Below, piece after piece: positions 1 through 64,000 of a stretch of DNA of 64,000 nucleotides; position 1 is the stretch's first letter; each line of letters starts with the position of its first letter. The DNA is from an uncultured Clostridia bacterium. GTDB taxonomy: Bacteria; Bacillota; Clostridia; Oscillospirales; Ruminococcaceae. The notes beneath the pieces were generated by a model. The model ran no database searches, was not told where the DNA came from, and saw nothing but the letters and a program-made list of their open reading frames with translations. The translations under genes and the position numbers were made by a program. The stretch lies in contig CALZUA010000001.1 of NCBI GenBank assembly GCA_945829235.1, forward strand, positions 1 to 64,000, given 5' to 3'.

Positions 1-14
1 AAAGGAGCGCCGAA

Positions 15-822
15 TTGACAAACGAGCAACTCGCGGAGTTTATTCAAGTGGGCGGGAATGACGAGTTATTGCCGATATTGTGGGACAAAACAAAAGACCT
101 GATTTTCTTGAAATGCAACCACATCTGGAGCGGTTTCTCGGATGTGTTAAGGCGGCACGGCTACGAGCTTTCAGACCTCACGCAAGAGGGTTACAACGCG
201 CTTGTGTACGCCGTGGAGCAGTTCGACAAGGGCAAGCCGTATAAGTTCACAACCTACTTGAATTACGCGTTAAAGCACGTTGTACGGCGCTTATTGAATA
301 ACAAGGACGTTTTGAGCCAAAGCGGTACAATGCAATTCGACCAGCCCATAGGTGAGGACAAGGACGGCGGCGAGCTACTGCTCTCGGACATTGTGCCTAT
401 TGATTTCGGCAAACCGACTTGTTCTAAAGAGATAAACTTTGTTTTCCGAAATCAATAACGAGCACGCCGCTCTCGCTTTCGAGCAGGCAGAACGCGCCGA
501 TGAATTTCAGCCGTTATACGAGGCGGTTGACAGCTTGCCGGAACGGGAGCGCGCTATAATTCGGCAGCGGTACTTTGAAGGGCTTACTCTCGGACAAATT
601 GCCGAGCGGCGCGGAGTGACAAAACAAGCCGTTTCGGGAATGGAGCGGAAAGCGCTGCGGCTGCTGCGTATCGGGGAAACAGGGCGGCTCTTGCGGCAAA
701 TCTACGGTGACGAGTACGCGCCGCGGGTTCGTTGTTATCACAAGGGCTTGTCGGCGTTTCTCACCTCGGGCAGCTCCGAGGTTGAAGATTATGTTCTGCG
801 GCGATTGTCGAGCGGTTTATAA
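15..822 (+). pseudogene. Sigma-70-like factor split by a 58-bp insertion
   Basis: The two reading frames here (15-458 and 439-822) are the halves of one RNA polymerase sigma-70-like factor. The first half has region-2-like sequence (ending GGELLLSDIVP); the second has a region-4 helix-turn-helix (LTLGQIAERRGVTKQAVS). Deleting exactly 399-456 joins codon CCT (396-398) to AAC (457-459) in one frame and gives an intact protein of about 250 residues, so the 58-bp element is an insertion. The first half starts at a TTG with an AAAGGAG site at the very start of the window. The second half could only be made by reinitiation at a weak TTG (439). Such factors are common on Firmicute conjugative and phage-like elements; the target genes are unknown. 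It is probably inactive as a full sigma factor, although separate half-proteins cannot be excluded. Confidence 0.8.
399..456. repeat. 58-bp inverted-repeat element, copy 1 (in sigma gene)
   Basis: The ends are perfect 11-bp inverted repeats (ATTGATTTCGG / CCGAAATCAAT), and the pairing continues inward with one mismatch. The conserved core is GTTCTAAAGAGATA. It differs from copy 2 at 4 of 58 positions and from copy 3 at 6. Its removal restores the sigma reading frame, so the insertion left no net target duplication outside the 58 bp. It encodes no protein. It reads as a small non-autonomous mobile element (MITE-like or palindrome-associated). Confidence 0.85.
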
Positions 823-827
823 ATAAC

Positions 828-860
828 AATGGGGTTGCATTTCGCAGCCCATTTTCTTTT
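828..860 (+). terminator. Terminator after the sigma-like gene
   Basis: A GC-rich hairpin (left arm AATGGGGTTGC, right arm GCAGCCCATT) is followed by a T-rich tract (TTTTCTTTT). It begins 6 bp after the stop codon of the sigma-like gene. Confidence 0.6.
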
Positions 861-962
861 GAGAATGTTAGCATTTACGCTAGTATTTGCTAGGGTTTGA
901 GCGGCTTTATTCAGAGTACCCCCCCTATATTTATGACCGCTCGCCCGAGATTTTTTCACATT

Positions 963-1020
963 ATTGATTTCGGCAAGGCAACTTGTTCTAAAGAGATACA
1001 CTTTGTTTTCCGAAATCAAT
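963..1020. repeat. 58-bp inverted-repeat element, copy 2
   Basis: Same length, the same perfect 11-bp terminal inverted repeats and the same core as copy 1 (54 of 58 positions identical). It lies in non-coding DNA about 140 bp past the sigma-like gene. The flanking bases differ from those of copies 1 and 3, so no conserved target is evident. Confidence 0.85.
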
Positions 1021-1208
1021 AGACAACCCCCATTATAAACGAATAATTCCCGAAATGGTGATTTGGCAGGAAAACATCACAAGAGGAACGCCGAAGCCGC
1101 TCGCAGAATGTCAAGTTTTGTCAAGATTGAATAACGTTGAAACCGCTCTCTTTTTAAAGGCTCGCTCTTTTCGCTCCATATACAAGTGAATAGAAGAACC
1201 TGTCAAAA

Positions 1209-1313
1209 CCTGTCGTTCGCGCACGCGAGAGCCGAAAGCCCCATAAAACCTAGTGTTCGCGCACGCGCGCGGCAGAGTTGGCAGAACCTAATAAATCCTA
1301 ATGTTCGCGCCCG
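1209..1313. repeat. Three direct repeats, core GTTCGCGC(A/C)CG
   Basis: Copies start at 1209, 1249 and 1297 (spacing 40 and 48 bp). Each has CCT, two or three variable bases, then GTTCGCGC(A/C)CG, and is preceded by an A-rich stretch. Spaced direct repeats in non-coding DNA of a mobile element resemble iterons or protein-binding arrays; the function is not known. Confidence 0.5.
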
Positions 1314-1654
1314 TATCCCGAGAACCTGAAAAAACTTGAAACCACAGCTACACCTCTTGTCCTCTTTAACGAGCGGATTTTTGCGTCTGTCAATCAATAT
1401 CGCTATACTCAATAGCCGTATTGCTAGGCAAAACGGCGGGAGCGGCTTTGAAAAAGCCTAGCTGAAAACCGAATTTCCGAGCGCTTTTCACAGCGCCCCT
1501 CAAAATAGGGCGAAAATCGCGCGTGTGAGCGGTTTTATTCCTCGATAGTGATATTATACCCCTAGACACATAAAACGCGGTACAGGCGATTGTGGCGCGT
1601 GTGAGAGGGGTTCGCTGATTTCGCGGCATACCCCGTGCAATTTTGACCGCCCCC

Positions 1655-1700
1655 AAAAAACAAAGCCGAGCGGCTCACCCGTTAAGGAATAAGCCGCTCG
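1655..1700 (-). terminator. Terminator of the toxin-antitoxin operon
   Basis: Read on the minus strand, arms CGAGCGGCT and AGCCGCTCG (9 bp, perfect) enclose a 16-nt loop and are followed by GCTTTGTTTTTTGG. It lies about 35 bp past the stop of the HicB-like gene. Confidence 0.7.
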
Positions 1701-1735
1701 CGATTATTTTCCCGGTTGGAACTCACAACAGCGAT

Positions 1736-2149
1736 TTACTGCACGTGGAGTTCTTTTTTGAGCCCGTTCTGCAACACCTGTGAGAAGTTCACGCCTTGCT
1801 TTACCGCCATATCGTTAAGCCAAGCGGGAATAGTGAGCGTTTTCTTGACCGCTTTGTTAAAGTGGGATTTAGCGTATTCCTCAACGTCCACCGATACCAG
1901 ATTGACAAATGCGCTCTTGTATTCATCATATTCGGCGTTGACATCAACAGAAGCCAAATCTGACGGAGCGGCAGGCGTTTCACCGTCCAGCTTTGCGGAA
2001 TAAAGATAACCCGCGAGGCAGTCAACAGCATTTTCCAAAGCTTCGGGGAGAGTGATCCCACAAGTCGCGAGGTGGTTCAAATCGGGAAAAATTACGGAAT
2101 AACCGCCCTCTTTTTCCTCGTAGAAACAAGCAGGATAAATAGACAACAT
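1736..2149 (-). CDS. HicB-like antitoxin, no HicA beside it
   Basis: This 137-residue protein has the HicB-type N-terminal fold (YPACFYEEKEGGYSVIFPDL, then a GITLPEALENAVDCLAGYL helix) and a C-terminal segment resembling a ribbon-helix-helix (LTIPAWLNDMAVKQGVNFSQ). HicB proteins neutralise the HicA mRNA interferase and repress their own operon. No HicA double-stranded-RNA-binding-like toxin is encoded next to it, so it is an orphan, or it partners something else in this operon. It is the last gene of the minus-strand operon, 15 bp after the YgiT-type gene, with a GAAAGGA ribosome site before its ATG. Confidence 0.75.
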   Translation of the reverse strand: MLSIYPACFYEEKEGGYSVIFPDLNHLATCGITLPEALENAVDCLAGYLYSAKLDGETPAAPSDLASVDVNAEYDEYKSAFVNLVSVDVEEYAKSHFNKAVKKTLTIPAWLNDMAVKQGVNFSQVLQNGLKKELHVQ

Positions 2150-2164
2150 AATATTTTCCTTTCA

Positions 2165-2398
2165 TTATGCAGCCGTGTAATTCACTACAGCAATTTCGGT
2201 AAGAGCCTCTCTGCACTTGTCAACAATCTGTTCAAGCCGCTGTGAAACCTCAAATGAAAATGCCTCTTCTCCGCATTGGTCGCACTTGTGGCAAGGAACG
2301 TTTTTCACGATTACAATACAGTTATCAAGCTGTACCATAAAAGTAGTTGTGCTTTCAATCATATTCCCCTTGCAAAAGAAACAAGTCATATTATTCAA
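2165..2398 (-). CDS. YgiT/MqsA-type zinc-finger antitoxin
   Basis: A 77-residue protein with two CxxC pairs, CFFC (residues 6-9) and CHKCDQC (about 36-42), typical of the N-terminal zinc domain of MqsA/YgiT antitoxins. It has no helix-turn-helix domain, so it would bind the toxin but probably not operator DNA by itself. It overlaps the end of the upstream DUF4258 gene by 8 bp, and that toxin-then-antitoxin order matches the known DUF4258/YgiT pairs. DNA binding for the operon could come from the ribbon-helix-helix protein encoded first. Confidence 0.75.
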   Translation of the reverse strand: MNNMTCFFCKGNMIESTTTFMVQLDNCIVIVKNVPCHKCDQCGEEAFSFEVSQRLEQIVDKCREALTEIAVVNYTAA

Positions 2399-2726
2399 CC
2401 GCCTTTCTCGTTTTCATATCGTTTTCCCATTTATCCATTGTCGGATAATACGCCGTAATAACCCAAAGCTTGCTGTCCCCTATAGCACAACAAACGTGCA
2501 GAGGCTTTCCCGAAAGCGATAAGCCAAGTTCAAGGCAGCTCGGGAAAGGATAATCTTCGGGATAATGCTCAATTATCTCGCCGCTCCGAAGAACGTTCAG
2601 TATATCTTTACTGTCTATTATGCGCTTTATGCAACGCATATTCGCGTGGCTTGACATTACAATATTATTTACATCTGCCGCAAGCTCGCGGATTTGCTCT
2701 GCCGTCAGTTCATTCAATCGGTTCAC
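2391..2726 (-). CDS. DUF4258 protein, probable toxin
   Basis: A 111-residue protein with the DUF4258 pattern: SSHANMRCIKR near residue 25, a central HYPEDYPFPSCLELG segment and a C-terminal LWVITAYYPTMDKWEND strand. DUF4258 proteins are related to RelE/MqsR-like mRNA interferases and typically sit just before a YgiT-type zinc-finger gene, as here. Its GTG start overlaps the stop of the ribbon-helix-helix gene (GTGA). An in-frame TTG at 2717 has a better-spaced AGGGAG site and is an alternative start. Toxicity is inferred from family and context. Confidence 0.7.
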   Translation of the reverse strand: MNRLNELTAEQIRELAADVNNIVMSSHANMRCIKRIIDSKDILNVLRSGEIIEHYPEDYPFPSCLELGLSLSGKPLHVCCAIGDSKLWVITAYYPTMDKWENDMKTRKAVE

Positions 2727-2914
2727 TCCCTATTCTCGTTATCGGTCTGTATTTGGTTGGCTATTGCACGGTTAATAAAGCCGTTGAGCGTTTCTCCCTG
2801 TTGCTCTGCGTGCACTTTCAATCGGTCTTTCGTGCCTTTTTTGACAACTAATGCTATTCTATCGTATGCTTTTTCGTTGTATTTCTGTTTGCTCGCTGTC
2901 GATGTCTTTCCCAT
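2723..2914 (-). CDS. Ribbon-helix-helix DNA-binding protein
   Basis: The start at 2914 (MGKTSTAS) was chosen because AAGGAAGGTG lies 5 bp upstream; a longer frame to 2941 would run through that site. The 63-residue protein has an Arc/CopG-like core: a beta strand YDRIALVVKKG, then helices KDRLKVHAEQQGETLNGFI and NRAIANQI. It is the first gene of the operon and lies beside an operator region with three matching repeats, so it is the obvious candidate for the autoregulator. It is translationally coupled to the next gene. Confidence 0.7.
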   Translation of the reverse strand: MGKTSTASKQKYNEKAYDRIALVVKKGTKDRLKVHAEQQGETLNGFINRAIANQIQTDNENRE

Positions 2915-2939
2915 TTTATCACCTTCCTTTACTATACCC

Positions 2940-2968
2940 ATTATAGCACACTTTTATTACTAGTGCAA
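2940..2968 (-). promoter_or_regulatory. Promoter of the toxin-antitoxin operon
   Basis: On the minus strand, TTGCAC (2963-2968) and TATAAT (2940-2945) are 17 bp apart, directly upstream of the ribbon-helix-helix gene. The -35 box lies inside the first operator repeat, so a bound repressor would block it. Confidence 0.8.
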
Positions 2969-3040
2969 GTATGCAAAATCCACAAGCATACTAGTGCAAG
3001 TTTGTTGAAATTGCATATTGAAATACTTGTGCAAGTATGC
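2959..3040. promoter_or_regulatory. Three operator repeats between divergent promoters
   Basis: Repeats ACTAGTGCAAGTATGC (2959-2974), ACTAGTGCAAGTTTG (2990-3004) and ACTTGTGCAAGTATGC (3025-3040) share the core GTGCAAGT. The third contains the palindrome ACTTG-TG-CAAGT. The first covers the minus-strand -35 box and the third fills the spacer of the plus-strand promoter. This arrangement suits repression of both promoters by one protein. Confidence 0.7.
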
Positions 3041-3046
3041 TATAAT
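3018..3046 (+). promoter_or_regulatory. Promoter of the HIRAN gene
   Basis: TTGAAA (3018-3023) and TATAAT (3041-3046) with a 17-bp spacer that contains the third operator repeat. It drives the HIRAN-domain gene at 3093. Confidence 0.8.
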
Positions 3047-3092
3047 ATAATCAAGCTCAACAGAGCAAAACCAAATGAAAGGAAGTTACACT

Positions 3093-3512
3093 ATGAAAAG
3101 CAAGGTTATGACGATTGCAAACAACCTCGTAAAGCAAGGAATGAGCCGCTCGGCAGCTATGGTTCAAGCGTGGATAACAGTCAAGCTCCGCCGCATTGAA
3201 ACCAAAACAGCGGGCGTTACTCGCGGCAACCGGCAGAAACTCCTCGCACGCCTCGCGCGGTACTCTCCCGAAGATATCACAATATCGCTCCAGCGCGAGC
3301 GGGACAACAAGGCAGATAGAAACGCGGTGCAGGTGATTGCGGCGGTTCGCGGGAAAGGCTCGGCGGTTATGGGCTACTTAAACAGGCAGCTCGCCGCTGC
3401 GATTGCTCCCTTGTTGGATAAGGGCAAGCGCGTTGTAAGCGCGTTTAAAGCAATTACGGGCGGCGAGGATTATTTCTTAAACTACGGCTTGAATATCAGT
3501 ATCGCCGTATAA
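3093..3512 (+). CDS. HIRAN-domain protein
   Basis: The ATG at 3093 is preceded by GAAAGGAAG at the right spacing; an earlier ATG at 3075 lies upstream of that site. The 139-residue protein has a short N-terminal helical part (ANNLVKQGMSRSAAMVQAW) and then a HIRAN-like domain (ITISLQRERDNKADRNAVQV ... VMGYLNRQLAAAIAPLLDKG). HIRAN domains bind DNA ends or stalled forks when fused to helicases; alone on mobile elements the role is unknown. It shares an operator region with the divergent toxin-antitoxin operon, so the two are probably co-regulated. Confidence 0.7.
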   Translation: MKSKVMTIANNLVKQGMSRSAAMVQAWITVKLRRIETKTAGVTRGNRQKLLARLARYSPEDITISLQRERDNKADRNAVQVIAAVRGKGSAVMGYLNRQLAAAIAPLLDKGKRVVSAFKAITGGEDYFLNYGLNISIAV

Positions 3513-3518
3513 AGCGAA

Positions 3519-3547
3519 AGCCCTTGCAGAGGCGAACTGCAAAGGCT
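3519..3547 (+). other. Hairpin after the HIRAN gene
   Basis: AGCCCTTGCAG pairs with CTGCAAAGGCT (10 pairs with one C-A mismatch) 6 bp after the stop codon. There is no T-run, so a role in 3'-end processing or RNA stability is as likely as termination. Confidence 0.4.
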
Positions 3548-3569
3548 GTCAAGTGGGCGGAGCGTGGTT

Positions 3570-3627
3570 ATTGATTTCGGCAAGCCAACTCGTTCTAAAG
3601 AGATAAGTCTTGTTTTCCGAAATCAAT
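3570..3627. repeat. 58-bp inverted-repeat element, copy 3
   Basis: Third copy, with the same perfect 11-bp ends and 52 of 58 positions matching copy 1. It lies in the gap between the HIRAN gene and the small-gene operon. The substitutions fall only in the interior, so the terminal arms are the conserved part. Confidence 0.85.
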
Positions 3628-3695
3628 TGCCACAAATCCAAAGATATTATACCACATTCCCGCTCAAAAGTCAAGTAAAAAGGAGTATTTGAATT

Positions 3696-3995
3696 ATGGA
3701 ATTTGATTTTGACCTTGAAACCTGCCAAGTGGAACTCGAGCGCGTTCGCGACCTATTGACGATAGTTATAGAGTTTATGGACGAGGAACTGCCCGCAAAG
3801 CCCGAGTTTGACTATGAAACGGTGCTTTTCGCACGGCGTGCGGGGACGTTCGGGAGCGTGATTGAAGCCGCATTTGTCAAAACAGACGCGATTATTCAAA
3901 GTATAGATAAATCAATCAACGACTTTTACCACAAGGGCAAAGCCGAAAAAGAAAATCCGAGCGGCAAAACAAGGGAAAGGACGGTTGAACAATGA
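3696..3995 (+). CDS. Small acidic protein, tandem paralogue 1
   Basis: A 99-residue protein of unknown function with AAAAGGAG upstream of its ATG. The N-terminus MEFDFDLETCQVELERVRDLL matches the start of the next gene (MNLDYDFETAVVELERVCDLL), followed in both by a helical segment and a (D/E)xxY near the end. It looks all-alpha and acidic, with a charged C-terminal tail. It overlaps the next gene by ATGA (4 bp), so the two are translationally coupled. No enzyme motif is visible. Its position in the mobile element suggests an accessory role. Confidence 0.6.
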   Translation: MEFDFDLETCQVELERVRDLLTIVIEFMDEELPAKPEFDYETVLFARRAGTFGSVIEAAFVKTDAIIQSIDKSINDFYHKGKAEKENPSGKTRERTVEQ

Positions 3996-4270
3996 ACCTC
4001 GATTATGATTTTGAAACCGCTGTTGTGGAGCTGGAGCGGGTTTGTGATTTGCTCGGAATGCACCTTGAATTTGCCGAAGAATGCCCGCGGGGAGATGTGG
4101 CAGAAATTAACGGAACGAAAGCCGCGATATTCGCCAGCCGAGTAGAGCGGCGCGAAGCCCTTATAACCGCGGCTTATGAAAAGATTGAAGCAATAGCTAA
4201 AGGCATAGGCGCGGCGGTTGACGAGTATTACAGCCGAATTTCAGCCGATAGAAAGGAGCTTGAACAATGA
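3992..4270 (+). CDS. Small acidic protein, tandem paralogue 2
   Basis: A 92-residue paralogue of the preceding protein, sharing the pattern D-x-D-x-E-T-x-x-V-E-L-E-R-V-x-D-L-L at its start and a helical C-terminal half (ALITAAYEKIEAIAKGI) like the sibling's (SVIEAAFVKTDAIIQSI). It starts within the stop of the upstream gene and ends in an ATGA overlap with the next one. The function is unknown. Tandem duplication followed by divergence is the simplest origin. Confidence 0.6.
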   Translation: MNLDYDFETAVVELERVCDLLGMHLEFAEECPRGDVAEINGTKAAIFASRVERREALITAAYEKIEAIAKGIGAAVDEYYSRISADRKELEQ

Positions 4271-4542
4271 GTGCAGATGTAGCGGAATTGCTTTTTGATA
4301 CGTTTGTATCGGGTGCAGGCAAGGCAAAGGAACTTTATAAACCGCTCGTGGGCTTTGATGAATGCGACAAAAGACTTCAACGCGCTTATGAACGGCACGG
4401 GCTCACCCTCGAACAGCAAAACTGCTTTGACGAAATAATCGGGGATATGACGTACAAGGCAGAACAGCACGGCTTCGAGCAAGGCTTAAAACTCGGCTTG
4501 CGGCTCGCTACCGAGGCTTTCTGTTCGCGCGAAGAGGCTTGA
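4267..4542 (+). CDS. Small helical protein of unknown function
   Basis: A 91-residue protein, third gene of a tightly coupled operon (4-bp overlap). It is predicted helical, with FDTFVSGAGKAKELYKPLVG near the start and KAEQHGFEQGLKLGLRLATE near the end. Short helical proteins of this type are common on Firmicute mobile elements. No catalytic or DNA-binding motif is recognised. Confidence 0.55.
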   Translation: MSADVAELLFDTFVSGAGKAKELYKPLVGFDECDKRLQRAYERHGLTLEQQNCFDEIIGDMTYKAEQHGFEQGLKLGLRLATEAFCSREEA

Positions 4543-4567
4543 CAATTTCGGGGTGATATGATATCAT
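4539..4567 (+). promoter_or_regulatory. Promoter of the ImmA/IrrE gene
   Basis: TTGACA (4539-4544) and TATCAT (4562-4567) with a 17-bp spacer. The -35 box overlaps the stop codon of the preceding gene. Confidence 0.7.
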
Positions 4568-4615
4568 AAAATTGAGGCATTCTTATACTATTTGGCGTGG
4601 GGGTGAGTAACACAC

Positions 4616-5068
4616 ATGAACAAATTGCATCTAACGGGCGCATATTTGCGCGCGTTTCGGAAATACGCAGGTGAGGGCGGACACGTTCAAATTTGGGATA
4701 TAATGCGGTATGCTGCTGATATCGTTGATATAGCAGCGCGTGAGCAGAGCGGCTCGCTCAATCTGCTCGACTTTGCTTATAGTATCGGTATTACCGGAAT
4801 AATCTATAATGAACAAGTTGATATGCTGCGCCCTAATGAATACGGAACAATTATGGTGTTTCCCGATGAGCATAAAACCTATATAGTGATTGACGAAAAA
4901 CGTAGCAGGCAAGAGCGGCGCTTCACGCTAGCGCATGAGATAGGGCATTATATGCTTCACATTCGCGACAACGGGCGCGACTTTTGCACGGAAACCGGAG
5001 AACAAAGAGAAATTGAAGCAGATTTGTTTGCCGGCGCGCTGATACATTTCATAGACCAGCGCATTTAG
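4616..5068 (+). CDS. ImmA/IrrE-family metallopeptidase
   Basis: A 150-residue protein with the zinc-protease signature HEIGHYMLH (HExxH) near residue 108 and the downstream glutamate region EIEADLFAGAL, as in ImmA/IrrE. In ICEBs1 and many prophages such proteases cleave the element's XRE repressor to switch on excision genes. No XRE repressor is encoded in the visible part of this element, so its target may lie beyond the left edge. It has its own consensus promoter and is the last gene before the attachment site. Confidence 0.8.
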   Translation: MNKLHLTGAYLRAFRKYAGEGGHVQIWDIMRYAADIVDIAAREQSGSLNLLDFAYSIGITGIIYNEQVDMLRPNEYGTIMVFPDEHKTYIVIDEKRSRQERRFTLAHEIGHYMLHIRDNGRDFCTETGEQREIEADLFAGALIHFIDQRI

Positions 5069-5307
5069 GGGAATTTTCCCCATCCCTCAAAGTCCGCCCA
5101 CACAGCGCATTTTTGCGCCGAGAAAACAGCACCCCGCAGCGCCTTTTCGTCAGTCAAAAACCGCCGAATTTGAGTGCGCCTTAGTGCGCCATTTGCACTA
5201 AATTTCACGAAATAAGACTTGATGAAATTAAACAAAACCGCTCCTAAAATCGCATTACAAAGCGGTTTGTTAAACGTTGTAAAACGCGGCAAAACGTTTC
5301 TTCCGCC
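5069..5307. other. Non-coding end of the mobile element
   Basis: No gene is evident. Short inverted repeats occur, for example AACCGCT (5239-5245) facing AGCGGTT (5261-5267), which may serve as recombinase arm sites or as a terminator-like fold. This lies where a tyrosine recombinase would bind next to the core attachment site. Confidence 0.4.
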
Positions 5308-5355
5308 ATTCGTAATGCGCAGGTCGGGGGTTCGAGTCCGTTCACCAGCTCCACC
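5308..5355 (+). other. Attachment site: 3' part of tRNA-Thr(CGT)
   Basis: The sequence from ATTCGTAAT through AGGTCGGGGG, the T-loop TTCGAGT, the acceptor strand CACCAGC and TCCA matches the 3' half of a tRNA whose anticodon loop TTCGTAA reads CGT (Thr). The 5' half (which should begin GCTGGTG to pair with CACCAGC) is absent upstream: the bases before it do not pair with the anticodon arm TGCGC. A duplicated tRNA 3' end is what site-specific integration of genomic islands leaves at the far end. A short palindrome (CCAGCGT-G-ACGCTGG, 5354-5368) follows directly. Confidence 0.8.
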
Positions 5356-5377
5356 AGCGTGACGCTGGACCCAATTT

Positions 5378-5407
5378 CGCCTCTAGTGTGTGCTAGGGGC
5401 GCTTTTT
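5378..5407 (+). terminator. Terminator downstream of the tRNA fragment
   Basis: Stem CGCCTCTAG / CTAGGGGCG (9 bp with one G-U), loop TGTGTG, then CTTTTT. It is probably the original terminator of the tRNA-Thr gene, displaced from the intact gene by the integration. Confidence 0.8.
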
Positions 5408-5553
5408 GTGCCCGCAAGCAACTTTGCGACCGTCATCTTCTTCGTTTTTGGCAATTTCGCACAAGCACGAAACGCGTGAAAGCCGCGGGTACTGCGCTAA
5501 TCTTGGATAGATGTATTCATTTTGCCCCGAGTTTGTGCTTGGGCGAATTTTAT

Positions 5554-5585
5554 CAAAAAACCGCCGCCCGAGTTTCCTCGAGCGG
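5554..5585 (-). terminator. Terminator of the RNA ligase gene
   Basis: On the minus strand: CCGCTCGAG, loop GAAA, CTCGGGCGG, then CGGTTTTTTG. It lies 11 bp past the RNA ligase stop codon. Confidence 0.8.
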
Positions 5586-5595
5586 ATTTGCTTTT

Positions 5596-6468
5596 TTACG
5601 CCTTGAAAATATCGCTTTTAACCTCTTTAATCTTCTTGATAACAAGGTAGTTCAGCACGCTGAAATTTATCGTGGGGTTCTTGTACTTTTTGAGGATATT
5701 CCACATTTCTTCTTCGATAAGAACGTGGAAAACCGTGTTAAATAACTGCGGTGTCATTTTGGGGCTCCACTCTTGGTCTTGCGTCAGCTTTGCGAACTCC
5801 TTTTCGATGAACGCGGAGGTGACGTAATCGAACAGAATTTTCTGTTCAACCGTGTCCTCTTCCTTTGTGCCGTGCTTTTCGCGGAACTCCGCGGAGATAA
5901 TTTTCGCCCATTTCCTCACGCCTTCTTTGTTGCGGTAATCGTAGTTTTTGATAACAATACCCTCGCCGGTGTTGCCGCCGTCTTTGGTGAGGAAGCCGTT
6001 GTGCTCGAGGCACTCAACGAGCTGTTCATAATCGGGATTTTCCAGTGATTTTATCAGCGGTATGTACTCGATGCCGAATTCCTCAAGCCACACCTTGTAC
6101 TGTTCATACGGAACATAATCCCCGTTCTCAACAACATCGAAAATATAAAATTTCCTCCACGCGTTGTCCTGATAGTTCCTCAACGTGTGGGGAATAAGCC
6201 ACTCTCCGTAAAGGATATGGTTTGGGTGCTTGGCGAAATAAGCGGCGAAGCGCTCGTCTTTGGTTACCTTGCCGAAAAAGCCGCGGTTGTTGTCGGTTTC
6301 GGAAAGCTCGCGGTTTCTGCCGCCCGCCTTGACCGCGCCGTCATCACCCAGCCACACGCAACCGTTGCTCCCGTCAATTTTCGGGAACACCCAGCAAGTT
6401 CCCTTCTCGATACCTACAACCTCGGGCTGACCGTATCTTTCAACGTGTTGATATTTTGTGTACTCCAT
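5596..6468 (-). CDS. RNA ligase family protein
   Basis: A 290-residue nucleotidyltransferase-fold RNA ligase. The adenylation motif I is KIDGSNG (residues about 29-35), followed by a downstream YGEW motif (about 87) and GEGIVIKNY (motif IV, about 170), then a K-rich motif V region (RKWAKI). It resembles small Rnl2-type ligases that seal nicked RNA through a lysyl-AMP intermediate. The start at 6468 is set by AAGGGGAG 6 bp upstream; the frame extends further without a ribosome site. It is a single-gene unit with its own consensus promoter and terminator, directly next to the island boundary. RNA repair is inferred; no RtcB or Hen1 partner is visible. Confidence 0.85.
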   Translation of the reverse strand: MEYTKYQHVERYGQPEVVGIEKGTCWVFPKIDGSNGCVWLGDDGAVKAGGRNRELSETDNNRGFFGKVTKDERFAAYFAKHPNHILYGEWLIPHTLRNYQDNAWRKFYIFDVVENGDYVPYEQYKVWLEEFGIEYIPLIKSLENPDYEQLVECLEHNGFLTKDGGNTGEGIVIKNYDYRNKEGVRKWAKIISAEFREKHGTKEEDTVEQKILFDYVTSAFIEKEFAKLTQDQEWSPKMTPQLFNTVFHVLIEEEMWNILKKYKNPTINFSVLNYLVIKKIKEVKSDIFKA

Positions 6469-6543
6469 AATACTCCCCTTTTTACAATGATTTAGTTTGT
6501 GATTTTCAAACAGGATAAGAATGGAATTACCGTTTGTGGTTTG

Positions 6544-6572
6544 ATTATACCACAAATGTTAATCGCTGTCAA
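6544..6572 (-). promoter_or_regulatory. Promoter of the RNA ligase gene
   Basis: On the minus strand, TTGACA (6567-6572) and TATAAT (6544-6549) with a 17-bp spacer, a perfect sigma-A consensus about 75 bp upstream of the start. Confidence 0.85.
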
Positions 6573-6603
6573 TAGCTTTTTGCGAAAAAAGTTTTGGCAA
6601 ACC

Positions 6604-6640
6604 AAAAGCCGCTTGATTTCGCTCAAACGGCTTTGTTTTT
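6604..6640 (-). terminator. Terminator between oxidoreductase and RNA ligase
   Basis: A near-perfect hairpin of AAAGCCG-TTGA type arms, with T-rich tracts on both sides. It directly follows the stop codon of the flavin oxidoreductase reading on the minus strand. The plus-strand tail (GTTTTT) is the better one. Confidence 0.55.
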
Positions 6641-6642
6641 AT

Positions 6643-7194
6643 TCAGTCTATTCCGTAGAATTTCATACGCTCTGCGAGGATTTCCTCGGGGTTATTCCCG
6701 ATGATATCGAGCATTTCAGCCTTAATCAAAACCGTTTTCTCGATACCGAAAAAGCTCTCGGCGAGCTCTTTCAGATAGCCGAAGCTGAAACGCTCGTCAT
6801 AAGGTCCGCCCGCGGTCGTGACGTAATAGAGCGTGTTGGCTTTGCAAAGCCCTTTCGGAGTACCGTCGCTGTTGTATTTCGACACAATTCCGGTGACGTA
6901 GATGTTCTCGATGTAGACCTTGAGGATTGACGGGAACGACAAATCCCAGTACGGTGCGGCTATTACAATTGTATCGGCGGCGGCAAACTGCTTTGCGTAC
7001 TTGAAAATATCGTTGGACAAATCGCCCTTTTCGAGCAACTCCGTGCGGTAATTCAGCCGCTCGTTGTCAAGCGGAACAAGTCATTCCTTTTCGGGATTTA
7101 TCTCCTCGTATTCGCCGAGCTTGTCGAGGAGTTTTTTGGCGAGCTGTTCGGTGCGTGAGTTGTCGCGCGGACAGCAATTCACAAATAATACCAT
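6643..7194 (-). pseudogene. FMN-dependent NAD(P)H oxidoreductase with in-frame TGA
   Basis: From the ATG at 7194 (AAAGGAG upstream) one frame runs to 6643 and encodes an AzoR/flavodoxin-like oxidoreductase of about 183 residues: MVLFVNCCPRDNSRT at the start, a flavin-binding VIAAPYWDLSFPSILK segment and a TTAGGPY loop. The frame is broken only at codon 38 (7081-7083 on the plus strand), which is TGA, where relatives tend to have an ordinary residue (EEG-LxPLD region). Genes around it end in TGA, so recoding is unlikely. This is a one-base nonsense mutation or a sequencing error. A TTG at 7038 could start a shortened protein without the N-terminal phosphate loop. Confidence 0.8.
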
Positions 7195-7220
7195 TTTGTT
7201 TCTCCTTTCGTTTATGTTCA

Positions 7221-7249
7221 ATTATACCACATTCGGCAAGATTTTTCAA
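7221..7249 (-). promoter_or_regulatory. Promoter of the oxidoreductase (pseudo)gene
   Basis: On the minus strand, TTGAAA (7244-7249) and TATAAT (7221-7226), spacer 17 bp. The intact promoter and ribosome site imply that the nonsense mutation is recent. Confidence 0.8.
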
Positions 7250-7258
7250 GTGAAAAAG

Positions 7259-7421
7259 CCGCCCGAGTTGCTCAACAACCGCCCGAGTTCCTCAACAACC
7301 GCGCGGGTTATTCAACAATCGCGTGGGTTACTCAGTAGCCGCCCAAGCTCCTAAACAACCGCCCAAGTTCCCCCACAGCCGCAAAATTTACGCAAACAGC
7401 CGCCCGAGTTTTCCCGAGCGG
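7259..7421. repeat. Degenerate 20-bp tandem repeats
   Basis: Units begin at 7259, 7279, 7299, 7319, 7339, 7359, 7379 and 7400, with period 20 (one unit is 21). The consensus is CCGCCCGAGTTCCTCAACAA, decaying in later units. The last unit folds into an AGCCGC...GCGGCT hairpin just past the chemoreceptor gene. The first half of the unit (CCGCCCGAG) equals the stem strand of the terminator at 5554-5585, so the array may have grown from a terminator arm. No convincing gene uses it. Confidence 0.75.
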
Positions 7422-7443
7422 CTGAGTAATTATTGCCGGCAAC

Positions 7444-9333
7444 TCACTTGTTATCCCAAGTAACAAGCGAAATAAGGTCTGCGGCGGCGGTATCGAGGCG
7501 GTCTGCGGTATCGTTTGCCGTCGCGGAAACCGAGGAGTTCCGCTGAGCAATCTCGCTGATGTCGTCCATGCCGTCCTTTGCCGCGTCAACCGCGTCTGCC
7601 TGCTTCGCGGAAGCGGCGGAAATTGCATCGATAAGCTCAATGTTCTTCTCAATGTCGCTCATCATATTCTGCAACTCCTCTGCGGCGGCTTGCGCGGTCA
7701 CATTGCCGTTTTCAACCGCCTCGAGAGTCTGCGCGATAAGCTCGTTTGTACTCTGAGCCGCTTCGCTACTCTTGGTTGCGAGGTTGCGAACCTCATCGGC
7801 AACAACCGCAAAGCCTTTTCCCGCAACACCCGCTCTTGCCGCTTCAATAGACGCATTGAGCGCGAGAATGTTCGTCTGGAACGCTATATCATCGATGGTT
7901 TTGACAATCTTCTCTATTTCCTGCGAGCAGTCGGTGATTTTGCCCATCGCTTCCTTAACGCTGTTCATTTTTTCAACACTCACGTTAAGCTGTTCACCCG
8001 CGGACTTGGAGAAATTGCTTGCCTGTTCAGCCGCCGCGGCGTTTTCGCGGACATCGTTCGAGATAGCGTGGAACGTGTCGCTGAGCTGTTTCACGGTATC
8101 AGCCTGTTGCGAGGAACCGTCTGAAATTCGTCTTGAAACGTCCTTCATCTCAACAGACAGGCTGTTGATATTCTGCGAGGTGCTTGCAACATTTCCGATA
8201 AGGTCTTGCATTTTCACGTTGAGCTGTTCGGTTTCGCGAATTTTCTCGTCAATTCCGTCCAACAGCGCGTTAAAGCCGTTGCTGAGCGCGTCTATTTCCG
8301 CGCAGTTTCTCACGTTTACACGCTCGCTGTCGTTGCCTGCTGAAATCTCGTCAATCTTGGAAACAAAGCTCCCGAGCGCGTTTACAACGTTCTTGTTTAC
8401 GTCCTTGATGACGATGAACACGAGAAGCAGTATTACAATCAGCGCAATCAGCATAATAAGCGCGGTTGAAAGGAGTGCGTTTGTGATAGACTCCTCCGAG
8501 GGAACAAGCGCGCCGATATAATAATCATCGGTCTGCGAAACGCACACGAGTACGTTTTTCCCGTTCACAAAAGCGCGCGTGATGGAGTTCTCGTTCATCG
8601 CGAGCAACCCATCGGAAAGCCCAACCTCGGTTGCCGCTTTGCCGAGAAATTGCTCGTCATAGAACGCCGCGAGCGTCTTGTCGGACTTGTTGACAGCGAA
8701 CAGAGTGCCGTTTTTTCCGACGGTTATGCTCTTGAACACCGCGTCAATCTGATTTTTCTTGAGCGCGTCCGAGAGCTTTTTCGGCTCCATACCGATTTGA
8801 ACAATGCCCGACTTGTCGCGTCTGCCAACGCCTATGTACTGGAACAAAATTCCCTCTGCGCCGTTAAGCTGAGGCTCCTGAGCAAGCTCGAAATTCTTGT
8901 CCTGAAGTGCCGGCAAAAACGGCTTTGTCTGTTCCGAGGAACTGAAATCGAAGTCGATGTAACCGGGGATTGTTGTCCACTTAATCAGACCGTTTTCATC
9001 GGTAACGTGAAGCTCGTCAACCTTCAGCTCGTCCCTGATTTGAATGAGCTTGTCGTTGTCCTCGAGAATGGACGGGTTAAGCTCAATCATCTCGGCGAAC
9101 GCACGGGTTTTCGCAAGATACTCCTCGCTCATATCCGCGGTAATCTGCGTGATTTCCGCGGCGCTTGCGGCTAAATTTGCCTTAGCGTCGGAAATTCGCA
9201 TAAGCGCGGTTTCCTTCATACTGTTGTCGGCGAAAATCGCCTGAATTAAGAAGCACAAAACCGCCATTATTACCAGCGAAATAACCGTGCCTCTGATGAT
9301 TTTTTTCAACAGGATTTGCTTTATGCTTTTCAT
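7444..9333 (-). CDS. Methyl-accepting chemotaxis protein
   Basis: A 629-residue chemoreceptor with a first membrane segment at about 12-35, an extracellular sensor (Cache-like) to about 280, a second membrane segment (LIALIVILLLVFIVI, about 292-308), a HAMP linker and a cytoplasmic coiled-coil signalling domain. The conserved hairpin tip reads IAFQTNILALNASIEAARAG. It would bind CheA/CheW and report an extracellular ligand, which cannot be predicted. The AAAGGAGC site precedes the ATG. It is transcribed alone from a good promoter. No other chemotaxis gene is in the window. Confidence 0.93.
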   Translation of the reverse strand: MKSIKQILLKKIIRGTVISLVIMAVLCFLIQAIFADNSMKETALMRISDAKANLAASAAEITQITADMSEEYLAKTRAFAEMIELNPSILEDNDKLIQIRDELKVDELHVTDENGLIKWTTIPGYIDFDFSSSEQTKPFLPALQDKNFELAQEPQLNGAEGILFQYIGVGRRDKSGIVQIGMEPKKLSDALKKNQIDAVFKSITVGKNGTLFAVNKSDKTLAAFYDEQFLGKAATEVGLSDGLLAMNENSITRAFVNGKNVLVCVSQTDDYYIGALVPSEESITNALLSTALIMLIALIVILLLVFIVIKDVNKNVVNALGSFVSKIDEISAGNDSERVNVRNCAEIDALSNGFNALLDGIDEKIRETEQLNVKMQDLIGNVASTSQNINSLSVEMKDVSRRISDGSSQQADTVKQLSDTFHAISNDVRENAAAAEQASNFSKSAGEQLNVSVEKMNSVKEAMGKITDCSQEIEKIVKTIDDIAFQTNILALNASIEAARAGVAGKGFAVVADEVRNLATKSSEAAQSTNELIAQTLEAVENGNVTAQAAAEELQNMMSDIEKNIELIDAISAASAKQADAVDAAKDGMDDISEIAQRNSSVSATANDTADRLDTAAADLISLVTWDNK

Positions 9334-9401
9334 TTTTCTGCTCCTTTATTCTTGCCGAATTTTTCGACAAAAATCCAAATAAATTGTCGTATATCGATAC
9401 A

Positions 9402-9430
9402 ATTATACCATAACACTCCTAATAATTCAA
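9402..9430 (-). promoter_or_regulatory. Promoter of the chemoreceptor gene
   Basis: On the minus strand, TTGAAT (9425-9430) and TATAAT (9402-9407), spacer 17 bp, about 70 bp upstream of the start. It is a sigma-A type, not a sigma-28 motility promoter. Confidence 0.75.
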
Positions 9431-9522
9431 TAGGATTTTTTCAACTTTTGGTTAACTTTTTACAAAAATCCGATGAACCGATTTTGAGCAATTTGCATAA
9501 AATAGCGCAAGGGGGCGAAAAA

Positions 9523-10035
9523 ATGCTTATTGAAACGGAGTACAACAGGAGAGCGGCGGTGCGGTACGCGCTGACCTGGGCGTATGCGCGAAACCCGAGA
9601 TTTTACGATTTTCACAATATCGGCGGCGACTGCACGAATTTCGTTTCGCAGTGCCTTTACGCGGGGTGCGGCGTGATGAATTACTCCCGCGAAAACGGCT
9701 GGTTTTACATAAATTCCGACAACCGCGCGCCCTCGTGGACAGGCGTGAACTTCCTTCGCGAGTTCCTCCTCACCAACCTCGGCGCTGCCGTTTACGGGGA
9801 AGAAGTGCCGCTCTCGGAAATCAGGCGCGGCGATGTTATCCAGCTGATAAACGAAGAAGGCAGATTTTACCACACGGTTTTTGTCTCGGTTGTGCTTTAT
9901 CCCGTCACGCCCGACAACGTTTTCGTCTGCGCTCACTCCGATGACGCGCGCAACCGCCGCCTTTCCACTTACGGCTACTCCGAGCTGTTCCCGATACATA
10001 TAATCGGCGCGAGAAGAGAGATTTTTTTGAGTTGA
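9523..10035 (+). CDS. Amidase-domain (Amidase_6) protein
   Basis: The start at 9523 follows AAGGGGGCG. The 170-residue protein begins YNRRAAVRYALTWAYARNP and contains GGDCTNFVSQCLYAG, the cysteine-containing signature of the putative amidase domain (PF12671), with a later HTVFVSV histidine region. Such domains are found in Firmicute cell-wall or spore-associated hydrolases. There is no signal peptide. It lies 9 bp upstream of the LysM-GH18 gene, and the two are probably co-transcribed and act on the same wall or spore-cortex substrate (inference). Confidence 0.85.
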   Translation: MLIETEYNRRAAVRYALTWAYARNPRFYDFHNIGGDCTNFVSQCLYAGCGVMNYSRENGWFYINSDNRAPSWTGVNFLREFLLTNLGAAVYGEEVPLSEIRRGDVIQLINEEGRFYHTVFVSVVLYPVTPDNVFVCAHSDDARNRRLSTYGYSELFPIHIIGARREIFLS

Positions 10036-10044
10036 GGTGCTGTT

Positions 10045-11316
10045 ATGTTTATTTACACGGTGAAAAGCGGCGACACGCTGGGCAGTATTTCGAGAATGTT
10101 CGGTGTTCCCGTGAACAAAATTGCGTCCGACAACACGCTTTTAAATCCCGCAAGGCTTGCTGTCGGGCAAAGTCTTGTTATAATGTCAAACGAGCGGCGG
10201 TATGTTTTGCGGGAAGGGCAGACGCTGTATTCGGTTGCAAGCGAGTTTGGCGTGCCTCTTGAAACGCTTCTTGCGGCAAACCCCGAGCTGAACCCGATTT
10301 CGCTTCGCGTGGGCGAAACGATAGTTATCCCGCAGACGCGCAATTTCACCCGCCGTCCCGCGCTGATAAACGGCTACGCTTATCCCACGATAACCGCCGA
10401 AGCGTTGAGTTGCGCGCTCCCGTTTTTGACGTTCATCAGCCCGTTTTCCTACTCGCTGACAACGGACGGTGAGCTGATTGCACCGCGCGGCGAGGACTTG
10501 GTTTTGCGCGCTTTGAGGAGCGCGGTGATGCCGCTTATGACCGTCACCAACATCTTTGACGGCACGTTCTCAACCGAGGTTCTGACGGCAATTCTGAACG
10601 ATGATGAAGCCCGTGAGCGTTTGATTTCGTCCATTCTCTTTGAACTTGACGACAAGGGTTACTACGGCGTAAACCTTGATATGGAGTACATCGCGCCCGA
10701 TGACCGCGAGAGCTACAACGCGTTTCTCGCGGAGCTTTCCGAGCGGATTCACGACAGCGGGTACATCTTGGTAACAGCTCTTGCGCCCAAATACAGCGCC
10801 GACCAACAGGGTATCCTGTACGAAAGCCACGACTATGCGGTGCAGGGGAGATACGCTGATTACTGTCTTGTCATGAGTTATGAGTGGGGGTATACGTTTT
10901 CCGCGCCGATGTCCGTTCAGCCGATTGAAGAGGTGCGCAAGGTGCTGACTTACGCGGTTTCGGAGATACCGTCCGAGAAAATCCTGATGGGAATGCCGAA
11001 TTACGGCTACGACTGGACCTTGCCGTATATGCGGGGCACTGCGGCTCAGAGTATCGGTTTTGCGGCGGCAACCGAGCTTGCGGGACGAACGGGCTCTGAG
11101 ATTATGTACGATGAGCGCACGCAGACTCCCTATTTCAACTACACCGAAAACGATGTCCGGCACGTTGTGTGGTTCGATGACCCACGGAGCATTGACGCGA
11201 AGCTCCGGCTTGTCGATGAGTTTAACCTCGCGGGAGCAAGCTGGTGGACGATAAACCGTTGCTACACGCCGGCGTGGCTGATTGCCCAAAATTACTTCGA
11301 GATAATCAAATTCTAG
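10045..11316 (+). CDS. LysM - glycoside hydrolase 18 (YaaH/SleL-like)
   Basis: 423 residues: two LysM modules (about 3-47, YTVKSGDTLGSISRMFGV; and 52-97, YVLREGQTLYSVASEFGV), then a GH18 TIM barrel. The catalytic strand reads YYGVNLDMEYI, with the glutamate in the DxE position as in the spore-cortex N-acetylglucosaminidase SleL/YaaH. Late barrel elements KILMGMPNYGYDW and GASWWTINR also match. It has no signal peptide, as is usual for the spore-loaded members. Pairing with an amidase-domain gene supports cortex or wall remodelling. A role in germination is inferred from the family. Confidence 0.9.
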   Translation: MFIYTVKSGDTLGSISRMFGVPVNKIASDNTLLNPARLAVGQSLVIMSNERRYVLREGQTLYSVASEFGVPLETLLAANPELNPISLRVGETIVIPQTRNFTRRPALINGYAYPTITAEALSCALPFLTFISPFSYSLTTDGELIAPRGEDLVLRALRSAVMPLMTVTNIFDGTFSTEVLTAILNDDEARERLISSILFELDDKGYYGVNLDMEYIAPDDRESYNAFLAELSERIHDSGYILVTALAPKYSADQQGILYESHDYAVQGRYADYCLVMSYEWGYTFSAPMSVQPIEEVRKVLTYAVSEIPSEKILMGMPNYGYDWTLPYMRGTAAQSIGFAAATELAGRTGSEIMYDERTQTPYFNYTENDVRHVVWFDDPRSIDAKLRLVDEFNLAGASWWTINRCYTPAWLIAQNYFEIIKF

Positions 11317-11337
11317 TTTTCCTCCTCAACGAAAATT

Positions 11338-11362
11338 TCCCCGAAAAACTCGGGGATTTTTT
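11338..11362 (+). terminator. Terminator between convergent genes
   Basis: TCCCCGA, loop AAAAC, TCGGGGA, then TTTTTT. It serves the GH18 gene and, with an AAATTTT-type tail on the other strand, may also serve the DUF4363 gene that converges on it. Confidence 0.8.
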
Positions 11363-11365
11363 CAT

Positions 11366-11743
11366 TTACAGTATCTTCCACAAGGTTGGTTTTTGCATAT
11401 CGCGGAACATATCAATCTGCGCTTCTGCGCGGTCGCAGGCGGGGTAAAGCTCATCATCGCCCTCTTGCGCGAAGGAGTGAATTTCCGCCATTGACGAGGT
11501 GATTTCGAGCGCGTGCCCGAGGTCGTTTACAAGGATTGCAAAGTCGATGAACTTGTTCCAGTCCTCGGACAGCTCCTTTGCGGTCTGCACGGATTTTTCG
11601 GTATCGCCGTCCTCAAACGCGCGTTCAACCTCGTGGATTTTGTCCAGCATTTTCCCCGTGATATCGTTCACTGCGTACACCGAGTAAAAGCACCCGAAAG
11701 CCACAACGCAAAGCAAAATCACGCTTATCACAATTCGTTTCAT
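11366..11743 (-). CDS. DUF4363 family protein
   Basis: A 125-residue protein with an N-terminal membrane anchor or signal (IVISVILLCVVAFGCFYSV, about 4-22) and a soluble helical domain (ITGKMLDKIHEVERAFEDGD ... WNKFIDFAILVNDLGHALE). This fits the DUF4363 family, which commonly follows a DUF421 gene in Clostridia and Bacilli, as here (2-bp gap). The biochemical function is unknown. The helical domain faces outside and may act with the DUF421 protein at the membrane. Confidence 0.8.
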   Translation of the reverse strand: MKRIVISVILLCVVAFGCFYSVYAVNDITGKMLDKIHEVERAFEDGDTEKSVQTAKELSEDWNKFIDFAILVNDLGHALEITSSMAEIHSFAQEGDDELYPACDRAEAQIDMFRDMQKPTLWKIL

Positions 11744-11745
11744 TT

Positions 11746-12423
11746 CTACTCCTTTTCGATAATCCCGTATTTTCCGTTTTTATCCGCAGTCATCAAAAAC
11801 ACGCGCTTCTCGGAGATTTTCTCCTCGCGAAGCGTTTTCGTAAGCCACTTTTCGCCGAGCCCGAGCAAGCGCATTTGCTCGTTGTCGATAATTCCGTCAC
11901 GGATAATCACGGACGGCGGATTTTCGGTTGAGCCGCCCGCGCTGACGTCCTGTTTTTCTGCGGTCTGGAAGTCTTTTTTGAGGAAAAAGTTGATTTTGCC
12001 GGTTGTTTCAACAATCGCGTAGTGGATTTGGTCAACATCGAAAATCTGCTGATTTCTCATCGATTCCATCAAATCATCAACCGTGTAGCGAAGCCGGTTC
12101 ATCTCTTTTTGCAGAACCTTTCCCTCGCTTATGATAATGCGCGGACTGCCGATAATCAGCTTTCGCATTCTCGGTGATTTCAGCATAAACCCCGACATTA
12201 TCACGTCCAGACACACCAGCGTTAAAATGGGAACAATTCCCATTATCATCGGAACACTGCTGTCCTCAACGGGAATTGCGGCGATGTTTGAGATAAGGAT
12301 TGTCACGACAAGCTCGGACGGTTGAAGCTCACCGAGTTGTCTTTTGCCCATAAGCCGCAGGGAAAAGGTTATCACGATGTAAAGAATTACCGCGCGAATA
12401 AGAACGATTGCCAAAGAAAACAC
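11746..12423 (-). CDS. DUF421 membrane protein (YetF/YrbG type)
   Basis: A 225-residue protein with three N-terminal membrane helices (about 4-22, 38-56 and 60-80) and the cytoplasmic DUF421 domain (KLIIGSPRIIISEGKVLQKE, then MNRLRYTVDDLMESMRNQQI). The C-terminal extension carries the IRDGIIDNEQMRLLGLGEKW segment of the YetF-type second domain. The family is linked to membrane stress and spore functions in Bacillus, without a known reaction. It is the first gene of a two-gene operon with DUF4363, divergent from the sugar isomerase gene. Confidence 0.88.
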   Translation of the reverse strand: MFSLAIVLIRAVILYIVITFSLRLMGKRQLGELQPSELVVTILISNIAAIPVEDSSVPMIMGIVPILTLVCLDVIMSGFMLKSPRMRKLIIGSPRIIISEGKVLQKEMNRLRYTVDDLMESMRNQQIFDVDQIHYAIVETTGKINFFLKKDFQTAEKQDVSAGGSTENPPSVIIRDGIIDNEQMRLLGLGEKWLTKTLREEKISEKRVFLMTADKNGKYGIIEKE

Positions 12424-12473
12424 CTCTTTAAACTATTTCTTATATTATTCGGCGAGTTTTGAAAAATATTCTA

Positions 12474-12502
12474 TTGCAATTTTGACAATATTGTGTTATA
12501 AT
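12474..12502 (+). promoter_or_regulatory. Promoter of the isomerase-proS operon
   Basis: TTGCAA (12474-12479) and TATAAT (12497-12502), spacer 17 bp, 38 bp upstream of the isomerase gene. A nearby TTGACA (12482) is too close to the -10 box to be used. Confidence 0.75.
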
Positions 12503-12540
12503 AGAAATGTATGAAAAAAATTCTGCCAAAGGATTGAAAT

Positions 12541-13344
12541 ATGAAAATAGGAGTATCAACCGCGTCCTTGTACCCGTATCACGTTGAGGACGCATTCGGG
12601 ACGCTTTGCGCTCTCGGTGTGAAAACCGCCGAGATTTTCGCGAACAGCACTGCCGAGGGTCAAGAGCCGATAGTTTCGGAAATCCTCAAAATGCGCGACA
12701 AAAACAACGTCCGTATAACCTCGTTTCACCCGTTTTCTTCACCGATGGAAAGCGTGTTTCTCTTCTCGGACTACGACCGCAGAATTGACGAGATGATGAC
12801 GCTTTACCGCGGCTTTTTCGGGAGTATGAACAAGCTCGGTGCAAAGATTTTCGTGCTTCACGGCGCGATTTTAAGCTCCAAATGCTCGCCCGCGCATTAT
12901 ATGAAGCAGTTCGCTATGCTCTCCGAAGTAGGGCGGGAGTTCGGGATTACGGTTGCTCAGGAGAACGTGAGCTACTGTATGAGCGGAAACCTCGAGTTCC
13001 TCAAAAAAATGAAGCGCGATATACCCGAAGCGGCGCGTTTTGTTCTCGACCTGAAACAGGCTCGCAGAAGCGGCGAAAACCCGCTCGATTATATCCGTGA
13101 GCTTGGCGAAAGCGTTGTGCATTGCCACATAAGCGATGCCGACCAAGAACGCGACTGCCTTGCCGTGGGTGCGGGAAAGTTCGATTTTGAAACACTGCTC
13201 AAAGCGTTTGCGGACAAGGGTTACGGCGGTGCGCTGATTGTCGAGCTGTACCGCAGAAATTACGGTGAATTTTCCGAGCTGAAGTCAAGTGTGGACAACT
13301 TGGCGGAGCATTGCGAGAAGCTCGGAATAAAATATACTTTGTGA
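12541..13344 (+). CDS. Sugar phosphate isomerase/epimerase (TIM barrel)
   Basis: A 267-residue xylose-isomerase-like TIM barrel (AP endonuclease family 2). The start KIGVSTASLYPYHVEDAF, the metal-site strands IFVLHGA (about 103), ITVAQENVSY (about 143), FVLDLKQA and VVHCHISDAD (histidines and acids), and the C-terminal ALIVELYRRN fit the family. Members isomerise or epimerise sugars or inositols; the substrate cannot be assigned. The promoter lies directly upstream, and proS follows after 28 bp, so the two are probably co-transcribed without an obvious functional link. Confidence 0.8.
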   Translation: MKIGVSTASLYPYHVEDAFGTLCALGVKTAEIFANSTAEGQEPIVSEILKMRDKNNVRITSFHPFSSPMESVFLFSDYDRRIDEMMTLYRGFFGSMNKLGAKIFVLHGAILSSKCSPAHYMKQFAMLSEVGREFGITVAQENVSYCMSGNLEFLKKMKRDIPEAARFVLDLKQARRSGENPLDYIRELGESVVHCHISDADQERDCLAVGAGKFDFETLLKAFADKGYGGALIVELYRRNYGEFSELKSSVDNLAEHCEKLGIKYTL

Positions 13345-13372
13345 AAATTTTTTATGAAAGGTGACATAATTT

Positions 13373-15094
13373 ATGAAACTTGACAAGCTTATCGGAGACC
13401 GCTTCAAGGAGCGCCCCTCGGACTGCCAGATTGACAGCCACGCGCTGATGACGAGAGGCGGTTATATGAAGTATGTGGCGAACGGAATTTACTCCTCGTT
13501 CCCTCCGCTCAAGCGCATTACCAAGAAAATCGAGAACATTATCCGCGAGGAAATGGACGCTGTTGACGGGCAGGAGGTTTCGTTCCCCGTGGTAATGCCC
13601 GCTTCGCTTTGGCAGGAGAGCGGGCGCTACGAGAGTATCGGCTCGGAGCTTCTGCGCTTCACCGACCGCAACAAACAGCCGATGGTGCTCGGTATGACGC
13701 ACGAGGAAGCGGCTGTACAGCTTGTCCGCGAGTACGCGAACAGCTACACGAAATACCCGTTTATGATTTATCAGATACAGACGAAATTCCGCGATGAGGC
13801 AAGACCGCGCGGCGGCTTAATCCGTGTGCGCGAGTTCACGATGAAGGACGCGTACTCGTTCCACACCTCGCAGGAGGATTTGGAGGAGTACTACGTTCGC
13901 GTTCACAAGGCGTATGAGAGAATTTACGCGCGTTGCGGCGTGCCGCAGGTTATCTCGGTCAAGTCGGACAGCGGTATGATGGGCGGAAGCGTTTCGCACG
14001 AGTTTATGTTGCTCACGCCTATCGGTGAGGACAGCATTGCCGTGTGCAAGCACTGCGGCTACACGGCAAATGTTGAGGCGGCGAAATCGGTTATCGAGAA
14101 CACCCGCGACGCTGTTTCCGAGGAACTCAAGGAGGTTCACACGCCCGATATCCACACGATTGAGGATATCTGCGCGTTCCTCAAAATGCCGCTTCAGAAG
14201 AGCTGTAAGGCGGTTGTTTATCAGAAAAATCAGGACGACAGCTTTGTGGTGATTTTCATTCGCGGCGACCTTGACATCAACGAAACAAAGGTTACGAACT
14301 ATCTCGGTTGCGACATTCACCCCGCGGTTATCACCGAGGAATGCGGGCTGAACGCGGGTTATATCGGACCGGTTAACCTCAAGATTAACGGCGATTTCAC
14401 CGTGCTTTACGACAACTCCCTCGAGAACACAAACAACCTCTCCTGCGGTGCAAACAAGGACGAGTATCACCTCACGGGGCTTGATATGAGCCGCGATGTG
14501 CCGAACGCGGAATACCACGATTTCGCGAAAATTGCAGACGGCGGCATCTGCCCCGAGTGCGGTGAAAAGGCGATTTCGATATCGAGGGGAATTGAGGTTG
14601 GAAACATCTTCCAGCTTGGCAGAAAGTACTCAAAATCGATGGGAATGACCTATCTCGACAAGGACGGAAACGTGCAGATACCGATTATGGGTTGCTACGG
14701 AATAGGCGTGGGGCGGCTTGCGGCTTCGGTTTGCGAGGTTTGCCACGATGACTTCGGTCCTATCTGGCCGATGGCGATTGCGCCGTGGCAGGTTCACCTT
14801 TGCGCGGTGCGTTCCGATGACGAGAAGGTGAAGGCGGCGGCGGACAAGCTGTACGAGGACTTGCAGAACGCGGGTGTTGAGGTTATCTACGACGACCGAA
14901 ACGTGAGAGCGGGTGTTATGTTCTCGGACGCGGATTTGCTCGGTGTACCGCTTCGCGTTGTCGTCAGCCCGAGAAATCTGGACGAGGGTGTGTTCGAGCT
15001 TACCTCGCGCGACAAGTCAATTTCCGAGAAAATCAAGCCCGAAACCGCTCTTGAGCGCGTTCGTGAGCTTATCGAGCAAATGCTGAAAGGATAA
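13373..15094 (+). CDS. proS: Prolyl-tRNA synthetase
   Basis: A 573-residue class II synthetase that charges tRNA-Pro. Motif 2 is visible as TKFRDEARPRGGLIRVREFTM, motif 3 as GCYGIGVGRLAA, and the class-defining start as FPVVMPASLWQESGRY. Between motifs 2 and 3 lies the YbaK-like editing insertion (about 220-390; KSCKAVVYQ, CDIHPAVITEECGLNAGYIG) that removes mischarged Ala-tRNA-Pro. The C-terminal anticodon-binding domain contains QVHLCAVRSDDEKV. Length and architecture are those of the bacterial type. GAAAGGTGA precedes the ATG. Confidence 0.97.
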   Translation: MKLDKLIGDRFKERPSDCQIDSHALMTRGGYMKYVANGIYSSFPPLKRITKKIENIIREEMDAVDGQEVSFPVVMPASLWQESGRYESIGSELLRFTDRNKQPMVLGMTHEEAAVQLVREYANSYTKYPFMIYQIQTKFRDEARPRGGLIRVREFTMKDAYSFHTSQEDLEEYYVRVHKAYERIYARCGVPQVISVKSDSGMMGGSVSHEFMLLTPIGEDSIAVCKHCGYTANVEAAKSVIENTRDAVSEELKEVHTPDIHTIEDICAFLKMPLQKSCKAVVYQKNQDDSFVVIFIRGDLDINETKVTNYLGCDIHPAVITEECGLNAGYIGPVNLKINGDFTVLYDNSLENTNNLSCGANKDEYHLTGLDMSRDVPNAEYHDFAKIADGGICPECGEKAISISRGIEVGNIFQLGRKYSKSMGMTYLDKDGNVQIPIMGCYGIGVGRLAASVCEVCHDDFGPIWPMAIAPWQVHLCAVRSDDEKVKAAADKLYEDLQNAGVEVIYDDRNVRAGVMFSDADLLGVPLRVVVSPRNLDEGVFELTSRDKSISEKIKPETALERVRELIEQMLKG

Positions 15095-15097
15095 CGA

Positions 15098-16207
15098 ATG
15101 AGTTTTGATGAAAAATCGCTTCTGAAACAGCTCGACAAGCTGTTTGACGAGGATAAATTCGCTGAAATTGAACGGGAAATCCGACAGCTTCCGCGAGAGG
15201 AGCTGAGCCTTGAGCTGAGGTTCCGCTTGGTGAGCGCGCTGAACAATCAGAAAAAGCTTGAGGGAGCGATGAGCGAGCTAAAGGAAATCGAGCCGCTTTG
15301 CATAACTCCCGCCGAGCGCGCGCGTTTTTGGTACAACACGGGCTTCGCTCACTATGTCAACGACCATGAAATGGCGGCTTCGCACTGCTTTAAAAGGGCG
15401 CTCGATTTTGACCCCGAGGACAGCGCGGGCTTGGATTTGAAGGCAATTATCGAGGAGTGCGACGGCTTTATTTCCCGCGATTTGATGGAGCTTAAGGGCT
15501 TCGGCAGAGCCGCTGTCGAGGCAATTCACGCGCGTTGCGAGGAGGTTGCCGAGAAGGACAGAGTGGAGCTTTCCGAGCCGGAATTTACCATTTATCTGGG
15601 ATTTTTGCCGGGGATAAGAGTGCCGATTGGTTTGGAAAAACCGTTGCTTTTTGACGATGTTATGAAAAAGTACAGCGATGACGAAAAGCCGATTGCAAAG
15701 GATTTTCTGCAAAAATACTTCGGGATAACCGACACGGACGGCTTCAAACGGTTCTATCACGAGGATATGAAGTATAATTTATATGGTATGGCGGGAGATG
15801 TGCTGGCGTATCTTGACGGCAAGCCGCGGTTTCCGATAACGGAGCTTGCGGGTACGGGACGCGAGCTGTTTGACGACTGCTCGGAGTACCTCAACGCAAT
15901 CCGCGAGTGTATGACCGAGTCGAATGTTCTCGGCTGGGACATCTCGGAAAAGGTTGGAATGGCGCGGCAGTGCTACGCCTGCGACCTGCTCTCAAACAGC
16001 GACTTTTTCGGCTGTATGACTGCGCTCGCGCAGGTTGCACGGGAAAAATTCGCGTCCTTCGAGGAGTTTATGATTTCGCTCACAATGGGTTGCGGATTTT
16101 TTATGTTCCTCGATGACAATTGTAGCATAAAATCCGCGATAAACTTTATGAACACAATGCTCCCGATGCTTTTGCGTTCACCGCTCGCGCAGTTTAAGTG
16201 GGGCTAA
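15098..16207 (+). CDS. TPR-like protein with DUF1266-type C-terminus
   Basis: 369 residues. The N-terminal ~125 are helical repeats of tetratricopeptide type (ARFWYNTGFAHYVNDHEMAA, then HCFKRALDFDPEDSAGLDLK). The C-terminal part from about 200 contains ITDTDGFKRF ... GWDISEKVGMARQCYACDLL ... FFGCMTALAQVAREKF, which resembles the DUF1266 domain. It starts 3 bp after proS and is co-transcribed with it. The function is unknown; the repeats suggest protein binding. The middle region (GFLPGIRVPIGLEKPLLFDD) is unassigned. Confidence 0.65.
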   Translation: MSFDEKSLLKQLDKLFDEDKFAEIEREIRQLPREELSLELRFRLVSALNNQKKLEGAMSELKEIEPLCITPAERARFWYNTGFAHYVNDHEMAASHCFKRALDFDPEDSAGLDLKAIIEECDGFISRDLMELKGFGRAAVEAIHARCEEVAEKDRVELSEPEFTIYLGFLPGIRVPIGLEKPLLFDDVMKKYSDDEKPIAKDFLQKYFGITDTDGFKRFYHEDMKYNLYGMAGDVLAYLDGKPRFPITELAGTGRELFDDCSEYLNAIRECMTESNVLGWDISEKVGMARQCYACDLLSNSDFFGCMTALAQVAREKFASFEEFMISLTMGCGFFMFLDDNCSIKSAINFMNTMLPMLLRSPLAQFKWG

Positions 16208-16239
16208 GCAAACTTTATTTGATTTTTAAAAAATGCCTG

Positions 16240-16268
16240 TTGACAAGCCGAAAAAAGTATGTTATAAT
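16240..16268 (+). promoter_or_regulatory. Promoter of the zinc-ribbon gene
   Basis: TTGACA (16240-16245) and TATAAT (16263-16268) with a 17-bp spacer: full sigma-A consensus, predicting strong expression. Confidence 0.9.
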
Positions 16269-16313
16269 TAAATTGGTAATGTATTTACCAAAATTTGAAA
16301 GGTGGTTAATATA

Positions 16314-16997
16314 ATGTTTTGTGAAAAATGCGGTGCGCAGATTCCCGATGGAGCGGAAACGATGTGCGCAAATTGCCGTGCAAGATTTGGCGGTGCAGTG
16401 CAGAATTTCGGTCAGCCCGTTCAGCCGGTTCAGCCGATGGGACAGCCGGTTCAGCCGATGGGACAGCCGGTTCAGCCGTATCAGCAACCCGTTGCACCGA
16501 AGAGTGGTTTCTCGTTGGACACGATTACGGGAAATCCGATGATTATGATGATAATCAAGCTGGCGCTCGGCGCAATTTCGCTCTGGGCGGCGTTTGGACC
16601 GTTGCTCGCGTATATCAGTATGGGAAATTCGTTCCTGAAGATGAGTTTCAGCTTTATGGGATTGCACGCATTGGCGGGTTCTGCCAGCCCCCAGTTTGTT
16701 CCTGTGCTCATTCTGATGATTTTGTCCATTCTCCTCGCGCTTGCGGGAATCGTACTTACAGTTCTCCCCAAAGTTGCTCCGCAGGTTAAGCTTCCGCTTC
16801 CGTCTTGCTCGTCTTATGCGGCAACCGCGGGCGCGCTCCTCTTCTCGATTATCTCGCAGTTCATCACAATCGGCTTTGTCGCAGGAGGCGGCAGCTCGGT
16901 TTCTTTCTCGGGCTTCGGCGTATTTATGATGATTTTGAGCTTCCTTGCTCTCGGCGCGACGGTTTTCCTGTCCTACGTTGACCTCAAGAAAAAGTGA
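16314..16997 (+). CDS. Zinc-ribbon membrane protein with QPVQPMG repeats
   Basis: The ATG at 16314 has GAAAGGTGG 8 bp upstream; a GTG at 16302 lies inside that site. The 227-residue protein has a zinc ribbon (CEKCGAQIPDG ... CANC, residues 3-19), a proline/glutamine linker of QPVQPMG units (about 30-60) and four hydrophobic segments (about 78-98, 115-143, 160-182 and 188-214). The linker is encoded by a 21-bp tandem repeat (16422-16463). Zinc-ribbon plus membrane proteins of this kind are common in Clostridia and have no assigned function. It is a single gene with a strong promoter and terminator. Confidence 0.75.
   Translation: MFCEKCGAQIPDGAETMCANCRARFGGAVQNFGQPVQPVQPMGQPVQPMGQPVQPYQQPVAPKSGFSLDTITGNPMIMMIIKLALGAISLWAAFGPLLAYISMGNSFLKMSFSFMGLHALAGSASPQFVPVLILMILSILLALAGIVLTVLPKVAPQVKLPLPSCSSYAATAGALLFSIISQFITIGFVAGGGSSVSFSGFGVFMMILSFLALGATVFLSYVDLKKK
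16413..16480 (+). repeat. 21-bp in-frame tandem repeat
   Basis: Two exact 21-bp units (16422-16442 and 16443-16463) and partial flanking units encode QPVQPMG in the linker of the zinc-ribbon protein. Identity at the nucleotide level points to recent slippage, so the linker length may vary between strains. Confidence 0.85.
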
Positions 16998-17024
16998 TTA
17001 CATAAGCACAAAACTGGCGATATA

Positions 17025-17062
17025 AAAAAGGGTATCGAGCAAAACTCGGTACCCTTTTGTTT
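17025..17062. terminator. Bidirectional terminator
   Basis: Stem GGGTATCGAG / CTCGGTACCC with loop CAAAA, flanked by an A-run on the left and TTTTGTTT on the right. It ends the zinc-ribbon gene (plus) and feoB (minus), which converge here. Confidence 0.85.
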
Positions 17063-17074
17063 ATTCAGTGACTT

Positions 17075-19201
17075 TCATACAATAACGCGCGAAATTCCCG
17101 CGATAATCGCGCAGAGCGTTATCCCGCAGAGCGTTGGTATCACGAACGCGAGCGCCGCCCATTTTACGCCGCCGGCTTCCTTTTTTATCGTGAGCAGGGT
17201 GGTTGAGCAGGGGAAGTGCATCAGCGTGAAAACTATCACGCAGACCGCCGTGACAGGCGTCCAGCCGTTCGCGGTGAACAGCTCGAGCATCTGCGACGGC
17301 GCAATTTCCGCCAGCACGCCTTGTTGCATATACATCATCACGGCAAGCGGGATTACAATTTCGTTCGCAGGTATTCCGAGCAGAAATGCCGTTACGATAA
17401 CCCCGTCCATTCCGATGAATTGACCGAACGGTTCAAAAAAGTTCGTGATATAGCTTAAAAGTGACGCTCCGTCAACGCTCACATTCGCCAAAATCCAGAT
17501 TACTGCACCCGCAGGCGCGGCAACCGCCGCCGCTCTCCCCAGCACGAAAATTGTTCTGTCCAACAGCGACCGCACCAGAATTTTCCCGATTTGCGGCTTC
17601 CGAAACGGCGGCAGTTCGAGGGTAAACGAGGACGGTTCGCCTTTCAAGATGGTTGCCGAGAGAATGCGCGACACGAGAAACGTCATCAGTATGCCGAGTA
17701 TTATCACCGCCGTGAGCGCCGCCGCCGAGAGAAAGCTCCCGAGAAGCCCGATTGCTCCGCCGATGAAGAACAGCGAGATTATCCTGAGGATTATGGGGAA
17801 GCGCCCGTTGCACGGGACAAAATTGTTGGTGAGAATTGCAATCAGCCGTTCACGGCGGCTGTCGATTATCCGCGCTCCGACAACCCCCGCCGCGTTGCAC
17901 CCGAAACCCATCATCATACAAAGCGCCTGTTTACCGCAGGCTTTGCACTTGCAAAACGGCTTGTCGAGGTTGTAGGCAACGCGCGGGAGATAGCCCAAGT
18001 CCTCGAGCAACGTGAACAGCGGGAAGAAAATCGCCATCGGCGGGAGCATTACCGACGCAACCCACGCCAGCACGCGGTAAGCGCCGTCCACGACTACCCC
18101 GCGCAACCAATCGGGCGCGTTTATGTACACGAAGAAATCCGCCAGCCTGTCGCCGAGCCAGAAAAGCGCGCTCCCAAGCCACTCGGACGGATAGTTTGCA
18201 CCTACAATCGTTATCCAGAAAATCACCATCAGCGACAAAATCATTATCGGAAACCCGAGCAACTTGCTCGTGAGAATTTTGTCGATTTTCGAGATTTCCT
18301 TTTCCTTCTGCGAAACCGCACCGCGAGCGATTTCCTCAGCATTTTTGAGGATACACGACACAATTTTGTCCGAGAGCATATCCGCGGTAATTCCCGCTTC
18401 GGCGAGAATTTTCCGCGCTTCCATAACCGCGCTGTTCAACTCCTCGTTGAAGAAATCCTCACCGAGTTGGTTCTTGAGTTCAGCTTTCAGCGAAGCGTCG
18501 TTGTCGATAACCATAAGCGCGAGCCGCCGCGCGGGAATTTGCCCCGAATACCGCTTCTCGATAACCTTCTCGACAACCGAAACCGCTCTCTCAATCGGCT
18601 CGGTGTAGCGCAGTTTTCGCGGATTTGGCACGATTTCACCCGAGCAAACCTTGTCGAGCTTTTCGGTGAGTGAGGACAGCGTTTTTTTCTTGTGCGCGGA
18701 CGTTGCGGCTACCGGCACGCCAAGCTGTTGTTCAAGAAGCGCGAGGTCGATTTTGATATTTGCGCGTTTCGCCTCGTCAAGCAAATTTACGCAGACAATT
18801 GTGTTCGGGAACACCTCCATAACCTGCAAAGCGAGGTTAAGACTGCGTTCAAGGCAGGTTGCATCGCACACGACAACCGCCGCGTCCGCACCGCCGAAGC
18901 ATATAAAATTCCGTGCAACCTCTTCCTCGGCGGAGTGCGCGAGCAGGGAATAGGTGCCGGGAATGTCCACGAGAACGTACTCGAAATTCTCGGTCTGACA
19001 GTACCCTTGCGCTGAGGCAACCGTCTTACCGGGCCAGTTTCCGGTGTGCTGATGAAGACCGGTGAGCGCGTTGAAGAGGGTGCTTTTGCCGACATTCGGG
19101 TTGCCGGCAACAGCGATTATCTTATCATCGGGGGAACGTTTTTTCACGACAAGACCGTTATCTGCCGCGGAAATTCCCGTTGAAGACGCAGTAAGTCCCA
19201 T
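17075..19201 (-). CDS. feoB: Ferrous iron transporter FeoB
   Basis: A 708-residue inner-membrane Fe2+ importer. The N-terminal GTPase has G1 GNPNVGKST (about 33-41), G3 DIPGTYSL and G4-type NLLDE, followed by a helical GDI-like linker. The membrane part has two Gate domains (one with MMGFGCNAAGVVGARI and CNGRFPIIL) and the FeoB C-terminal region. There is a short extra N-terminal segment (MGLTASSTGIS) before the G domain. The start ATG follows the feoA TGA by no gap, with AAGGGGG just upstream, so translation is coupled to feoA. Confidence 0.96.
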   Translation of the reverse strand: MGLTASSTGISAADNGLVVKKRSPDDKIIAVAGNPNVGKSTLFNALTGLHQHTGNWPGKTVASAQGYCQTENFEYVLVDIPGTYSLLAHSAEEEVARNFICFGGADAAVVVCDATCLERSLNLALQVMEVFPNTIVCVNLLDEAKRANIKIDLALLEQQLGVPVAATSAHKKKTLSSLTEKLDKVCSGEIVPNPRKLRYTEPIERAVSVVEKVIEKRYSGQIPARRLALMVIDNDASLKAELKNQLGEDFFNEELNSAVMEARKILAEAGITADMLSDKIVSCILKNAEEIARGAVSQKEKEISKIDKILTSKLLGFPIMILSLMVIFWITIVGANYPSEWLGSALFWLGDRLADFFVYINAPDWLRGVVVDGAYRVLAWVASVMLPPMAIFFPLFTLLEDLGYLPRVAYNLDKPFCKCKACGKQALCMMMGFGCNAAGVVGARIIDSRRERLIAILTNNFVPCNGRFPIILRIISLFFIGGAIGLLGSFLSAAALTAVIILGILMTFLVSRILSATILKGEPSSFTLELPPFRKPQIGKILVRSLLDRTIFVLGRAAAVAAPAGAVIWILANVSVDGASLLSYITNFFEPFGQFIGMDGVIVTAFLLGIPANEIVIPLAVMMYMQQGVLAEIAPSQMLELFTANGWTPVTAVCVIVFTLMHFPCSTTLLTIKKEAGGVKWAALAFVIPTLCGITLCAIIAGISRVIV

Positions 19202-19456
19202 TCAAATCCCCCTTACGATAACGCAACGTGCGTCCGCCGCGCGGATTGCAATAACAGCGCCGCGAATGAGGTAGGCAGACGGGTCACCGAGCGGACTTTT
19301 GCCGACGCATTTCACCCGTGCACACTCGCAAAGCCCCAAATCCAGCAGTCTGCGGCGCATTGAACCGTGTATCAGAAGCCGCTCCACAACGGCGGTTTCG
19401 CCGATTTTCATATCGGACAATCTGTTTCGTTTAGTCACAATTTCACCCGATTTCAT
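19202..19456 (-). CDS. feoA: FeoA, ferrous iron transport accessory protein
   Basis: A small SH3-like protein of about 84 residues (LSDMKIGETAVVERL ... SMRRRLLDLGLCECARVKCV ... DPSAYLIRGAVIAIR), the usual FeoA pattern. It assists FeoB. The start is uncertain: the ATG at 19456 has no ribosome site, an upstream TTG (19468) none either, and a GTG at 19438 has GGGTGA before it. A TATAAT-like box on the minus strand (19474-19479) would leave a very short leader. A branched palindrome lies just upstream. Confidence 0.9.
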   Translation of the reverse strand: MKSGEIVTKRNRLSDMKIGETAVVERLLIHGSMRRRLLDLGLCECARVKCVGKSPLGDPSAYLIRGAVIAIRAADARCVIVRGI

Positions 19457-19500
19457 AGTTGATGACAATACATATTATAAGAATCACTGAGTGAACCTTG

Positions 19501-19571
19501 AAATATATGTTGTGTCGGCTATTACCGACTATATCGCCGACTATGAGAACTGAGTTCTCATAACATATATT
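19501..19571. promoter_or_regulatory. Branched palindrome upstream of feoAB
   Basis: Three nested inverted repeats in 71 bp: outer AATATATGTT (19502-19511) with AACATATATT (19562-19571); GTCGGC (19514-19519) with GCCGAC (19536-19541); and TATGAGAAC-TGA-GTTCTCATA (19542-19562). The second arm can alternatively pair GTCGG with CCGAC (19525-19529). It may be an iron-responsive operator, a cruciform or a small palindromic mobile element. It does not look like a known Fur or DtxR box. Confidence 0.5.
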
Positions 19572-19606
19572 ATGAAATTCGCGGTTTTTCGTGCAACTTT
19601 TGGTGC

Positions 19607-19635
19607 AAAAAAAGCAACCAAAATAGTTTGGTTGC
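19607..19635 (-). terminator. Terminator of the TraB/GumN gene
   Basis: On the minus strand: GCAACCAAA, a short loop, TTTGGTTGC, then TTTTTTT. It lies about 20 bp past the stop codon. Confidence 0.85.
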
Positions 19636-19656
19636 CAAAGTATTTTTCAAATCAAC

Positions 19657-20574
19657 TCACGCCGCGTTCCCGAACTCAACGGTTTCTGCCGAATAACCCG
19701 CGTCCTCGAGATAATCGAGAATATCCGGCGAAGCATAAAAATGCGCCGCTCCGACCATAAGGAAGATTTTCTCGCCGTTTTTGAGCGACTTTATCACAAA
19801 ATCCGCCATTTTTCTCTGGCGCTTTTCGTACATCTCGGAGTAGTAGCTTGCGAAATCCTCGGCAAGTTCCTCGGGAACACCGCTCGGTGAAAGCATAATT
19901 TCAAGCGAAAGGCGGTTGTTCTCGCGCCACGCGTTGTAGAGCGCGGTGTTCTGCGATTTGAGCGTTTCGTAGGGCATTTCAACGGTTGATTTAAGAGAAT
20001 AAAGCTGTAAAGCGGGGGATTGACCGGCGTTGATTTGGTATTGCTCAGCGGCAGTTTCAAGCTCGATGATTGAGATGTTGTTCTTTTTCGCGTAGTTCAA
20101 AAACTCGTGCTCCGTGCCGTAATTTGAGCTATAACCGCTGTCCCGAGCCGCTTTTTGCGTGAGGGTAATGCTCCACATCGCGGGAATGTACCTCTCGTAA
20201 TTCGCATTGTAAAGCCCTTTTTCCACGAAAACACGCTTGATTTCGTCGTAATCCTCACCCATAAGCTCAGCCGCCGAGTTGCACTCGAAAACCTTCATTG
20301 CCTCGTTGATTTCAGCCCTGTCCTCGCCGAACCGAATGACATCAACCTCGCAGGCGAGCGCATTGCAACGGTTCAGCGCATCGTAAATTTCATCGGGGTA
20401 AACCGTGTTTGGAAGCCCAACGTGCATCGAGCCGAGCATATACACCTCGCCGCCCGTGCTTTCGTCCTTTACCGTGAAAAAGGGCGGGTTCACATAATTT
20501 TTCTCGGCGTTTTGGCAACCGCTGAAGGTGAACATCAGCAGAATTGCCGTGCAAAAAGCCAAAATTTTTCGCAT
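19657..20574 (-). CDS. TraB/GumN-family lipoprotein
   Basis: The start at 20574 is supported by GAGGGAT and gives a lipoprotein signal peptide, MRKILAFCTAILLMFTFSGC, with a lipobox (FSGC). The mature ~285-residue protein has the TraB/GumN signatures GEVYMLGSMHVG near the start and FLMVGAAHFY (GxxH) near the end; these are the metal-binding motifs of the Tiki-related protease fold. The biological substrate in bacteria is unknown. It is anchored outside the membrane. The downstream terminator makes it the end of a transcript. Confidence 0.88.
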   Translation of the reverse strand: MRKILAFCTAILLMFTFSGCQNAEKNYVNPPFFTVKDESTGGEVYMLGSMHVGLPNTVYPDEIYDALNRCNALACEVDVIRFGEDRAEINEAMKVFECNSAAELMGEDYDEIKRVFVEKGLYNANYERYIPAMWSITLTQKAARDSGYSSNYGTEHEFLNYAKKNNISIIELETAAEQYQINAGQSPALQLYSLKSTVEMPYETLKSQNTALYNAWRENNRLSLEIMLSPSGVPEELAEDFASYYSEMYEKRQRKMADFVIKSLKNGEKIFLMVGAAHFYASPDILDYLEDAGYSAETVEFGNAA

Positions 20575-20689
20575 ACTAAAATCCCTCGTCATCTGCAACA
20601 CGCATTGCCTGTTCAATCGTGCTCGTCAAATTGCCGAAAATTGCGCTCAATCCTTGATATATCGCGGTATTAAGCCAAAAATCCCGCAG

Positions 20690-21310
20690 TTAAAAGTCCT
20701 CGGTAACCAAACGCGCGCTTATCTCAAAGGTCGGCCCCTTCTGCCACAAAAACGGCGTGAGGATAATCTCAAACCCGCCGCCGGGGGGGCACATAAAGTC
20801 GGCGGGTTTTCCTTTCGGCAAGCCGTACCCGCAGAGCAAATTCGTGATAACGCCCGCGTGCGTGACAACCGCGGCGGCGTTGATGTCGGCGCTCATCATA
20901 TCGCTGAAAACCGCGTCCAAGCCCTCGATACAGCGAAGCATAAAGTCGCCGTATTTCTCGCCGTTCGGGGGAGCGCACTCCGCGCCGCCTCTGAGCCAAT
21001 CCGCGTACTCGCGCAGGTCCTGAAGCTGAGCTTGCGTTTTGCCCTCAAAGTCACCGAAGTTCATCTCGGACAGCTCGTCAATTATCATCAGCTTATTGTC
21101 CGGATAAATAATCTCGGCGGTTTCAAGGCAACGCTCGAGCGGTGACGAGTACACCTTTTCAACCTCGGGGTACACTCCGTCCGCGCAGAACGACTCAATC
21201 TGCCGCCGTCCCTCGGGACATAGCGAGAGATTTGTCTGCCCGATATACCGTCCGTCAAGATTTCCTTGCGTAATTCCGTGCCTTATCAGGTATATATAGT
21301 AGTTTTTCAT
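20690..21310 (-). CDS. Histidine phosphatase family protein
   Basis: A 206-residue member of the phosphoglycerate-mutase-like branch-1 histidine phosphatases. It has the LIRHGIT motif (catalytic histidine at about residue 11), a second arginine in SSPLERCLETAEI, FGDFEGKT, and the C-terminal VVTHAGVI histidine. It could be a CobC-like alpha-ribazole phosphatase or a general sugar-phosphate phosphatase. No cobalamin genes lie nearby. CGGAGGT precedes the start. Confidence 0.88.
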   Translation of the reverse strand: MKNYYIYLIRHGITQGNLDGRYIGQTNLSLCPEGRRQIESFCADGVYPEVEKVYSSPLERCLETAEIIYPDNKLMIIDELSEMNFGDFEGKTQAQLQDLREYADWLRGGAECAPPNGEKYGDFMLRCIEGLDAVFSDMMSADINAAAVVTHAGVITNLLCGYGLPKGKPADFMCPPGGGFEIILTPFLWQKGPTFEISARLVTEDF

Positions 21311-21384
21311 TGCTTTACCTCCGTTATCTTGTGCAATTGTGAGTATTGCCCATTATACTGTCGAAAATTTGGTTATTATGCCGC

Positions 21385-21413
21385 TTTACAAATCGGAATA
21401 AATAAGCTATAAT
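21385..21413 (+). promoter_or_regulatory. Promoter of the XRE regulator gene
   Basis: TTTACA (21385-21390) and TATAAT (21408-21413), spacer 17 bp. It leaves a leader of about 105 nt before the XRE gene. Confidence 0.7.
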
Positions 21414-21525
21414 ATACAATAAGAAAATGTTCGCTTTATCGATAACAATATATCTATTTCCCTAAAAATCTCTCTCGCGGACTGTTTTTTGAATTTATGA
21501 TGTTGATTTGGAGCGATTTGTAATT

Positions 21526-22188
21526 ATGAACAAGGATTTACCCAGAATATTGAAGCTTCTTCGCAAGGAGCGGGGAATACGTCAAAAAGAAGCCGCGGAC
21601 AGTCTTGGTGTTGCGCAGGCGCTTTTGTCGCACTATGAAAACGGAAAGCGCGAGTGCGGCTTGGACTTCCTTGTTCAGGCGGCGGATTTTTACGGCGTTT
21701 CCGTGGATTATCTTTTGGGAAGAACCAGCTCCCGAAACGGTGTTGTTATCACCGAAAACGAGTTGCCCGAGAGCAGTGTTTCCGAGAACTACGATGGCTC
21801 GATTGAGGGAACTGGCACGTTTTTGCGAAAAAAGCTGATTACAAACGCGCTTGAGGTTATCTTCTCGCTGTTGATTAAGACGAAGAACCAAAAGCTCGCA
21901 AAAGCGGTCGGCTCGTATCTCCTCACCGCAACCTACCGCGCGTACCGAATGGTTTACAGCGCGGGCGGCGAAAACGATGAAAACTGCTTTGCCGTGCCGA
22001 GCGCGGCGGCTTCGGGAAAAAGTGCCGCAAAGCTTGCTCTCGATGATGTCGCGGCAAAGGCGGCATCGGCTGAGGGTACGGCGGACGAGCGTATCACAAA
22101 TTCCCGCATTGAGCGCGATTACCCGCGGCAGAGCGCGGCGTTGTTCTCGGTTGTGAGCAACGTTGAGCGCGAGCTGGAGAAGCTGTAA
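21526..22188 (+). CDS. XRE-family transcriptional regulator
   Basis: From the ATG at 21526 (a TTG at 21508 is an alternative), 220 residues. An N-terminal Cro/C1 helix-turn-helix (LPRILKLLRKERGIRQKEAA ... GVAQALLSHYENGKRECGLD) is followed by FYGVSVDYLLGRTS, then a helical domain (LITNALEVIFSLLIKTKNQK) and an alanine/serine-rich, low-complexity C-terminus. It probably represses or activates a few genes including its own. Its stop codon abuts the last base of era on the other strand. Confidence 0.85.
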   Translation: MNKDLPRILKLLRKERGIRQKEAADSLGVAQALLSHYENGKRECGLDFLVQAADFYGVSVDYLLGRTSSRNGVVITENELPESSVSENYDGSIEGTGTFLRKKLITNALEVIFSLLIKTKNQKLAKAVGSYLLTATYRAYRMVYSAGGENDENCFAVPSAAASGKSAAKLALDDVAAKAASAEGTADERITNSRIERDYPRQSAALFSVVSNVERELEKL

Positions 22189-23091
22189 TTACTCGTCTGC
22201 GATATTGTTCTCGAGGATAAAACGCTCGTTTTCGCGCCAGTTTTCCTTGACCTTCACGAAAATCTGCAAATTCACCTTAACCCCGAGCAAGTTCTCGATA
22301 TCCTTTCGGGCAAGCGTGCCGATAGCTTTGAGCTTGTCGCCGTCCTTGCCGATAATCATTCCCTTATGAGAATTTTTTTCGCATACAATAACCGCGCCGA
22401 GGTCGATGATTTCGGCGTTGTTTTTGTTTGTGCGCTGTTTGAACTGCTCGATTTCGACAGCCGTGCCGTGCGGGATTTCGTCGTGCATTGTCCAAAGGAG
22501 CTTCTCGCGGATAATCTCGCCGCAGAGAAAACGCTCGGTGCGGTCGGTCGCGATGTCGTCGGGGAAAAAGTGCTCGCCCTCGACGGCAAATTTCTCGAGC
22601 ACCGGCAGAATTTTGTCCGTGTTAATGCGGTTTTTCACGCTTACGGGAATGACCTCCTCGAAGTCATAAAGCGCGCTGTACTGCGAGATTACGGGCAAAA
22701 TGTCGCTCTTGGATTTGAGCAAATCAATCTTGTTCAAAATCAGCACAACCTGCGTTCCTCTCTCGGCAAACGAGCGGATAAGCTCCTGTTCAACGGCAGA
22801 GATTTTTTTGGTAACGTCCGCCATCAAAATCGCGCAGTCCACATCGTCCACGCTTGTCCGCACCGACTTCACCATGTGCTCGGCGAGCTTGGTTCTCGGG
22901 CGCAGAAAGCCCGGTGTATCGATGAAAACAAACTGCGTTTCACCCTTCGTGAGCACGCCGTTTATGCGGTTTCGCGTGGTTTGGGGCTTCTCGCTGACAA
23001 TAGAGATTTTCTCGCCGACAAGAAAATTCGTGAGCGAGGATTTCCCGACGTTCGGTCTGCCCGTGATAGCGATAAATGCGTTTTTAGTCAT
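22189..23091 (-). CDS. era: GTPase Era, 30S ribosome assembly
   Basis: A 300-residue essential GTPase that helps 16S rRNA 3'-end maturation. G1 GRPNVGKSS, G3 DTPGF, G4 NKID and the C-terminal KH domain with GMIIGKDGDKLKAIGTLAR are all present. The start at 23091 (MTKNAFIAITG) follows a GGGAGAA site and overlaps the end of trmD by 8 bp; the frame extends into trmD without a better start. It is the last gene of the operon running from rlmB. Confidence 0.96.
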   Translation of the reverse strand: MTKNAFIAITGRPNVGKSSLTNFLVGEKISIVSEKPQTTRNRINGVLTKGETQFVFIDTPGFLRPRTKLAEHMVKSVRTSVDDVDCAILMADVTKKISAVEQELIRSFAERGTQVVLILNKIDLLKSKSDILPVISQYSALYDFEEVIPVSVKNRINTDKILPVLEKFAVEGEHFFPDDIATDRTERFLCGEIIREKLLWTMHDEIPHGTAVEIEQFKQRTNKNNAEIIDLGAVIVCEKNSHKGMIIGKDGDKLKAIGTLARKDIENLLGVKVNLQIFVKVKENWRENERFILENNIADE

Positions 23092-24052
23092 TTTTTTCTC
23101 CCTTGTATTTGTAGACGGTTCTGAAATAAACCGCGTTTTCAAGCGTTTTCGTGACCTGCACAATTCCCCTCGGCACACCCTGCTCGTTCGATAAAATCAG
23201 GAAATCGCCTTTTCTGTAATCGTTGTTCGGAAGCTCGCGCTGCTTTCCGCGAAGAACGAGCTTCAGCTCTTCTTTTGTGATTTTGAGCGCGAGAAAACGC
23301 GTGTTCTCGGTGATTTCGGGATTTTTCTCCGCGATGAAGCTCGCTTTGATTTCGCTCAGTTTTTGTTCGATAAACGCACGGTAGAGGTCGGGACGTTTTT
23401 TCTCGGTCACTTCAAGCGACATTTTTTCCTGCCACTCGCGAACGGTTTTGTGGTCGCCTGTGAGCAGCTCCTCGGGCACTTTTCTTCCGCGCCAAACTTC
23501 CGGTCTTGAATACTGCGGAAACTCGAGAAGCCCGTTGAAGTGGCTCTCGATGCTGTACGCGTCCTCGTTCGGGAGAACGCCTTTTTGTAGCCGTGCAACC
23601 GTGTCCGTTAAAATCAGCGCGGGCAATTCGCCGCCCGTCAAAACGTAATCACCGACTGAAATCTCCTCGACATTCAGCTCCTCGAGAACCCGCTCGTCAA
23701 CACCCTCGTAATGCCCGCAAATCAGTATCAGCCCGTCCTCACGCGCAAGCTCGGACACCTTTTTTTGAGTGAGCGTTTCACCCTGTGGCGAGAGGTAGAT
23801 AATTCGCGGCGGTGACTTGTGTTGCGCCAAAATCGCTTGCACGCAGTCAAAAATCGGTTGCGCTTGCATAACCATTCCCGTGCCGCCGCCGTAGGGCTTG
23901 TCGTCAACATTTCCGTGCTTGTCGGCGGTGTACCCGCGGATATTGTGCGCGTAAACCTCGATAAACCCGTTTTTTATCCCGCGCCCCACAATGCTTTCGG
24001 AGAACACCCTCTCGCACATCTCGGGGAACAGCGTTGCTATGTCAATCCTCAT
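23084..24052 (-). CDS. trmD: tRNA (guanine37-N1)-methyltransferase with C-terminal extension
   Basis: 322 residues from the ATG at 24052 (MRIDIATLFPEM). The SPOUT core has YGGGTGMVMQ, the SAM-binding knot LICGHYEGVDERV, GDYVLTGGELPALI and the C-terminal helix YRAFIE. It methylates G37 of tRNAs, preventing frameshifting. The core ends near residue 240. An extra ~80 residues follow with a small beta-rich pattern (LALKITKEELKLVLRGKQRE ... GDFLILSNEQGVPRGIVQVT), resembling PUA/ASCH-like folds that bind RNA. It overlaps rimM by 11 bp and era by 8 bp. Confidence 0.95.
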   Translation of the reverse strand: MRIDIATLFPEMCERVFSESIVGRGIKNGFIEVYAHNIRGYTADKHGNVDDKPYGGGTGMVMQAQPIFDCVQAILAQHKSPPRIIYLSPQGETLTQKKVSELAREDGLILICGHYEGVDERVLEELNVEEISVGDYVLTGGELPALILTDTVARLQKGVLPNEDAYSIESHFNGLLEFPQYSRPEVWRGRKVPEELLTGDHKTVREWQEKMSLEVTEKKRPDLYRAFIEQKLSEIKASFIAEKNPEITENTRFLALKITKEELKLVLRGKQRELPNNDYRKGDFLILSNEQGVPRGIVQVTKTLENAVYFRTVYKYKGEKND

Positions 24053-24554
24053 CAAACAGCCCCTCAAGCGGTTTTATCAGCATTTCGCCCGCTTCGATAT
24101 CGATTTTCTTCACAACCTCGTCAATGTACGGAAACATCAGCTCCGTGCCGTTTTCTTTCTTAATCGAATAAACATCGGTTGCGCCGTTCTGATAAACCTC
24201 GGAAATTTTCCCGTAAACCTCGCCGCTGTCGATGTCCTTGACAACAAGCCCGATGATATCCTGAATAAAGTACACGTCCTCGTCAAGCTCAACATCATCG
24301 CGGTTCATATAGAGCGTTTTTCCGATGAGCTTTTGCGCGTCCTCAACCGTGTCGATGCCGTCAATCTTAATTATTACCACATTTTTGTGCGGATAAGCGC
24401 GCGCGATTTCTACGGGCTTTTCGCCGTTTTTGTCAAGATAAAGCTCGTCAAATTCACACAAAAACTCCGCCGAGTCGCAGAAATACTGACAGCGCACCTC
24501 GCCGCGAATGCCGTGAGTTGCAACAATTTTTGCCGTTTCGAGATACTGTTTCAT
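24042..24554 (-). CDS. rimM: Ribosome maturation factor RimM
   Basis: A 170-residue two-domain protein (RimM N-terminal beta-barrel: LETAKIVATHGIRGEVRC; PRC-barrel: YFIQDIIGLVVKDIDSGEVY, ending FPYIDEVVKKIDIEAGEM). It binds S19 during 30S head assembly. The rimM-trmD order is the classical one. It lies 1 bp after the flippase gene. Confidence 0.95.
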   Translation of the reverse strand: MKQYLETAKIVATHGIRGEVRCQYFCDSAEFLCEFDELYLDKNGEKPVEIARAYPHKNVVIIKIDGIDTVEDAQKLIGKTLYMNRDDVELDEDVYFIQDIIGLVVKDIDSGEVYGKISEVYQNGATDVYSIKKENGTELMFPYIDEVVKKIDIEAGEMLIKPLEGLFDED

Positions 24555-24555
24555 T

Positions 24556-25980
24556 TTAATTCTCCGATTTTTCTTTTTTCTTGTTCAATACCAGCCGAAC
24601 CGCCTGAATGCAGGACTTGAAGTTCAACGCCGCGATGATAACGAAAACAACCGCGTTTATCACGTTCTGCAAAGCGCCGTAGGGCAGGAACATTATCGAC
24701 AGCGCCATAATCAGCAAAAGCGTCATATTCACGCCGATTTTCGCCCAGTAAACCTTCATATAGAGCAACTTTTTCGTGTCAATTATTCGATAAACGAACA
24801 CGATTATGTAGCTCACAAGCGTAGCGATTGCCGCGCCGGCGATGCCGATTGTGGGTATCAAAATCAGGTTCAGAATGACATTTGCCGCCGCGCCGATTGC
24901 CGAGGAGATAAGGGAGTGAGTTGTCTTTCGGGAAGCCTCGTAGATGCTCGCCAAAAAGTTGCTGAAGCTCTGAAAAACAACCGCTCCGAGCAAAATCGGG
25001 ACGTAGAAAAACGACTCGCCGAAGCTCTCGGCAACGAAAAACGGCATTATCAGCGGGCGCAAAATCAGCATAATACCCGCGCTTGCGAGGAACATTACGG
25101 TTTGCATCATACTGAAAATATTTGAGTAGAAGTTGGAAACCGTGCGGGAGTTGCGCTCGGTTATCGCGGACATTCGCCACGCCTGCGAGAAAATTCCGAC
25201 AACTACTGTCGCGAGGTTCGGGAATTTGTACGCGACACCGTACAAGCCGTTTGCCGCGCTTCCGAGGTACGCTGTTACCATAAATCCGTCCGAGGTGTTG
25301 ATAATCCACCACATTATCATCGTCGGCATCAGCGGTATGCTGTACCTAAGCATAGACCATCTCAGCACTGGGTCGTTCTTAACCGGGCGGTACTCCTTGA
25401 ACAGCTTTGTTGTTACGTTCAGGAAAATGATTGACGTGAAATCGCCCAGAACCACCGCGAAAACGTATCCCGCAACACCGAGCTGGAAAATTCCCATAAA
25501 GATAAGGCTGTAGATTATCATCGAAACGGTTGTGACGATGCCGTCAACTGCGTAAATCGTGACGGAGTGCCGCGCGCGGACGTAAATCGCGCAGATTTCC
25601 TTAACCGCGCCCATAAAGACGTAGATGAACACAAGCCACTCGTAGCCCGAGAGCATCGGCAAAAGTCCAACAAGCGGTGTAAACGCGGCGAAAACAAACA
25701 TTCCGCATAGCACAACATTTATTCCTATCGAGAAAACGCCTTTTCCATCGTTGTTTTTCTCGAGGGCAAAGCGAAGCACGCCGTCCGCAATCGACAGCGT
25801 AAACACCGATATAAACAGGGAAGCGGCGTTGATGATATTTGTGAGGTCGCCGTATGCGGCTTCGCCGAGCATACTTGTGTAGAAATTCAGCATTACATAC
25901 ACAAGTAGCTTCGAGCCGAACTGCCCGATGCCGAGAATTATGATATTGCTCGCAAGGGTTCGGTACTTGTTGTTACTCAT
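24556..25980 (-). CDS. Oligosaccharide flippase / MATE-like exporter
   Basis: A 474-residue integral membrane protein with about 12-14 hydrophobic segments and the polysaccharide-synthase/MurJ-MATE fold (NIIILGIGQFGSKLLVYVML at the start; a central LYGVAYKFPNLATVVVGIFS). Such Wzx-like proteins flip lipid-linked sugars across the membrane. No glycosyltransferases are adjacent; it sits inside an RNA-modification operon, so substrate and partners are unclear. Confidence 0.85.
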   Translation of the reverse strand: MSNNKYRTLASNIIILGIGQFGSKLLVYVMLNFYTSMLGEAAYGDLTNIINAASLFISVFTLSIADGVLRFALEKNNDGKGVFSIGINVVLCGMFVFAAFTPLVGLLPMLSGYEWLVFIYVFMGAVKEICAIYVRARHSVTIYAVDGIVTTVSMIIYSLIFMGIFQLGVAGYVFAVVLGDFTSIIFLNVTTKLFKEYRPVKNDPVLRWSMLRYSIPLMPTMIMWWIINTSDGFMVTAYLGSAANGLYGVAYKFPNLATVVVGIFSQAWRMSAITERNSRTVSNFYSNIFSMMQTVMFLASAGIMLILRPLIMPFFVAESFGESFFYVPILLGAVVFQSFSNFLASIYEASRKTTHSLISSAIGAAANVILNLILIPTIGIAGAAIATLVSYIIVFVYRIIDTKKLLYMKVYWAKIGVNMTLLLIMALSIMFLPYGALQNVINAVVFVIIAALNFKSCIQAVRLVLNKKKEKSEN

Positions 25981-25997
25981 CGGTTTTGTTTCCTACT

Positions 25998-26474
25998 TTA
26001 TCTTTTGTCCTTGAAAAATTCCGAGAGGATTGCGCCGCATCGTTCCTTTAAAACGCGGCTCCTAACCATCGGAATATGAGTGAATTTTTCGTCAAAAAGC
26101 GTTGCCACGGACGCGCACGCGCCGTTTTTATCGTCAAACGCGCCGTAAACGAGCCGCTTCAGTCCCGCGTTCATCACGGCTCCCGCACACATCGGGCACG
26201 GTTCGAGCGTGACGTAAAGCGTACAGCCCGACAGCCGCCGGTTATGAAGCGTTTTCGCGGCTTGTTCTATCGCGAGAACCTCGGCGTGAGCTGTCGGAGA
26301 TTGCAATTCCTCGCGCCGGTTGAAGCCCTCGCCGATAATTTTCCCGTCCTTATCGACAACCAAAGCTCCCACGGGAATTTCCCCGCGCGAAGCCGCTTCT
26401 CGCGCCAGTTCAAGTGCTTTTTCCATATATTCCTCGTCCGTGAGAACGGGGGAAATTGTTATATTTTCGCTCAT
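25998..26474 (-). CDS. tadA: tRNA-specific adenosine deaminase
   Basis: A 158-residue zinc deaminase converting A34 to inosine in tRNA-Arg(ACG). The zinc and catalytic motifs are HAEVLAIEQA (HAE) and PCPMCAGAV (PCxxC), with the C-terminal FFKDKR helix. There is an N-terminal extension of about 10 residues. It overlaps the preceding gene by ATGA (4 bp), so translation is coupled to the P-type-ATPase-like protein. Confidence 0.95.
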   Translation of the reverse strand: MSENITISPVLTDEEYMEKALELAREAASRGEIPVGALVVDKDGKIIGEGFNRREELQSPTAHAEVLAIEQAAKTLHNRRLSGCTLYVTLEPCPMCAGAVMNAGLKRLVYGAFDDKNGACASVATLFDEKFTHIPMVRSRVLKERCGAILSEFFKDKR

Positions 26475-29400
26475 TGTTCTTCGGCAGGCTCGGTTTCGTC
26501 AACCGACTTTTTTCGCTTGTCAAACAGCTTTTCCAACAACCCGCCGCTGAGCTGAACACCGAGCGTGAGCACTGCCCAAGCGACATTGTAAATCAGCAGA
26601 TTTATCTCGTTGAACATCTCGTACTTTGAGAAAAGCATAAATATGAACGCCAGCAAAACTCCCAGCGCCGCGCCGAAAATCTGCATTATACAGCCGATTG
26701 TGATGCGGGATTTGAGCGATTTAACCGAGCAGAGCGCACCGGTGAAGGACGAAAGCGTGCCGTCGCAACAAAACGCCGCTGAGCCTCGAGGCGTGAATTG
26801 CGTGTGGTTGTTGAAAATTTCGTGATTTTCAAACGGGATAATCTTGATGGTTTTCTCGTCAAGGTTGAACAAATCCGCGACCAGCGTGCTTGTAATCATA
26901 CCGTCCACGGTCTTGATAATCAGCGATACACCGCGCTTTGCGAGGTCTTCAACATTCTCGCGGGCAGTCTTGTCGGCGGTGATTTCCACGAAGAACAGCA
27001 GGCAAACCTCGCCGCCTACCGCAAGGTACAAAACCTCGTCATTATGCACATTTGCCGCCATTTCCTTCTTGACGTTGGGCACGGAGATTTCGTGCGCTTT
27101 CATGTGCGCGCGGTTTCCGAGAAGCACTCTTCTGCGGTCAATCCAGCCCATAACACCGAGATTATTCTCGTACACAATGCCGCTGACGTTTTTGAGCATA
27201 TCCTGCTTGTAGCCGAGCATATTGAAAAACGCGTCCGCCATCACGCTGTCCGATTTAACGGCAAGGCTTGCGGCGTAAATAATCGCTTCGTCCACGTTAA
27301 CCTTGCCCTCGCCGCGGCTCTGAGGCTTGTTGTAGCCGCAGATGTTGGTGATTTTCACCGCGCTCGGCGGGATAATCGTTTTTGCGTCAAGAAGCACGGC
27401 ATTGGTTTCGCTGAACTGCTCGACAGCGCCGTATCCAAGCACCGCAAACTTGTTCGATTTGCCTTTTTTCGCCGTCATCAAAAGCGGAAGCGTAACAACC
27501 ATCGAGCAGGAGAAAGCCGCTCCAAGGCAAAGAATCGCGGTCATAACGGTCATAGCCCACGAGAGCTTGTTCAGCGCGACTGTTTCCCACGCAAGCTCTT
27601 TCACAGCGCCGCCGTCCTCGATGAAGAACGCGACAACGCCGCCGATTATCGAAGCAATCAGCGCAACCACGGCGTTTTTGCCGAGAATCCTGTCGGACGC
27701 GTCCTCGCAGTAGGTTGACACGATAAAGTCGTAAAGCATCTCGGTTTTACGCATTGACGAAACAACGGGTATCCCCGAAACCGCGCCTTTGGAAAGCTGT
27801 TTTGCGCCTTCGCCGTCGCAACGCTCGATGAAGTATTTTGCACCCGCTCCCGAGGTGAAAGCGAAGTTCTTTTTGGCAGTGCGGACGGTTATCAGCTTGG
27901 AAATCGTGTTGAAGCACAACAGTCCGAGCGATATCATCAAATAAACGTGAGAATAGCTTCGTTGGATATATTCATTGTAAATGAGGTAGGGGATAAGCGC
28001 GAGGATTGACGCGGTGTGAGCGAACGCGCAGAGCGTGTCGCCGTCGGGACGGAGCTTTGCAAGCCGCGAGAAGCCGTTTGTGATTACAGACGAGCACGCC
28101 GCAAACGACAAAATTCCGATTGTGAGGTGGGTGTAGAGGTAGTTTTCGGGCGAACGGCGCAGGCTGATTATGTTCGTGAGCGAGCCAACGTTGAGGTTTG
28201 CGATGTTGACGATTGCAACGAAAACCGTTGCCGCAAACAGCACTCCGAGTATAATCAGACGGCTCACAAGCCCTTTTGTAGCGCGGGAAAGCCTGTCGCG
28301 GATAACGTTCTCGTCATCGAGGTCGATTGCTTCCTCGGTTTCCTCATCGTAGGGAGCGGTTTTTTCCTCGTCATCGGGCTCGGGTTTTTCATCGTCCTCG
28401 GGGTTCTCGAGAATAAACTCCGAGATTTTTCTCATTCTCTTTTGAGCAAGCTCGTTTGCCGCCTTGATTTTCTCGACCTGCTCGTCCTTTGCGGCTTTTT
28501 CCTCAGCGGCTTCGGCTTCTTTTTTCGCCGCCGCCGCAATTTCATCGGGGTCTTCGCCTTCCTTGAAAAGCGCGTAATTCTGCTTGTTGTCCTCGGCAAT
28601 TTTCTTGTTCAGCGCGTCAACGATGGATTCACCAACGTGAAGTTCGCCGACAATCGGCTTCGACTGTTTTCCCGCCTTTGAGAACAGCACGTTGTCGAGG
28701 TCTTTTTTACGGGAAACAGTGGGCTGATATTCCTTAACGCGCTCACCGCCGCGGGAAATCCGCTTCAAATCATCGCCGGCAACGGTCAGTGTATCGGTAT
28801 CATCATCGCCGCGCAACATATCCGCAACCTTTTGCTTTGACTCCATCGGGTTGATTGAGTCGAGCATTTCCTCGGGGGATTCCGCCTCGCGGTCAGCTTT
28901 GAGCAGGGCGCGGTTGATTTCCTCGATTTTTTGTTGCTTTCGCATTTCCATCGTTTCCGTGGTAACAAGGTCGCCGCGCGTGTGGAAGATGATGTCATCG
29001 TCCTCGGAAACCGCGGGTTTAACGAAAGCGTTGACGTGCTCGGAGAACTTGTCCACCTCGGCGGTATCAGCGGTATCGGGGTCAAACGGCTTAACCTTGT
29101 TTTTCTCGTACAGCTTGACATCTGCCGCCCTGTCGATATCACGGGCAACGCGCGCTTCGTACTCCTGCTCGGTGAGCTGTCGCGCGGAGCGAGTTTCCTT
29201 TTCATCGTCCTCGATGTCGATTTTAACGGGCTTTCTCGAGTTGAAAGCCGCCGAGATATCGCGCTGTAAACGCTCCTCGGACTGCTTCTCGGAGAGCTGA
29301 CGGGCAACCGAGTTGTCGCGTTTTTCGGGCATATCCGTGAGGATTTGCGTAACGCTCAAATCCTTGCCGGAGCGGCTTGCGGCGGGCTTTTCAGCCTTTT

Positions 29401-29494
29401 TCTGCGTACCGGTAAGAATGGGCTTGCCGTCTTTTTTGCGAAACGAGTCAACCTCGTTCAAAATATCGTCAATATCGTAGCTTTTTCCTGCCAT
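26471..29494 (-). CDS. Degenerate P-type-ATPase-like membrane protein
   Basis: 1007 residues. The first ~400 are hydrophilic and strongly charged, probably disordered (RSARQLTEQEYEARVARDID; acidic EDDEKPEPDDEEK). From about 410 there are several membrane helices. After the third or fourth pair the sequence runs like a heavy-metal P-type ATPase core: FSETNAVLLDAKTIIPPSAV stands where DKTGTLT should be, GVMGWIDRRRVLLGNRAHM matches the nucleotide-binding VxGxxVxVGN segment, and FVEITADKTARENVEDLAKRG the hinge before TGDN, which is missing. The phosphorylated DKTGT and GDGxND motifs are lost, so it is unlikely to pump ions and may be a pseudoenzyme scaffold. The role is unknown. Confidence 0.7.
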   Translation of the reverse strand: MAGKSYDIDDILNEVDSFRKKDGKPILTGTQKKAEKPAASRSGKDLSVTQILTDMPEKRDNSVARQLSEKQSEERLQRDISAAFNSRKPVKIDIEDDEKETRSARQLTEQEYEARVARDIDRAADVKLYEKNKVKPFDPDTADTAEVDKFSEHVNAFVKPAVSEDDDIIFHTRGDLVTTETMEMRKQQKIEEINRALLKADREAESPEEMLDSINPMESKQKVADMLRGDDDTDTLTVAGDDLKRISRGGERVKEYQPTVSRKKDLDNVLFSKAGKQSKPIVGELHVGESIVDALNKKIAEDNKQNYALFKEGEDPDEIAAAAKKEAEAAEEKAAKDEQVEKIKAANELAQKRMRKISEFILENPEDDEKPEPDDEEKTAPYDEETEEAIDLDDENVIRDRLSRATKGLVSRLIILGVLFAATVFVAIVNIANLNVGSLTNIISLRRSPENYLYTHLTIGILSFAACSSVITNGFSRLAKLRPDGDTLCAFAHTASILALIPYLIYNEYIQRSYSHVYLMISLGLLCFNTISKLITVRTAKKNFAFTSGAGAKYFIERCDGEGAKQLSKGAVSGIPVVSSMRKTEMLYDFIVSTYCEDASDRILGKNAVVALIASIIGGVVAFFIEDGGAVKELAWETVALNKLSWAMTVMTAILCLGAAFSCSMVVTLPLLMTAKKGKSNKFAVLGYGAVEQFSETNAVLLDAKTIIPPSAVKITNICGYNKPQSRGEGKVNVDEAIIYAASLAVKSDSVMADAFFNMLGYKQDMLKNVSGIVYENNLGVMGWIDRRRVLLGNRAHMKAHEISVPNVKKEMAANVHNDEVLYLAVGGEVCLLFFVEITADKTARENVEDLAKRGVSLIIKTVDGMITSTLVADLFNLDEKTIKIIPFENHEIFNNHTQFTPRGSAAFCCDGTLSSFTGALCSVKSLKSRITIGCIMQIFGAALGVLLAFIFMLFSKYEMFNEINLLIYNVAWAVLTLGVQLSGGLLEKLFDKRKKSVDETEPAEEQ

Positions 29495-29508
29495 CTATTT
29501 TACCTCCA

Positions 29509-30243
29509 TCAGAGAGCTCTGTATTTGACAATCTCGTACATCAAAATTCCTGCGGAAACCGACGCGTTGAGGGAGTTGACCTTACCCAGCATCGGCAGTG
29601 ACACAACCATATCGCAGGTTTCGCGCACCAGCCTTGACAGCCCGAAGCCCTCCGAGCCGACAACGAGTGCCGTGCTTCCCGAGAAATCAACCTTGTTGTA
29701 AGGCTCGCCGTCTGCTTCCATTCCGTAAACCCAGACGCCTTGCTTTTTGAGTTGCTTTATGGTATCGACAAGGTTTGACACGCGCGCAACCTTAACGTAA
29801 GCCGCGGCACCTGCCGAGGTCTTGAAAACGGTTGAGTTGAGTGACGCGGAGCGCCTTTTCGGGATAATCACGCCGTCTGCGCCCGCGGCTTCGGCTGTTC
29901 GGATAATTGCACCGAGATTGTGGGGGTCAGCGATTTCATCGGCGATTATGATGAACGGCGGTTTGCCCTTTTGACGAGCGTTTTCGAGGATATCCTCAAC
30001 CTCGCAATAATTCCCCGCACAAAGCTCAACAGCCACGCCGCCGTGCTTCGGAGTGCCGGCAAGCGCCGTGAGCTTCTCCTCGGCAACCTGCTTTATCACA
30101 ACACCACGCTTGCGTGCCGCATCAATTATGCTTCCCAAGCTTGCGTTCTTCTGAACAAAAAGCGAGTCGATTTCTTTATCCGACCGCAACGCTTCCATAA
30201 CAGCGTTTTTTCCGTAAATTATCTGTTTTTCGTTGTTATCCAT
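29509..30243 (-). CDS. rlmB: 23S rRNA 2'-O-methyltransferase RlmB/TrmH family
   Basis: 244 residues: an N-terminal substrate-binding domain (IIYGKNAVMEALRS, GTPKHGGVAVE) and a SPOUT knot domain with motif 1 DEIADPHNLGAIIRTAEAAG, motif 2 ALVVGSEGFGL and motif 3 LGKVNSLNASVSAGILMYEI. Members methylate the ribose of 23S G2251 or related sites. It is the first gene of the minus-strand operon continuing to era, 14 bp before the next gene. Confidence 0.92.
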   Translation of the reverse strand: MDNNEKQIIYGKNAVMEALRSDKEIDSLFVQKNASLGSIIDAARKRGVVIKQVAEEKLTALAGTPKHGGVAVELCAGNYCEVEDILENARQKGKPPFIIIADEIADPHNLGAIIRTAEAAGADGVIIPKRRSASLNSTVFKTSAGAAAYVKVARVSNLVDTIKQLKKQGVWVYGMEADGEPYNKVDFSGSTALVVGSEGFGLSRLVRETCDMVVSLPMLGKVNSLNASVSAGILMYEIVKYRAL

Positions 30244-30379
30244 AATTTTCCTTTTTTATCACAAATTTAATACAAATTTAAAATCATACATTCTTTATTA
30301 TAACATATTTTAAATAAGATTTCAACAGTAAAAATATGTAAGATTTATAAAATTTCGTGAAAAATACTGTCGATTACCA

Positions 30380-30408
30380 TTGCAATTTACACAAAAATAT
30401 GGTAAAAT
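30380..30408 (+). promoter_or_regulatory. Promoter of comM-malQ operon
   Basis: TTGCAA (30380-30385) and TAAAAT (30403-30408) with a 17-bp spacer, 46 bp upstream of the comM/yifB start. Confidence 0.65.
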
Positions 30409-30454
30409 ATAGATTAGATGTTAATTTAATAAGCAAAGTTTGAGAGGATAGTAT

Positions 30455-31984
30455 ATGTTCAGTAAGATAAACAGCGTGGGACTTTTCGGGCTGAACGCGT
30501 TTCCGGTAACGGTAGAGTCGAGTTTTTCCCCCGGGCAGCCGAATTTCGATATCGTGGGAATGCCCGACATCGCCGTTCAGGAGAGCAAGGCGCGTATTCG
30601 TGCGGTTCTCGGGCAGCTGGATTTGAAGCTGTTGAACGGAAAAGTTACCGTAAATCTCGCTCCCGCAAGCGTTCGGAAAATCGGCGCGATTTTCGATTTG
30701 CCGATTATCATCGCGCTGATGAAAACGGGCGGCGTTATCCAAAGTGACTGCAAGGACTGCGCTTTTATCGGCGAGCTTTCGCTTGACGGCACGCTTTCCC
30801 CGATAAACGGCGCGCTCGGAATGACTTTGACCGCCTCGCAGAACGGGATTAAGCGGATTTTCCTCCCGAAAGCCAACGCGAAGGAAGCGTCCGTTGCCGA
30901 AAATATCGAGGTTTACGGTGCAGAACATATAACGCAGATTGTTGAATTTTTGCGGCACGGAACGGGGCTTTCACGCGAACCGCGTTACATTCCGTCAACC
31001 GAGGAAGCTGTGCGGAGAATGGGTGATTTTGCCGATGTAATGGGGCAGGCTGTTGCGAAAAAAGCGATTGAGGTTGCCGCGGCAGGTTCGCATAACTTGT
31101 TGATGATAGGTCCACCCGGTTCGGGAAAATCAATGCTTGCAAAGCGAATTCCCTCGGTGCTCCCGAAAATTACCTTTGAAGAAAGCATCGAAACCACGCA
31201 GATTTACTCGGTTGCGGGCTACATAAACCCGAGCGAGCCGCTTATCACAACGCGCCCGTTCCGCTCTGTGAGCCACACCGCGAGTGCGGTCGGGCTTATC
31301 GGCGGAGGAAGCGTCCCGCACCCGGGCGAGATTTCGCTTGCACACAACGGCGTGCTTTTTCTTGACGAGTTGCCCGAGTTTGACAGGAGAGTGCTCGAAA
31401 CGCTCCGACAGCCGCTCGAGAACGGTGAAATTACCATTTCGAGAGCGTCCGGCTCGGTGAATTATCCGTGCGAGGTGATGATGGTTGCGGCAATGAATCC
31501 GTGCCCGTGCGGGAATTTCGGCAATCCGCTGAAAAAGTGTACCTGCTCGGACAAAATGGTGACGGGCTACCTGAATAAAATCTCGCAACCCGTGCTCGAC
31601 AGAATTGACATTCAGATTGAGGTTCAGCCCGTGAAATACGATGACCTCTACAAGCGCGTCAAGCAGGAAAGCTCGGCGGCGATTGCCGAGCGGGTGCAGA
31701 GGGCGCGGGATATTCAGGCAAAGCGTTTCAAGGGCACGCAAATCAAGTCCAACAGCCGCATAACGCCCGATATCATCGCAGATGTCTGCGTTATGACAAC
31801 CGAAGCTGAGGAAACACTCCGCGTTGCTTTTGAGAAGCTCGGGTTGTCCGCGAGGGCATACGACAGGATTTTGAAAGTCGGGAGAACGTTGGCTGACCTT
31901 GATGAAAGCGAGAAAATCGAGAAAAACCACATTTTTCAGGCAATCGGTTTTCGGAGCCTTGACCGAAAATACTGGAATCGTTAA
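30455..31984 (+). CDS. ComM/YifB-family AAA+ ATPase (Mg-chelatase-like)
   Basis: 509 residues: an N-terminal Lon-like (ChlI) domain (VESSFSPGQPNFDIVGMPD), a central AAA+ Mg-chelatase domain with Walker A GPPGSGKS (about 218), Walker B VLFLDELPEF, the sensor region AAMNPCPCG, and a C-terminal helical part (SARAYDRILKVGRTLADLD). In transformable bacteria ComM is a hexameric helicase that extends branch migration during integration of DNA. It starts 37 bp before malQ; co-transcription is likely, a functional link is not. Confidence 0.93.
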   Translation: MFSKINSVGLFGLNAFPVTVESSFSPGQPNFDIVGMPDIAVQESKARIRAVLGQLDLKLLNGKVTVNLAPASVRKIGAIFDLPIIIALMKTGGVIQSDCKDCAFIGELSLDGTLSPINGALGMTLTASQNGIKRIFLPKANAKEASVAENIEVYGAEHITQIVEFLRHGTGLSREPRYIPSTEEAVRRMGDFADVMGQAVAKKAIEVAAAGSHNLLMIGPPGSGKSMLAKRIPSVLPKITFEESIETTQIYSVAGYINPSEPLITTRPFRSVSHTASAVGLIGGGSVPHPGEISLAHNGVLFLDELPEFDRRVLETLRQPLENGEITISRASGSVNYPCEVMMVAAMNPCPCGNFGNPLKKCTCSDKMVTGYLNKISQPVLDRIDIQIEVQPVKYDDLYKRVKQESSAAIAERVQRARDIQAKRFKGTQIKSNSRITPDIIADVCVMTTEAEETLRVAFEKLGLSARAYDRILKVGRTLADLDESEKIEKNHIFQAIGFRSLDRKYWNR

Positions 31985-32021
31985 GATTTTACATAAATTA
32001 ACTTGTGAGGAGTTTTGATTG

Positions 32022-33500
32022 ATGAACAAAAGAAGTTGCGGAATTTTAATGCACATCACCTCGCTCCCCTCGCCCTACGGTATCGGCACAATGGGCGTTG
32101 AAGCGGAGAAATTTGCGCGCTGGTTGAAAAGCGCGGGACAGAGCTATTGGCAAGTTTTGCCGACGGGACCTACCGGCTACGGTGACTCGCCGTATCAGCC
32201 GTTCTCGTCATTTGCGGGAAACCCGCTGATGATTGACCTTGACGAGCTTTGCGACCAAGGGTTGTTGTCGAGAACGGACTGCGAAAATGCCGATTACGGT
32301 GCTGACCCCGATATTGTCGATTACGATAAAATCAGCAAAACGCGCAGTGAGCTTCTTCACAAGGCTTGCGCGGCGTTCAAGGACGATGTCGGCTACACCT
32401 CGTTCAACCTGTATCAGGCGGATTGGCTCGAGGACTACGCGCTGTTTATGGCGCTGAAAAACAAGTACGGCGGGAAACCGTGGACGGTTTGGGACGATGA
32501 CATCAAGTTCCGCAAGCCCGAGGCTCTCGAAAAGTGCCGCGAGGAGCTTGCCGAGGAAATCCGTTACGAGAAATTCTGCCAGTACATCTTTTTCCGCCAG
32601 TGGACGCGCTTTCACCAGACCTGCAACACAAGCGGCATCAAAATCATCGGCGATATCCCGATTTACGTTTCACCCGACTCTGCGGACGTTTGGGCGAACC
32701 CGCACCTGTTCGAGCTTGACGAGCGGCTGAACCCGAAGCGCGTTGCGGGAGTGCCGCCGGATTATTTCTCGAAAACGGGACAGCTTTGGGGCAACCCGCT
32801 GTACGATTGGGACGCGATGAAGAAGGACAACTATTCGTGGTGGATAAAGCGAATGAAAAAGTCCGCGGAGCTTTACGATATGTTGCGCATCGACCATTTC
32901 CGCGCGTTCGACACCTATTGGGCAATCCCGTTCGGTCACCCGACAGCCGAGTGCGGAAAGTGGGAGCAAGGTCCCGGAATGGACTTGTTCAACGTGATAA
33001 AAAGCGAAATCAAGAACGTTGACATAATCGCCGAGGACTTGGGCGATATCTTCGACAGCGTGAAAAAATTGCTCGCGGACACGGGTTTCCCGGGAATGAA
33101 GGTTTTGCAGTTCGGGTTCAACGACAAGAACGAGGACAACGACCATCTCCCGCACAATTACCCGAAAAACTGCGTCTGCTACACGGGAACGCACGACAAC
33201 GCGACCTTCCGGCAGTGGTACACCGAGGCTGATTTGGCAACGAGAAATATGGCGAAAAAGTACCTTGAAAAAGGGTTGTTCAAGAGCCTGAACGACCGCG
33301 CGATAAAGGCGCTTTACGCGTCACCGGCGGCGCTTGCGATTGTGCCGATGCAGGACGTGCTGAACCTCGGCGCAAAGGCGCGAATGAACGTTCCGTCAAC
33401 GCTTGGCGGGAACTGGGCGTGGCGAATGAAGCCGAACGCGCTCAAGGAAAAAACGGCTGAAAAACTGCACGAATATGCGGAAATTTATATGAGATTATGA
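32022..33500 (+). CDS. malQ: 4-alpha-glucanotransferase
   Basis: 492 residues, GH77 (amylomaltase/D-enzyme). The start SCGILMHITSLPSPYGIGTM, the nucleophile strand MLRIDHFRAF (Asp), the acid/base EDLG and the YTGTHDN motif are all present. It transfers alpha-1,4-glucan segments between maltodextrins. The ATG at 32022 follows GAGGAG; a TTG just before it is less likely. It is grouped with a type I pullulanase two genes on, which fits branched-glucan or glycogen breakdown. It overlaps the next gene by ATGA. Confidence 0.96.
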   Translation: MNKRSCGILMHITSLPSPYGIGTMGVEAEKFARWLKSAGQSYWQVLPTGPTGYGDSPYQPFSSFAGNPLMIDLDELCDQGLLSRTDCENADYGADPDIVDYDKISKTRSELLHKACAAFKDDVGYTSFNLYQADWLEDYALFMALKNKYGGKPWTVWDDDIKFRKPEALEKCREELAEEIRYEKFCQYIFFRQWTRFHQTCNTSGIKIIGDIPIYVSPDSADVWANPHLFELDERLNPKRVAGVPPDYFSKTGQLWGNPLYDWDAMKKDNYSWWIKRMKKSAELYDMLRIDHFRAFDTYWAIPFGHPTAECGKWEQGPGMDLFNVIKSEIKNVDIIAEDLGDIFDSVKKLLADTGFPGMKVLQFGFNDKNEDNDHLPHNYPKNCVCYTGTHDNATFRQWYTEADLATRNMAKKYLEKGLFKSLNDRAIKALYASPAALAIVPMQDVLNLGAKARMNVPSTLGGNWAWRMKPNALKEKTAEKLHEYAEIYMRL

Positions 33501-34306
33501 GTGAAAATGTGATTGATAACGGGCTTACGCGCGAGTTTTCGGCAGCGCTTCTCGGGAAATTCGGCAAGGCGATTGACGAGTACAAATTGCTGAAAAGCGG
33601 CGACAAAATTTGCGTTTGCGTATCGGGCGGAAAGGATTCGCTGTTGCTGTCGGCGCTGTTTCGCGAGTACGAAAAGCACGGAAAGTTTGCGATAACGGTG
33701 AAATATTTGTCGATGAACCCGGGTTTTTCCGATGAAGACGAGAAGCAGATAAAGCGCAATGTAAAGCGGCTTGACGTGGATTTAGAGTTCTTCAGAACGG
33801 ATGTTTTTTCGCACGTTGAGGGGGAGAAAAATCCGTGCTTTTTGTGCTCGAAAATGCGGCGCGGGCTGTTGTACAAAAAGGCGCGCGAGCTTGGCTGCAA
33901 CAAAATTGCGCTCGGGCACCACTTCGATGACGTAATCGAAAGCATTCTGATGGGAATTTTGTACGGCGGGCAGACGGGAACGATGTTGCCGCGCGTGAAA
34001 TCGGCGCATTTCGAGGGAATGGAGCTGATACGGCCGCTGTATTTCGTGCGCGAGCGGGACGTAGTTTCGTGGGCAAACTATTGTGGGCTGGAGCTTTCGG
34101 GGTGCAAATGCGTGCTCACAAAGCGTGGCGACAACTCAAAGCGGGACTTCGTGAAACGGCTTATAGAGCGGCTTTGCGTGGATAACCCGCAGGTCGAGAT
34201 GAACATTTTCCGCGCAGTACAAAACATTCCGCTTGACCGAATAATTTCGTACAAGGACGAGCGTGGCGCTCACGATTTTCTTGAAAAATATGATGAAAAA
34301 GATTGA
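33497..34306 (+). CDS. TtcA-like tRNA thiolation protein (PP-loop)
   Basis: 269 residues with the PP-loop ATP-binding motif SGGKDS (about 44-49), a CFLCSKMRR CxxC pair (about 112-115), a GHHFDDVIES metal/ATP region and a second cysteine-rich segment LSGCKCVL. This is the TtcA/TIGR00269-like subgroup that thiolates tRNA (C32 in TtcA), often using an iron-sulfur cluster bound by these cysteines. The exact nucleoside is inferred. It overlaps malQ at its start and pulA at its end. Confidence 0.82.
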   Translation: MSENVIDNGLTREFSAALLGKFGKAIDEYKLLKSGDKICVCVSGGKDSLLLSALFREYEKHGKFAITVKYLSMNPGFSDEDEKQIKRNVKRLDVDLEFFRTDVFSHVEGEKNPCFLCSKMRRGLLYKKARELGCNKIALGHHFDDVIESILMGILYGGQTGTMLPRVKSAHFEGMELIRPLYFVRERDVVSWANYCGLELSGCKCVLTKRGDNSKRDFVKRLIERLCVDNPQVEMNIFRAVQNIPLDRIISYKDERGAHDFLEKYDEKD

Positions 34307-36092
34307 TTTGCAGGAAGTGGAAAAGCGGGTTTTTCGCGGAAAACTCGGCGCGATTTTCACACCGGAAAAAACGGTTTTCAGGTTTTGGCAACCGTTTGCG
34401 GAGAAGGCGCTTTTGCGGCTCTATAATGCGGATTGTGAGCAAATTTTTCGCGCTGAAATGCACCGAAAAAACAACATTTTCGAGTACGAAAAACGCGGAA
34501 ATTGCGAGGGATTTTTGTACGATTTTTCGGTAATTGAGGACGGCTGTGAGCGCGTTTTTGCGGACGCTTACGCTTGCGCCGTGACACCGGACGGAACGCG
34601 CGGAATTGTAACCGATATGCGGAAAAACACGCCGGATGGCTGGGAAAATGACAGGTTTTTGGGCGAAATCGAGCAGGAAAAAGCTGTGATTTACGAGGTA
34701 TCCGTGCGCGATTTTTCGATGGATAAACACGCGAAATTTGCAAGTCGTGGAAAATTTATTGCATTTTGCGAGGAGAATGTCAAAAATTCTTACGGCGATG
34801 AAATCGGGCTGAATTATATAAAAAATCTCGGCGTAACGCATATCCAGCTTATGCCGATCTTTGATTTTGACAGCGATGGAAGTGAGTACAACTGGGGCTA
34901 CAACCCGAGATTTTACAACGCACCGAGCAACTGCTATTCGCTTAACAATGCGGTTTTAGAGCTACGCGAGTTGATTTGTTGCGCGCATAAAAAAGGTCTT
35001 GGCGTGATTGCCGATGTGGTTTATAATCACGCATTTTCGGTGGAAAATTCGAGCTTTGAAAAGCAGGTTCCGGGATATTTTTTTCGTGGTGACGAGGAAT
35101 TTTCAAACGGCTCTGGTTGCGGGAATGAAGTTGCGAGTGAAAGATTTATGATGATAAAATTCATTTTGGACAGCTTGGAATTCCTCACAAAAGAGTATCA
35201 TATTGATGGATTTCGATTTGATTTAATGGGATTGTTAGATGTGCAAACTATGCGTAAAATTGAGCGAAATTTGCGCAAAATAAACCCCGCGGTTTTGCTT
35301 TACGGCGAGGGTTGGACAGGTGGCGTGAGCCCGCTTCTCGAGAGGCTTCGTGCGGTTCAGGGAAACGCGAAAAAGTTGCCAGAAATCGCCTTTTTCAACG
35401 ACAGTTTTCGCGATGCGGTGAAGGGCAATGTTTTCGACAAAAAGGACTGCGGTTTCGTGAACGGAAAGCCCGATTACGCGCATTTTTTGCCGATTTTCTC
35501 ATCAATTTCGGGCAAATTTTCCGAAAATTTTTGGACAAAAAATTCTGCTCAAACGATAAATTATGTGGAATGTCACGACAATTTGACGCTTTTTGACAAG
35601 CTGAAAATTTCGCTTAACAATGCGGGTTCAGAGTGCATTATTTCTGCCGAAAAGATGTCCGCCGCGCTGATTTTTTTGAGCTGTGGAATTGCATTTTTTC
35701 AAGCCGGTCAAGAATTTTTGCGCTCGAAAAATTTCTCGGAAAACAGCTACAATTTGCCCGATAAAATCAACTCGATAAAGTGGAATTTGGTGCGAAAGAA
35801 CCTCGAAATCGTTGAGTATTATCGAGGCTTGATTGCTTTTAGGAAGCGGTTTTACGGCGTTTTTCGCGATTGTTGTTTCGAGCAGATTGACGGTAATTTT
35901 TTGCTTGCTAAAGATAGATTTTATATGATAATTAACACTACTAACTGTCGATTTAATACGAATTTTGATGGAAATTTTGAGTATTTTATTGACGAAAATT
36001 CCGCTTCAAACGAGCCGTTATATACGAAAAAACGGCTTTACAGCGCGGATTTTGGCGTGATTGTTGCAAGGAGAATTGATGATGAAAAGTGA
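34290..36092 (+). CDS. pulA: Type I pullulanase (GH13)
   Basis: About 600 residues: an N-terminal beta-sandwich (CBM48-like, FRFWQPFAEKALLRLY) and the GH13 barrel with YNWGYNP (pullulanase signature), region I DVVYNH, region II GFRFDLMGL (nucleophile Asp), region III LLYGEGW (acid/base Glu) and region IV VECHDN. It hydrolyses alpha-1,6 branch points. No signal peptide, so cytoplasmic, fitting MalQ. The start lies inside the thiolase gene (ATG at 34290 or 34293; an earlier GTG at 34263 also lacks a ribosome site), so it depends on coupling. This gene and the next look clearly more A/T-rich than the flanking genes. Confidence 0.93.
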   Translation: MMKKIDLQEVEKRVFRGKLGAIFTPEKTVFRFWQPFAEKALLRLYNADCEQIFRAEMHRKNNIFEYEKRGNCEGFLYDFSVIEDGCERVFADAYACAVTPDGTRGIVTDMRKNTPDGWENDRFLGEIEQEKAVIYEVSVRDFSMDKHAKFASRGKFIAFCEENVKNSYGDEIGLNYIKNLGVTHIQLMPIFDFDSDGSEYNWGYNPRFYNAPSNCYSLNNAVLELRELICCAHKKGLGVIADVVYNHAFSVENSSFEKQVPGYFFRGDEEFSNGSGCGNEVASERFMMIKFILDSLEFLTKEYHIDGFRFDLMGLLDVQTMRKIERNLRKINPAVLLYGEGWTGGVSPLLERLRAVQGNAKKLPEIAFFNDSFRDAVKGNVFDKKDCGFVNGKPDYAHFLPIFSSISGKFSENFWTKNSAQTINYVECHDNLTLFDKLKISLNNAGSECIISAEKMSAALIFLSCGIAFFQAGQEFLRSKNFSENSYNLPDKINSIKWNLVRKNLEIVEYYRGLIAFRKRFYGVFRDCCFEQIDGNFLLAKDRFYMIINTTNCRFNTNFDGNFEYFIDENSASNEPLYTKKRLYSADFGVIVARRIDDEK

Positions 36093-37839
36093 GATTGAAC
36101 AGCTGATTTTGCGAATGAAAGAGCAGGAAATTTTCGCGTGCATCGTCCCGACTGACGACTTCCACGGATCGGAATATGTGAGCGCGCATTTCAAGCTACG
36201 CGAGTATTTAAGCGGGTTCACGGGTTCTGCGGGCACGCTTGTGGTGACGCTTGACGGCGCGGCACTCTGGACGGACGGGCGGTATTTTTTGCAGGCTGAA
36301 CGCGAGCTTTCCGGCTCCGGAATTGAGCTGATGCGAATGGGCGAGAAGAGCGTTCCGTCAATAGAAAGGTATCTTCTCGAGCATTTGCCGACAAATTCTC
36401 GGCTTGGCTTCGATGGACGAATTTTATCAGCGCGCTTCGTTAAACGGCTTGGAGAAACGCTTCGCGAGCTTGATGTTCAATTCGTGCCAACTTTTGACGC
36501 GGGTGACTTGGTTTGGGTTGACCGACCGGCGCTTCCCGAAAAACCTGTTTTTGAGTTGCCGGAAAATGTTTGCGGAAAAAATCGCGGTGAAAAAATTGCC
36601 GATATTCGCGCTCGTATGACAGCCGAAAAAGCTGATTATGTTGCGGTTTCTGCGCTTGATGAGATTGCTTGGACGCTGAATTTGCGCGGCGGCGATATCG
36701 ATTTTTGTCCGCTTTTTCTCGCGTTTATGATTGTTACGCATAGCAAAGTATTTTTGTTTGCAAATCAGAATATTTTTTCGCAGGAAATTGCTCAAAATCT
36801 TGCAAATGACGGTGTTGTAATTCAAGCCTACGATGAGATTTATAATGCTTTGAAACGGCTTAACGGCGCGGTTTGGGCTGATTTGGCGGCGGTGAATTTT
36901 TCGTTTTATTCGGCGCTTGATAATGCAAAAAAGATTGAAAAACCAAGCCCGATTGCTCTGATGAAAGCTGTGAAAAATTCCGCAGAAATTGCCGCCGAAA
37001 AACGTGCTCATTTAAAGGACGGCGTGGCTGTTGTAAGGTTCAGGAAATGGCTTTACAATGCGGTTTCGCAAGGCTCGGTTACTGAGATTTTCGCCGCAGA
37101 AAAGCTTGAAGAATTTCGCAAAATGGGCGAGGGTTATCTGGGGCAGAGCTTTGCGCCGATTATGGCTTACGGGGAACACGCGGCTGTTGTTCATTACAGC
37201 GCGGACGAGTCCACGAACGCGCTTGTAGAGCCGCACGGGCTGTTGTTGTCGGATACCGGCGGGCACTATCTTGACGGCACGACCGATATCACGCGCACGT
37301 TTGTTCTCGGGGAACTTTCGGACGAGGAAAGGCGCGGTTTCACGCTTGCTCTCGCGGGGCATCTGAACCTGCTTGACGCGGAATTTCCAGAGGGTGTTTT
37401 CGGTCACACGCTCGATTACACCGCGCGCGAGCCGCTCTGGAAGCACGGTCTTGACTTTAACCACGGGACAGGTCACGGAGTTGGTTTTTTGCTCAACGTA
37501 CACGAAGGTCCTCAGCGTATCAGCCGCCGCGCGCTTGATGACGCGCCGCTTTGTGAGGGAATGATAACGTCCGATGAGCCGGGACTTTATGTTGACGGGA
37601 AATTCGGTGTGCGGCACGAGAGCCTGTTGCTCTGCGTGAAATCGTGCCACGAGGGATTTCTGCGGTTCGAGCCGCTCACTTTCGTGCCTTTCGACAGGCA
37701 GGGTGTTGACAAAAAATATTTGACCGAGCGACAAATTGAGTTGTTCAACACATATCAGAAAGCCGTTTTTGACAAGCTCTCGCCGTTGCTTTCCGAGGAC
37801 GAAAAAATCTGGCTCAGCAAAGTCACCGAGCCGATTTAA
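36082..37839 (+). CDS. Xaa-Pro aminopeptidase (M24B)
   Basis: About 585 residues, the three-domain PepP/APP1 type: two creatinase-like N-terminal domains (SGFTGSAGTLVVTLDGAALW; ALDEIAWTLNLRG) and the metal-dependent pita-bread domain. The metal ligands lie in SDTGGHYLDGTTDITRT (two Asp), GTGHGVGFLLNVHE (His), SDEPGLY (Glu) and GVRHESLL (Glu). It removes an N-terminal residue before proline. The ATG at 36082 has AAGGAGA 7 bp upstream and overlaps the pullulanase stop. It is cytoplasmic. Confidence 0.94.
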   Translation: MKSEIEQLILRMKEQEIFACIVPTDDFHGSEYVSAHFKLREYLSGFTGSAGTLVVTLDGAALWTDGRYFLQAERELSGSGIELMRMGEKSVPSIERYLLEHLPTNSRLGFDGRILSARFVKRLGETLRELDVQFVPTFDAGDLVWVDRPALPEKPVFELPENVCGKNRGEKIADIRARMTAEKADYVAVSALDEIAWTLNLRGGDIDFCPLFLAFMIVTHSKVFLFANQNIFSQEIAQNLANDGVVIQAYDEIYNALKRLNGAVWADLAAVNFSFYSALDNAKKIEKPSPIALMKAVKNSAEIAAEKRAHLKDGVAVVRFRKWLYNAVSQGSVTEIFAAEKLEEFRKMGEGYLGQSFAPIMAYGEHAAVVHYSADESTNALVEPHGLLLSDTGGHYLDGTTDITRTFVLGELSDEERRGFTLALAGHLNLLDAEFPEGVFGHTLDYTAREPLWKHGLDFNHGTGHGVGFLLNVHEGPQRISRRALDDAPLCEGMITSDEPGLYVDGKFGVRHESLLLCVKSCHEGFLRFEPLTFVPFDRQGVDKKYLTERQIELFNTYQKAVFDKLSPLLSEDEKIWLSKVTEPI

Positions 37840-37857
37840 CCTTTATAATAAGTATTT

Positions 37858-37883
37858 AGTCCGAGCGTTTACTCGGACTTTTT
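37858..37883 (+). terminator. Terminator of the malQ-pulA-peptidase operon
   Basis: AGTCCGAG, loop CGTTTA, CTCGGACT, then TTTTG, 18 bp past the aminopeptidase stop. Confidence 0.85.
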
Positions 37884-37959
37884 GCTGTAAAAAATTTTAT
37901 AAAAAATGTAACAAATCTTCCCCAAAAATCACTAATTTAACAGAAAGAGGGTGAAACGT

Positions 37960-38469
37960 ATGACGGCTTTGGAACGGCTTTATTCCGATTACAGCAAGGA
38001 CATCTACCGCTATTTGTTCAGCCTTTGCCGCGACGCTTCGCTCTCGGAGGACTTAACCTCAGAGGTTTTTCTCGCCGTGGTGAAGTCAATCGGAACGTTC
38101 CGCAAGGAGTGCGATGTGAAAACTTGGTTGTTTTCAATTGCGCGAAACAAGTGGTTTGAATATCTGCGGCGAAAAAAGCGGACAATCGAAAGCGAGGCTC
38201 TTGACGAGTTTATTGAGCTGAAACCGTCCGTCAGTCCGTCCGTGGAAAGCGTTTATTTGACTGATGAGTTGGTGAAGCGCATATACGAGCTTATCGATGA
38301 GGAGAAAGAACGTCCGCGAAAGGTTGCGCTGATGCGGATTGACGGGTTTTCGTTCTACGAAATCGGCAAGGCTTGCGGGATATCCGAAAATTCCGCGCGG
38401 GTTATGTTTTTCAGAACAAAGGAAAAAATTCGCCAAAAGCTGAAGGAGGAGGGCTTTGAATATGAGTAA
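37960..38469 (+). CDS. ECF-type RNA polymerase sigma factor
   Basis: 169 residues from the ATG at 37960 (AGAGGGTG upstream; a GTG at 37951 is weaker). Region 2 is LYSDYSKDIYRYLFSLCRD ... SEDLTSEVFLAVVKS ... DVKTWLFSIARNKWFEYLRR; region 4 is RIDGFSFYEIGKACGISENS ... VMFFRTKEKIRQKL. It is followed at once by a zinc-finger anti-sigma gene (8-bp overlap), so it is probably held inactive until an envelope signal releases it. Confidence 0.93.
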   Translation: MTALERLYSDYSKDIYRYLFSLCRDASLSEDLTSEVFLAVVKSIGTFRKECDVKTWLFSIARNKWFEYLRRKKRTIESEALDEFIELKPSVSPSVESVYLTDELVKRIYELIDEEKERPRKVALMRIDGFSFYEIGKACGISENSARVMFFRTKEKIRQKLKEEGFEYE

Positions 38470-39007
38470 CGAGATAAACTGCGAGATTTGCCGCGACCTT
38501 ATACCGCTTGTCAAGGACGGCGTGGCAAGCGCAGACAGCGAAGCGGCTGTTCGACAACACACAAGCGGCTGTTCCGAGTGCGCGGGACTTTTTGACGGCG
38601 AGGCTGTTCCAAATGCGCCCGAGCCGCCGAAAGTGTTAAAGCGCGTCAAGCGCTGGCTGAACTGCATCTACATCGTGCTGATGGTGCTGGGACTTTACGT
38701 TGGGCTGAGCGTCACGTCAAGCATAGATTTGTTTTACAATGTTTTGATAATGCCCGTGGCGGGTGTGCTCGGCTACCTCGCGTTCAGGTGGAAATCGGTG
38801 TTTATCGTGCCGGTAATTTTGCTCGTGATGAACATTATAACCAACGCGCTCGGGCTGTTTTCAGCGGAACGGCTTGGCTTTTCGGAGCTGATGATGTGGA
38901 CGATTATCTACATTTTGTTCATTGCCGCGGGGATTGTTATAGCAATGCTCTTTAGGTTCGCGTTCGGCAAACATTCTTCGGGAAAGGAGAGTAAGAATGA
39001 GCGTTAA
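38462..39007 (+). CDS. Zinc-finger anti-sigma factor, membrane-bound
   Basis: 181 residues. The N-terminus has the zf-HC2 anti-sigma pattern (CEICRDLIPLVKDGVAS ... HTSGCSEC: H-x3-C-x2-C). Four hydrophobic segments follow (IYIVLMVLGLYVGLSV, LIMPVAGVLGYLAF, VIVPVILLVMNIIT-like, and IIYILFIAAGIVIAM). It overlaps the sigma gene and the next gene, so the three are translated as one unit. It would sequester the sigma factor at the membrane; the sensed signal is unknown. Confidence 0.88.
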   Translation: MSNEINCEICRDLIPLVKDGVASADSEAAVRQHTSGCSECAGLFDGEAVPNAPEPPKVLKRVKRWLNCIYIVLMVLGLYVGLSVTSSIDLFYNVLIMPVAGVLGYLAFRWKSVFIVPVILLVMNIITNALGLFSAERLGFSELMMWTIIYILFIAAGIVIAMLFRFAFGKHSSGKESKNER

Positions 39008-39842
39008 AACGGTTTTTTCGAGAATTACAACGTTTTTTTCGAGAGTTAAAGTCTTTGTCAACACGCACACAATTTTCAGAGTTTTAGCGGCAATTTTGGC
39101 TTTTGCGATAACCGGATATCTGTTGTGGGGGGCGAGCGATTTGCTGGGAAATCCGATTATGTACTCGATAAACAAAAGCAATGCCGAGAAATATCTCGCG
39201 GAAAACTACGGCGGCGAGGGGTACGTTTTGAAAAGCGTGAGCTATAATTTTAAGTTCGGTGTTTATTCTGCGGTTGCCGAGAAGCCGAATAGCGAGGATT
39301 GCAAATTCGTTTTGTACTACGGCAAGGACGGCTCGCTTCGCGGTGATGACTACGAAAACCGCGTCAAAAACGGCGATAACACGCGCTATCGGCTGGAGAA
39401 ACAATACGGTGATTTTGCAAACAGCGTTCTGAAAAGCTCGGCAAATCCGTACTCAACAGGGGTTTGTTACGGTGAACTTGTTTTCGAGGACAGGGGCGAG
39501 GGTTTCGGGTTGCCGAAGAGTATTCTCGCGCCGGATAAATTGTACGATATCGCCAAGCTCGGTGCCGAGGGCGGACTTGTTACGGTGAACATTGACTCGG
39601 AGCAGGCAACACCCGAGCGTGCCGCGGAGGTGCTTGTTGAAATCGACAAGCTGATGGAACAAGGCGGGGTGCCGTTTTACGCGATAAACCTCACCCTCCA
39701 AAATCCCGAGCACGAGTATTTCTCAATCGAGAGCTTCCGCCGCGCCGATATCCGCGGGGACGGTCTTGTTGAGCGGATTTACGAAAATTGGCAAAATACC
39801 GAGGAACGCTTCGACAAAATGTACAAGGAAAAATTTGAATAA
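38997..39842 (+). CDS. YfjL-like membrane-anchored protein
   Basis: 281 residues with one N-terminal membrane anchor (IFRVLAAILAFAITGYLLW, about 26-45) and an extracytoplasmic domain (NAEKYLAENYGGEGYVLKSV; YRLEKQYGDFANSVLKS). The pattern resembles YfjL/YfmG-type proteins found with ECF sigma/anti-sigma pairs. It overlaps the anti-sigma gene by 11 bp, so it is probably part of the same regulatory unit, as sensor or target. It has no catalytic motif. Confidence 0.7.
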   Translation: MSVKTVFSRITTFFSRVKVFVNTHTIFRVLAAILAFAITGYLLWGASDLLGNPIMYSINKSNAEKYLAENYGGEGYVLKSVSYNFKFGVYSAVAEKPNSEDCKFVLYYGKDGSLRGDDYENRVKNGDNTRYRLEKQYGDFANSVLKSSANPYSTGVCYGELVFEDRGEGFGLPKSILAPDKLYDIAKLGAEGGLVTVNIDSEQATPERAAEVLVEIDKLMEQGGVPFYAINLTLQNPEHEYFSIESFRRADIRGDGLVERIYENWQNTEERFDKMYKEKFE

Positions 39843-39844
39843 AA

Positions 39845-39880
39845 GAAAAGAGGGAATGCAACTGCACTCCCTCTTGTTTT
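39845..39880. terminator. Bidirectional terminator
   Basis: GAGGGAATGCA pairs with TGCACTCCCTC (one mismatch), flanked by an A-rich left and a TTGTTTT right side. It ends the sigma operon (plus) and the Ter operon (minus). Confidence 0.8.
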
Positions 39881-39891
39881 ATCGGGTAATC

Positions 39892-41067
39892 TTACGCTTT
39901 CATACGCTTTTTGTAATCAGCCTTAATCTGCTCGAGAGCAACAGCGTCGGTCTTGCGCTTTTCGCGAGCCTGATCCTGAATTGCCTGAACCTCGTCGATA
40001 CCATTGACGATAGTCTGCCAAGTCTGCTGGAGCGTTTCAACCTTGATAGAGGAATTTGCCGCCATAGCCGCAACCATCTTCGACTGGTCAACAGTATTCT
40101 GCGCGTTCTTGAGGAGCATTTCGTTGGTCTTTTCATCAAGAGCCGCCATACTTTCAGCCTGAATTCTCTGGCGCTTGAGCATAATCGCCTGCGCGAGAGC
40201 CTGCTTGAATACGGGCATTGTGATGATGAACGCGGAGTTGATTTTTCTTACGAGGTTGAGGTTGGAGTATTCCATTGTCTTGAGCATCGGAACCGTCTGA
40301 AGCGCAACGTTCTCGGCAACCTTGAGGTCCATAACTCTCTGGTCGAGGATTTCACGCATCTGCTGGAGGTTGGACAAATCCATACGGATTGTGCCGTCAT
40401 CGGGGTTCTCGGAAACCTTTGCCTGATACTGCTCGATAAACGCGTCAAGCTCCTTCACGCCCTGCTCGCCCGCCATAATATACTTGACGAGTTGCTGATA
40501 ATAGCCGAGATTTGCGTCATACATCGCGTCAAGCTTCTTGTTGTTAGCCTCGATTTCGCTCTCGTACTGCTTGAGCTGAACGTAAATCTTGTCGATATCC
40601 TTGCCCATATTATCGTACTTGCTAAGGATTTTCTCGAGCTTTTTCTTGAGGTTGCCGAAGAAGCCGGGCTTGTCGTCCTTGATTTCATCGATATCGAACT
40701 GGTCCATAATGTTCGCGAGCGCCTTCATCATATTGCCGGTATCGTTGATTTGAGCAAGGCTCATCGAGTTAAGCACTTGGTCGGACGCCTTGGAAATCTC
40801 GTCAGCCGCTTCCGCACCAAACTTAACGATAGTGGAGCTGTCGTTAACGTTGATTGTGGAAACAATCTTGTCGATTTCCTCGCTGGTAGCGAGCTGTTGC
40901 TTGATTTCATCGGTCTTTACCACGATGTTGAAATTCTTGACCTCTTCGATTTTCGCGTCAAGAGCCGCGGCATCGGGAGTTGCTGTGGTAACAACCGTTC
41001 CGGTGGTTTCAACAACCTGAGGTTGTGCTTGTGCCTGAGCGGCGCCGGGTGTGAACTGTAATCCCAT
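39892..41067 (-). CDS. telA: TelA-family toxic anion resistance protein
   Basis: 391 residues, mostly long helices: SKYDNMGKDIDKIYVQLKQY ... DLSNLQQMREILDQRVMDLK ... LQTVPMLKTMEYSNLNLVRK, the TelA (PF05816) signature. There is a Q/P/T-rich N-terminal tail of about 35 residues. TelA/YceH proteins act in tellurite and cell-envelope stress tolerance, with unknown biochemistry. It is the last gene of the Ter operon, after yceG, as in Bacillus (yceG-yceH). Confidence 0.95.
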   Translation of the reverse strand: MGLQFTPGAAQAQAQPQVVETTGTVVTTATPDAAALDAKIEEVKNFNIVVKTDEIKQQLATSEEIDKIVSTINVNDSSTIVKFGAEAADEISKASDQVLNSMSLAQINDTGNMMKALANIMDQFDIDEIKDDKPGFFGNLKKKLEKILSKYDNMGKDIDKIYVQLKQYESEIEANNKKLDAMYDANLGYYQQLVKYIMAGEQGVKELDAFIEQYQAKVSENPDDGTIRMDLSNLQQMREILDQRVMDLKVAENVALQTVPMLKTMEYSNLNLVRKINSAFIITMPVFKQALAQAIMLKRQRIQAESMAALDEKTNEMLLKNAQNTVDQSKMVAAMAANSSIKVETLQQTWQTIVNGIDEVQAIQDQAREKRKTDAVALEQIKADYKKRMKA

Positions 41068-41102
41068 AGTCTTTTTCCTTTCTTAACTTCGCGCATTGCG
41101 CT

Positions 41103-43280
41103 TTAATGTTTCCCGAACAGCTTTCCGAAAAAACCGCCGTTCTTTTCCTCAGAGGGTATTTTGAATTTCGGAACCTCTACGTTGTACAAAAATTTATTCA
41201 TTATATGCTCCTCGAAAGCGTCGTTTGTGACGAAGGTTTCGAGGTTTTTGTAACCGGAGGGAGTGTAAATCAGCACGTCAAAGCCGATTAGGTTGCACAA
41301 AACGATTTGTATGCACTCTTGCAGTGTGAACGTGTCCTCAACAGCGTCGATGTAGATGAGCTTGGGGATTTTCCGCGTGAAATCGAAGCGCTGGATAATC
41401 TGGAGCATCTCCTTGCTGAAGCTCATTCCGTAGTGGATTACCGCGCACATCAGGTCGTCGCCCTGCAATTTCAGGAACCCCGACGAGCACGCCTCCTGCA
41501 ACTTGTAGAACAGCATATCCTGTATTCTGTCGGGCAAAAATCCGTACTTGTTCATCGGGCTGTTCTTGAGCCGTTCCGCGTCGATTTCACCGTTTCGGTA
41601 AAACTGCCGATACGCCGACAAATCGGGAATTTGCTCATTTCCGTTCGCTTTTTTCTCAACCAAAATAGTTTCGGGAGTTAACTTTTTGCGAACGTCCTCC
41701 CAGTATTTGTCAAGATTTCCGTCCTCAACACCGCTGATTTTCGCGAACACATTCGGCACGGAAACCAGATTTCCCGCCGTAGAAAAGCCCTGACGGAAAC
41801 GCGCTTCTTCTTTCCAGAGAATGTCGATTTCCTCGAAGGTTGTTTTGAGGGTAACGCTTTGGCTGTTCGGGAACTGGAAATTGCGGTAAATTCCGGTATC
41901 GCCGCCGTAGAGCTTTGTATCAAGCTCGCGCTCCGCCGAATACGCAACCGTTGCCACCTTCATTTTGGCGGCTTTTGTGGGATAAGTGCCGCTATCTCGA
42001 GATTGCGGGAGCTTGAAAATCTGCATTCGCGAGTCGAGATTTTTTGAAGCGGTAAGCTCGGCGTTGTTGAGGTTGGGGGAGATGTAAATCACGTCAAACC
42101 CGCACCGCGACATAAAGTTGAGGAAATACACCTCGCTTTGCGAAATATCTCCGTAATACAAAATCACGGGAATATCCTCGTAGCGCACGGAGTATTTTCG
42201 CGCCTGAGTGCAACGGTAGAGCCACGTTATCAGCTTGTTCGCGTAGTTGAGGACAACGGTTTGGTTGCCGGTATCGAGGCTCGAAAGCACCTCTTTGAGC
42301 GCACGTTGAGCAAGCGCGGTTCGGGTTCTGTCGCCGGGCAGATTTATCGACATCGCCAACGCGTCAATCATCGCTTCCGTGCCGGTTCGCGTGACCGTGC
42401 CGAGCGCTTTCACCTCGTCCGCGTTGGGATTTGAGAGCGTTTTCTCGATGAAGATGAGCTGTTTTTTCAGCCCCGCGAAGCTCTCCTTGAATTTCACGAG
42501 CATATTTGTGTACACAACGTCCTCGTCAAATCCGAGCAACGCCGCACAGTAAACGGGAATTTCGCCGTCCTCCGTGTACACGCCGCCGTTTGCGATAACG
42601 CGGTTTTTTCTGTCCTTGAGGAAGTCCTCGAAAATGCCTGCGGCTGTTGTGGAAAGCCGCTTTACAAGCCCGCTCACGCGTTCACCCTCGGCGTGCATTT
42701 CGGCTAATTTTGCCTCTTGTGACAGGTCGATTTTGCTGAAATCGATTTGGAGCGGCGCGGTTTCCTTGCCTGTTTTTACGACAATTCTGTCCGAGAACGC
42801 GAGCTTGTCGAAATCCTTGTCCAGCCCGTAGCTCACGAGCGTTACCTTAACCCCCGCCGCCTGCATCATCAGCAGGAAATACAGCTCGCGGAGCGTGGGC
42901 GCGCCGATAAACAGCAGATTTGACGGGCGCGCGCCGAGATATTTTATCAGCCAGCACAAAATCACGAAATAAGTATTTTTCTTATTCGCGCCGCACTCCA
43001 CGACAGCCTTCGCCATAATTTCGGCAATTGCCGCGCTGTCGCAGGGAATATTCGCGGCGTGAAGCCACATTTCGAGCGCTTTTTTGATATCGTCCGCCTT
43101 GTCGAAGCTTGCCGCCGTGTAAGCCGAAGCCGCCGAAATCTCGGTTGTTGTCGCCATCGGCAACTTTTCCTTAAAGAACAGCCCGCCCTTTTGTGAAGCC
43201 GCAAACTGCTGTATCAGAAATCCCCGAAAGCTGTCGGCGTTGTCATAGCCGACATATCTCGTAAACTCCCGTAACGCCAT
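41103..43280 (-). CDS. YceG-family protein of the Ter cluster
   Basis: 725 residues. The pattern VLNYANKLITWLYRC ... DIPVILYYGDISQSEVYFLN ... GFDVIYISPNLN is characteristic of the YceG family (PF14266) found between terD-like genes and telA; the C-terminal part repeats a similar FTLQECIQIVLCNLIGFDVL ... YTPSGYKNLET. The fold resembles a Rossmann-like biosynthetic domain and the family has been proposed to act in a Ter 'biosynthetic module'. Chemistry is unknown. The length is longer than the Bacillus YceG. It lies 18 bp after the TerD fusion gene. Confidence 0.82.
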   Translation of the reverse strand: MALREFTRYVGYDNADSFRGFLIQQFAASQKGGLFFKEKLPMATTTEISAASAYTAASFDKADDIKKALEMWLHAANIPCDSAAIAEIMAKAVVECGANKKNTYFVILCWLIKYLGARPSNLLFIGAPTLRELYFLLMMQAAGVKVTLVSYGLDKDFDKLAFSDRIVVKTGKETAPLQIDFSKIDLSQEAKLAEMHAEGERVSGLVKRLSTTAAGIFEDFLKDRKNRVIANGGVYTEDGEIPVYCAALLGFDEDVVYTNMLVKFKESFAGLKKQLIFIEKTLSNPNADEVKALGTVTRTGTEAMIDALAMSINLPGDRTRTALAQRALKEVLSSLDTGNQTVVLNYANKLITWLYRCTQARKYSVRYEDIPVILYYGDISQSEVYFLNFMSRCGFDVIYISPNLNNAELTASKNLDSRMQIFKLPQSRDSGTYPTKAAKMKVATVAYSAERELDTKLYGGDTGIYRNFQFPNSQSVTLKTTFEEIDILWKEEARFRQGFSTAGNLVSVPNVFAKISGVEDGNLDKYWEDVRKKLTPETILVEKKANGNEQIPDLSAYRQFYRNGEIDAERLKNSPMNKYGFLPDRIQDMLFYKLQEACSSGFLKLQGDDLMCAVIHYGMSFSKEMLQIIQRFDFTRKIPKLIYIDAVEDTFTLQECIQIVLCNLIGFDVLIYTPSGYKNLETFVTNDAFEEHIMNKFLYNVEVPKFKIPSEEKNGGFFGKLFGKH

Positions 43281-43298
43281 TTCTTTTTTCTCCCTTTT

Positions 43299-44522
43299 TT
43301 ATTGTTCAACCTGAATACCGAAGCGGTTGCAAAGCCTTGCCATACCGTCGTTGTAGCCGCTTCCGACAACGGAAATTTTCCATTCGCCCTTGTAAAGATA
43401 GAGCTCGAGCGCGACTGCGGTGGTTTCGTTTTTCAAGTCGCTCATCACATAGGAAAGCCGTTCAAAGTCGGTTCTGAGCGACACCCGCGGGTTTCTCGTG
43501 AGCGAGAAATTGCTGTTGGCATTTCCCGCGTAAATCGAGTAGGCAAGCGTGATTTTCTTCACCCGATAATCAACCTTTGCAAGGTCGATTTCGATATGCC
43601 CGTCCTTTGGGAAAAACCGCACCTCGCCGTTCGGTGAGCTTTCGTTTCCGAAGAACACCAAGCTTCTGTCCTCGAGCGCCTTTTCGTTTTCATCGAGCAG
43701 AAAAACGTACGCATCGATGTCCATTCCGACAGGTTTTTCGCAGGTGAACCACACGGAAAACCGTGAACCCAAGTACCCCGCCAGCGACAGCCGCTGTCCC
43801 TTTTTCATTTCGAGAGCGGCGAGCGCGCTGTTTGCCTGATTTGTCATCGAAACAACGTCGCTCTCGGGCAACGTTGTTTGCACAGCAGTCTGCGAAAAAT
43901 CACGCTCGGGTGCGGTATAAATGCACTTGTTCACCGCGGGAATATCGGCTTTCGGCTTTCCCATAAGGTAAACCCGCCTTACAAACCGCGTCCTGAACAG
44001 GATTTCCGCGTATAACAGGGTTTTCTCGGAGATACCGCTTACCGTTATCGTGAGGTCATTTCTGCCCTTTTCGAGCGTTTTCGGCGAGATAACAATCTCC
44101 TTGATATCGCACAAAATCTCGGTTTTTTCGGGAACGTTCACCGAGAGCGTAAACGTGTTTTCCGCATCGGCAAGAAATTCCCCGAGATTTATCGTCCGCG
44201 GTACATCGAAAAATCCGTCCTCTGCGCCGAATCCCGACACGCTCCCCAGCACCTCGACATTTTTCGCGTCAGCGGGGAAGTAAGCCTTGATTGCGCAGTC
44301 GGTTTCGCTACTTTCGGTAAGCTCCGCGCGGATATCCGAAATGGAAACGCCGGGTGAATTTATCTCGATAACGCTACCTTTTTTTGCCCAAACGGTTGTG
44401 TTTTTGCCGGAAATCCGGAGCGGCTTTGCGATAATAACGGGTCCTTCAAATTCACCCGCAGGCAACGTTATATCCGCGCCGGGAAGCGCGCCGTCAATTA
44501 TTCTGTTGATATCCTGATTCAA
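43299..44522 (-). CDS. Beta-rich N-terminal domain fused to TerD domain
   Basis: 407 residues. Residues about 1-95 look like a right-handed beta-helix edge (LPAGEFEGPVIIAKPLRISG, then KNTTVWAKKGSVIEINSPGV), about 100-190 a second beta domain, and from about 235 a TerD domain (MKKGQRLSLAGYLGSRFSVW; DIDAYVFLLDENEKAL; FFPKDGHIEIDLAKV; LYLYKGEWKISVVGSGYNDG). TerD domains bind Ca2+ through clustered acids; here GMDIDAYVFLLDE keeps part of the set, while the first loop is changed. Such a fusion could target a TerD module to a polymer or surface. The function is inferred only from the operon. Confidence 0.75.
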   Translation of the reverse strand: MNQDINRIIDGALPGADITLPAGEFEGPVIIAKPLRISGKNTTVWAKKGSVIEINSPGVSISDIRAELTESSETDCAIKAYFPADAKNVEVLGSVSGFGAEDGFFDVPRTINLGEFLADAENTFTLSVNVPEKTEILCDIKEIVISPKTLEKGRNDLTITVSGISEKTLLYAEILFRTRFVRRVYLMGKPKADIPAVNKCIYTAPERDFSQTAVQTTLPESDVVSMTNQANSALAALEMKKGQRLSLAGYLGSRFSVWFTCEKPVGMDIDAYVFLLDENEKALEDRSLVFFGNESSPNGEVRFFPKDGHIEIDLAKVDYRVKKITLAYSIYAGNANSNFSLTRNPRVSLRTDFERLSYVMSDLKNETTAVALELYLYKGEWKISVVGSGYNDGMARLCNRFGIQVEQ

Positions 44523-44555
44523 AGCGTCGCCCCCCGAGTTGGATTATTTTGTAGA

Positions 44556-45140
44556 TTAAACGTTAACGCCGTAGCTTCTGCAAAGCGCTTCAAGACCGCC
44601 CTGATAGCCTGCGGCAACCGCGTTGAACTTCCAGTCGCCGTTGTAGCGGTAAATTTCGCAGACAACAAGCGCGGTTTCGATGGAGAACTCCTCAACCAAG
44701 TCAAAGCGGAGAACCTCTTCGCCGTTCTGGTCATCGGGGTTGTCGATTTTGACAACGCGAACGTAGGAGTTGGAAACCTGACCGAAATTCTGATTTTTCT
44801 GCTGTGCATCGAAAATTGTTACGGTAACGGCAATTTTCTCGATTTCCTGCGGAACCTTCGTGAAATCGATGATGATAGCCTCATCGTCGCCGTCGCCCTC
44901 GCCGGTACGATTGTCGCCGGTGTGAACCACAGCGCCGTTTCTTGCGGAGAGGTTGTTGTAGAACACGAAATCCTCGTCGCGGAGAACCTTGCCGTTTGCA
45001 CCGAGCAGGAAAACACACGCGTCAAGGTCGAAATCCTGACCGCCATCGTATCTGTTGATGTCCCAGCCGAGACCGATTCTCGCCATTGTAACCGATTTGT
45101 CGAGAGAAACTCTCTGTCCTTTGGAAAGATTTACTGCCAT
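44556..45140 (-). CDS. terD: TerD-family calcium-binding stress protein
   Basis: 194 residues, a complete TerD domain: VNLSKGQRVSLDKS, the acidic Ca2+ site GWDINRYDGGQDFDLDACVF, GDNRTGEGDGDDEAIIIDF and the final YRYNGDWKFNAVAAGYQGGL. TerD/TerE proteins bind Ca2+ and underlie tellurite and membrane-stress tolerance. It is the canonical copy; the next gene encodes a second, modified TerD domain. It is 47 bp after the Ca2+-ATPase gene, a meaningful pairing for a Ca2+-binding protein. Confidence 0.96.
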   Translation of the reverse strand: MAVNLSKGQRVSLDKSVTMARIGLGWDINRYDGGQDFDLDACVFLLGANGKVLRDEDFVFYNNLSARNGAVVHTGDNRTGEGDGDDEAIIIDFTKVPQEIEKIAVTVTIFDAQQKNQNFGQVSNSYVRVVKIDNPDDQNGEEVLRFDLVEEFSIETALVVCEIYRYNGDWKFNAVAAGYQGGLEALCRSYGVNV

Positions 45141-45187
45141 AACTATTTCCTCCTTATAATACGTTCAGCTCAAAGAGCGAGCGTTTT

Positions 45188-47923
45188 TCACTTGTTTTTT
45201 GAAATGGAATTTGCGATTGCTTTTCTGATGAGGTCAATCGGGATAATCGAAATCGCCATTGCCAGAACGAGCGCCCATTCAACAAGAACCAGACCCCAGC
45301 CGCTTAAAATTGCGCCGCCAACGTAGGTCATAACAATCTGAACTGCCGTGATGATGCCGAAAACTATGAGGAAGCCTCTGTTTTTGCCGAGGTTGTCGAA
45401 GATGTTGAGCTTTTCGGTTCTCGCGTTGAAGGAGTTGAACACGGCAATCAGGATAAAGAACGCAAAGTACGCTGTGTGAAGAATTGCGTGAGGTTCGCCC
45501 TCAATGGTGATATTGCGGAGCAATCCCCACTGTTCGAGGAAGCTCACATCGCCTGCGGGGTAGTTGCCCAAAATCAGCATAGCAACCGACAGTATAAACG
45601 TCCAGCCTGCGCCCGTGATGATTTGGCTCATCATATACTTGCTGATAATCGGCTCGTTTCTGCGCTTGGGCTTTTCGTTCATATAACGCTTGAGCGCGGG
45701 TTCGCCGCCGAATGCAAGTGCCGCGAGCGTATCCATAACGAGGTTTACCCACAAAATCTGGATAACCGACAGCGGGTTTGCGATACCGATAAGCGGGCAG
45801 ATAAACGAGATAAGAACTGCCGCGACGTTGATTGTGAGCTGGAATACGATGAACTTTCTGATTGAATTGAAGATTGTTCGACCGTAAAGGATTGCCTTGT
45901 CGATTGAGTTGAAGTTGTCGTCGAGAATAACGATATCCGAAGCTTCCTTGGCAACCTCTGTGCCGCCGCCCATCGCGAAGCCAACATCTGCCTTTTTGAG
46001 CGCGGGTGAGTCGTTTACGCCGTCGCCCGTCATACCGGCAACGAGGTCAAGCTCCTGCGCAAGCCGCACGAGGCGGCTCTTGTCGGAGGGAAGCGCACGC
46101 GCGATAACGCGGATATCTTTGAGCTTTGCCTTGATTTCCTCGTCGGACATCTTCGACAATTCATCGGACGTGAGCATAAGATTTGTTTTTTCGTCATCGA
46201 TAAGACCGGCTTCTTTTGCGATAGCAACAGCGGTTTCTCTGCGGTCGCCGGTAATCATAACAACCTGCACTCCCGCGCCTTTAACCTCTTTGATAGCGGT
46301 AACGGACTCGGGGCGAACCTCATCGCGAATGCCAAGACAGCCAACTAGCGTCCAGTTGTTGCCATCGGGAAGCGAGTCCTCGCCGAGAGCGTCCTCGCTT
46401 GTTGCCAGCGCAAGAACACGGATTGCACGGTTAGCAAGCTCGTCAATTTTCGCGTTAAGCGCGGTCATATTGAACGGCTGTTTGTTGCCGTCCTTGTCGT
46501 AATAGTGAGAGCAGCGCTGCAAAATCTTCTCGGGCGCGCCCTTGATAAGCGAAAGCGAATACTGACCGTCAACCTGTGTTGCGGAGTATTTGTTTGTGGA
46601 GTTGAACGGGATATTGCCGACAGCGATTACGTCCGCATTTGACGGGTTATCGACAGCGTAACCGAGGATAGCACGCTCGGTTGCGTTTCCGCCGAGAACC
46701 TTGCGGTCTTTGCCCTCGCCGCTGATAATAGAGAGCGTGTTTTTGTGAATGGACAGCGCAAGCAAATCTTTGAGCTTTCCGTCAACATCATTCATCGTCT
46801 TGTACTCGTTTACAGCGCCGTCGATGAAGTTAATCGCCTCGAGTTTGCCCTTGGTGATTGTGCCCGTTTTATCGGAGAACAGAATGTTCAGCGAGCCCGC
46901 TGTTTCGATACCCGCAACCTTGCGGACAAGAACGTTGTCCTTGAGCATTTTGCCCATATTCTGCGCGGAAACAATGGCAATCATAAGCGGAAGTCCCTCG
47001 GGAACCGCCATTACGATGATGATAACCGCAAGCATAATTGCCTGAATTACCGCCTCGATAAGCGCCATCCAAGCGAAATTGCCGGAAGCGTCAAGCAGGA
47101 ACAGCATAGGATTGAAGCCCGTATCGAACAGAATAGTTTTCGCGAGCATTGCGATTGCGATAGCCACACCGCCGATGTAGCCGAATTTGGAGATGCCGTT
47201 TGCGAGCTTTGTGAGCTTGAGCTTGAGGGGAGTTTCGCGGTCGTCATCGGTCTGAAGCTCACTTGCAATTTTACCGTAAACCGACTTGTCGCCGACAACG
47301 GTAACCTGCATAACCGCGTTGCCCGAGCAAACGACTGCGCCGCGGAAAACCTTGTGCTCGTTGTCGAAATTGATGTTGTCATCGGTATCCGTCCAACCGT
47401 CCGGAATTGCGATTTTCTTAGCTTCGCGGCTCTCGCCGTTCAGTACCGACTGGTCAACCTTGATATCGCCGTCAATCAGTATACCGTCAGCGGGGATTTT
47501 GTCGCCCGATTGAAGCAAAATCGCGTCACCGACAACGATGTCGTTGATAGCAACCTCGGAGATTACGCCGTTTCTGTACACCTTGCACATAATGCGCGAA
47601 GCTTCTTCTTGGAGTTTTTGGAACGCGTTTTCGTTTCTGTACTCGGAGAAGGTTGAAACGAGCGTAGCAAGGCAGATTGCGATAAAAATTCCGAGCGGCT
47701 CGAACCATTCGGGCGCGCCCTCCTTGATAACGCCGGTTATGCCGAGAATTGCCAGCACAACGTTGATAAGAAGCGCTACTATGAGGATTTTAATCATCGG
47801 GTCGCCGAGATTGCCTTTCAGTTTATCCCAAAAGCTCTCGGAGGCTTGTTCTGTCATAGAGTTGTCGCCGAATTTTTGTTTGCTTTCGGCAACCTCTTGG
47901 TCTGTAAGTCCGAATTTCTTCAT
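45188..47923 (-). CDS. Calcium-transporting P-type ATPase (P2)
   Basis: 911 residues, the SERCA/PMCA-like architecture: an N-terminal cation-ATPase domain, an actuator (KVDQSVLNGESREAKK), ten predicted membrane helices, the phosphorylation motif SDKTGTITKG, the hinge MITGDRRETAVAIAKEAG and MTGDGVNDSPALKKADVG. Helix M4 contains VPEGLPLMIAI (PEGL, Ca2+ site). It exports Ca2+. Placement between the kinase gene and terD suggests it is part of the Ter stress response. It has complete catalytic motifs, in contrast to the pseudo-ATPase at 26471-29494. Confidence 0.95.
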   Translation of the reverse strand: MKKFGLTDQEVAESKQKFGDNSMTEQASESFWDKLKGNLGDPMIKILIVALLINVVLAILGITGVIKEGAPEWFEPLGIFIAICLATLVSTFSEYRNENAFQKLQEEASRIMCKVYRNGVISEVAINDIVVGDAILLQSGDKIPADGILIDGDIKVDQSVLNGESREAKKIAIPDGWTDTDDNINFDNEHKVFRGAVVCSGNAVMQVTVVGDKSVYGKIASELQTDDDRETPLKLKLTKLANGISKFGYIGGVAIAIAMLAKTILFDTGFNPMLFLLDASGNFAWMALIEAVIQAIMLAVIIIVMAVPEGLPLMIAIVSAQNMGKMLKDNVLVRKVAGIETAGSLNILFSDKTGTITKGKLEAINFIDGAVNEYKTMNDVDGKLKDLLALSIHKNTLSIISGEGKDRKVLGGNATERAILGYAVDNPSNADVIAVGNIPFNSTNKYSATQVDGQYSLSLIKGAPEKILQRCSHYYDKDGNKQPFNMTALNAKIDELANRAIRVLALATSEDALGEDSLPDGNNWTLVGCLGIRDEVRPESVTAIKEVKGAGVQVVMITGDRRETAVAIAKEAGLIDDEKTNLMLTSDELSKMSDEEIKAKLKDIRVIARALPSDKSRLVRLAQELDLVAGMTGDGVNDSPALKKADVGFAMGGGTEVAKEASDIVILDDNFNSIDKAILYGRTIFNSIRKFIVFQLTINVAAVLISFICPLIGIANPLSVIQILWVNLVMDTLAALAFGGEPALKRYMNEKPKRRNEPIISKYMMSQIITGAGWTFILSVAMLILGNYPAGDVSFLEQWGLLRNITIEGEPHAILHTAYFAFFILIAVFNSFNARTEKLNIFDNLGKNRGFLIVFGIITAVQIVMTYVGGAILSGWGLVLVEWALVLAMAISIIPIDLIRKAIANSISKNK

Positions 47924-47970
47924 TGAGTTTTTCCTTTCTATAAAGCGGAATTACCGCATATTTGGTAAAG

Positions 47971-49446
47971 TTAAGTCACCATAACCTCGCAAAGCAACCC
48001 GTTTTCCTTGCCGGTCATTCTGAACACGGCGCGGTCCTTAAGCTCAATTGCGCTCCCCGATGGAACGAGCCTGCCGGACGGCGAGAGCATACCCTCAACC
48101 GAGCTGTTAACGAGCAACCACATTCCGTTGTAAAACGCGGTATAGGCGCGCATTGTGGTATCGGCTTTCTCGTCGTTGTGGACATTCGCGTACACCTGCC
48201 AGTCGTAAAGCGGCATTCTGTCGTACACGACAACCTGCGATTTATCGCGGAACACGCCCTTTTTGCCGCGCATTTCGCTCTTGAAATTCAGCGTAATGAT
48301 TTTTCCGGGAAGCCGCGTTTTGCAGAACGGGCAGACGGGTTGATTTTCATCGCGCAGAATGAACCACTTTTTCTCGCAGTTCGGGTTTGCGCACGGAACG
48401 AGCCTGTCCCACGCACGCAAAAGTTCGCGTTCCCACTCCATTGCGGCGGGACGTTCGGCGGGGTTGTGCAGTCCATCGACAAACGCCCTCAGAAACAGCT
48501 TTTCCAAGCCCTTTGACAGCGACTCTATCGTTATGTCAAGGTCGGGCGGTCGGTTCGAGGTATCGTTTGGATTTTCAATAAACGTTGCCATAGAGCCGAG
48601 CGCGAGGAAATCGTCCTCTTCGGCGCTGTTGTTGGAGTAAATTTTCGGACCGATAAGCGGGTGCCTGAAGAACAGGTACTCGTAAATCAGCACGGGAAGC
48701 GCGTGCAGGTCGGTCTGAACGCAGGGGAGAGCGCGGTTCGGGTCACCGAAGTCGAGTGCCATTGAAGCGAGCACCTCGGGCGCGATATAGCCGCGCGTTC
48801 CGACAACCTCGGGCGCGTATTTGTTCGGCACAACAAGACTGTCAATATCAATAACAACCGCCGAGCCGCTTTTCGGGTCAATCAGCACGTTGTTGCAGGA
48901 CAAATCCGAATGTGCCAGACCTGCTTGGTGCATTCTGCGAACGGAGCGGCAAAGGCTTATCGCCGTGCCGAGCATTGTCCTGAAATCGCCGCGTTCTGCG
49001 GGCGCGAGGTACTTGCGGTTTCTTCCCGTAAACCAGTTTGATTTTTTGTCCTTGCCGTTCAGATTGAGCACCGTCGAAGCCGAGCCGTCGAAGAAGAAAT
49101 TTCTCGGATAGGTCGGGCAGACAATCCCAAATTCGGGCTGTTGAACAATCGCGACAGGCCAGCAAAAGCGCTGTCTGAAATATTCGGCGGTTTTTTCGGT
49201 ATTTCCGAGCGCGCCGCCGTCCGCTTCGGAAAGAGTCGGGTTGTATATGCCGACAATGGTTCTGATGCGGTCTTGCAGGCGCGGGTTGAGCGAGTCTGCG
49301 GGATTGTTGAAAAATTGTACGGCAAAGCGCCTGTCGGGGGTGAAAAAGGTGTGCTTCATACCGCCGCGGGGCGCGTTTGCGTCGTACACATATTCAATTG
49401 TGTTGCCGTTGTCGAGAACGGCGGTTAACACGCTTCCGCTGAGCAT
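47971..49446 (-). CDS. Ter-associated protein kinase with zinc ribbon
   Basis: 491 residues. A serine/threonine-kinase-like catalytic core: HSDLSCNNVLID (about 178-189, catalytic loop HxDxxxxN), VVIDIDSL in place of DFG (D retained), and GTRGYIAPEV (activation and APE-like). A zinc ribbon follows (CANPNCEKKWF ... CPFC, about 353-378), then a beta-rich C-terminal domain (VFRDKSQVVVYDRMPLY ... RLVPSGSAIELKDRAVFRM) that resembles an FHA-like fold. With the VWA and PP2C genes it forms the TerY-phosphorylation triad. Confidence 0.85.
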   Translation of the reverse strand: MLSGSVLTAVLDNGNTIEYVYDANAPRGGMKHTFFTPDRRFAVQFFNNPADSLNPRLQDRIRTIVGIYNPTLSEADGGALGNTEKTAEYFRQRFCWPVAIVQQPEFGIVCPTYPRNFFFDGSASTVLNLNGKDKKSNWFTGRNRKYLAPAERGDFRTMLGTAISLCRSVRRMHQAGLAHSDLSCNNVLIDPKSGSAVVIDIDSLVVPNKYAPEVVGTRGYIAPEVLASMALDFGDPNRALPCVQTDLHALPVLIYEYLFFRHPLIGPKIYSNNSAEEDDFLALGSMATFIENPNDTSNRPPDLDITIESLSKGLEKLFLRAFVDGLHNPAERPAAMEWERELLRAWDRLVPCANPNCEKKWFILRDENQPVCPFCKTRLPGKIITLNFKSEMRGKKGVFRDKSQVVVYDRMPLYDWQVYANVHNDEKADTTMRAYTAFYNGMWLLVNSSVEGMLSPSGRLVPSGSAIELKDRAVFRMTGKENGLLCEVMVT

Positions 49447-49468
49447 AATTTACCCCCAAAGCCTTTAT

Positions 49469-49532
49469 AATCGTCATTTGTTTTTATAACATCAAGCGTC
49501 CTGTCAGCGAAGCAATCGCGCTCGTTGTCGAG
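49469..49532 (-). repeat. Decayed copy of the PP2C gene 3' end
   Basis: This segment repeats 49587-49650, the 3' end of the phosphatase gene, at an offset of 118 bp with scattered substitutions. Read on the minus strand it encodes DRTLDVIKTNDD, versus DRTLVVIKTNDD at the phosphatase C-terminus. In the copy the stop codon is TAT, so the frame runs on into the kinase gene's ribosome site. It is a partial tandem duplication filling the 138-bp gap before the kinase gene. Confidence 0.8.
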
Positions 49533-49584
49533 CAACGCGAAGCTGTTCCTCGGGAAATGACGGAGAGAATCCGCGAGTTGTCGG

Positions 49585-50922
49585 CTAATCGTCATTTGTT
49601 TTAATAACAACAAGCGTCCTGTCGTCAAAGCTCCCGCGCTCGTTGTAGTTGTCGAGCCACACGCGCAGGCGTTCCTCGGGCGTATCGCCGATGTTCATAC
49701 GAAACGCCTCGAGCGAGTGGCAACGCAGAGCCTCGCGTTTGTCCCAGAGCGCGTCAACACCCTCGGCTGAGTCGTCGGAGAGGAGCTGTTTCGCGTATTG
49801 CAGGGCAACGCTTTGTCTGCTCATCGAAACCGAGTGAAAGCGGATAGGCGCGGGGTCCTCGCCCGCGGTAAGTTCACCCTTCATCGGGATAATTCCGTTC
49901 AGCCCGAGGTCGAGGTAAAGCCGCTTCATCTTCGGAACATTCGGGAAATAATCATCGGCTACGCCGTCCGACATCAGCATAATGATATCCGAAGAACCTC
50001 TGCTGACGCGGGTTTTCGCGCCGAGTGAATTTTGGTTGGTGTTTTTCTCGGAGAGGAAATCGGTTTCACCCGAGTATTTTCCGCTGTCCGCCTCACCCAT
50101 TAACTTCAGGCAAGCGGAGGAGTCGGCGGTGCTGTCAATCGCGCATATACAGCCGTCACCGATTTGCACGCACGCCATAAAATTCCGCTTTTCGCCGTCG
50201 ATAACAAGCGGCACGACAACAGCCGCGAGAAAGGTTGTGGAAAGGTCGGAAAGCGTGGGCTTTCTGCCGAGCGCTTTCTCGTAATTTTCATCATCGACAA
50301 TCTTCGCGAGAGCGTCCTGTTGAGCGAAAAAAGCCTCCCGCGCGGACTGTTGAACAAGCGTGGCAATTCTCCCGCACGCCGCCATAAATTCGGTTGATTT
50401 TAAATCGGCGGACAACCCGTCTTTAATCTCGGGAAGCTCGTAGAAAAGCCGCTCGAGCTTATCCTTAAGGAAGGAAGCCGCGGTTTCGCAGGCAACACGC
50501 GAGCCTATTCGCGAGAGCCGCTTTGAACCCGCGCCGTCGCAGACTGCCGCGATAAAGCAGTCGTCCGTCACCGCTGTTTCAAAGAAATCGTCGCAGTTCG
50601 TGCCCTCGTGCTTGTGCTTTTTGCCGCGCACCCTCGCTCCGATAATCTCGCCGAACGGCATAACCGTGCGCTTTTGGTGAAACTCGGAGTGTTGCTCGGT
50701 CTTGTCGTCAACAATTTCCTTATATTGCCAGATATTTGCGGTATGCTCGATAACCTCCATATCCGACAACCTTTTTTGTTCATCACGCGAGGTTTCCGAA
50801 GAACCCGCATCGCCCTCGGATTTTTCGGCAATATCGGCGGTTGTTTTCGGGGAATCTTTGTTTTCGGCATCATCGGGCGTTACCGAGAGCCGCTTAGCGC
50901 TTGTGATATCAGTTTTATCCAT
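49585..50922 (-). CDS. PP2C-type protein phosphatase of the Ter triad
   Basis: 445 residues. After a charged N-terminal region of about 90, the PP2C fold is visible: GTNCDDFFETAVTDDCFIAAV, then CDGAGS (metal aspartate in DGAGS), VACVQIGDGCICAI (GDG) and MLMSDGVADDYF (SDGV-D). It would dephosphorylate substrates of the adjacent kinase, with which it forms the triad with the TerY VWA protein. It lies 18 bp after terY. The C-terminus has been partly duplicated downstream. Confidence 0.88.
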   Translation of the reverse strand: MDKTDITSAKRLSVTPDDAENKDSPKTTADIAEKSEGDAGSSETSRDEQKRLSDMEVIEHTANIWQYKEIVDDKTEQHSEFHQKRTVMPFGEIIGARVRGKKHKHEGTNCDDFFETAVTDDCFIAAVCDGAGSKRLSRIGSRVACETAASFLKDKLERLFYELPEIKDGLSADLKSTEFMAACGRIATLVQQSAREAFFAQQDALAKIVDDENYEKALGRKPTLSDLSTTFLAAVVVPLVIDGEKRNFMACVQIGDGCICAIDSTADSSACLKLMGEADSGKYSGETDFLSEKNTNQNSLGAKTRVSRGSSDIIMLMSDGVADDYFPNVPKMKRLYLDLGLNGIIPMKGELTAGEDPAPIRFHSVSMSRQSVALQYAKQLLSDDSAEGVDALWDKREALRCHSLEAFRMNIGDTPEERLRVWLDNYNERGSFDDRTLVVIKTNDD

Positions 50923-50940
50923 AAATTCACCTTAAATCGG

Positions 50941-51582
50941 TTAAGGAACAATAACAAATCCCTGAGGCGGCGGCGGAAGCTCGATAGCGTCACCGGGCTT
51001 TGCATCGATGCTCTTGGAAGAAGCCTTGATGGAGCTTGAAACCCACGCGAAGAACTGCGCCATATCGCCTGCCGTGAGGTTGTTCATCATAAGAACATTG
51101 TTGGTGATTTTTTTGAGGGTGTTTGCGTTTGCGTTGGCACCGGCACCGCAAGCGATGATATTGCCCACGGAAACCTGCTTAATCGCGTCAATACCTTCGT
51201 CAAGGTTATCGGTAGGCGCGCCGTCCGTCATAAGGAACACGAGCGGCTTCCAGTCACCCTTTTGGCTTGCGGTAGACGTGCGAACCTCGTTTTTAACGCA
51301 CTCCGCGAGAACCTTGAGCGCACCGCCGAGCGCGGTTGCACCGCCCGCCGAAATCTGCGGCTCCTTGAACACCATAAGCTCTGTGAGGGGGCTTATTTGT
51401 CTTGCGGAGCTGTCGAACGTGATAATCGACAGGAACGCGGTTTCAAGCGCCTGCGGGTCGCCCTTAAGCTCCGACACAAGCGTTTTTATTCCTTGTTTAA
51501 CAGCCTCGATAGGTTCACCCGCCATAGAGCCGCTACAGTCAAGTAGCAGATAAACGGGCAGTCGTCTGATGTAATCCGACAT
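50941..51582 (-). CDS. terY: TerY-family VWA-domain protein
   Basis: 213 residues, a stand-alone von Willebrand A domain with a complete MIDAS: DCSGSMAG (DxSxS), the threonine GGATALGGAL and MTDGAPTDN (D). The short C-terminal tail is proline-rich (IELPPPPQGF). TerY proteins are the metal-dependent adaptor of the TerY-kinase-PP2C triad. First gene of the eight-gene operon, about 80 bp after a consensus promoter. Confidence 0.93.
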   Translation of the reverse strand: MSDYIRRLPVYLLLDCSGSMAGEPIEAVKQGIKTLVSELKGDPQALETAFLSIITFDSSARQISPLTELMVFKEPQISAGGATALGGALKVLAECVKNEVRTSTASQKGDWKPLVFLMTDGAPTDNLDEGIDAIKQVSVGNIIACGAGANANANTLKKITNNVLMMNNLTAGDMAQFFAWVSSSIKASSKSIDAKPGDAIELPPPPQGFVIVP

Positions 51583-51660
51583 ATTATTTCCTCCGTTTTT
51601 GGTTGCCGCATAACCTATTTTAATAATAAGCGCTAAATCATATTACGCTATACAACTTTA

Positions 51661-51689
51661 ATTATACCTCAAAAAATAATTTCTGTCAA
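51661..51689 (-). promoter_or_regulatory. Promoter of the Ter operon
   Basis: On the minus strand, TTGACA (51684-51689) and TATAAT (51661-51666) with a 17-bp spacer: full sigma-A consensus upstream of terY. No obvious operator palindrome overlaps it, so regulation may be post-translational through the kinase and phosphatase. Confidence 0.85.
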
Positions 51690-51718
51690 TAGTTTTGACA
51701 AAAAAAGCAGATTAGTTA

Positions 51719-51747
51719 TTGCAATTTTTGTTAAACTATGCTAATAT
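51719..51747 (+). promoter_or_regulatory. Promoter of the gtrA gene
   Basis: TTGCAA (51719-51724) and TAATAT (51742-51747), spacer 17 bp, divergent from the Ter promoter, 33 bp before the GTG start of gtrA. Confidence 0.6.
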
Positions 51748-51780
51748 ATAATAAATGCAAAAAATAACGGAGATGATGAC

Positions 51781-52338
51781 GTGAAAATCAAAGGAAAAGA
51801 ACTTGGAGAAATAGTGAAATCGCTGAAAACGCGCGAGGGACGGCGCGAGTTTTACCGCGAGAACAGGGAGATAATTCTGTATGTAATATTCGGCGCGGGA
51901 ACGACACTTATTTCAATGGGAAGCTACGCGCTGTTCAGGATAATTTTCCCGAATGCTGAGAGCGTGCCGGCGTGGCTTGGCTGGATTTACGAGCTGACGC
52001 GGGGATTTGGCGTGGACAGCAACACGATTTTGCCGAACTTGCTTTCGTGGATTTGCGCGAACATTTTCGCGTTCCTCACCAACAGGATAATCGTGTTCCA
52101 AAGCCGAAAAAAAGGCGCTTTTGTAATCCTCGAGGTGCTGAAATTCTTTGCGTCGCGCCTGTTCACGCTAGCGGTGGATATACTGATAATGTTCCTGCTG
52201 GTTGACTTGACGGGAATTCACAATTTCTTCTACGAATTTGGCGCAAAGGTTCTCTCGACAATCGTTGTGCTTGTGCTGAATTATATCCTGAGCAAGCTGT
52301 TTGTGTTCAGGAAGAAAAAGGAAGAAAAGGGAGATTGA
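51781..52338 (+). CDS. GtrA-family membrane protein
   Basis: 185 residues with four membrane helices (ILYVIFGAGTTLISMGSYAL, SWICANIFAFLTNRIIVF, FTLAVDILIMFLLV and VLSTIVVLVLNYILSKLFVF), the GtrA (PF04138) layout. The family moves lipid-linked sugars or polyprenyl intermediates. The start is a GTG with a GGAG site. It has charged ends. No glycosyltransferase is adjacent, so the substrate is unknown. Confidence 0.9.
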   Translation: MKIKGKELGEIVKSLKTREGRREFYRENREIILYVIFGAGTTLISMGSYALFRIIFPNAESVPAWLGWIYELTRGFGVDSNTILPNLLSWICANIFAFLTNRIIVFQSRKKGAFVILEVLKFFASRLFTLAVDILIMFLLVDLTGIHNFFYEFGAKVLSTIVVLVLNYILSKLFVFRKKKEEKGD

Positions 52339-52342
52339 GGGA

Positions 52343-52729
52343 ATGCTGTTAATCGGAGTGAAAGAGGAGAACGGCTGGCTGTTGTCGAGGTGGAATTTGA
52401 CGTACAAGGTCGGCTGGGAGCATATCTGCAAGGCGGCGTGCGCGATTTTCGATTATTATGACGGCTTGGAAATTCTGGTTGACGGGGAAGCCGCCGAGGT
52501 GTCGGCGAAAGAGGACGTTCTTCATCTTGATGAAGCGGGGGATTTGGTGGTCCGCGGAATGTCGAAGATTATAAAAGTGCCGCTGATGATAACGTTTTAC
52601 AATCAGACAAACGCCGTGAGCGTATCGGTCGCGGGGGCAACAGACGAGTTTAAAGAGGCTGATTATCAGCGGTTCAATATGTCCCTCGGGCAGTATATGG
52701 ACAGCATTGAGCTTGCGATGTATCGGTAA
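52343..52729 (+). CDS. Small conserved-looking protein, unknown function
   Basis: 128 residues from the ATG at 52343, 4 bp after the gtrA stop. It is predicted mixed alpha/beta without a signal peptide: LLIGVKEENGWLLSRWNLTY, then a HICKAACAIFDYYDGLEILVD segment and a C-terminal FNMSLGQYMDSIELAMY helix. No family is recognised. It is co-transcribed with gtrA, and a terminator follows. Confidence 0.6.
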   Translation: MLLIGVKEENGWLLSRWNLTYKVGWEHICKAACAIFDYYDGLEILVDGEAAEVSAKEDVLHLDEAGDLVVRGMSKIIKVPLMITFYNQTNAVSVSVAGATDEFKEADYQRFNMSLGQYMDSIELAMYR

Positions 52730-52743
52730 TTTTTTGCATATGT

Positions 52744-52781
52744 AATCCCGACAAGACACGTTCTTATCGGGATTTGCTTTT
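52744..52781 (+). terminator. Terminator after gtrA and the unknown gene
   Basis: AATCCCGACAAGA with TCTTATCGGGATT (one mismatch) and a TGCTTTT tail, 14 bp past the stop. Confidence 0.7.
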
Positions 52782-52784
52782 GCC

Positions 52785-52814
52785 TTGAATAAACCCCGCC
52801 GGCGCGTCCATAAT
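52785..52814 (+). promoter_or_regulatory. Possible promoter of the Clp ATPase gene
   Basis: TTGAAT (52785-52790) and CATAAT (52809-52814), spacer 18 bp. It is directly after the terminator and 33 bp before the Clp start. Weak -10. Confidence 0.45.
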
Positions 52815-52847
52815 AAAATTACCTGATTTTGTAAAGAGGTGTTAATT

Positions 52848-55163
52848 ATGGATAATCACAACGCGCCGGCTTTTTCCGCAGATGTCGCGGAAGCGCTGGC
52901 GAACGCGGTGACAATCGCGGGGCAGATGGGACACAAGTATATCGGAAGCGAGCATTTGCTCTGCGCGCTTGCCAAGAATACGGAGAGCGCGGCGGGAGTG
53001 GCGCTTGCGCGGGAGGGCGTGTTTTTCCGCGACCTGATACTTCTGCTCAAGGAAAGAGCCGGTGCGGGAACACCCTGCGCATTGTCCGAAAAGGACTTTT
53101 CACCGCGCCTGAAAAAGCTCATTGTCAACGCGCGGGGGATTGCCTTGTCGCGCGGTGAAAGCACGGTCGGTACGGAGCACATTATGCTGGCACTGCTTGC
53201 AGACAGGGCTAGCACGGCTTATGCGATGCTCCCCACGGAGTCGATTTCACGGATTTACGCGGGAATTTGCGCGAAAAAATACGAGCCGCCGCGTTTCTCC
53301 GAAACACCCGCAAAGCCCGAAACCAAGCCGAAAAAAGCTGTTCAGAGGAACGAGCCGGCACAGCTTGCCAAGTATGCCGTGGAGCTAACGGGGCTTGCGC
53401 GAGAGGGGCGGCTTGACCCGGTAATCGGGCGGGACGCGGAAATCGAGCGAATGGTGCAAATTCTCCTGCGCCGAAGTAAAAATAACCCTTGCTTAATCGG
53501 AGACGCGGGCGTTGGAAAAACCGCGGTTGTCGAGGGTTTTGCACAACGCGTTGCCGCGGAAAACGTGCCGCCGGAGCTTTGCGGGAAGCGCGTTTATTCG
53601 GTTGATATGGCGGCAATTCTGAGCGGTGCAAAGTACCGCGGTGATTTTGAGGAGCGACTGAAAGGTGTACTTGATGAAGCGTCCGCAAATCCCGATATTA
53701 TCCTCTTTATCGATGAAATTCACATGATTGTGGGAACGGGCGCGGCAGAGGGCGCGATTGACGCGGCAAGCGTGCTGAAACCGATGCTGGCGCGCGGGAA
53801 AATCTGTTTAATCGGTGCAACAACGACAACCGAGTACCGCCGCTTTATCGAAAAGGACAGCGCGCTCGAGCGGCGTTTTCAGCCGATAAACGTTGAACAA
53901 CCCGATGAAGCGCGGACAATCGGCATCTTGAACGGCTTAAGACCGCGCTTTGAGGAGTATCACAAGGCTTTCATTACGGACAAGGCGATAAAAGCCGCGG
54001 TGACGCTCTCGGAGCGTTATATGAACGACAGGCGGCTGCCCGATAAGGCGATTGATTTGCTTGACGAAGCGGCCGCGGCGGCGCGTGCGGGACGGCTTTC
54101 CGAGCGGAGCGGGTTGCTCAAAACGGTCAAGGAGCGGTTTCGCGGGGAGCGGGTTATTGTCGATGAGGAGGACATCGCAAAGGCGGCGGCGATGATTACG
54201 GGAATACCCGTTCAGCGCCTTTCCGAGAACGAAAGCGAACGCCTCGAGCGGCTTGAGGACAGGCTTTGCGAGAGGGTTATCGGGCAGGAAAACGCGGTTT
54301 CTCTGGTTGCAAACGCGGTTCGGCGCGGACGTGCGGGACTTCGCGACCCGAACCGTCCGATAGGCTCATTTTTGTTCCTCGGGCAGACCGGCGTTGGAAA
54401 AACCGAGCTTTGCCGAGCGGTAGCAGAAGCTGTTTTCAGCGATGAGAAGCGGCTGATACGCTTTGATATGTCGGAGTTCACCGAGCGGCACTCGGTGTCA
54501 AAGCTAATCGGCTCGCCCCCGGGATATGTAGGCTGTGAACAGGAAGGGCGGCTGGTTGCCGAGGTTCGCTCAATGCCTTACTCGGTGGTGCTGTTTGATG
54601 AGGTTGAAAAGGCGCACCCCGAGGTGCTGAATGTACTGCTTCAAATTCTCGAGGACGGAAAGCTCACCGGCTCAGACGGCAGAACCGCCGATTTCAAGAG
54701 CACGATTATCATTATGACGGGCAACATCGGCGCGGAGGAGTTGTCGAAAAGAAGCGTTGGTTTCGGGAAAACAACGGGCGGTTCATCGGACGTTATGAAA
54801 GCGCTTAAAAAGACGTTTCGTCCGGAGCTGTTGAACAGGATTGACAACATCGTGGTTTTCGAGCGGCTTTCAGCTGAAAATATGGAGCGGATTTGCCGCA
54901 AAATGCTGAAGAATGTCGCTGACAGAGCGCTTTCGCGTGGGATTGAGCTTTCGTTTGACGAAAAGGCGGTGAAAAAGCTCTGCGAAAGCGCCTTCGACGA
55001 GGAAATGGGAGCGCGCCCGTTGCGGAGGAAAATAACCTCGCAGATTGAGGATATGCTTGGCGGGAGGATAATCTCGGGCGAACTCCCCGACAACTCAAAA
55101 GCCGAGGTTTACCCAACGGACGAGGGCTTTGGCGTGAGAATACTCGCGGCAAGTCGCCGTTAA
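52848..55163 (+). CDS. Clp ATPase (ClpA/ClpC-like)
   Basis: 771 residues: a double Clp-N domain (about 10-140), AAA1 with GDAGVGKT and Walker [16 protein letters not shown]2 with GQTGVGKT and [20 protein letters not shown], and a ClpB D2-small C-terminal domain. The loop KRSVGFGKT (GF) matches the ClpP-binding loop, so it probably feeds ClpP. Between AAA1 and AAA2 there is no coiled-coil M-domain, unlike true ClpC; the ClpA-like layout suggests a short-linker subtype. The ATG at 52848 has AAGAGGTG upstream; the frame extends a little further without one. Confidence 0.9.
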
Positions 55164-55357
55164 CGCAGTGTTTTTGCCTGTTCAAGAATAGTTCGGCGGG
55201 AATTTGAGGTTTACCTCACGAAAAACGGCTTCGGCGTGCGGATAATCGCGGCAAATCGCCGTTAATTAGCGGATCTTGCCCGAGCAGATTTTGTGCAAAA
55301 ATCGCGGTTCCTCACGGACACTGGTTTCGGCGTGAGAATACTCGCGGCAAGTCATCG
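55164..55357. repeat. Tandem copies of the clp/spoIVB junction
   Basis: The 3' end of the Clp gene is repeated twice here: copies end at stop-equivalents 55263-55265 and 55359-55361, 102 and 96 bp past the real stop (55161-55163). Each has GGCGTG(A/C)GGATAAT-like, CGCGGCAA, GTC(G/A)(C/T)CGTTAA. Each copy is followed by CTTGCCCGAGCA and AAAAATCGC, which also match the 3' end of spoIVB on the other strand. So the unit is the convergent junction itself, about 100 bp, triplicated and decayed. Confidence 0.85.
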
Positions 55358-56491
55358 TTAACGCGCCGATTCTGCTTGCCCGAGCATATTTTCGGCAAAA
55401 ATCGCATAGCCGCGCGTGGGGTCGTTGACGAGAACGTGCGTGACCGCACCCGCAAATCGCCCGTCCTGAATAATCGGCGAGCCGCTCATTCCGCGCACAA
55501 TACCGCCGGTTTCTTCGAGAAGCTCGGGGTCGGTTATCCTGATAACCATACCTTTTGAGCCTTCCAGCCCAAACAAATTTATGCGTTCGATTTCGATATC
55601 ATACTCGCGGGGCTCGTTGCCGTTAATCGTGGTGAGAACGGTAGCCTTTCCCGTGTGAACCTCTTGCCTGAACGAAGCCTCGTACTCCTTGCCGTTAAAC
55701 GGCTCGGCAAGCGTCCCGAAGACGCCCTGCGAGGTGTTTAGTGAAAGCTCGCCGATTGTATCATCGGAGAAGATTTTCCCGCAAAGCTCGCCGGCGCTGC
55801 CTTCCTTTGCCTTAACAACGTCAAATATCTCGGCGCGAGTGATTTCGCCGCTTTTGAGGGGAATTTCGCCGCCTGTCGAGGTATCGCTAACCGCGTGCCC
55901 GAGACCGCCGAAAACGCCGTTTTGCTTGTCGTAAAAGGTGAGCGTGCCGATACCTGCGGCGCTGTCGCGGACGTAAAGCCCGACGCGGAGCTTGCCGCCG
56001 TGGTTTTCGGGGGTGAGGGCAACGCTGATTTCACCGCCGCCGCGTTCAAGAATAATGCTTGTCCCGTCGGAGCTTTGCTGGACAGCCTCGGCAAATTCCG
56101 CGTTTGTGCAGACGCTTTTCCCGTTCACCTCTGTGATAACATCGCCTGTTTTGATACCGGCAGCGGCGGCGGGGGAATTTTCTGCCGCCGAGATAACCAT
56201 AACACCGTTTGAGCGAACTTTTATTCCGAACGGAGTTCCGCAAAGGGTAACGGTCGGACGAGCTTTGGCAACAGCCGCGGCGGGTTTTATGGGAATATTC
56301 CCGAGGTAATAGCAAAGCCCGCTGTCGGTTTGCCTGAGCGTGGCAACCGAGAAACCGCCGCCCTCAAATTGCCCTGCGGGAACGCTTATATTGCACGGCA
56401 GCGCAACGTAAAAACAGCACAAAGCTACGGTTAGACAAGTGGCGAGAGCTGTTGCGGCTGCCGAAAAAAGTTTTGCGAATTTTTTGTTCAT
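55358..56491 (-). CDS. spoIVB: SpoIVB stage IV sporulation serine peptidase
   Basis: 377 residues from the ATG at 56491 (GAAAGG upstream): an N-terminal membrane anchor (FSAAATALATCLTVALCCFY), a PDZ domain (SPAAAAGIKTGDVITEVNGK) and the S55 peptidase domain with catalytic GLGHAVSD (His) and GMSGSPI (Ser). In the forespore of endospore formers SpoIVB signals to activate pro-sigma-K processing and so coordinates engulfment. Its presence supports that the organism sporulates. It converges on the Clp gene. Confidence 0.94.
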   Translation of the reverse strand: MNKKFAKLFSAAATALATCLTVALCCFYVALPCNISVPAGQFEGGGFSVATLRQTDSGLCYYLGNIPIKPAAAVAKARPTVTLCGTPFGIKVRSNGVMVISAAENSPAAAAGIKTGDVITEVNGKSVCTNAEFAEAVQQSSDGTSIILERGGGEISVALTPENHGGKLRVGLYVRDSAAGIGTLTFYDKQNGVFGGLGHAVSDTSTGGEIPLKSGEITRAEIFDVVKAKEGSAGELCGKIFSDDTIGELSLNTSQGVFGTLAEPFNGKEYEASFRQEVHTGKATVLTTINGNEPREYDIEIERINLFGLEGSKGMVIRITDPELLEETGGIVRGMSGSPIIQDGRFAGAVTHVLVNDPTRGYAIFAENMLGQAESAR

Positions 56492-56661
56492 AATTGTGCA
56501 GTGCCTTTCTTTTGCTGAAAATTTTGAAATCCGGAAACGTCCGGCTGAAATTATAATTCGCCGCAAATCCGCCGATATTAAAGGAAATAACAAGCGGATA
56601 AAACAGGTCGCCGAGGATTTTTCCCCGAAACCGCAAGTGCAAATAACAGGAAAAAAATTAC

Positions 56662-56690
56662 TTGACTTTTTCGGAAAAAAGTTGTATAAT
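56662..56690 (+). promoter_or_regulatory. Promoter of the RNase J gene
   Basis: TTGACT (56662-56667) and TATAAT (56685-56690), spacer 17 bp, followed by a leader of over 300 nt. Confidence 0.8.
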
Positions 56691-56696
56691 AATATG

Positions 56697-57008
56697 TATG
56701 TATTTTTCTTTGCGAGAAAAATTCAGTCTGTCGATAAAACGACAGCTTGATACTTTTTAAATTTGGAATAATGAGGAATTGTCCTCTTTAAAATATGAAT
56801 TAACCGATAAAAATATTTTGGTTAAAAAACCGCGGAAAATTAAAGTTCATTTTTCCCATTTTTCTTTCCGACAAATTGTATTTTCTGCGCGGCGGTTGGT
56901 TCGTGTTACATATTTATTCAAGGAAAGGCGGCTTGCCGTCTTGGAGTGACTGCTTTTTCACGGGTGTGAAAAAGGGAATTTTTGCGCTTTTTTCAAGAAA
57001 GGGATTTT
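56697..57008 (+). promoter_or_regulatory. Long structured 5' leader of rnj
   Basis: The ~310-nt untranslated leader contains hairpins CTGTCG-ATAAAA-CGACAG (56728-56745) and CTTTTTCAC-GGGT-GTGAAAAAG (56953-56974), the latter about 35 bp before the start. A long leader before an RNase gene is compatible with autoregulation by the enzyme, as RNase E/J systems show. No known riboswitch consensus was recognised. Confidence 0.5.
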
Positions 57009-58907
57009 ATGGGATTATTGTCAAACAAAAAGGTTTTATCGGATAACGAAGGCGAAAAGCAGGTTAAACAGGAAAGACCGCGCAACACCGTGCCGGTGAA
57101 GCGACCTGTCCTCACCGACGACCGTTCATCGGCGGAACGTGCGCGCAGACAGGCTTCGGTTGTACCCGCGAAGCGCCAGCTTGCCGCGAGAGAGCCGGTT
57201 TTGGGCAGAACAAAGCAGACTGCTCCCGTTCAGAGAAAGCCCGTGCGCTCGGCACCCGTTAAGTTTACGGCACTCGGCGGATTGAACGAAATCGGCAAGA
57301 ATTTGTACGTTTACGAGTGTTGCAACGATATGTTTATCGTGGACTGCGGACTTGCGTTTCCCGATGAAAATATGCTCGGTGTGGACTTGGTTGTGCCCGA
57401 TTTCACATATCTCGAAAAGAACAAGGAGCGTTTTCGCGGAATTGTTATAACGCACGGTCACGAGGACCACATCGGCGCTTTGCCGTATCTGCTTAAAAAG
57501 ATAAACGTTCCGATTTACGGCACGCGGCTTACTTTGGGGCTTGTCGAGGGCAAGCTCAAGGAGCACGGTTTGCTGTCGCAGACGTCGCTCAATGTTGTCG
57601 AGCCGCGTCATAACGTGCGAATGGGCTGTATGTCGGTTGAGTTTATCAGGGTGAACCACTCGATACCCGATTCCTGCGCGCTTGCAATTCACACGCCCGC
57701 GGGAGTTATTGTACACACGGGCGATTTCAAGGTTGATTACACGCCGATTGAGGGCGGGATAATCGACTTGGCGCGCTTCGGTGAGCTTGGAAACAAGGGA
57801 GTTCTCGCGCTGATGAGCGAAAGCACGAACGTTGAGCGCCCCGGCTACACGAAAAGCGAGAGAAGCGTCGGCGAGAGCTTCCGTGGTCTGTTTAACAGAG
57901 CCGAGGGAAAGCGTATCATCATCGCGACCTTTTCCAGCAATATCCACAGAATTCAGCAGATTATCGACGAAGCCGTGCGCCGCGGAAGAAAGGTAGCGGT
58001 TTCGGGCAGAAGTATGACGAACGTTATCGCAAAGGCGGTTGAGCTGAATTATATCAAAGTACCCGAGAACACGCTTATTGAGATTGACGAAATCAACCAT
58101 TTAGACCCGTCGGAGCTGGTTATCGTCACAACGGGCAGTCAGGGCGAGCCGCTTTCGGCGCTTTCAAGAATGTCGAGCGGCGACCACAAGCAGGTTTCGA
58201 TAAACCCGAATGATTTTATCATAATTTCCGCAAACCCAATCCCCGGCAACGAAAAGCTAGTGACAAAGGTTGTAAACGAGCTGATGAAGCAGGGCGCGGA
58301 GGTTATTTACGAAAGTATGTACGAGGTGCACGTTTCGGGACACGCTTGTCAGGAAGAGCTGAAAATGATGATTTCGCTCACCAAGCCGAAGTTTTTTGTT
58401 CCCATTCACGGCGAGTACAAGCACCTCAAAAAGCACGCGATTTTAGCCGAAGGAATGGGCATACCCGAGGAGAATATCTTCGTGAGCGGGCTTGGCGATG
58501 TGCTTGAAACGGACGGCGTTGATATGAAGATGTCGGGTACTGTGCCTGCGGGAATGATGCTGGTTGACGGCTTTGGCGTGGGCGACGTGGGAAGCGTGGT
58601 TCTGCGCGACAGAAAGCATCTGTCCGAGGACGGCGTGATTGTTGTTGCGGCAACGATTGAGCGCGAAACCGGAAAGGTTGTTTCCGGTCCCGAAATCGTA
58701 TCGCGCGGCTTTGTGTACGTTCGCGAGAGCGAGGAACTGCTTGACGAGGCGCGTGAGCTGATGAAGCAGGTTCTCAGTGATTTGGCGAACAGAAACGTGC
58801 GCGAGTGGGGCAATATCAAAGCGGCAATGCGCGATGAGCTTTCCGAGTACATTTACCGTGAAACCAAGCGCAGTCCGATGATTTTGCCGATTATAATGGA
58901 GTTATAA
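57009..58907 (+). CDS. rnj: Ribonuclease J
   Basis: 632 residues. A basic, unstructured N-terminal extension of about 85 (RPRNTVPVKRPVLTDDRSSA, then VQRKPVRSAPVK) precedes the metallo-beta-lactamase core (FTALGGLNEIGKNLYVYE), the metal motif HGHEDH (about 162), the beta-CASP domain (FSSNIHRIQQIIDEA) and the C-terminal domain (PIHGEYKHL ... VIVVAATIERETGKV ... SGPEIVSRGF). It is a 5'-3' exonuclease and endonuclease in mRNA decay and rRNA maturation. The start at 57009 has AAAGGGA. The basic tail is not part of the usual core and may bind RNA. Confidence 0.95.
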   Translation: MGLLSNKKVLSDNEGEKQVKQERPRNTVPVKRPVLTDDRSSAERARRQASVVPAKRQLAAREPVLGRTKQTAPVQRKPVRSAPVKFTALGGLNEIGKNLYVYECCNDMFIVDCGLAFPDENMLGVDLVVPDFTYLEKNKERFRGIVITHGHEDHIGALPYLLKKINVPIYGTRLTLGLVEGKLKEHGLLSQTSLNVVEPRHNVRMGCMSVEFIRVNHSIPDSCALAIHTPAGVIVHTGDFKVDYTPIEGGIIDLARFGELGNKGVLALMSESTNVERPGYTKSERSVGESFRGLFNRAEGKRIIIATFSSNIHRIQQIIDEAVRRGRKVAVSGRSMTNVIAKAVELNYIKVPENTLIEIDEINHLDPSELVIVTTGSQGEPLSALSRMSSGDHKQVSINPNDFIIISANPIPGNEKLVTKVVNELMKQGAEVIYESMYEVHVSGHACQEELKMMISLTKPKFFVPIHGEYKHLKKHAILAEGMGIPEENIFVSGLGDVLETDGVDMKMSGTVPAGMMLVDGFGVGDVGSVVLRDRKHLSEDGVIVVAATIERETGKVVSGPEIVSRGFVYVRESEELLDEARELMKQVLSDLANRNVREWGNIKAAMRDELSEYIYRETKRSPMILPIIMEL

Positions 58908-58912
58908 GCCCC

Positions 58913-58948
58913 CGGTGCGACCGGAGCGACCGGAGCGACCGGTGCGAC
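58913..58948. repeat. Four 9-bp GAT-type repeats after rnj
   Basis: CGGTGCGAC, CGGAGCGAC, CGGAGCGAC and CGGTGCGAC, 6 bp after the rnj stop. Read in the rnj frame, past the TAA, they give the collagen-like triplets Gly-Ala-Thr, ending at a TAG. They are probably non-coding in present form. Confidence 0.7.
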
Positions 58949-59033
58949 CGGCGGCGAATTTCGCCCATAGTTTGTTCAAGGGGTGATTTTTTCACCCGCA
59001 AGTAGCATAACTAACTGAAAGAGCGGTGAGAAA

Positions 59034-61079
59034 ATGCGAAATTTCTACAAGAGCAATATTCTTCTGGGAGCGGTTTGCGCGCTGATAATACTGCTGATAA
59101 CGGTGGACGTGTTCGTTTTCCGAAGTGAGCCGCTTATGTTCTGGCTCACGCTGCCGATTTTGCTGGGAATTTCCGCGCTTGCACTGGGAAAACTGCTTCA
59201 GATAAGGCAGAGCGAGTACTGGTATTTCGACCAGCTCAGCCGCGAAATCAGAGGTACAGACAGCTTATCGCTTATCGGTTTTCCGTTGCCGATAGCGGTT
59301 GTGGACAGCGGGAGAAGCATAATCTGGAGCAACGACAGCTTCAACGATGTTTTTTTCCTCCCAAACGAGGACCAAAGCTCGATTGACCCCGTAACCGATA
59401 TGCCGCTGGAGCTTTTCGGCTCGGACGGGCGCGAAATTCGTTACGGTGACAGGTGGTTTCGCGTGTATTCCGTGCCGCACGAGTTTGCCCTTGACGAGAA
59501 AGTCCGCAAGCGGCTTGTTTTCGCGAAGGATAACGGCATCGTGCTCAAGGACACGATAACAATGCTGATTTTCCGCGAGATAACCGACTTCAAAAAGCTC
59601 CGCAACGACTATGAAATGGGCAAGCCTGTGGTTATGATAGTTATGGTTGATAACTATGAGGAACTGCTCTCGGGCGCAAAGGAATCCGAGCGCGCTTATG
59701 TCACGATACAGGTTGACAGGCTGATTGAGGAGTATTTCGCCGAGAAAAAGGCGGTTTTGAAGAAAATCACGGGCGACAAATTCCTCATTGTTCTCGAAAG
59801 ACGTTACCTTAACGAGATGATTGACGAGAAGATGTCGCTTATCAACAAGGCGCACGAGATTATTGTCCGCGACAGAGCGGCGGTTACGCTGTCAATCGGC
59901 GTTGGTGATACGGCTTCAACTCTTGCCGAGGGAGAACGCTTTGCTTCGGAGATGCTCGACAAGGCGCTCGAGCGCGGCGGCGACCAGGCGCTTGTTAAAA
60001 CGTCGAACGGCTTCACGGCATTCGGCGCGATTTCACCCGGAAAAGAGAGAACAGGTAAGGTTAAAATCCGTCTTGCCGCGGAGAACATCAAGAATTTAAT
60101 CAGCACCGCCGATACCGTGTACATAATGGGACACGCATACGGCGATTTCGACAGCGTTGGCTCGGCAATCGGACTTACCTGCGCTATTAGGCGAATGGGT
60201 ATTCCCGCGTACACGGTTGCGCGTTTTCACGACAGAACAAAAACCAACGCCGCACAGCTTATCGACAGATTTTCGGAGTACGACACGCCGGTTGTTATCG
60301 AGCCGGACGAGGCGGAGCAGTGGATTACGTCTAAATCCGTGCTGATTATCGTTGACACGCACATTCTGAAAAAGCTCGAGGACAAGGACCTTTACGAGCT
60401 TTCGCCGAAGAGCAGAGTTGTTATTATCGACCACCATCGTTTGAGCGCGGGCGCGATAACCGAAGCCGCCGTGAAATGTCACGAGAGCAACGCTTCGTCA
60501 TCGGCGGAGCTTGTGACGGAGCTTATCCAGTATTTCAGCAGTAACACGCTCCTCACGCCGCTTGAAGCCGAGGCGCTTCTCGCGGGAATAACGCTTGACA
60601 CGAAGGATTTCGTTATGCGCTCGGGTGTTTCGACATTCGAGGCGGCGGCTTACCTCAAGAAAATCGGCGCGGACACAATCGCGGTGAAGAAGCTGTTTGA
60701 CACATCGATTGAGAGCAAGCTGAAAAAGGCTGAGGTTATCTCCTCGGCAACGATTTACCGCGGGCGTTGTGCAATTGCGGTTGTCGAGAACGATTACCCC
60801 GGCATACGAGTGCTTTGTTCGCAGGCGGCGGACGAGATGCTTTATATCAGAAACGTGGACGCTTCGTTCACGGTTTATCCCATCGAAAACGGCTGGAGCA
60901 TCAGTGCGCGCTCGTTGGGCAAGGTCAACGTACAGGTTATAATGGAAAGTATGGGAAATAAGGTGGACGACGGCGGCGGTCATCAGTCGATGGCAGGCGC
61001 ACAGCTCTACGATATTTCTCTCGAGGAGGTTGTCGAGCGGCTTCATAGAGCCATTGACGAGCATCTTTCCGACAAATAA
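59034..61079 (+). CDS. gdpP: c-di-AMP phosphodiesterase GdpP (YybT)
   Basis: 681 residues: two N-terminal membrane helices (about 8-27 and 35-53), a PAS-like domain (GFPLPIAVVDSGRSIIWSND), a degenerate GGDEF domain and the DHH/DHHA1 catalytic part: GHAYGDFDSVGSAIG, DTH, IDHHR, and GGGHQSMAGA at the end. It hydrolyses c-di-AMP to pApA, controlling potassium and wall homeostasis. It is the first of the gdpP-rplI-dnaB order typical of Firmicutes. Confidence 0.96.
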   Translation: MRNFYKSNILLGAVCALIILLITVDVFVFRSEPLMFWLTLPILLGISALALGKLLQIRQSEYWYFDQLSREIRGTDSLSLIGFPLPIAVVDSGRSIIWSNDSFNDVFFLPNEDQSSIDPVTDMPLELFGSDGREIRYGDRWFRVYSVPHEFALDEKVRKRLVFAKDNGIVLKDTITMLIFREITDFKKLRNDYEMGKPVVMIVMVDNYEELLSGAKESERAYVTIQVDRLIEEYFAEKKAVLKKITGDKFLIVLERRYLNEMIDEKMSLINKAHEIIVRDRAAVTLSIGVGDTASTLAEGERFASEMLDKALERGGDQALVKTSNGFTAFGAISPGKERTGKVKIRLAAENIKNLISTADTVYIMGHAYGDFDSVGSAIGLTCAIRRMGIPAYTVARFHDRTKTNAAQLIDRFSEYDTPVVIEPDEAEQWITSKSVLIIVDTHILKKLEDKDLYELSPKSRVVIIDHHRLSAGAITEAAVKCHESNASSSAELVTELIQYFSSNTLLTPLEAEALLAGITLDTKDFVMRSGVSTFEAAAYLKKIGADTIAVKKLFDTSIESKLKKAEVISSATIYRGRCAIAVVENDYPGIRVLCSQAADEMLYIRNVDASFTVYPIENGWSISARSLGKVNVQVIMESMGNKVDDGGGHQSMAGAQLYDISLEEVVERLHRAIDEHLSDK

Positions 61080-61097
61080 TGATAAGGAGTGTTTAAG

Positions 61098-61547
61098 ATG
61101 AAGGTAATTTTATTGCAGGACGTTCAGGGAACGGGTAAAAAAGGTGAGATTAAAGAGGTCAAGGAGGGCTACGCGCGCAATTTCCTGATTAAGAAGGGAC
61201 TTGCACAGGAAGCGAACGCCAAGAACCTCAACCTGTTGCAAGGTCAAAAGGACAGCGCTCAGCACAAAATCGATGTTGATACCGCGAACGCAAAGGCGAT
61301 TGCCGAGGCGCTTGAGGGCAAGACGATTTCGGTTAAGGCGAAGGCTGGTCAGAACGGCAGACTTTTCGGCACGGTTACCTCAAAAGAGGTTTCCGCGGCA
61401 ATCAAAAAGTCGCTCAACCTTGATGTTGACAAGAAAAAGATAAATATTCCGATGAAGATTGAGGGATTTGGTACATTTGCGGCAGACGCGCGCCTTTACG
61501 CGGGTGTTACGGCGAAGTTTACGGTATCGGTGGAGGACGAGGGATAA
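61098..61547 (+). CDS. rplI: 50S ribosomal protein L9
   Basis: 149 residues: the N-terminal domain ([20 protein letters not shown], then [13 protein letters not shown]) that contacts 23S rRNA, a connecting helix and a C-terminal domain ([20 protein letters not shown]). The ATG at 61098 follows AAGGAGTG; a GTG at 61089 lies inside that site. The stop overlaps the dnaB start. Confidence 0.97.
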
Positions 61548-62917
61548 TGGCTGATTACGACCTTTCGGGGGTAAATCTTCCGTACAATCCCGACGCCGAG
61601 CAATCGGTGCTAGGTTGCGTTTTGCTTGACGGGGGAGTGCTGGGTGAAGTTGTCGGCACTTTGCACCCCGAGCATTTTTACGCGCAGTTAAACCGCGACA
61701 TTTTCGCCGTGATGACGCAGATGTATATGACAAGCGAGCGCATTGACGTGGTAACGGTGCTGGACGCGTGTATGCGGCAGGGCGTTTTTGAGTCGGCTGA
61801 TGACGCGAAAAAGTATCTGGCAACGGTTATGGAAGCGGTTCCGAGCGTTTCTTCGATAGCGAAATACGCGGGAATTGTCACCGAGAAATACCTGCTGAGA
61901 AGCCTTATTATCGCGTCAAAGGAGATTATTGACGCGGCAACGGCGGGCGCGGAGAACGCGAATGATATTGTCGATTACGCGGAACAGCGGATTTACAATA
62001 TCCGCGCGGGTGTTGAAAACAAGAGCCTGACGCACATCAGCGGTATTGTTTTTGACCGCGTGAAAGCGCTCAACGAGCTTGTCAAGGCAACAGCGGCAAA
62101 TGGCGGACAGCCGGTAATGTCGGGCTTGCCGACAGGCTTTTTGGAGCTTGACCGCAGGATTTTCGGACTGAACCGCTCGGACTTGCTGATACTCGCGGCA
62201 CGTCCCGGTATGGGAAAAACCTCGTTTGCGATGAACATTGCGGTGAACGTGGGCAAAAAGTACCGCGACAAGGAAATTTGCGTATTCAGCCTTGAAATGT
62301 CGAAGGAGCAGATTGTTGCGCGAATGATAAATTCCGAGGCGCTTTTGCCGTCCGAAGCGATGAAAACGGGAAAGGTTGCCTCGGACAAATGGAAGCAGAT
62401 TATGGAGAGCGCGGATATTCTCTCGCAACTGCCGATATACATTGACGACACGCCGGGTTGCAACGTTTCGACGATAAAATCAAAGCTCCGCAGAATGAAA
62501 AATCTGGGCGTTGTGATTATCGACTATCTCCAGCTGATGACCGCCGTGAGCAATTTCCACGGAAACCGCGTTGCCGAGATTTCGGAGATAACGCGGCAAC
62601 TCAAGGTAATGGCGAAGGAGCTGAACGTGCCGGTAATCGCGTTGTCACAGCTTGCGCGCGGTCCCGAACAGCGCCCCGACAAGCGACCGCTGTTGTCGGA
62701 CTTGAGGGACTCGGGTTCAATCGAGCAGGACGCGGATATCGTAATGTTCCTGTACAGAAACGCTTACTACGACAAGACCGACCCGAATCAGAACGTCTGC
62801 GAGTGCATTGTCGCGAAAAACCGTCACGGTGAAACGGGAACGGCAATTCTCGGCTGGCAGGGCGAGTACACGCGCTTTACGAATGTCGAGGTAAAGTACG
62901 AGAACAACGGAAATTGA
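61547..62917 (+). CDS. dnaB: Replicative DNA helicase DnaB
   Basis: 456 residues: an N-terminal DnaB domain (LPYNPDAEQSVLGCVLLDG) and a RecA-like core with Walker A ARPGMGKTSFA (about 222), KFCVFSLEM-type KEICVFSLEMSKEQ, VVIIDYLQLM, ALSQLARGPEQ and DLRDSGSIEQDADIVMF. It is the ring helicase at the replication fork. Its ATG overlaps the rplI stop by one base. Confidence 0.97.
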   Translation: MADYDLSGVNLPYNPDAEQSVLGCVLLDGGVLGEVVGTLHPEHFYAQLNRDIFAVMTQMYMTSERIDVVTVLDACMRQGVFESADDAKKYLATVMEAVPSVSSIAKYAGIVTEKYLLRSLIIASKEIIDAATAGAENANDIVDYAEQRIYNIRAGVENKSLTHISGIVFDRVKALNELVKATAANGGQPVMSGLPTGFLELDRRIFGLNRSDLLILAARPGMGKTSFAMNIAVNVGKKYRDKEICVFSLEMSKEQIVARMINSEALLPSEAMKTGKVASDKWKQIMESADILSQLPIYIDDTPGCNVSTIKSKLRRMKNLGVVIIDYLQLMTAVSNFHGNRVAEISEITRQLKVMAKELNVPVIALSQLARGPEQRPDKRPLLSDLRDSGSIEQDADIVMFLYRNAYYDKTDPNQNVCECIVAKNRHGETGTAILGWQGEYTRFTNVEVKYENNGN

Positions 62918-62918
62918 A

Positions 62919-63911
62919 ATGAGTGAATTTATCGGAAAAGTGCGGGCGGCACTCTCGGAATTTGCGGCGGTGAAAGCCGCGAAAACGGTTGTGTGCGGGC
63001 TTTCGGGCGGCGCGGACAGCACGGCTTTGCTGCTTGCGATGAAGGCGGTTTCGGGGGAATTTGGCTTTACAACAGCCGCTTGTCACCTCAACCACGGGCT
63101 TCGCGGCGAGGACAGCGACAGTGACGAGCGTTTTTGCACGGAGCTTTGCGAAAAGCTCGAAATTCCGCTCTACAAAAGGCGCGAGAACGTCCGCGAGTAC
63201 TCGGAAAAGCACGAAAGTCTTGAGGAAACCGCGCGGAAGGTGCGCTATGATTTTTTCGAGGAAGCGCTCACGCATTTCGGTGAAAACGCGGTTTTGGCGA
63301 CAGCACACAACGCCAACGATAACGCGGAAACGGTGCTCCTGAACCTAATTCGCGGCACGGGACTTCGCGGACTTTGCGGGATACCGCGGGAACGCGGGCA
63401 AATAATCCGACCGTTTTTGGACATCGAGCGCGGTGAAATCGAGGAATTTCTTGCGGAAAACCGGCAGAATTTTGTCACGGATAAAACGAATTTCTCGGTT
63501 GAGTACACGCGAAACAAAATCCGCGCGAAGCTAATTCCCGAGATTATGGAGATAAATCCGTCATTTTTGACGACAATTGGCAGAATGACCAAAAATCTTC
63601 GTATCGATGAGCAATATTTTGAGCAAACAACCGAAAAGGTTCTCGAGGAAAGCAAATGCGGGCGCGGTTATCTCGCAGAGAAAATCGACGAGTGTGCCGA
63701 GCCGATAAAGGTGCGCGCGGTGAAGAAAATCCTCGCAAACGGCGGTGTTGAGCCGTCCGCGCTTCGGATAAGGACGGCGATTTCGCTGTTGAAAAATCGC
63801 TCGGCGAGGTACAATCCCTGCAAAAATCGCTTTTTCACGATACGCAAAAGAATTTGTTTTATGGAAGAAATTGAACAGCATTTCGGCGGTTTTAACGAGA
63901 GAAAAGGCTGA
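62919..63911 (+). CDS. tilS: tRNA(Ile)-lysidine synthase
   Basis: 330 residues. The PP-loop SGGADS (about 31-36), the helix AACHLNHGLRGEDSDSDE, TAHNANDNAET and TRNKIRAKLIPE mark TilS, which makes lysidine at C34 of tRNA-Ile(CAU) so that it reads AUA. It lacks the long C-terminal substrate-binding domain of E. coli TilS; shorter forms occur in Firmicutes. It lies 1 bp after dnaB. Confidence 0.94.
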   Translation: MSEFIGKVRAALSEFAAVKAAKTVVCGLSGGADSTALLLAMKAVSGEFGFTTAACHLNHGLRGEDSDSDERFCTELCEKLEIPLYKRRENVREYSEKHESLEETARKVRYDFFEEALTHFGENAVLATAHNANDNAETVLLNLIRGTGLRGLCGIPRERGQIIRPFLDIERGEIEEFLAENRQNFVTDKTNFSVEYTRNKIRAKLIPEIMEINPSFLTTIGRMTKNLRIDEQYFEQTTEKVLEESKCGRGYLAEKIDECAEPIKVRAVKKILANGGVEPSALRIRTAISLLKNRSARYNPCKNRFFTIRKRICFMEEIEQHFGGFNERKG

Positions 63912-63969
63912 TTGTTGAAAACTATTGGCATCGGCTGTTGATTTTTCACTAAATATTCAGAAAATTTGT

Positions 63970-63998
63970 TTGCATTTTGATAAAAAGTATGATATAAT
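63970..63998 (+). promoter_or_regulatory. Promoter at the right edge
   Basis: TTGCAT (63970-63975) and TATAAT (63993-63998), spacer 17 bp, directed out of the window. In many Firmicutes hpt and ftsH follow tilS, so the next gene is probably of that set (inference). Confidence 0.7.
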
Positions 63999-64000
63999 AT

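Follow-up and report, generated by a model that had tools for sequence, protein, structure and literature searches.

Anantharaman, Iyer and Aravind reportedly described in 2012 a class of Ter-dependent stress response systems with a TerY-kinase-phosphatase triad. The Bacillus yceCDE-meeF(yceF) operon and the yceG/telA genes, which we take to encode TerD paralogues, YceG and TelA, form a second group for comparison. In B. subtilis, MeeF, encoded in the yceCDEmeeF operon, is a TerC protein serving as membrane partner, and TerC proteins are implicated in the supply of manganese to exported enzymes (PMC10550928). In addition, the available part of a report on the Jug group of huge gut phages places TerD genes and a Ca2+-translocating P-type ATPase in one genome (PMC12363816).

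Here we describe a locus within a 64,000-nucleotide stretch of DNA from an uncultured Clostridia bacterium (the window, meaning the whole stretch analysed). We read it as a chromosomal Ter stress-response operon, which makes it a variation on an established stress system and not a system of a new type. As in the triad systems, VWA, PP2C and kinase genes lie next to TerD, and the C-C bond lyase of those systems is encoded in two related loci, L159 and L111, of which L159 also has PRTase_2/TRSP and StiP/Pelota genes. In apparent contrast to the triad systems, TerC is absent, the operon has a Ca2+-ATPase as a fixed member, and YceG and TelA belong to it as well. TerD paralogues, YceG and TelA are held in common with Bacillus, whereas a P-type ATPase stands in place of the TerC-type membrane partner.

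Organization of the operon

Eight open reading frames run along the minus strand from 51582 to 39892, separated from VWA to TelA by 18, 138, 47, 47, 33, 18 and 35 bp. The first three encode a VWA (TerY-like) protein of 213 aa (50941..51582; Pfam VWA, 58 bits), a PP2C phosphatase of 445 aa (49585..50922; PP2C_2, 116 bits) and a protein kinase(-like) product of 491 aa with a C-terminal zinc-ribbon-like Cys motif (47971..49446; Pkinase, 40 bits). They are followed by a PMCA-type Ca2+-translocating P-type ATPase of 911 aa (45188..47923; Cation_ATPase_C, 124 bits, and E1-E2_ATPase, 122 bits), a canonical TerD of 194 aa (44556..45140; PF02342, 254 bits) and a three-part TerD fusion of 407 aa (43299..44522; TerD, 100 bits in the C-half), for which the ORF list gives a TTG start. 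A YceG-domain protein of 725 aa (41103..43280; YceG_bac, 200 bits in two stretches, that is, a repeated domain) and TelA of 391 aa (39892..41067; Pfam TelA, 322 bits) complete the series. A TTGACA-N17-TATAAT promoter on the same strand (51661..51689) matches the consensus at 12/12 positions with a 17-bp spacer, and a terminator-like site with a 12-pair stem and a T-rich tail lies 3' of TelA (39848..39875, minus strand). The preliminary description had proposed eight genes of a single orientation behind a consensus promoter. The reading frames, the promoter and Pfam, which upheld the names of all eight products with each score over its cut-off, bear this out, and the reading as a single operon is supported.

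Conservation in the genus

The fusion protein was matched in 37/37 genus genomes (source genome counted; G018 partial at a contig edge), and a perfect promoter precedes VWA in all 23 genus genomes with a readable upstream region, namely the window and 22 others. Hence the operon is not a chance arrangement. Where the operon could be read throughout, the full gene order was kept in 19 of 22 genus genomes, a count that includes G015, with TelA cut by a contig end, and G025, with the pump read as two pieces. The break-up of the order in all relatives, against which the preliminary description had staked its proposal, was therefore not observed. GtrA or PepP flanks the operon at 19 of 26 genus loci, indicating a common chromosomal site; the available flanks of seven loci (L053, L058, L114, L155, L226, L227 and L228) contain neither.

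Two sister genomes, G016 and G026, lack both the pump and canonical TerD and keep the other six genes, in which the checked catalytic residues are retained. Both are drafts (completeness 92 and 97, with a contamination of 9 for G026), and TerC was not found in either of them. Because these genomes are sisters, the joint loss counts as one event. Since the catalytic residues of the core are retained even where pump and TerD are missing, these two proteins cannot be the sole targets of the triad.

Signalling triad and YceG

The VWA, PP2C and kinase genes are adjacent, as expected of a Ter triad. The VWA protein possesses D15-S17-S19/T83/D120, which we assign as its MIDAS, and the metal-site Asp residues of PP2C are present. 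In the kinase, the catalytic Asp/Asn and metal-binding Asp (D181, N186, D200 and D202) occur in 29/29 aligned sequences. Meanwhile, the beta3 Lys is replaced by Gln44 in 28 of the 29, and these 28 all have a lysine, Lys31, within the Gly-rich loop, while the remaining sequence has Gly31/Lys44; because the beta3 lysine is missing, the protein is filed as kinase-like only. The earlier proposal of phosphorylation control over the operon products is plausible from sequence, as the MIDAS, metal-site and catalytic-loop residues, to which we assign their presumed active-site roles, are all kept, while the missing lysine weakens it.

The predicted model of YceG was of low confidence (pLDDT 66.9) and gave no Foldseek match at E <= 0.001. 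Sequence search of the same protein returned nothing but nitrile hydratases, the best of them at E 0.27.

Calcium pump

The pump was identified as PMCA-type by NCBIfam TIGR01517 (580.6 bits vs a cut-off of 507.05), the sole ion-specific model to exceed its cut-off; the PMR1-type model gave 389 bits vs 798. Its phosphorylation motif D351KTGT is present, and E309, N699, A702, N727 and D731 are invariant in 34/34 aligned sequences. The single-site PMCA ligand pattern was found, with Glu in PEGLP, Asn/Asp in M6 and no Glu in M5, and we take E309, N727, D731 and A702 to correspond to the single PMCA Ca2+ site. The closest solved structures are 8qmp ('ATPase 8, plasma membrane-type'), then 6zhf and 9euq ('lmo0841'), PMCA1 and PMCA2. 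The protein thus resembles PMCA-type ATPases in domains, DKTGT motif and ion-site residues, but it has no long regulatory tail, as the Pfam core covers residues 5-903 of 911, and it falls in a Ter-linked clade of its own. In the tree, a single branch with a support of 98/98 separates 22 Ter-linked pumps from 28 unlinked ones; the latter are all the unlinked matches, whereas the Ter-linked set was sampled without G001 (partial), G520, G567 and the majority of the genus. The G248 pump sits on a long branch, and its score of 437 bits is near that of the best unlinked pump (429 bits, in G416).

These features point to Ca2+ rather than Mn2+ as the likelier ion. The exported ion could nevertheless be Mn2+, or Mn2+ and Ca2+, with the pump metalating exported proteins in the manner of TerC (MeeF) in Bacillus and the Ter proteins tuning this process. 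In the available text of PMC10550928, TerC of B. subtilis is linked to Mn and not to Ca, so an exchange of TerC for the pump need not mean Ca2+; the reference list of that paper also has an entry whose title names a Streptococcus Mn2+/Ca2+ ATPase together with a Mn-sensing riboswitch. Against this stand the ion-specific model scores and an Rfam search of the window, in which no family attained its gathering score and no Mn riboswitch was seen; control by such a riboswitch was rejected accordingly. We consider the manganese explanation quite unlikely.

TerD proteins

Canonical TerD carries an acidic GDN..GDGDDE loop, and its D38, D40, D76, N77, D85, D86 and E87 are conserved in 50-53 of 53 sequences. 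These residues presumably bind Ca2+; the title of the solved Klebsiella TerD structure 2kxt names calcium-binding properties. The fusion consists of a beta-rich N-cap, an ASH/PapD-like domain and a TerD domain in which the acidic loop is missing. A NosD-like beta-helix is not claimed for the N-cap, for which that match gave E 0.097 and 30 bits vs a cut-off of 300. When the fusion was searched against plasmids, 2579 records matched and none covered more than 80% of the query; among the 20 matches listed, all began at fusion residue 143 or later, with identities of at most 29.6%.

The calcium dependence suggested in the preliminary description is plausible on these sequences, because a PMCA-type pump adjoins a TerD with an acidic loop, and it is backed by the joint absence of the two genes in G016 and G026. 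How it would operate is taken up in the Discussion.

Pump and TerC across the phylum

Among 398 phylum genomes, 24 were TerD-positive, with G126 counted on a broken TerD fragment (47 bits). Eleven of these 24 carried the pump within the Ter locus, a score in which G699 was not rated for the pump (contig end) and G059 was counted as in locus, its pump lying beside a 446-aa TerD-domain ORF and about 4.3 kb from the TerD trio. The view that a pump among Ter genes is unusual was thus not borne out within the phylum. Nor is the combination with the TerD fusion peculiar to this operon, since the whole set of triad, pump, TerD and fusion is found again in two other families, f125 and f80. In a third family, f81, the set recurs without a visible PP2C (G291), an AIM24-like gene standing at the position PP2C has elsewhere (L105). 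Named loci and genomes overlap in part (e.g. L062 and L113) and were not summed.

TerC was absent genome-wide from all 11 genomes with a Ter-locus pump vs present in 12/13 other TerD-positive genomes (11/12 without G126), with a Fisher p of 1e-5, or 0.003 with families collapsed, kinship being otherwise uncorrected. Much of this pattern may follow phylogeny. When the 0/11 is set against the 86/374 TerD-negative genomes with TerC, the difference is not significant alone (p 0.13), so that the absence of TerC may be ordinary for these clades. In one TerD-positive genome, G416, the locus contains no pump and TerC is missing as well. Within genus g189, three genomes with TerD and pump lack TerC, vs four listed TerC genomes without TerD and without a pump match at E <= 1e-60; this contrast concerns genomes among the matches listed, where members with neither gene do not appear. 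Unlinked P-type pumps of the same superfamily are frequent in TerC-bearing genomes, and exclusivity therefore holds only for the Ter-linked pump.

Could the pump be ordinary Ca2+ housekeeping with an old linkage to a Ter envelope-stress operon, neither replacing TerC nor contacting TerD? TerC (PF03741) exceeded its cut-off in just 98 of 398 phylum genomes and was absent from the source genome and the 36/36 other genus genomes, where the locus is accordingly not a canonical TerC-bearing operon. The source genome has a single pump of the PMCA type at E <= 1e-60, and the other six genes survive without it in the two sister genomes, all in line with a housekeeping role. However, the Ter-linked pumps form one clade and are found alongside TerD across nine families (f1, f13, f14, f24, f46, f73, f80, f81 and f125) and on viral-labelled contigs, pump and TerD are missing jointly in the sisters, and in ten TerC-positive genomes outside the TerD-positive set the best pump match was 303 bits, with 8/10 having none at E <= 1e-60. 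On balance, we regard mere housekeeping as unlikely.

Viral contigs and phage defence

Two large contigs labelled viral in IMG/VR (L249 and L250) carry a Ter-clade pump directly followed by three TerD genes; TerD was the sole PHROG match of eight ORFs tested, and the viral status rests on the IMG/VR label. An alignment query found seven viral-database pump loci, and two viral scans detected no copies of the fusion and no close copies of the pump. The Jug layout in the available part of PMC12363816 differs: there the ATPase has a small protein as its partner, and the TerD genes belong to different transcribed regions.

The preliminary description had also raised phage defence, by which the operon would be an anti-phage system using Ca2+ or phosphorylation signalling. 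A related pump and TerD cluster (L248) does adjoin a type III restriction-like pair, and the kinase weakly resembles several PADLOC kinase models (PD-T4-6, MkoA and mad6, at E 8e-7 or weaker). Such generic kinases were the only PADLOC matches, as the other 7/8 proteins had none at E <= 0.001, and in no case did two or more genes match the models of one system. Furthermore, the operon is retained through the genus, with GtrA or PepP marking a common site at 19/26 loci, so a phage-defence island was rejected. Phage defence is thus weakly disfavoured, and we hold an anti-phage system to be improbable.

Discussion

We tentatively explain the operon, with a confidence somewhat short of an even chance, as a Ter stress complex, with a Ca2+-ATPase taking the membrane role of TerC, TerD binding Ca2+, and a phospho-regulated second part able to stand alone. 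The operon would then consist of two separable parts, a Ca2+ module of pump and canonical TerD and a phospho-regulated assembly. The pump would export Ca2+ and replace TerC as membrane partner, while TerD would be the cytosolic Ca2+ binder, either sensing the ion or buffering it. The VWA protein may serve as a MIDAS scaffold, with kinase and PP2C setting the phosphorylation state, and the fusion, through its ASH/PapD-like and loop-less TerD domains, may form a bridge at the membrane between TerD-type partners on one side and YceG and TelA on the other. Envelope damage would admit Ca2+, TerD would load it, the phosphorylation state would shift, and the complex would limit the damage. We infer the functional replacement of TerC, the transport, Ca2+ as the ion, the kinase substrates, the phenotype and the envelope-stress trigger.

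A broader and rather doubtful extension is that Ter systems are Ca2+-handling complexes with an interchangeable exporter, either TerC or a Ter-clade P-type Ca2+-ATPase depending on the lineage. The pump-TerD unit would be a mobile cassette, carried also by large gut phages to control host Ca2+, and in Clostridia it would have come under a kinase-phosphatase-VWA switch feeding the TerD fusion, YceG and TelA.

This operon offers a clean test of whether Ca2+ is handled by Ter systems, and so bears on what Ter proteins do besides conferring tellurite resistance. If the explanation holds, it would suggest a reason for the presence of both TerD genes and a Ca2+ pump in huge gut phages, two features that the phage paper, in the part available, does not join (PMC12363816). 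If the pump does replace TerC, the ion on which Ter systems act would become directly testable.

Operon layout and promoter

The operon comprises eight genes on the minus strand, running from 51582 to 39892 with intergenic gaps of 18 to 138 bp, and a terminator-like site lies downstream of TelA. The names of all eight genes (VWA, PP2C, kinase, Ca2+-ATPase, TerD, TerD fusion, YceG and TelA) were supported by Pfam, and that of the Ca2+-ATPase (the pump) also by NCBIfam. A perfect match to a sigma-70 type promoter was located upstream of VWA, its -10 element ending 78 bp before the start. Coordinates, Pfam and promoter scan thus bore out the preliminary description of eight same-strand genes behind a consensus promoter. 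No tRNA was found in the window, nor did any Rfam family reach the gathering score there.

The perfect promoter was present upstream of VWA in 23/23 readable genus genomes (the window and 22 others), and in 24/24 loci examined once L041 and L047 were read further upstream. Only 1/960 mononucleotide shuffles reached the 12 of 12 match. Perfect sites of this type are not unique: 35 occur in the 535,609 bases of 26 loci, 23 of these loci holding the operon's own perfect promoter, and the window contains three. Throughout the genus the promoter at 51661-51689 keeps its perfect consensus, while its spacing to the VWA start ranges between 52 and 256 bp.

Conservation within the genus

Among the 22 genus genomes readable from VWA to TelA (own included), 19 kept the eight-gene order, counting G015 (TelA cut by the contig end) and G025 (pump in two pieces). 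The TerD fusion was matched in 37/37 genus genomes (own included), while 22 of 24 genomes of other families in the same order gave no match and two matched via TerD only. TerD was missing from the main operon in G010, G002, G005 and G007. These four genomes carry a second locus (L152, L111, L153 and L110, respectively) with VWA, PP2C, two TerD and another fusion, and no perfect promoter upstream of its VWA; L111 also contains a C-C bond lyase gene.

GtrA adjoins VWA in 18/26 genus loci and PepP lies past TelA in 15/26. As one or both flank the operon in 19/26, the site is common to most loci. Because the other seven loci show neither gene in the available stretch, the operon may have been relocated in part of the genus. 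Between the operon terminator and PepP, window positions 37951-39842 hold two genes that, from sequence reading only, resemble a sigma factor and a zinc-finger anti-sigma factor, together with an ORF of 281 aa; none of the three was matched in the 26 genus loci, including the 15 with PepP after TelA.

Kinase and separable parts of the operon

In the kinase (47971-49446), D181, N186, D200 and D202 were invariant in 29/29 aligned sequences. In 28 of them Gln44 replaces the beta3 lysine and Lys31 is present in the Gly-rich loop; the single exception has the conventional Gly31 and Lys44. WNK kinases have a relocated lysine, and the lysine placement of this putatively active bacterial kinase looks like a relocation of that type.

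In genomes G016 and G026 the kinase is followed directly by the fusion (gaps of 21 and 30 bp), pump and TerD both being missing. Genome-wide, these two drafts yielded no canonical TerD, no TerC and no Ter-clade pump (best pump matches 283 and 232 bits). They are sisters (support 100/99), so the joint absence represents one event. The checked catalytic residues of VWA, PP2C and kinase are kept. This joint absence splits the operon into a pump-TerD part and a part comprising the triad, fusion, YceG and TelA.

No co-occurrence of Ter-linked pump and TerC in the sampled genomes

Outside the genus, 13 YceG-positive genomes of the order exceeded the cut-off. The pump was in the Ter locus of 12, and in the 13th the contig breaks off next to TerD. 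TerC was absent from all 18 own-order genomes tested.

In the phylum sample, 24/398 genomes contained TerD. The pump lay in the Ter locus of 11 (G000, G048, G059, G103, G248, G254, G279, G291, G361, G383 and G393) and TerC beside TerD in eight (G063, G082, G198, G210, G214, G278, G287 and G372). Neither was in the locus of the remainder, of which G126, G164, G327 and G433 encode TerC at another genomic site and G416 lacks TerC altogether. Pump and TerC occurred together in 0/24, with a Fisher p of 1e-5 across these genomes and 0.003 when collapsed to families. TerC exceeded the cut-off in 98/398 genomes overall. Its frequency in pump-less Ter genomes (12/13) differed from that in TerD-negative genomes (86/374; p 4e-7), and the comparison of pump genomes (0/11) with the same 86/374 gave p 0.13. 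In view of these Fisher results, p 0.13 included, our firm claim is confined to the following: 23/24 Ter genomes carry either TerC or a Ter-linked pump, with no genome carrying the two. This pattern does not show that the pump drives TerC out. TerC genomes often have other pumps that are not Ter-linked. The best within-genus contrast is the genus g189, whose three TerD and pump genomes all lack TerC, and whose four listed TerC genomes lack TerD and gave no pump match at E <= 1e-60.

Phylogeny of the Ter-linked pumps

In the tree, a single branch (98/98, one change) separates its 22 Ter-linked pumps from 28 unlinked ones, which come from these and from other genomes; the pump of G248 was flagged as a long branch. 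Scores against the window's pump were 437 to 1985 bits for Ter-linked and at most 429 bits for unlinked pumps. Asp351, E309, N699, A702, N727 and D731 were invariant in 34/34 aligned pumps. An earlier description of the pump-Ter association would most likely be that of Anantharaman et al. (2012).

Related pumps were also found on seven IMG/VR contigs, four of which carry TerD genes downstream (L248 four, L249 and L250 three each, L252 one); L251 ends at the pump, and L253 and L254 show no TerD after it. Of two short unverified fecal 'Bacteriophage sp.' records, L246 encodes the pump and three TerD domains, and L247 the pump alone. A quick FastTree placed L246, L248, L249 and L250 within the Ter clade; L247, L251 and L252 branched off at the base of this clade or close to it. 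At L248:5561-15200, a type III restriction-modification-like pair (PF01555, ResIII) immediately precedes the pump and four TerD genes.

A wider module and a proposed role of the pump

The combination of triad, pump, TerD and a fusion whose N-part is related was seen again in G254/G279/G393 and in G361, a member of another order. The order in G254/G279/G393 is VWA, PP2C, kinase, pump, TerD, a 226-aa gene (AIM24-like in locus L159), TerD, TerD and fusion. G291 has VWA, an AIM24-like gene, kinase, pump, three TerD and the fusion's N-part, with TelA-YceG adjoining and no PP2C seen. AIM24-like proteins (PF01987) lie within Ter operons of two families (L105:6549-7391 and L159:10448-11128).

According to a suggestion noted in a Klebsiella study (PMC9933665), Ter proteins assemble into a stress complex at the membrane, with TerC as the anchor. 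B. subtilis TerC proteins have been implicated in Mn supply to exported enzymes (PMC10550928), and the LysE superfamily has been described as including both TerC and Ca2+/H+ antiporters (PMC4608589). Given this background, the simplest reading is that the membrane role would here be filled by a Ca2+-ATPase.
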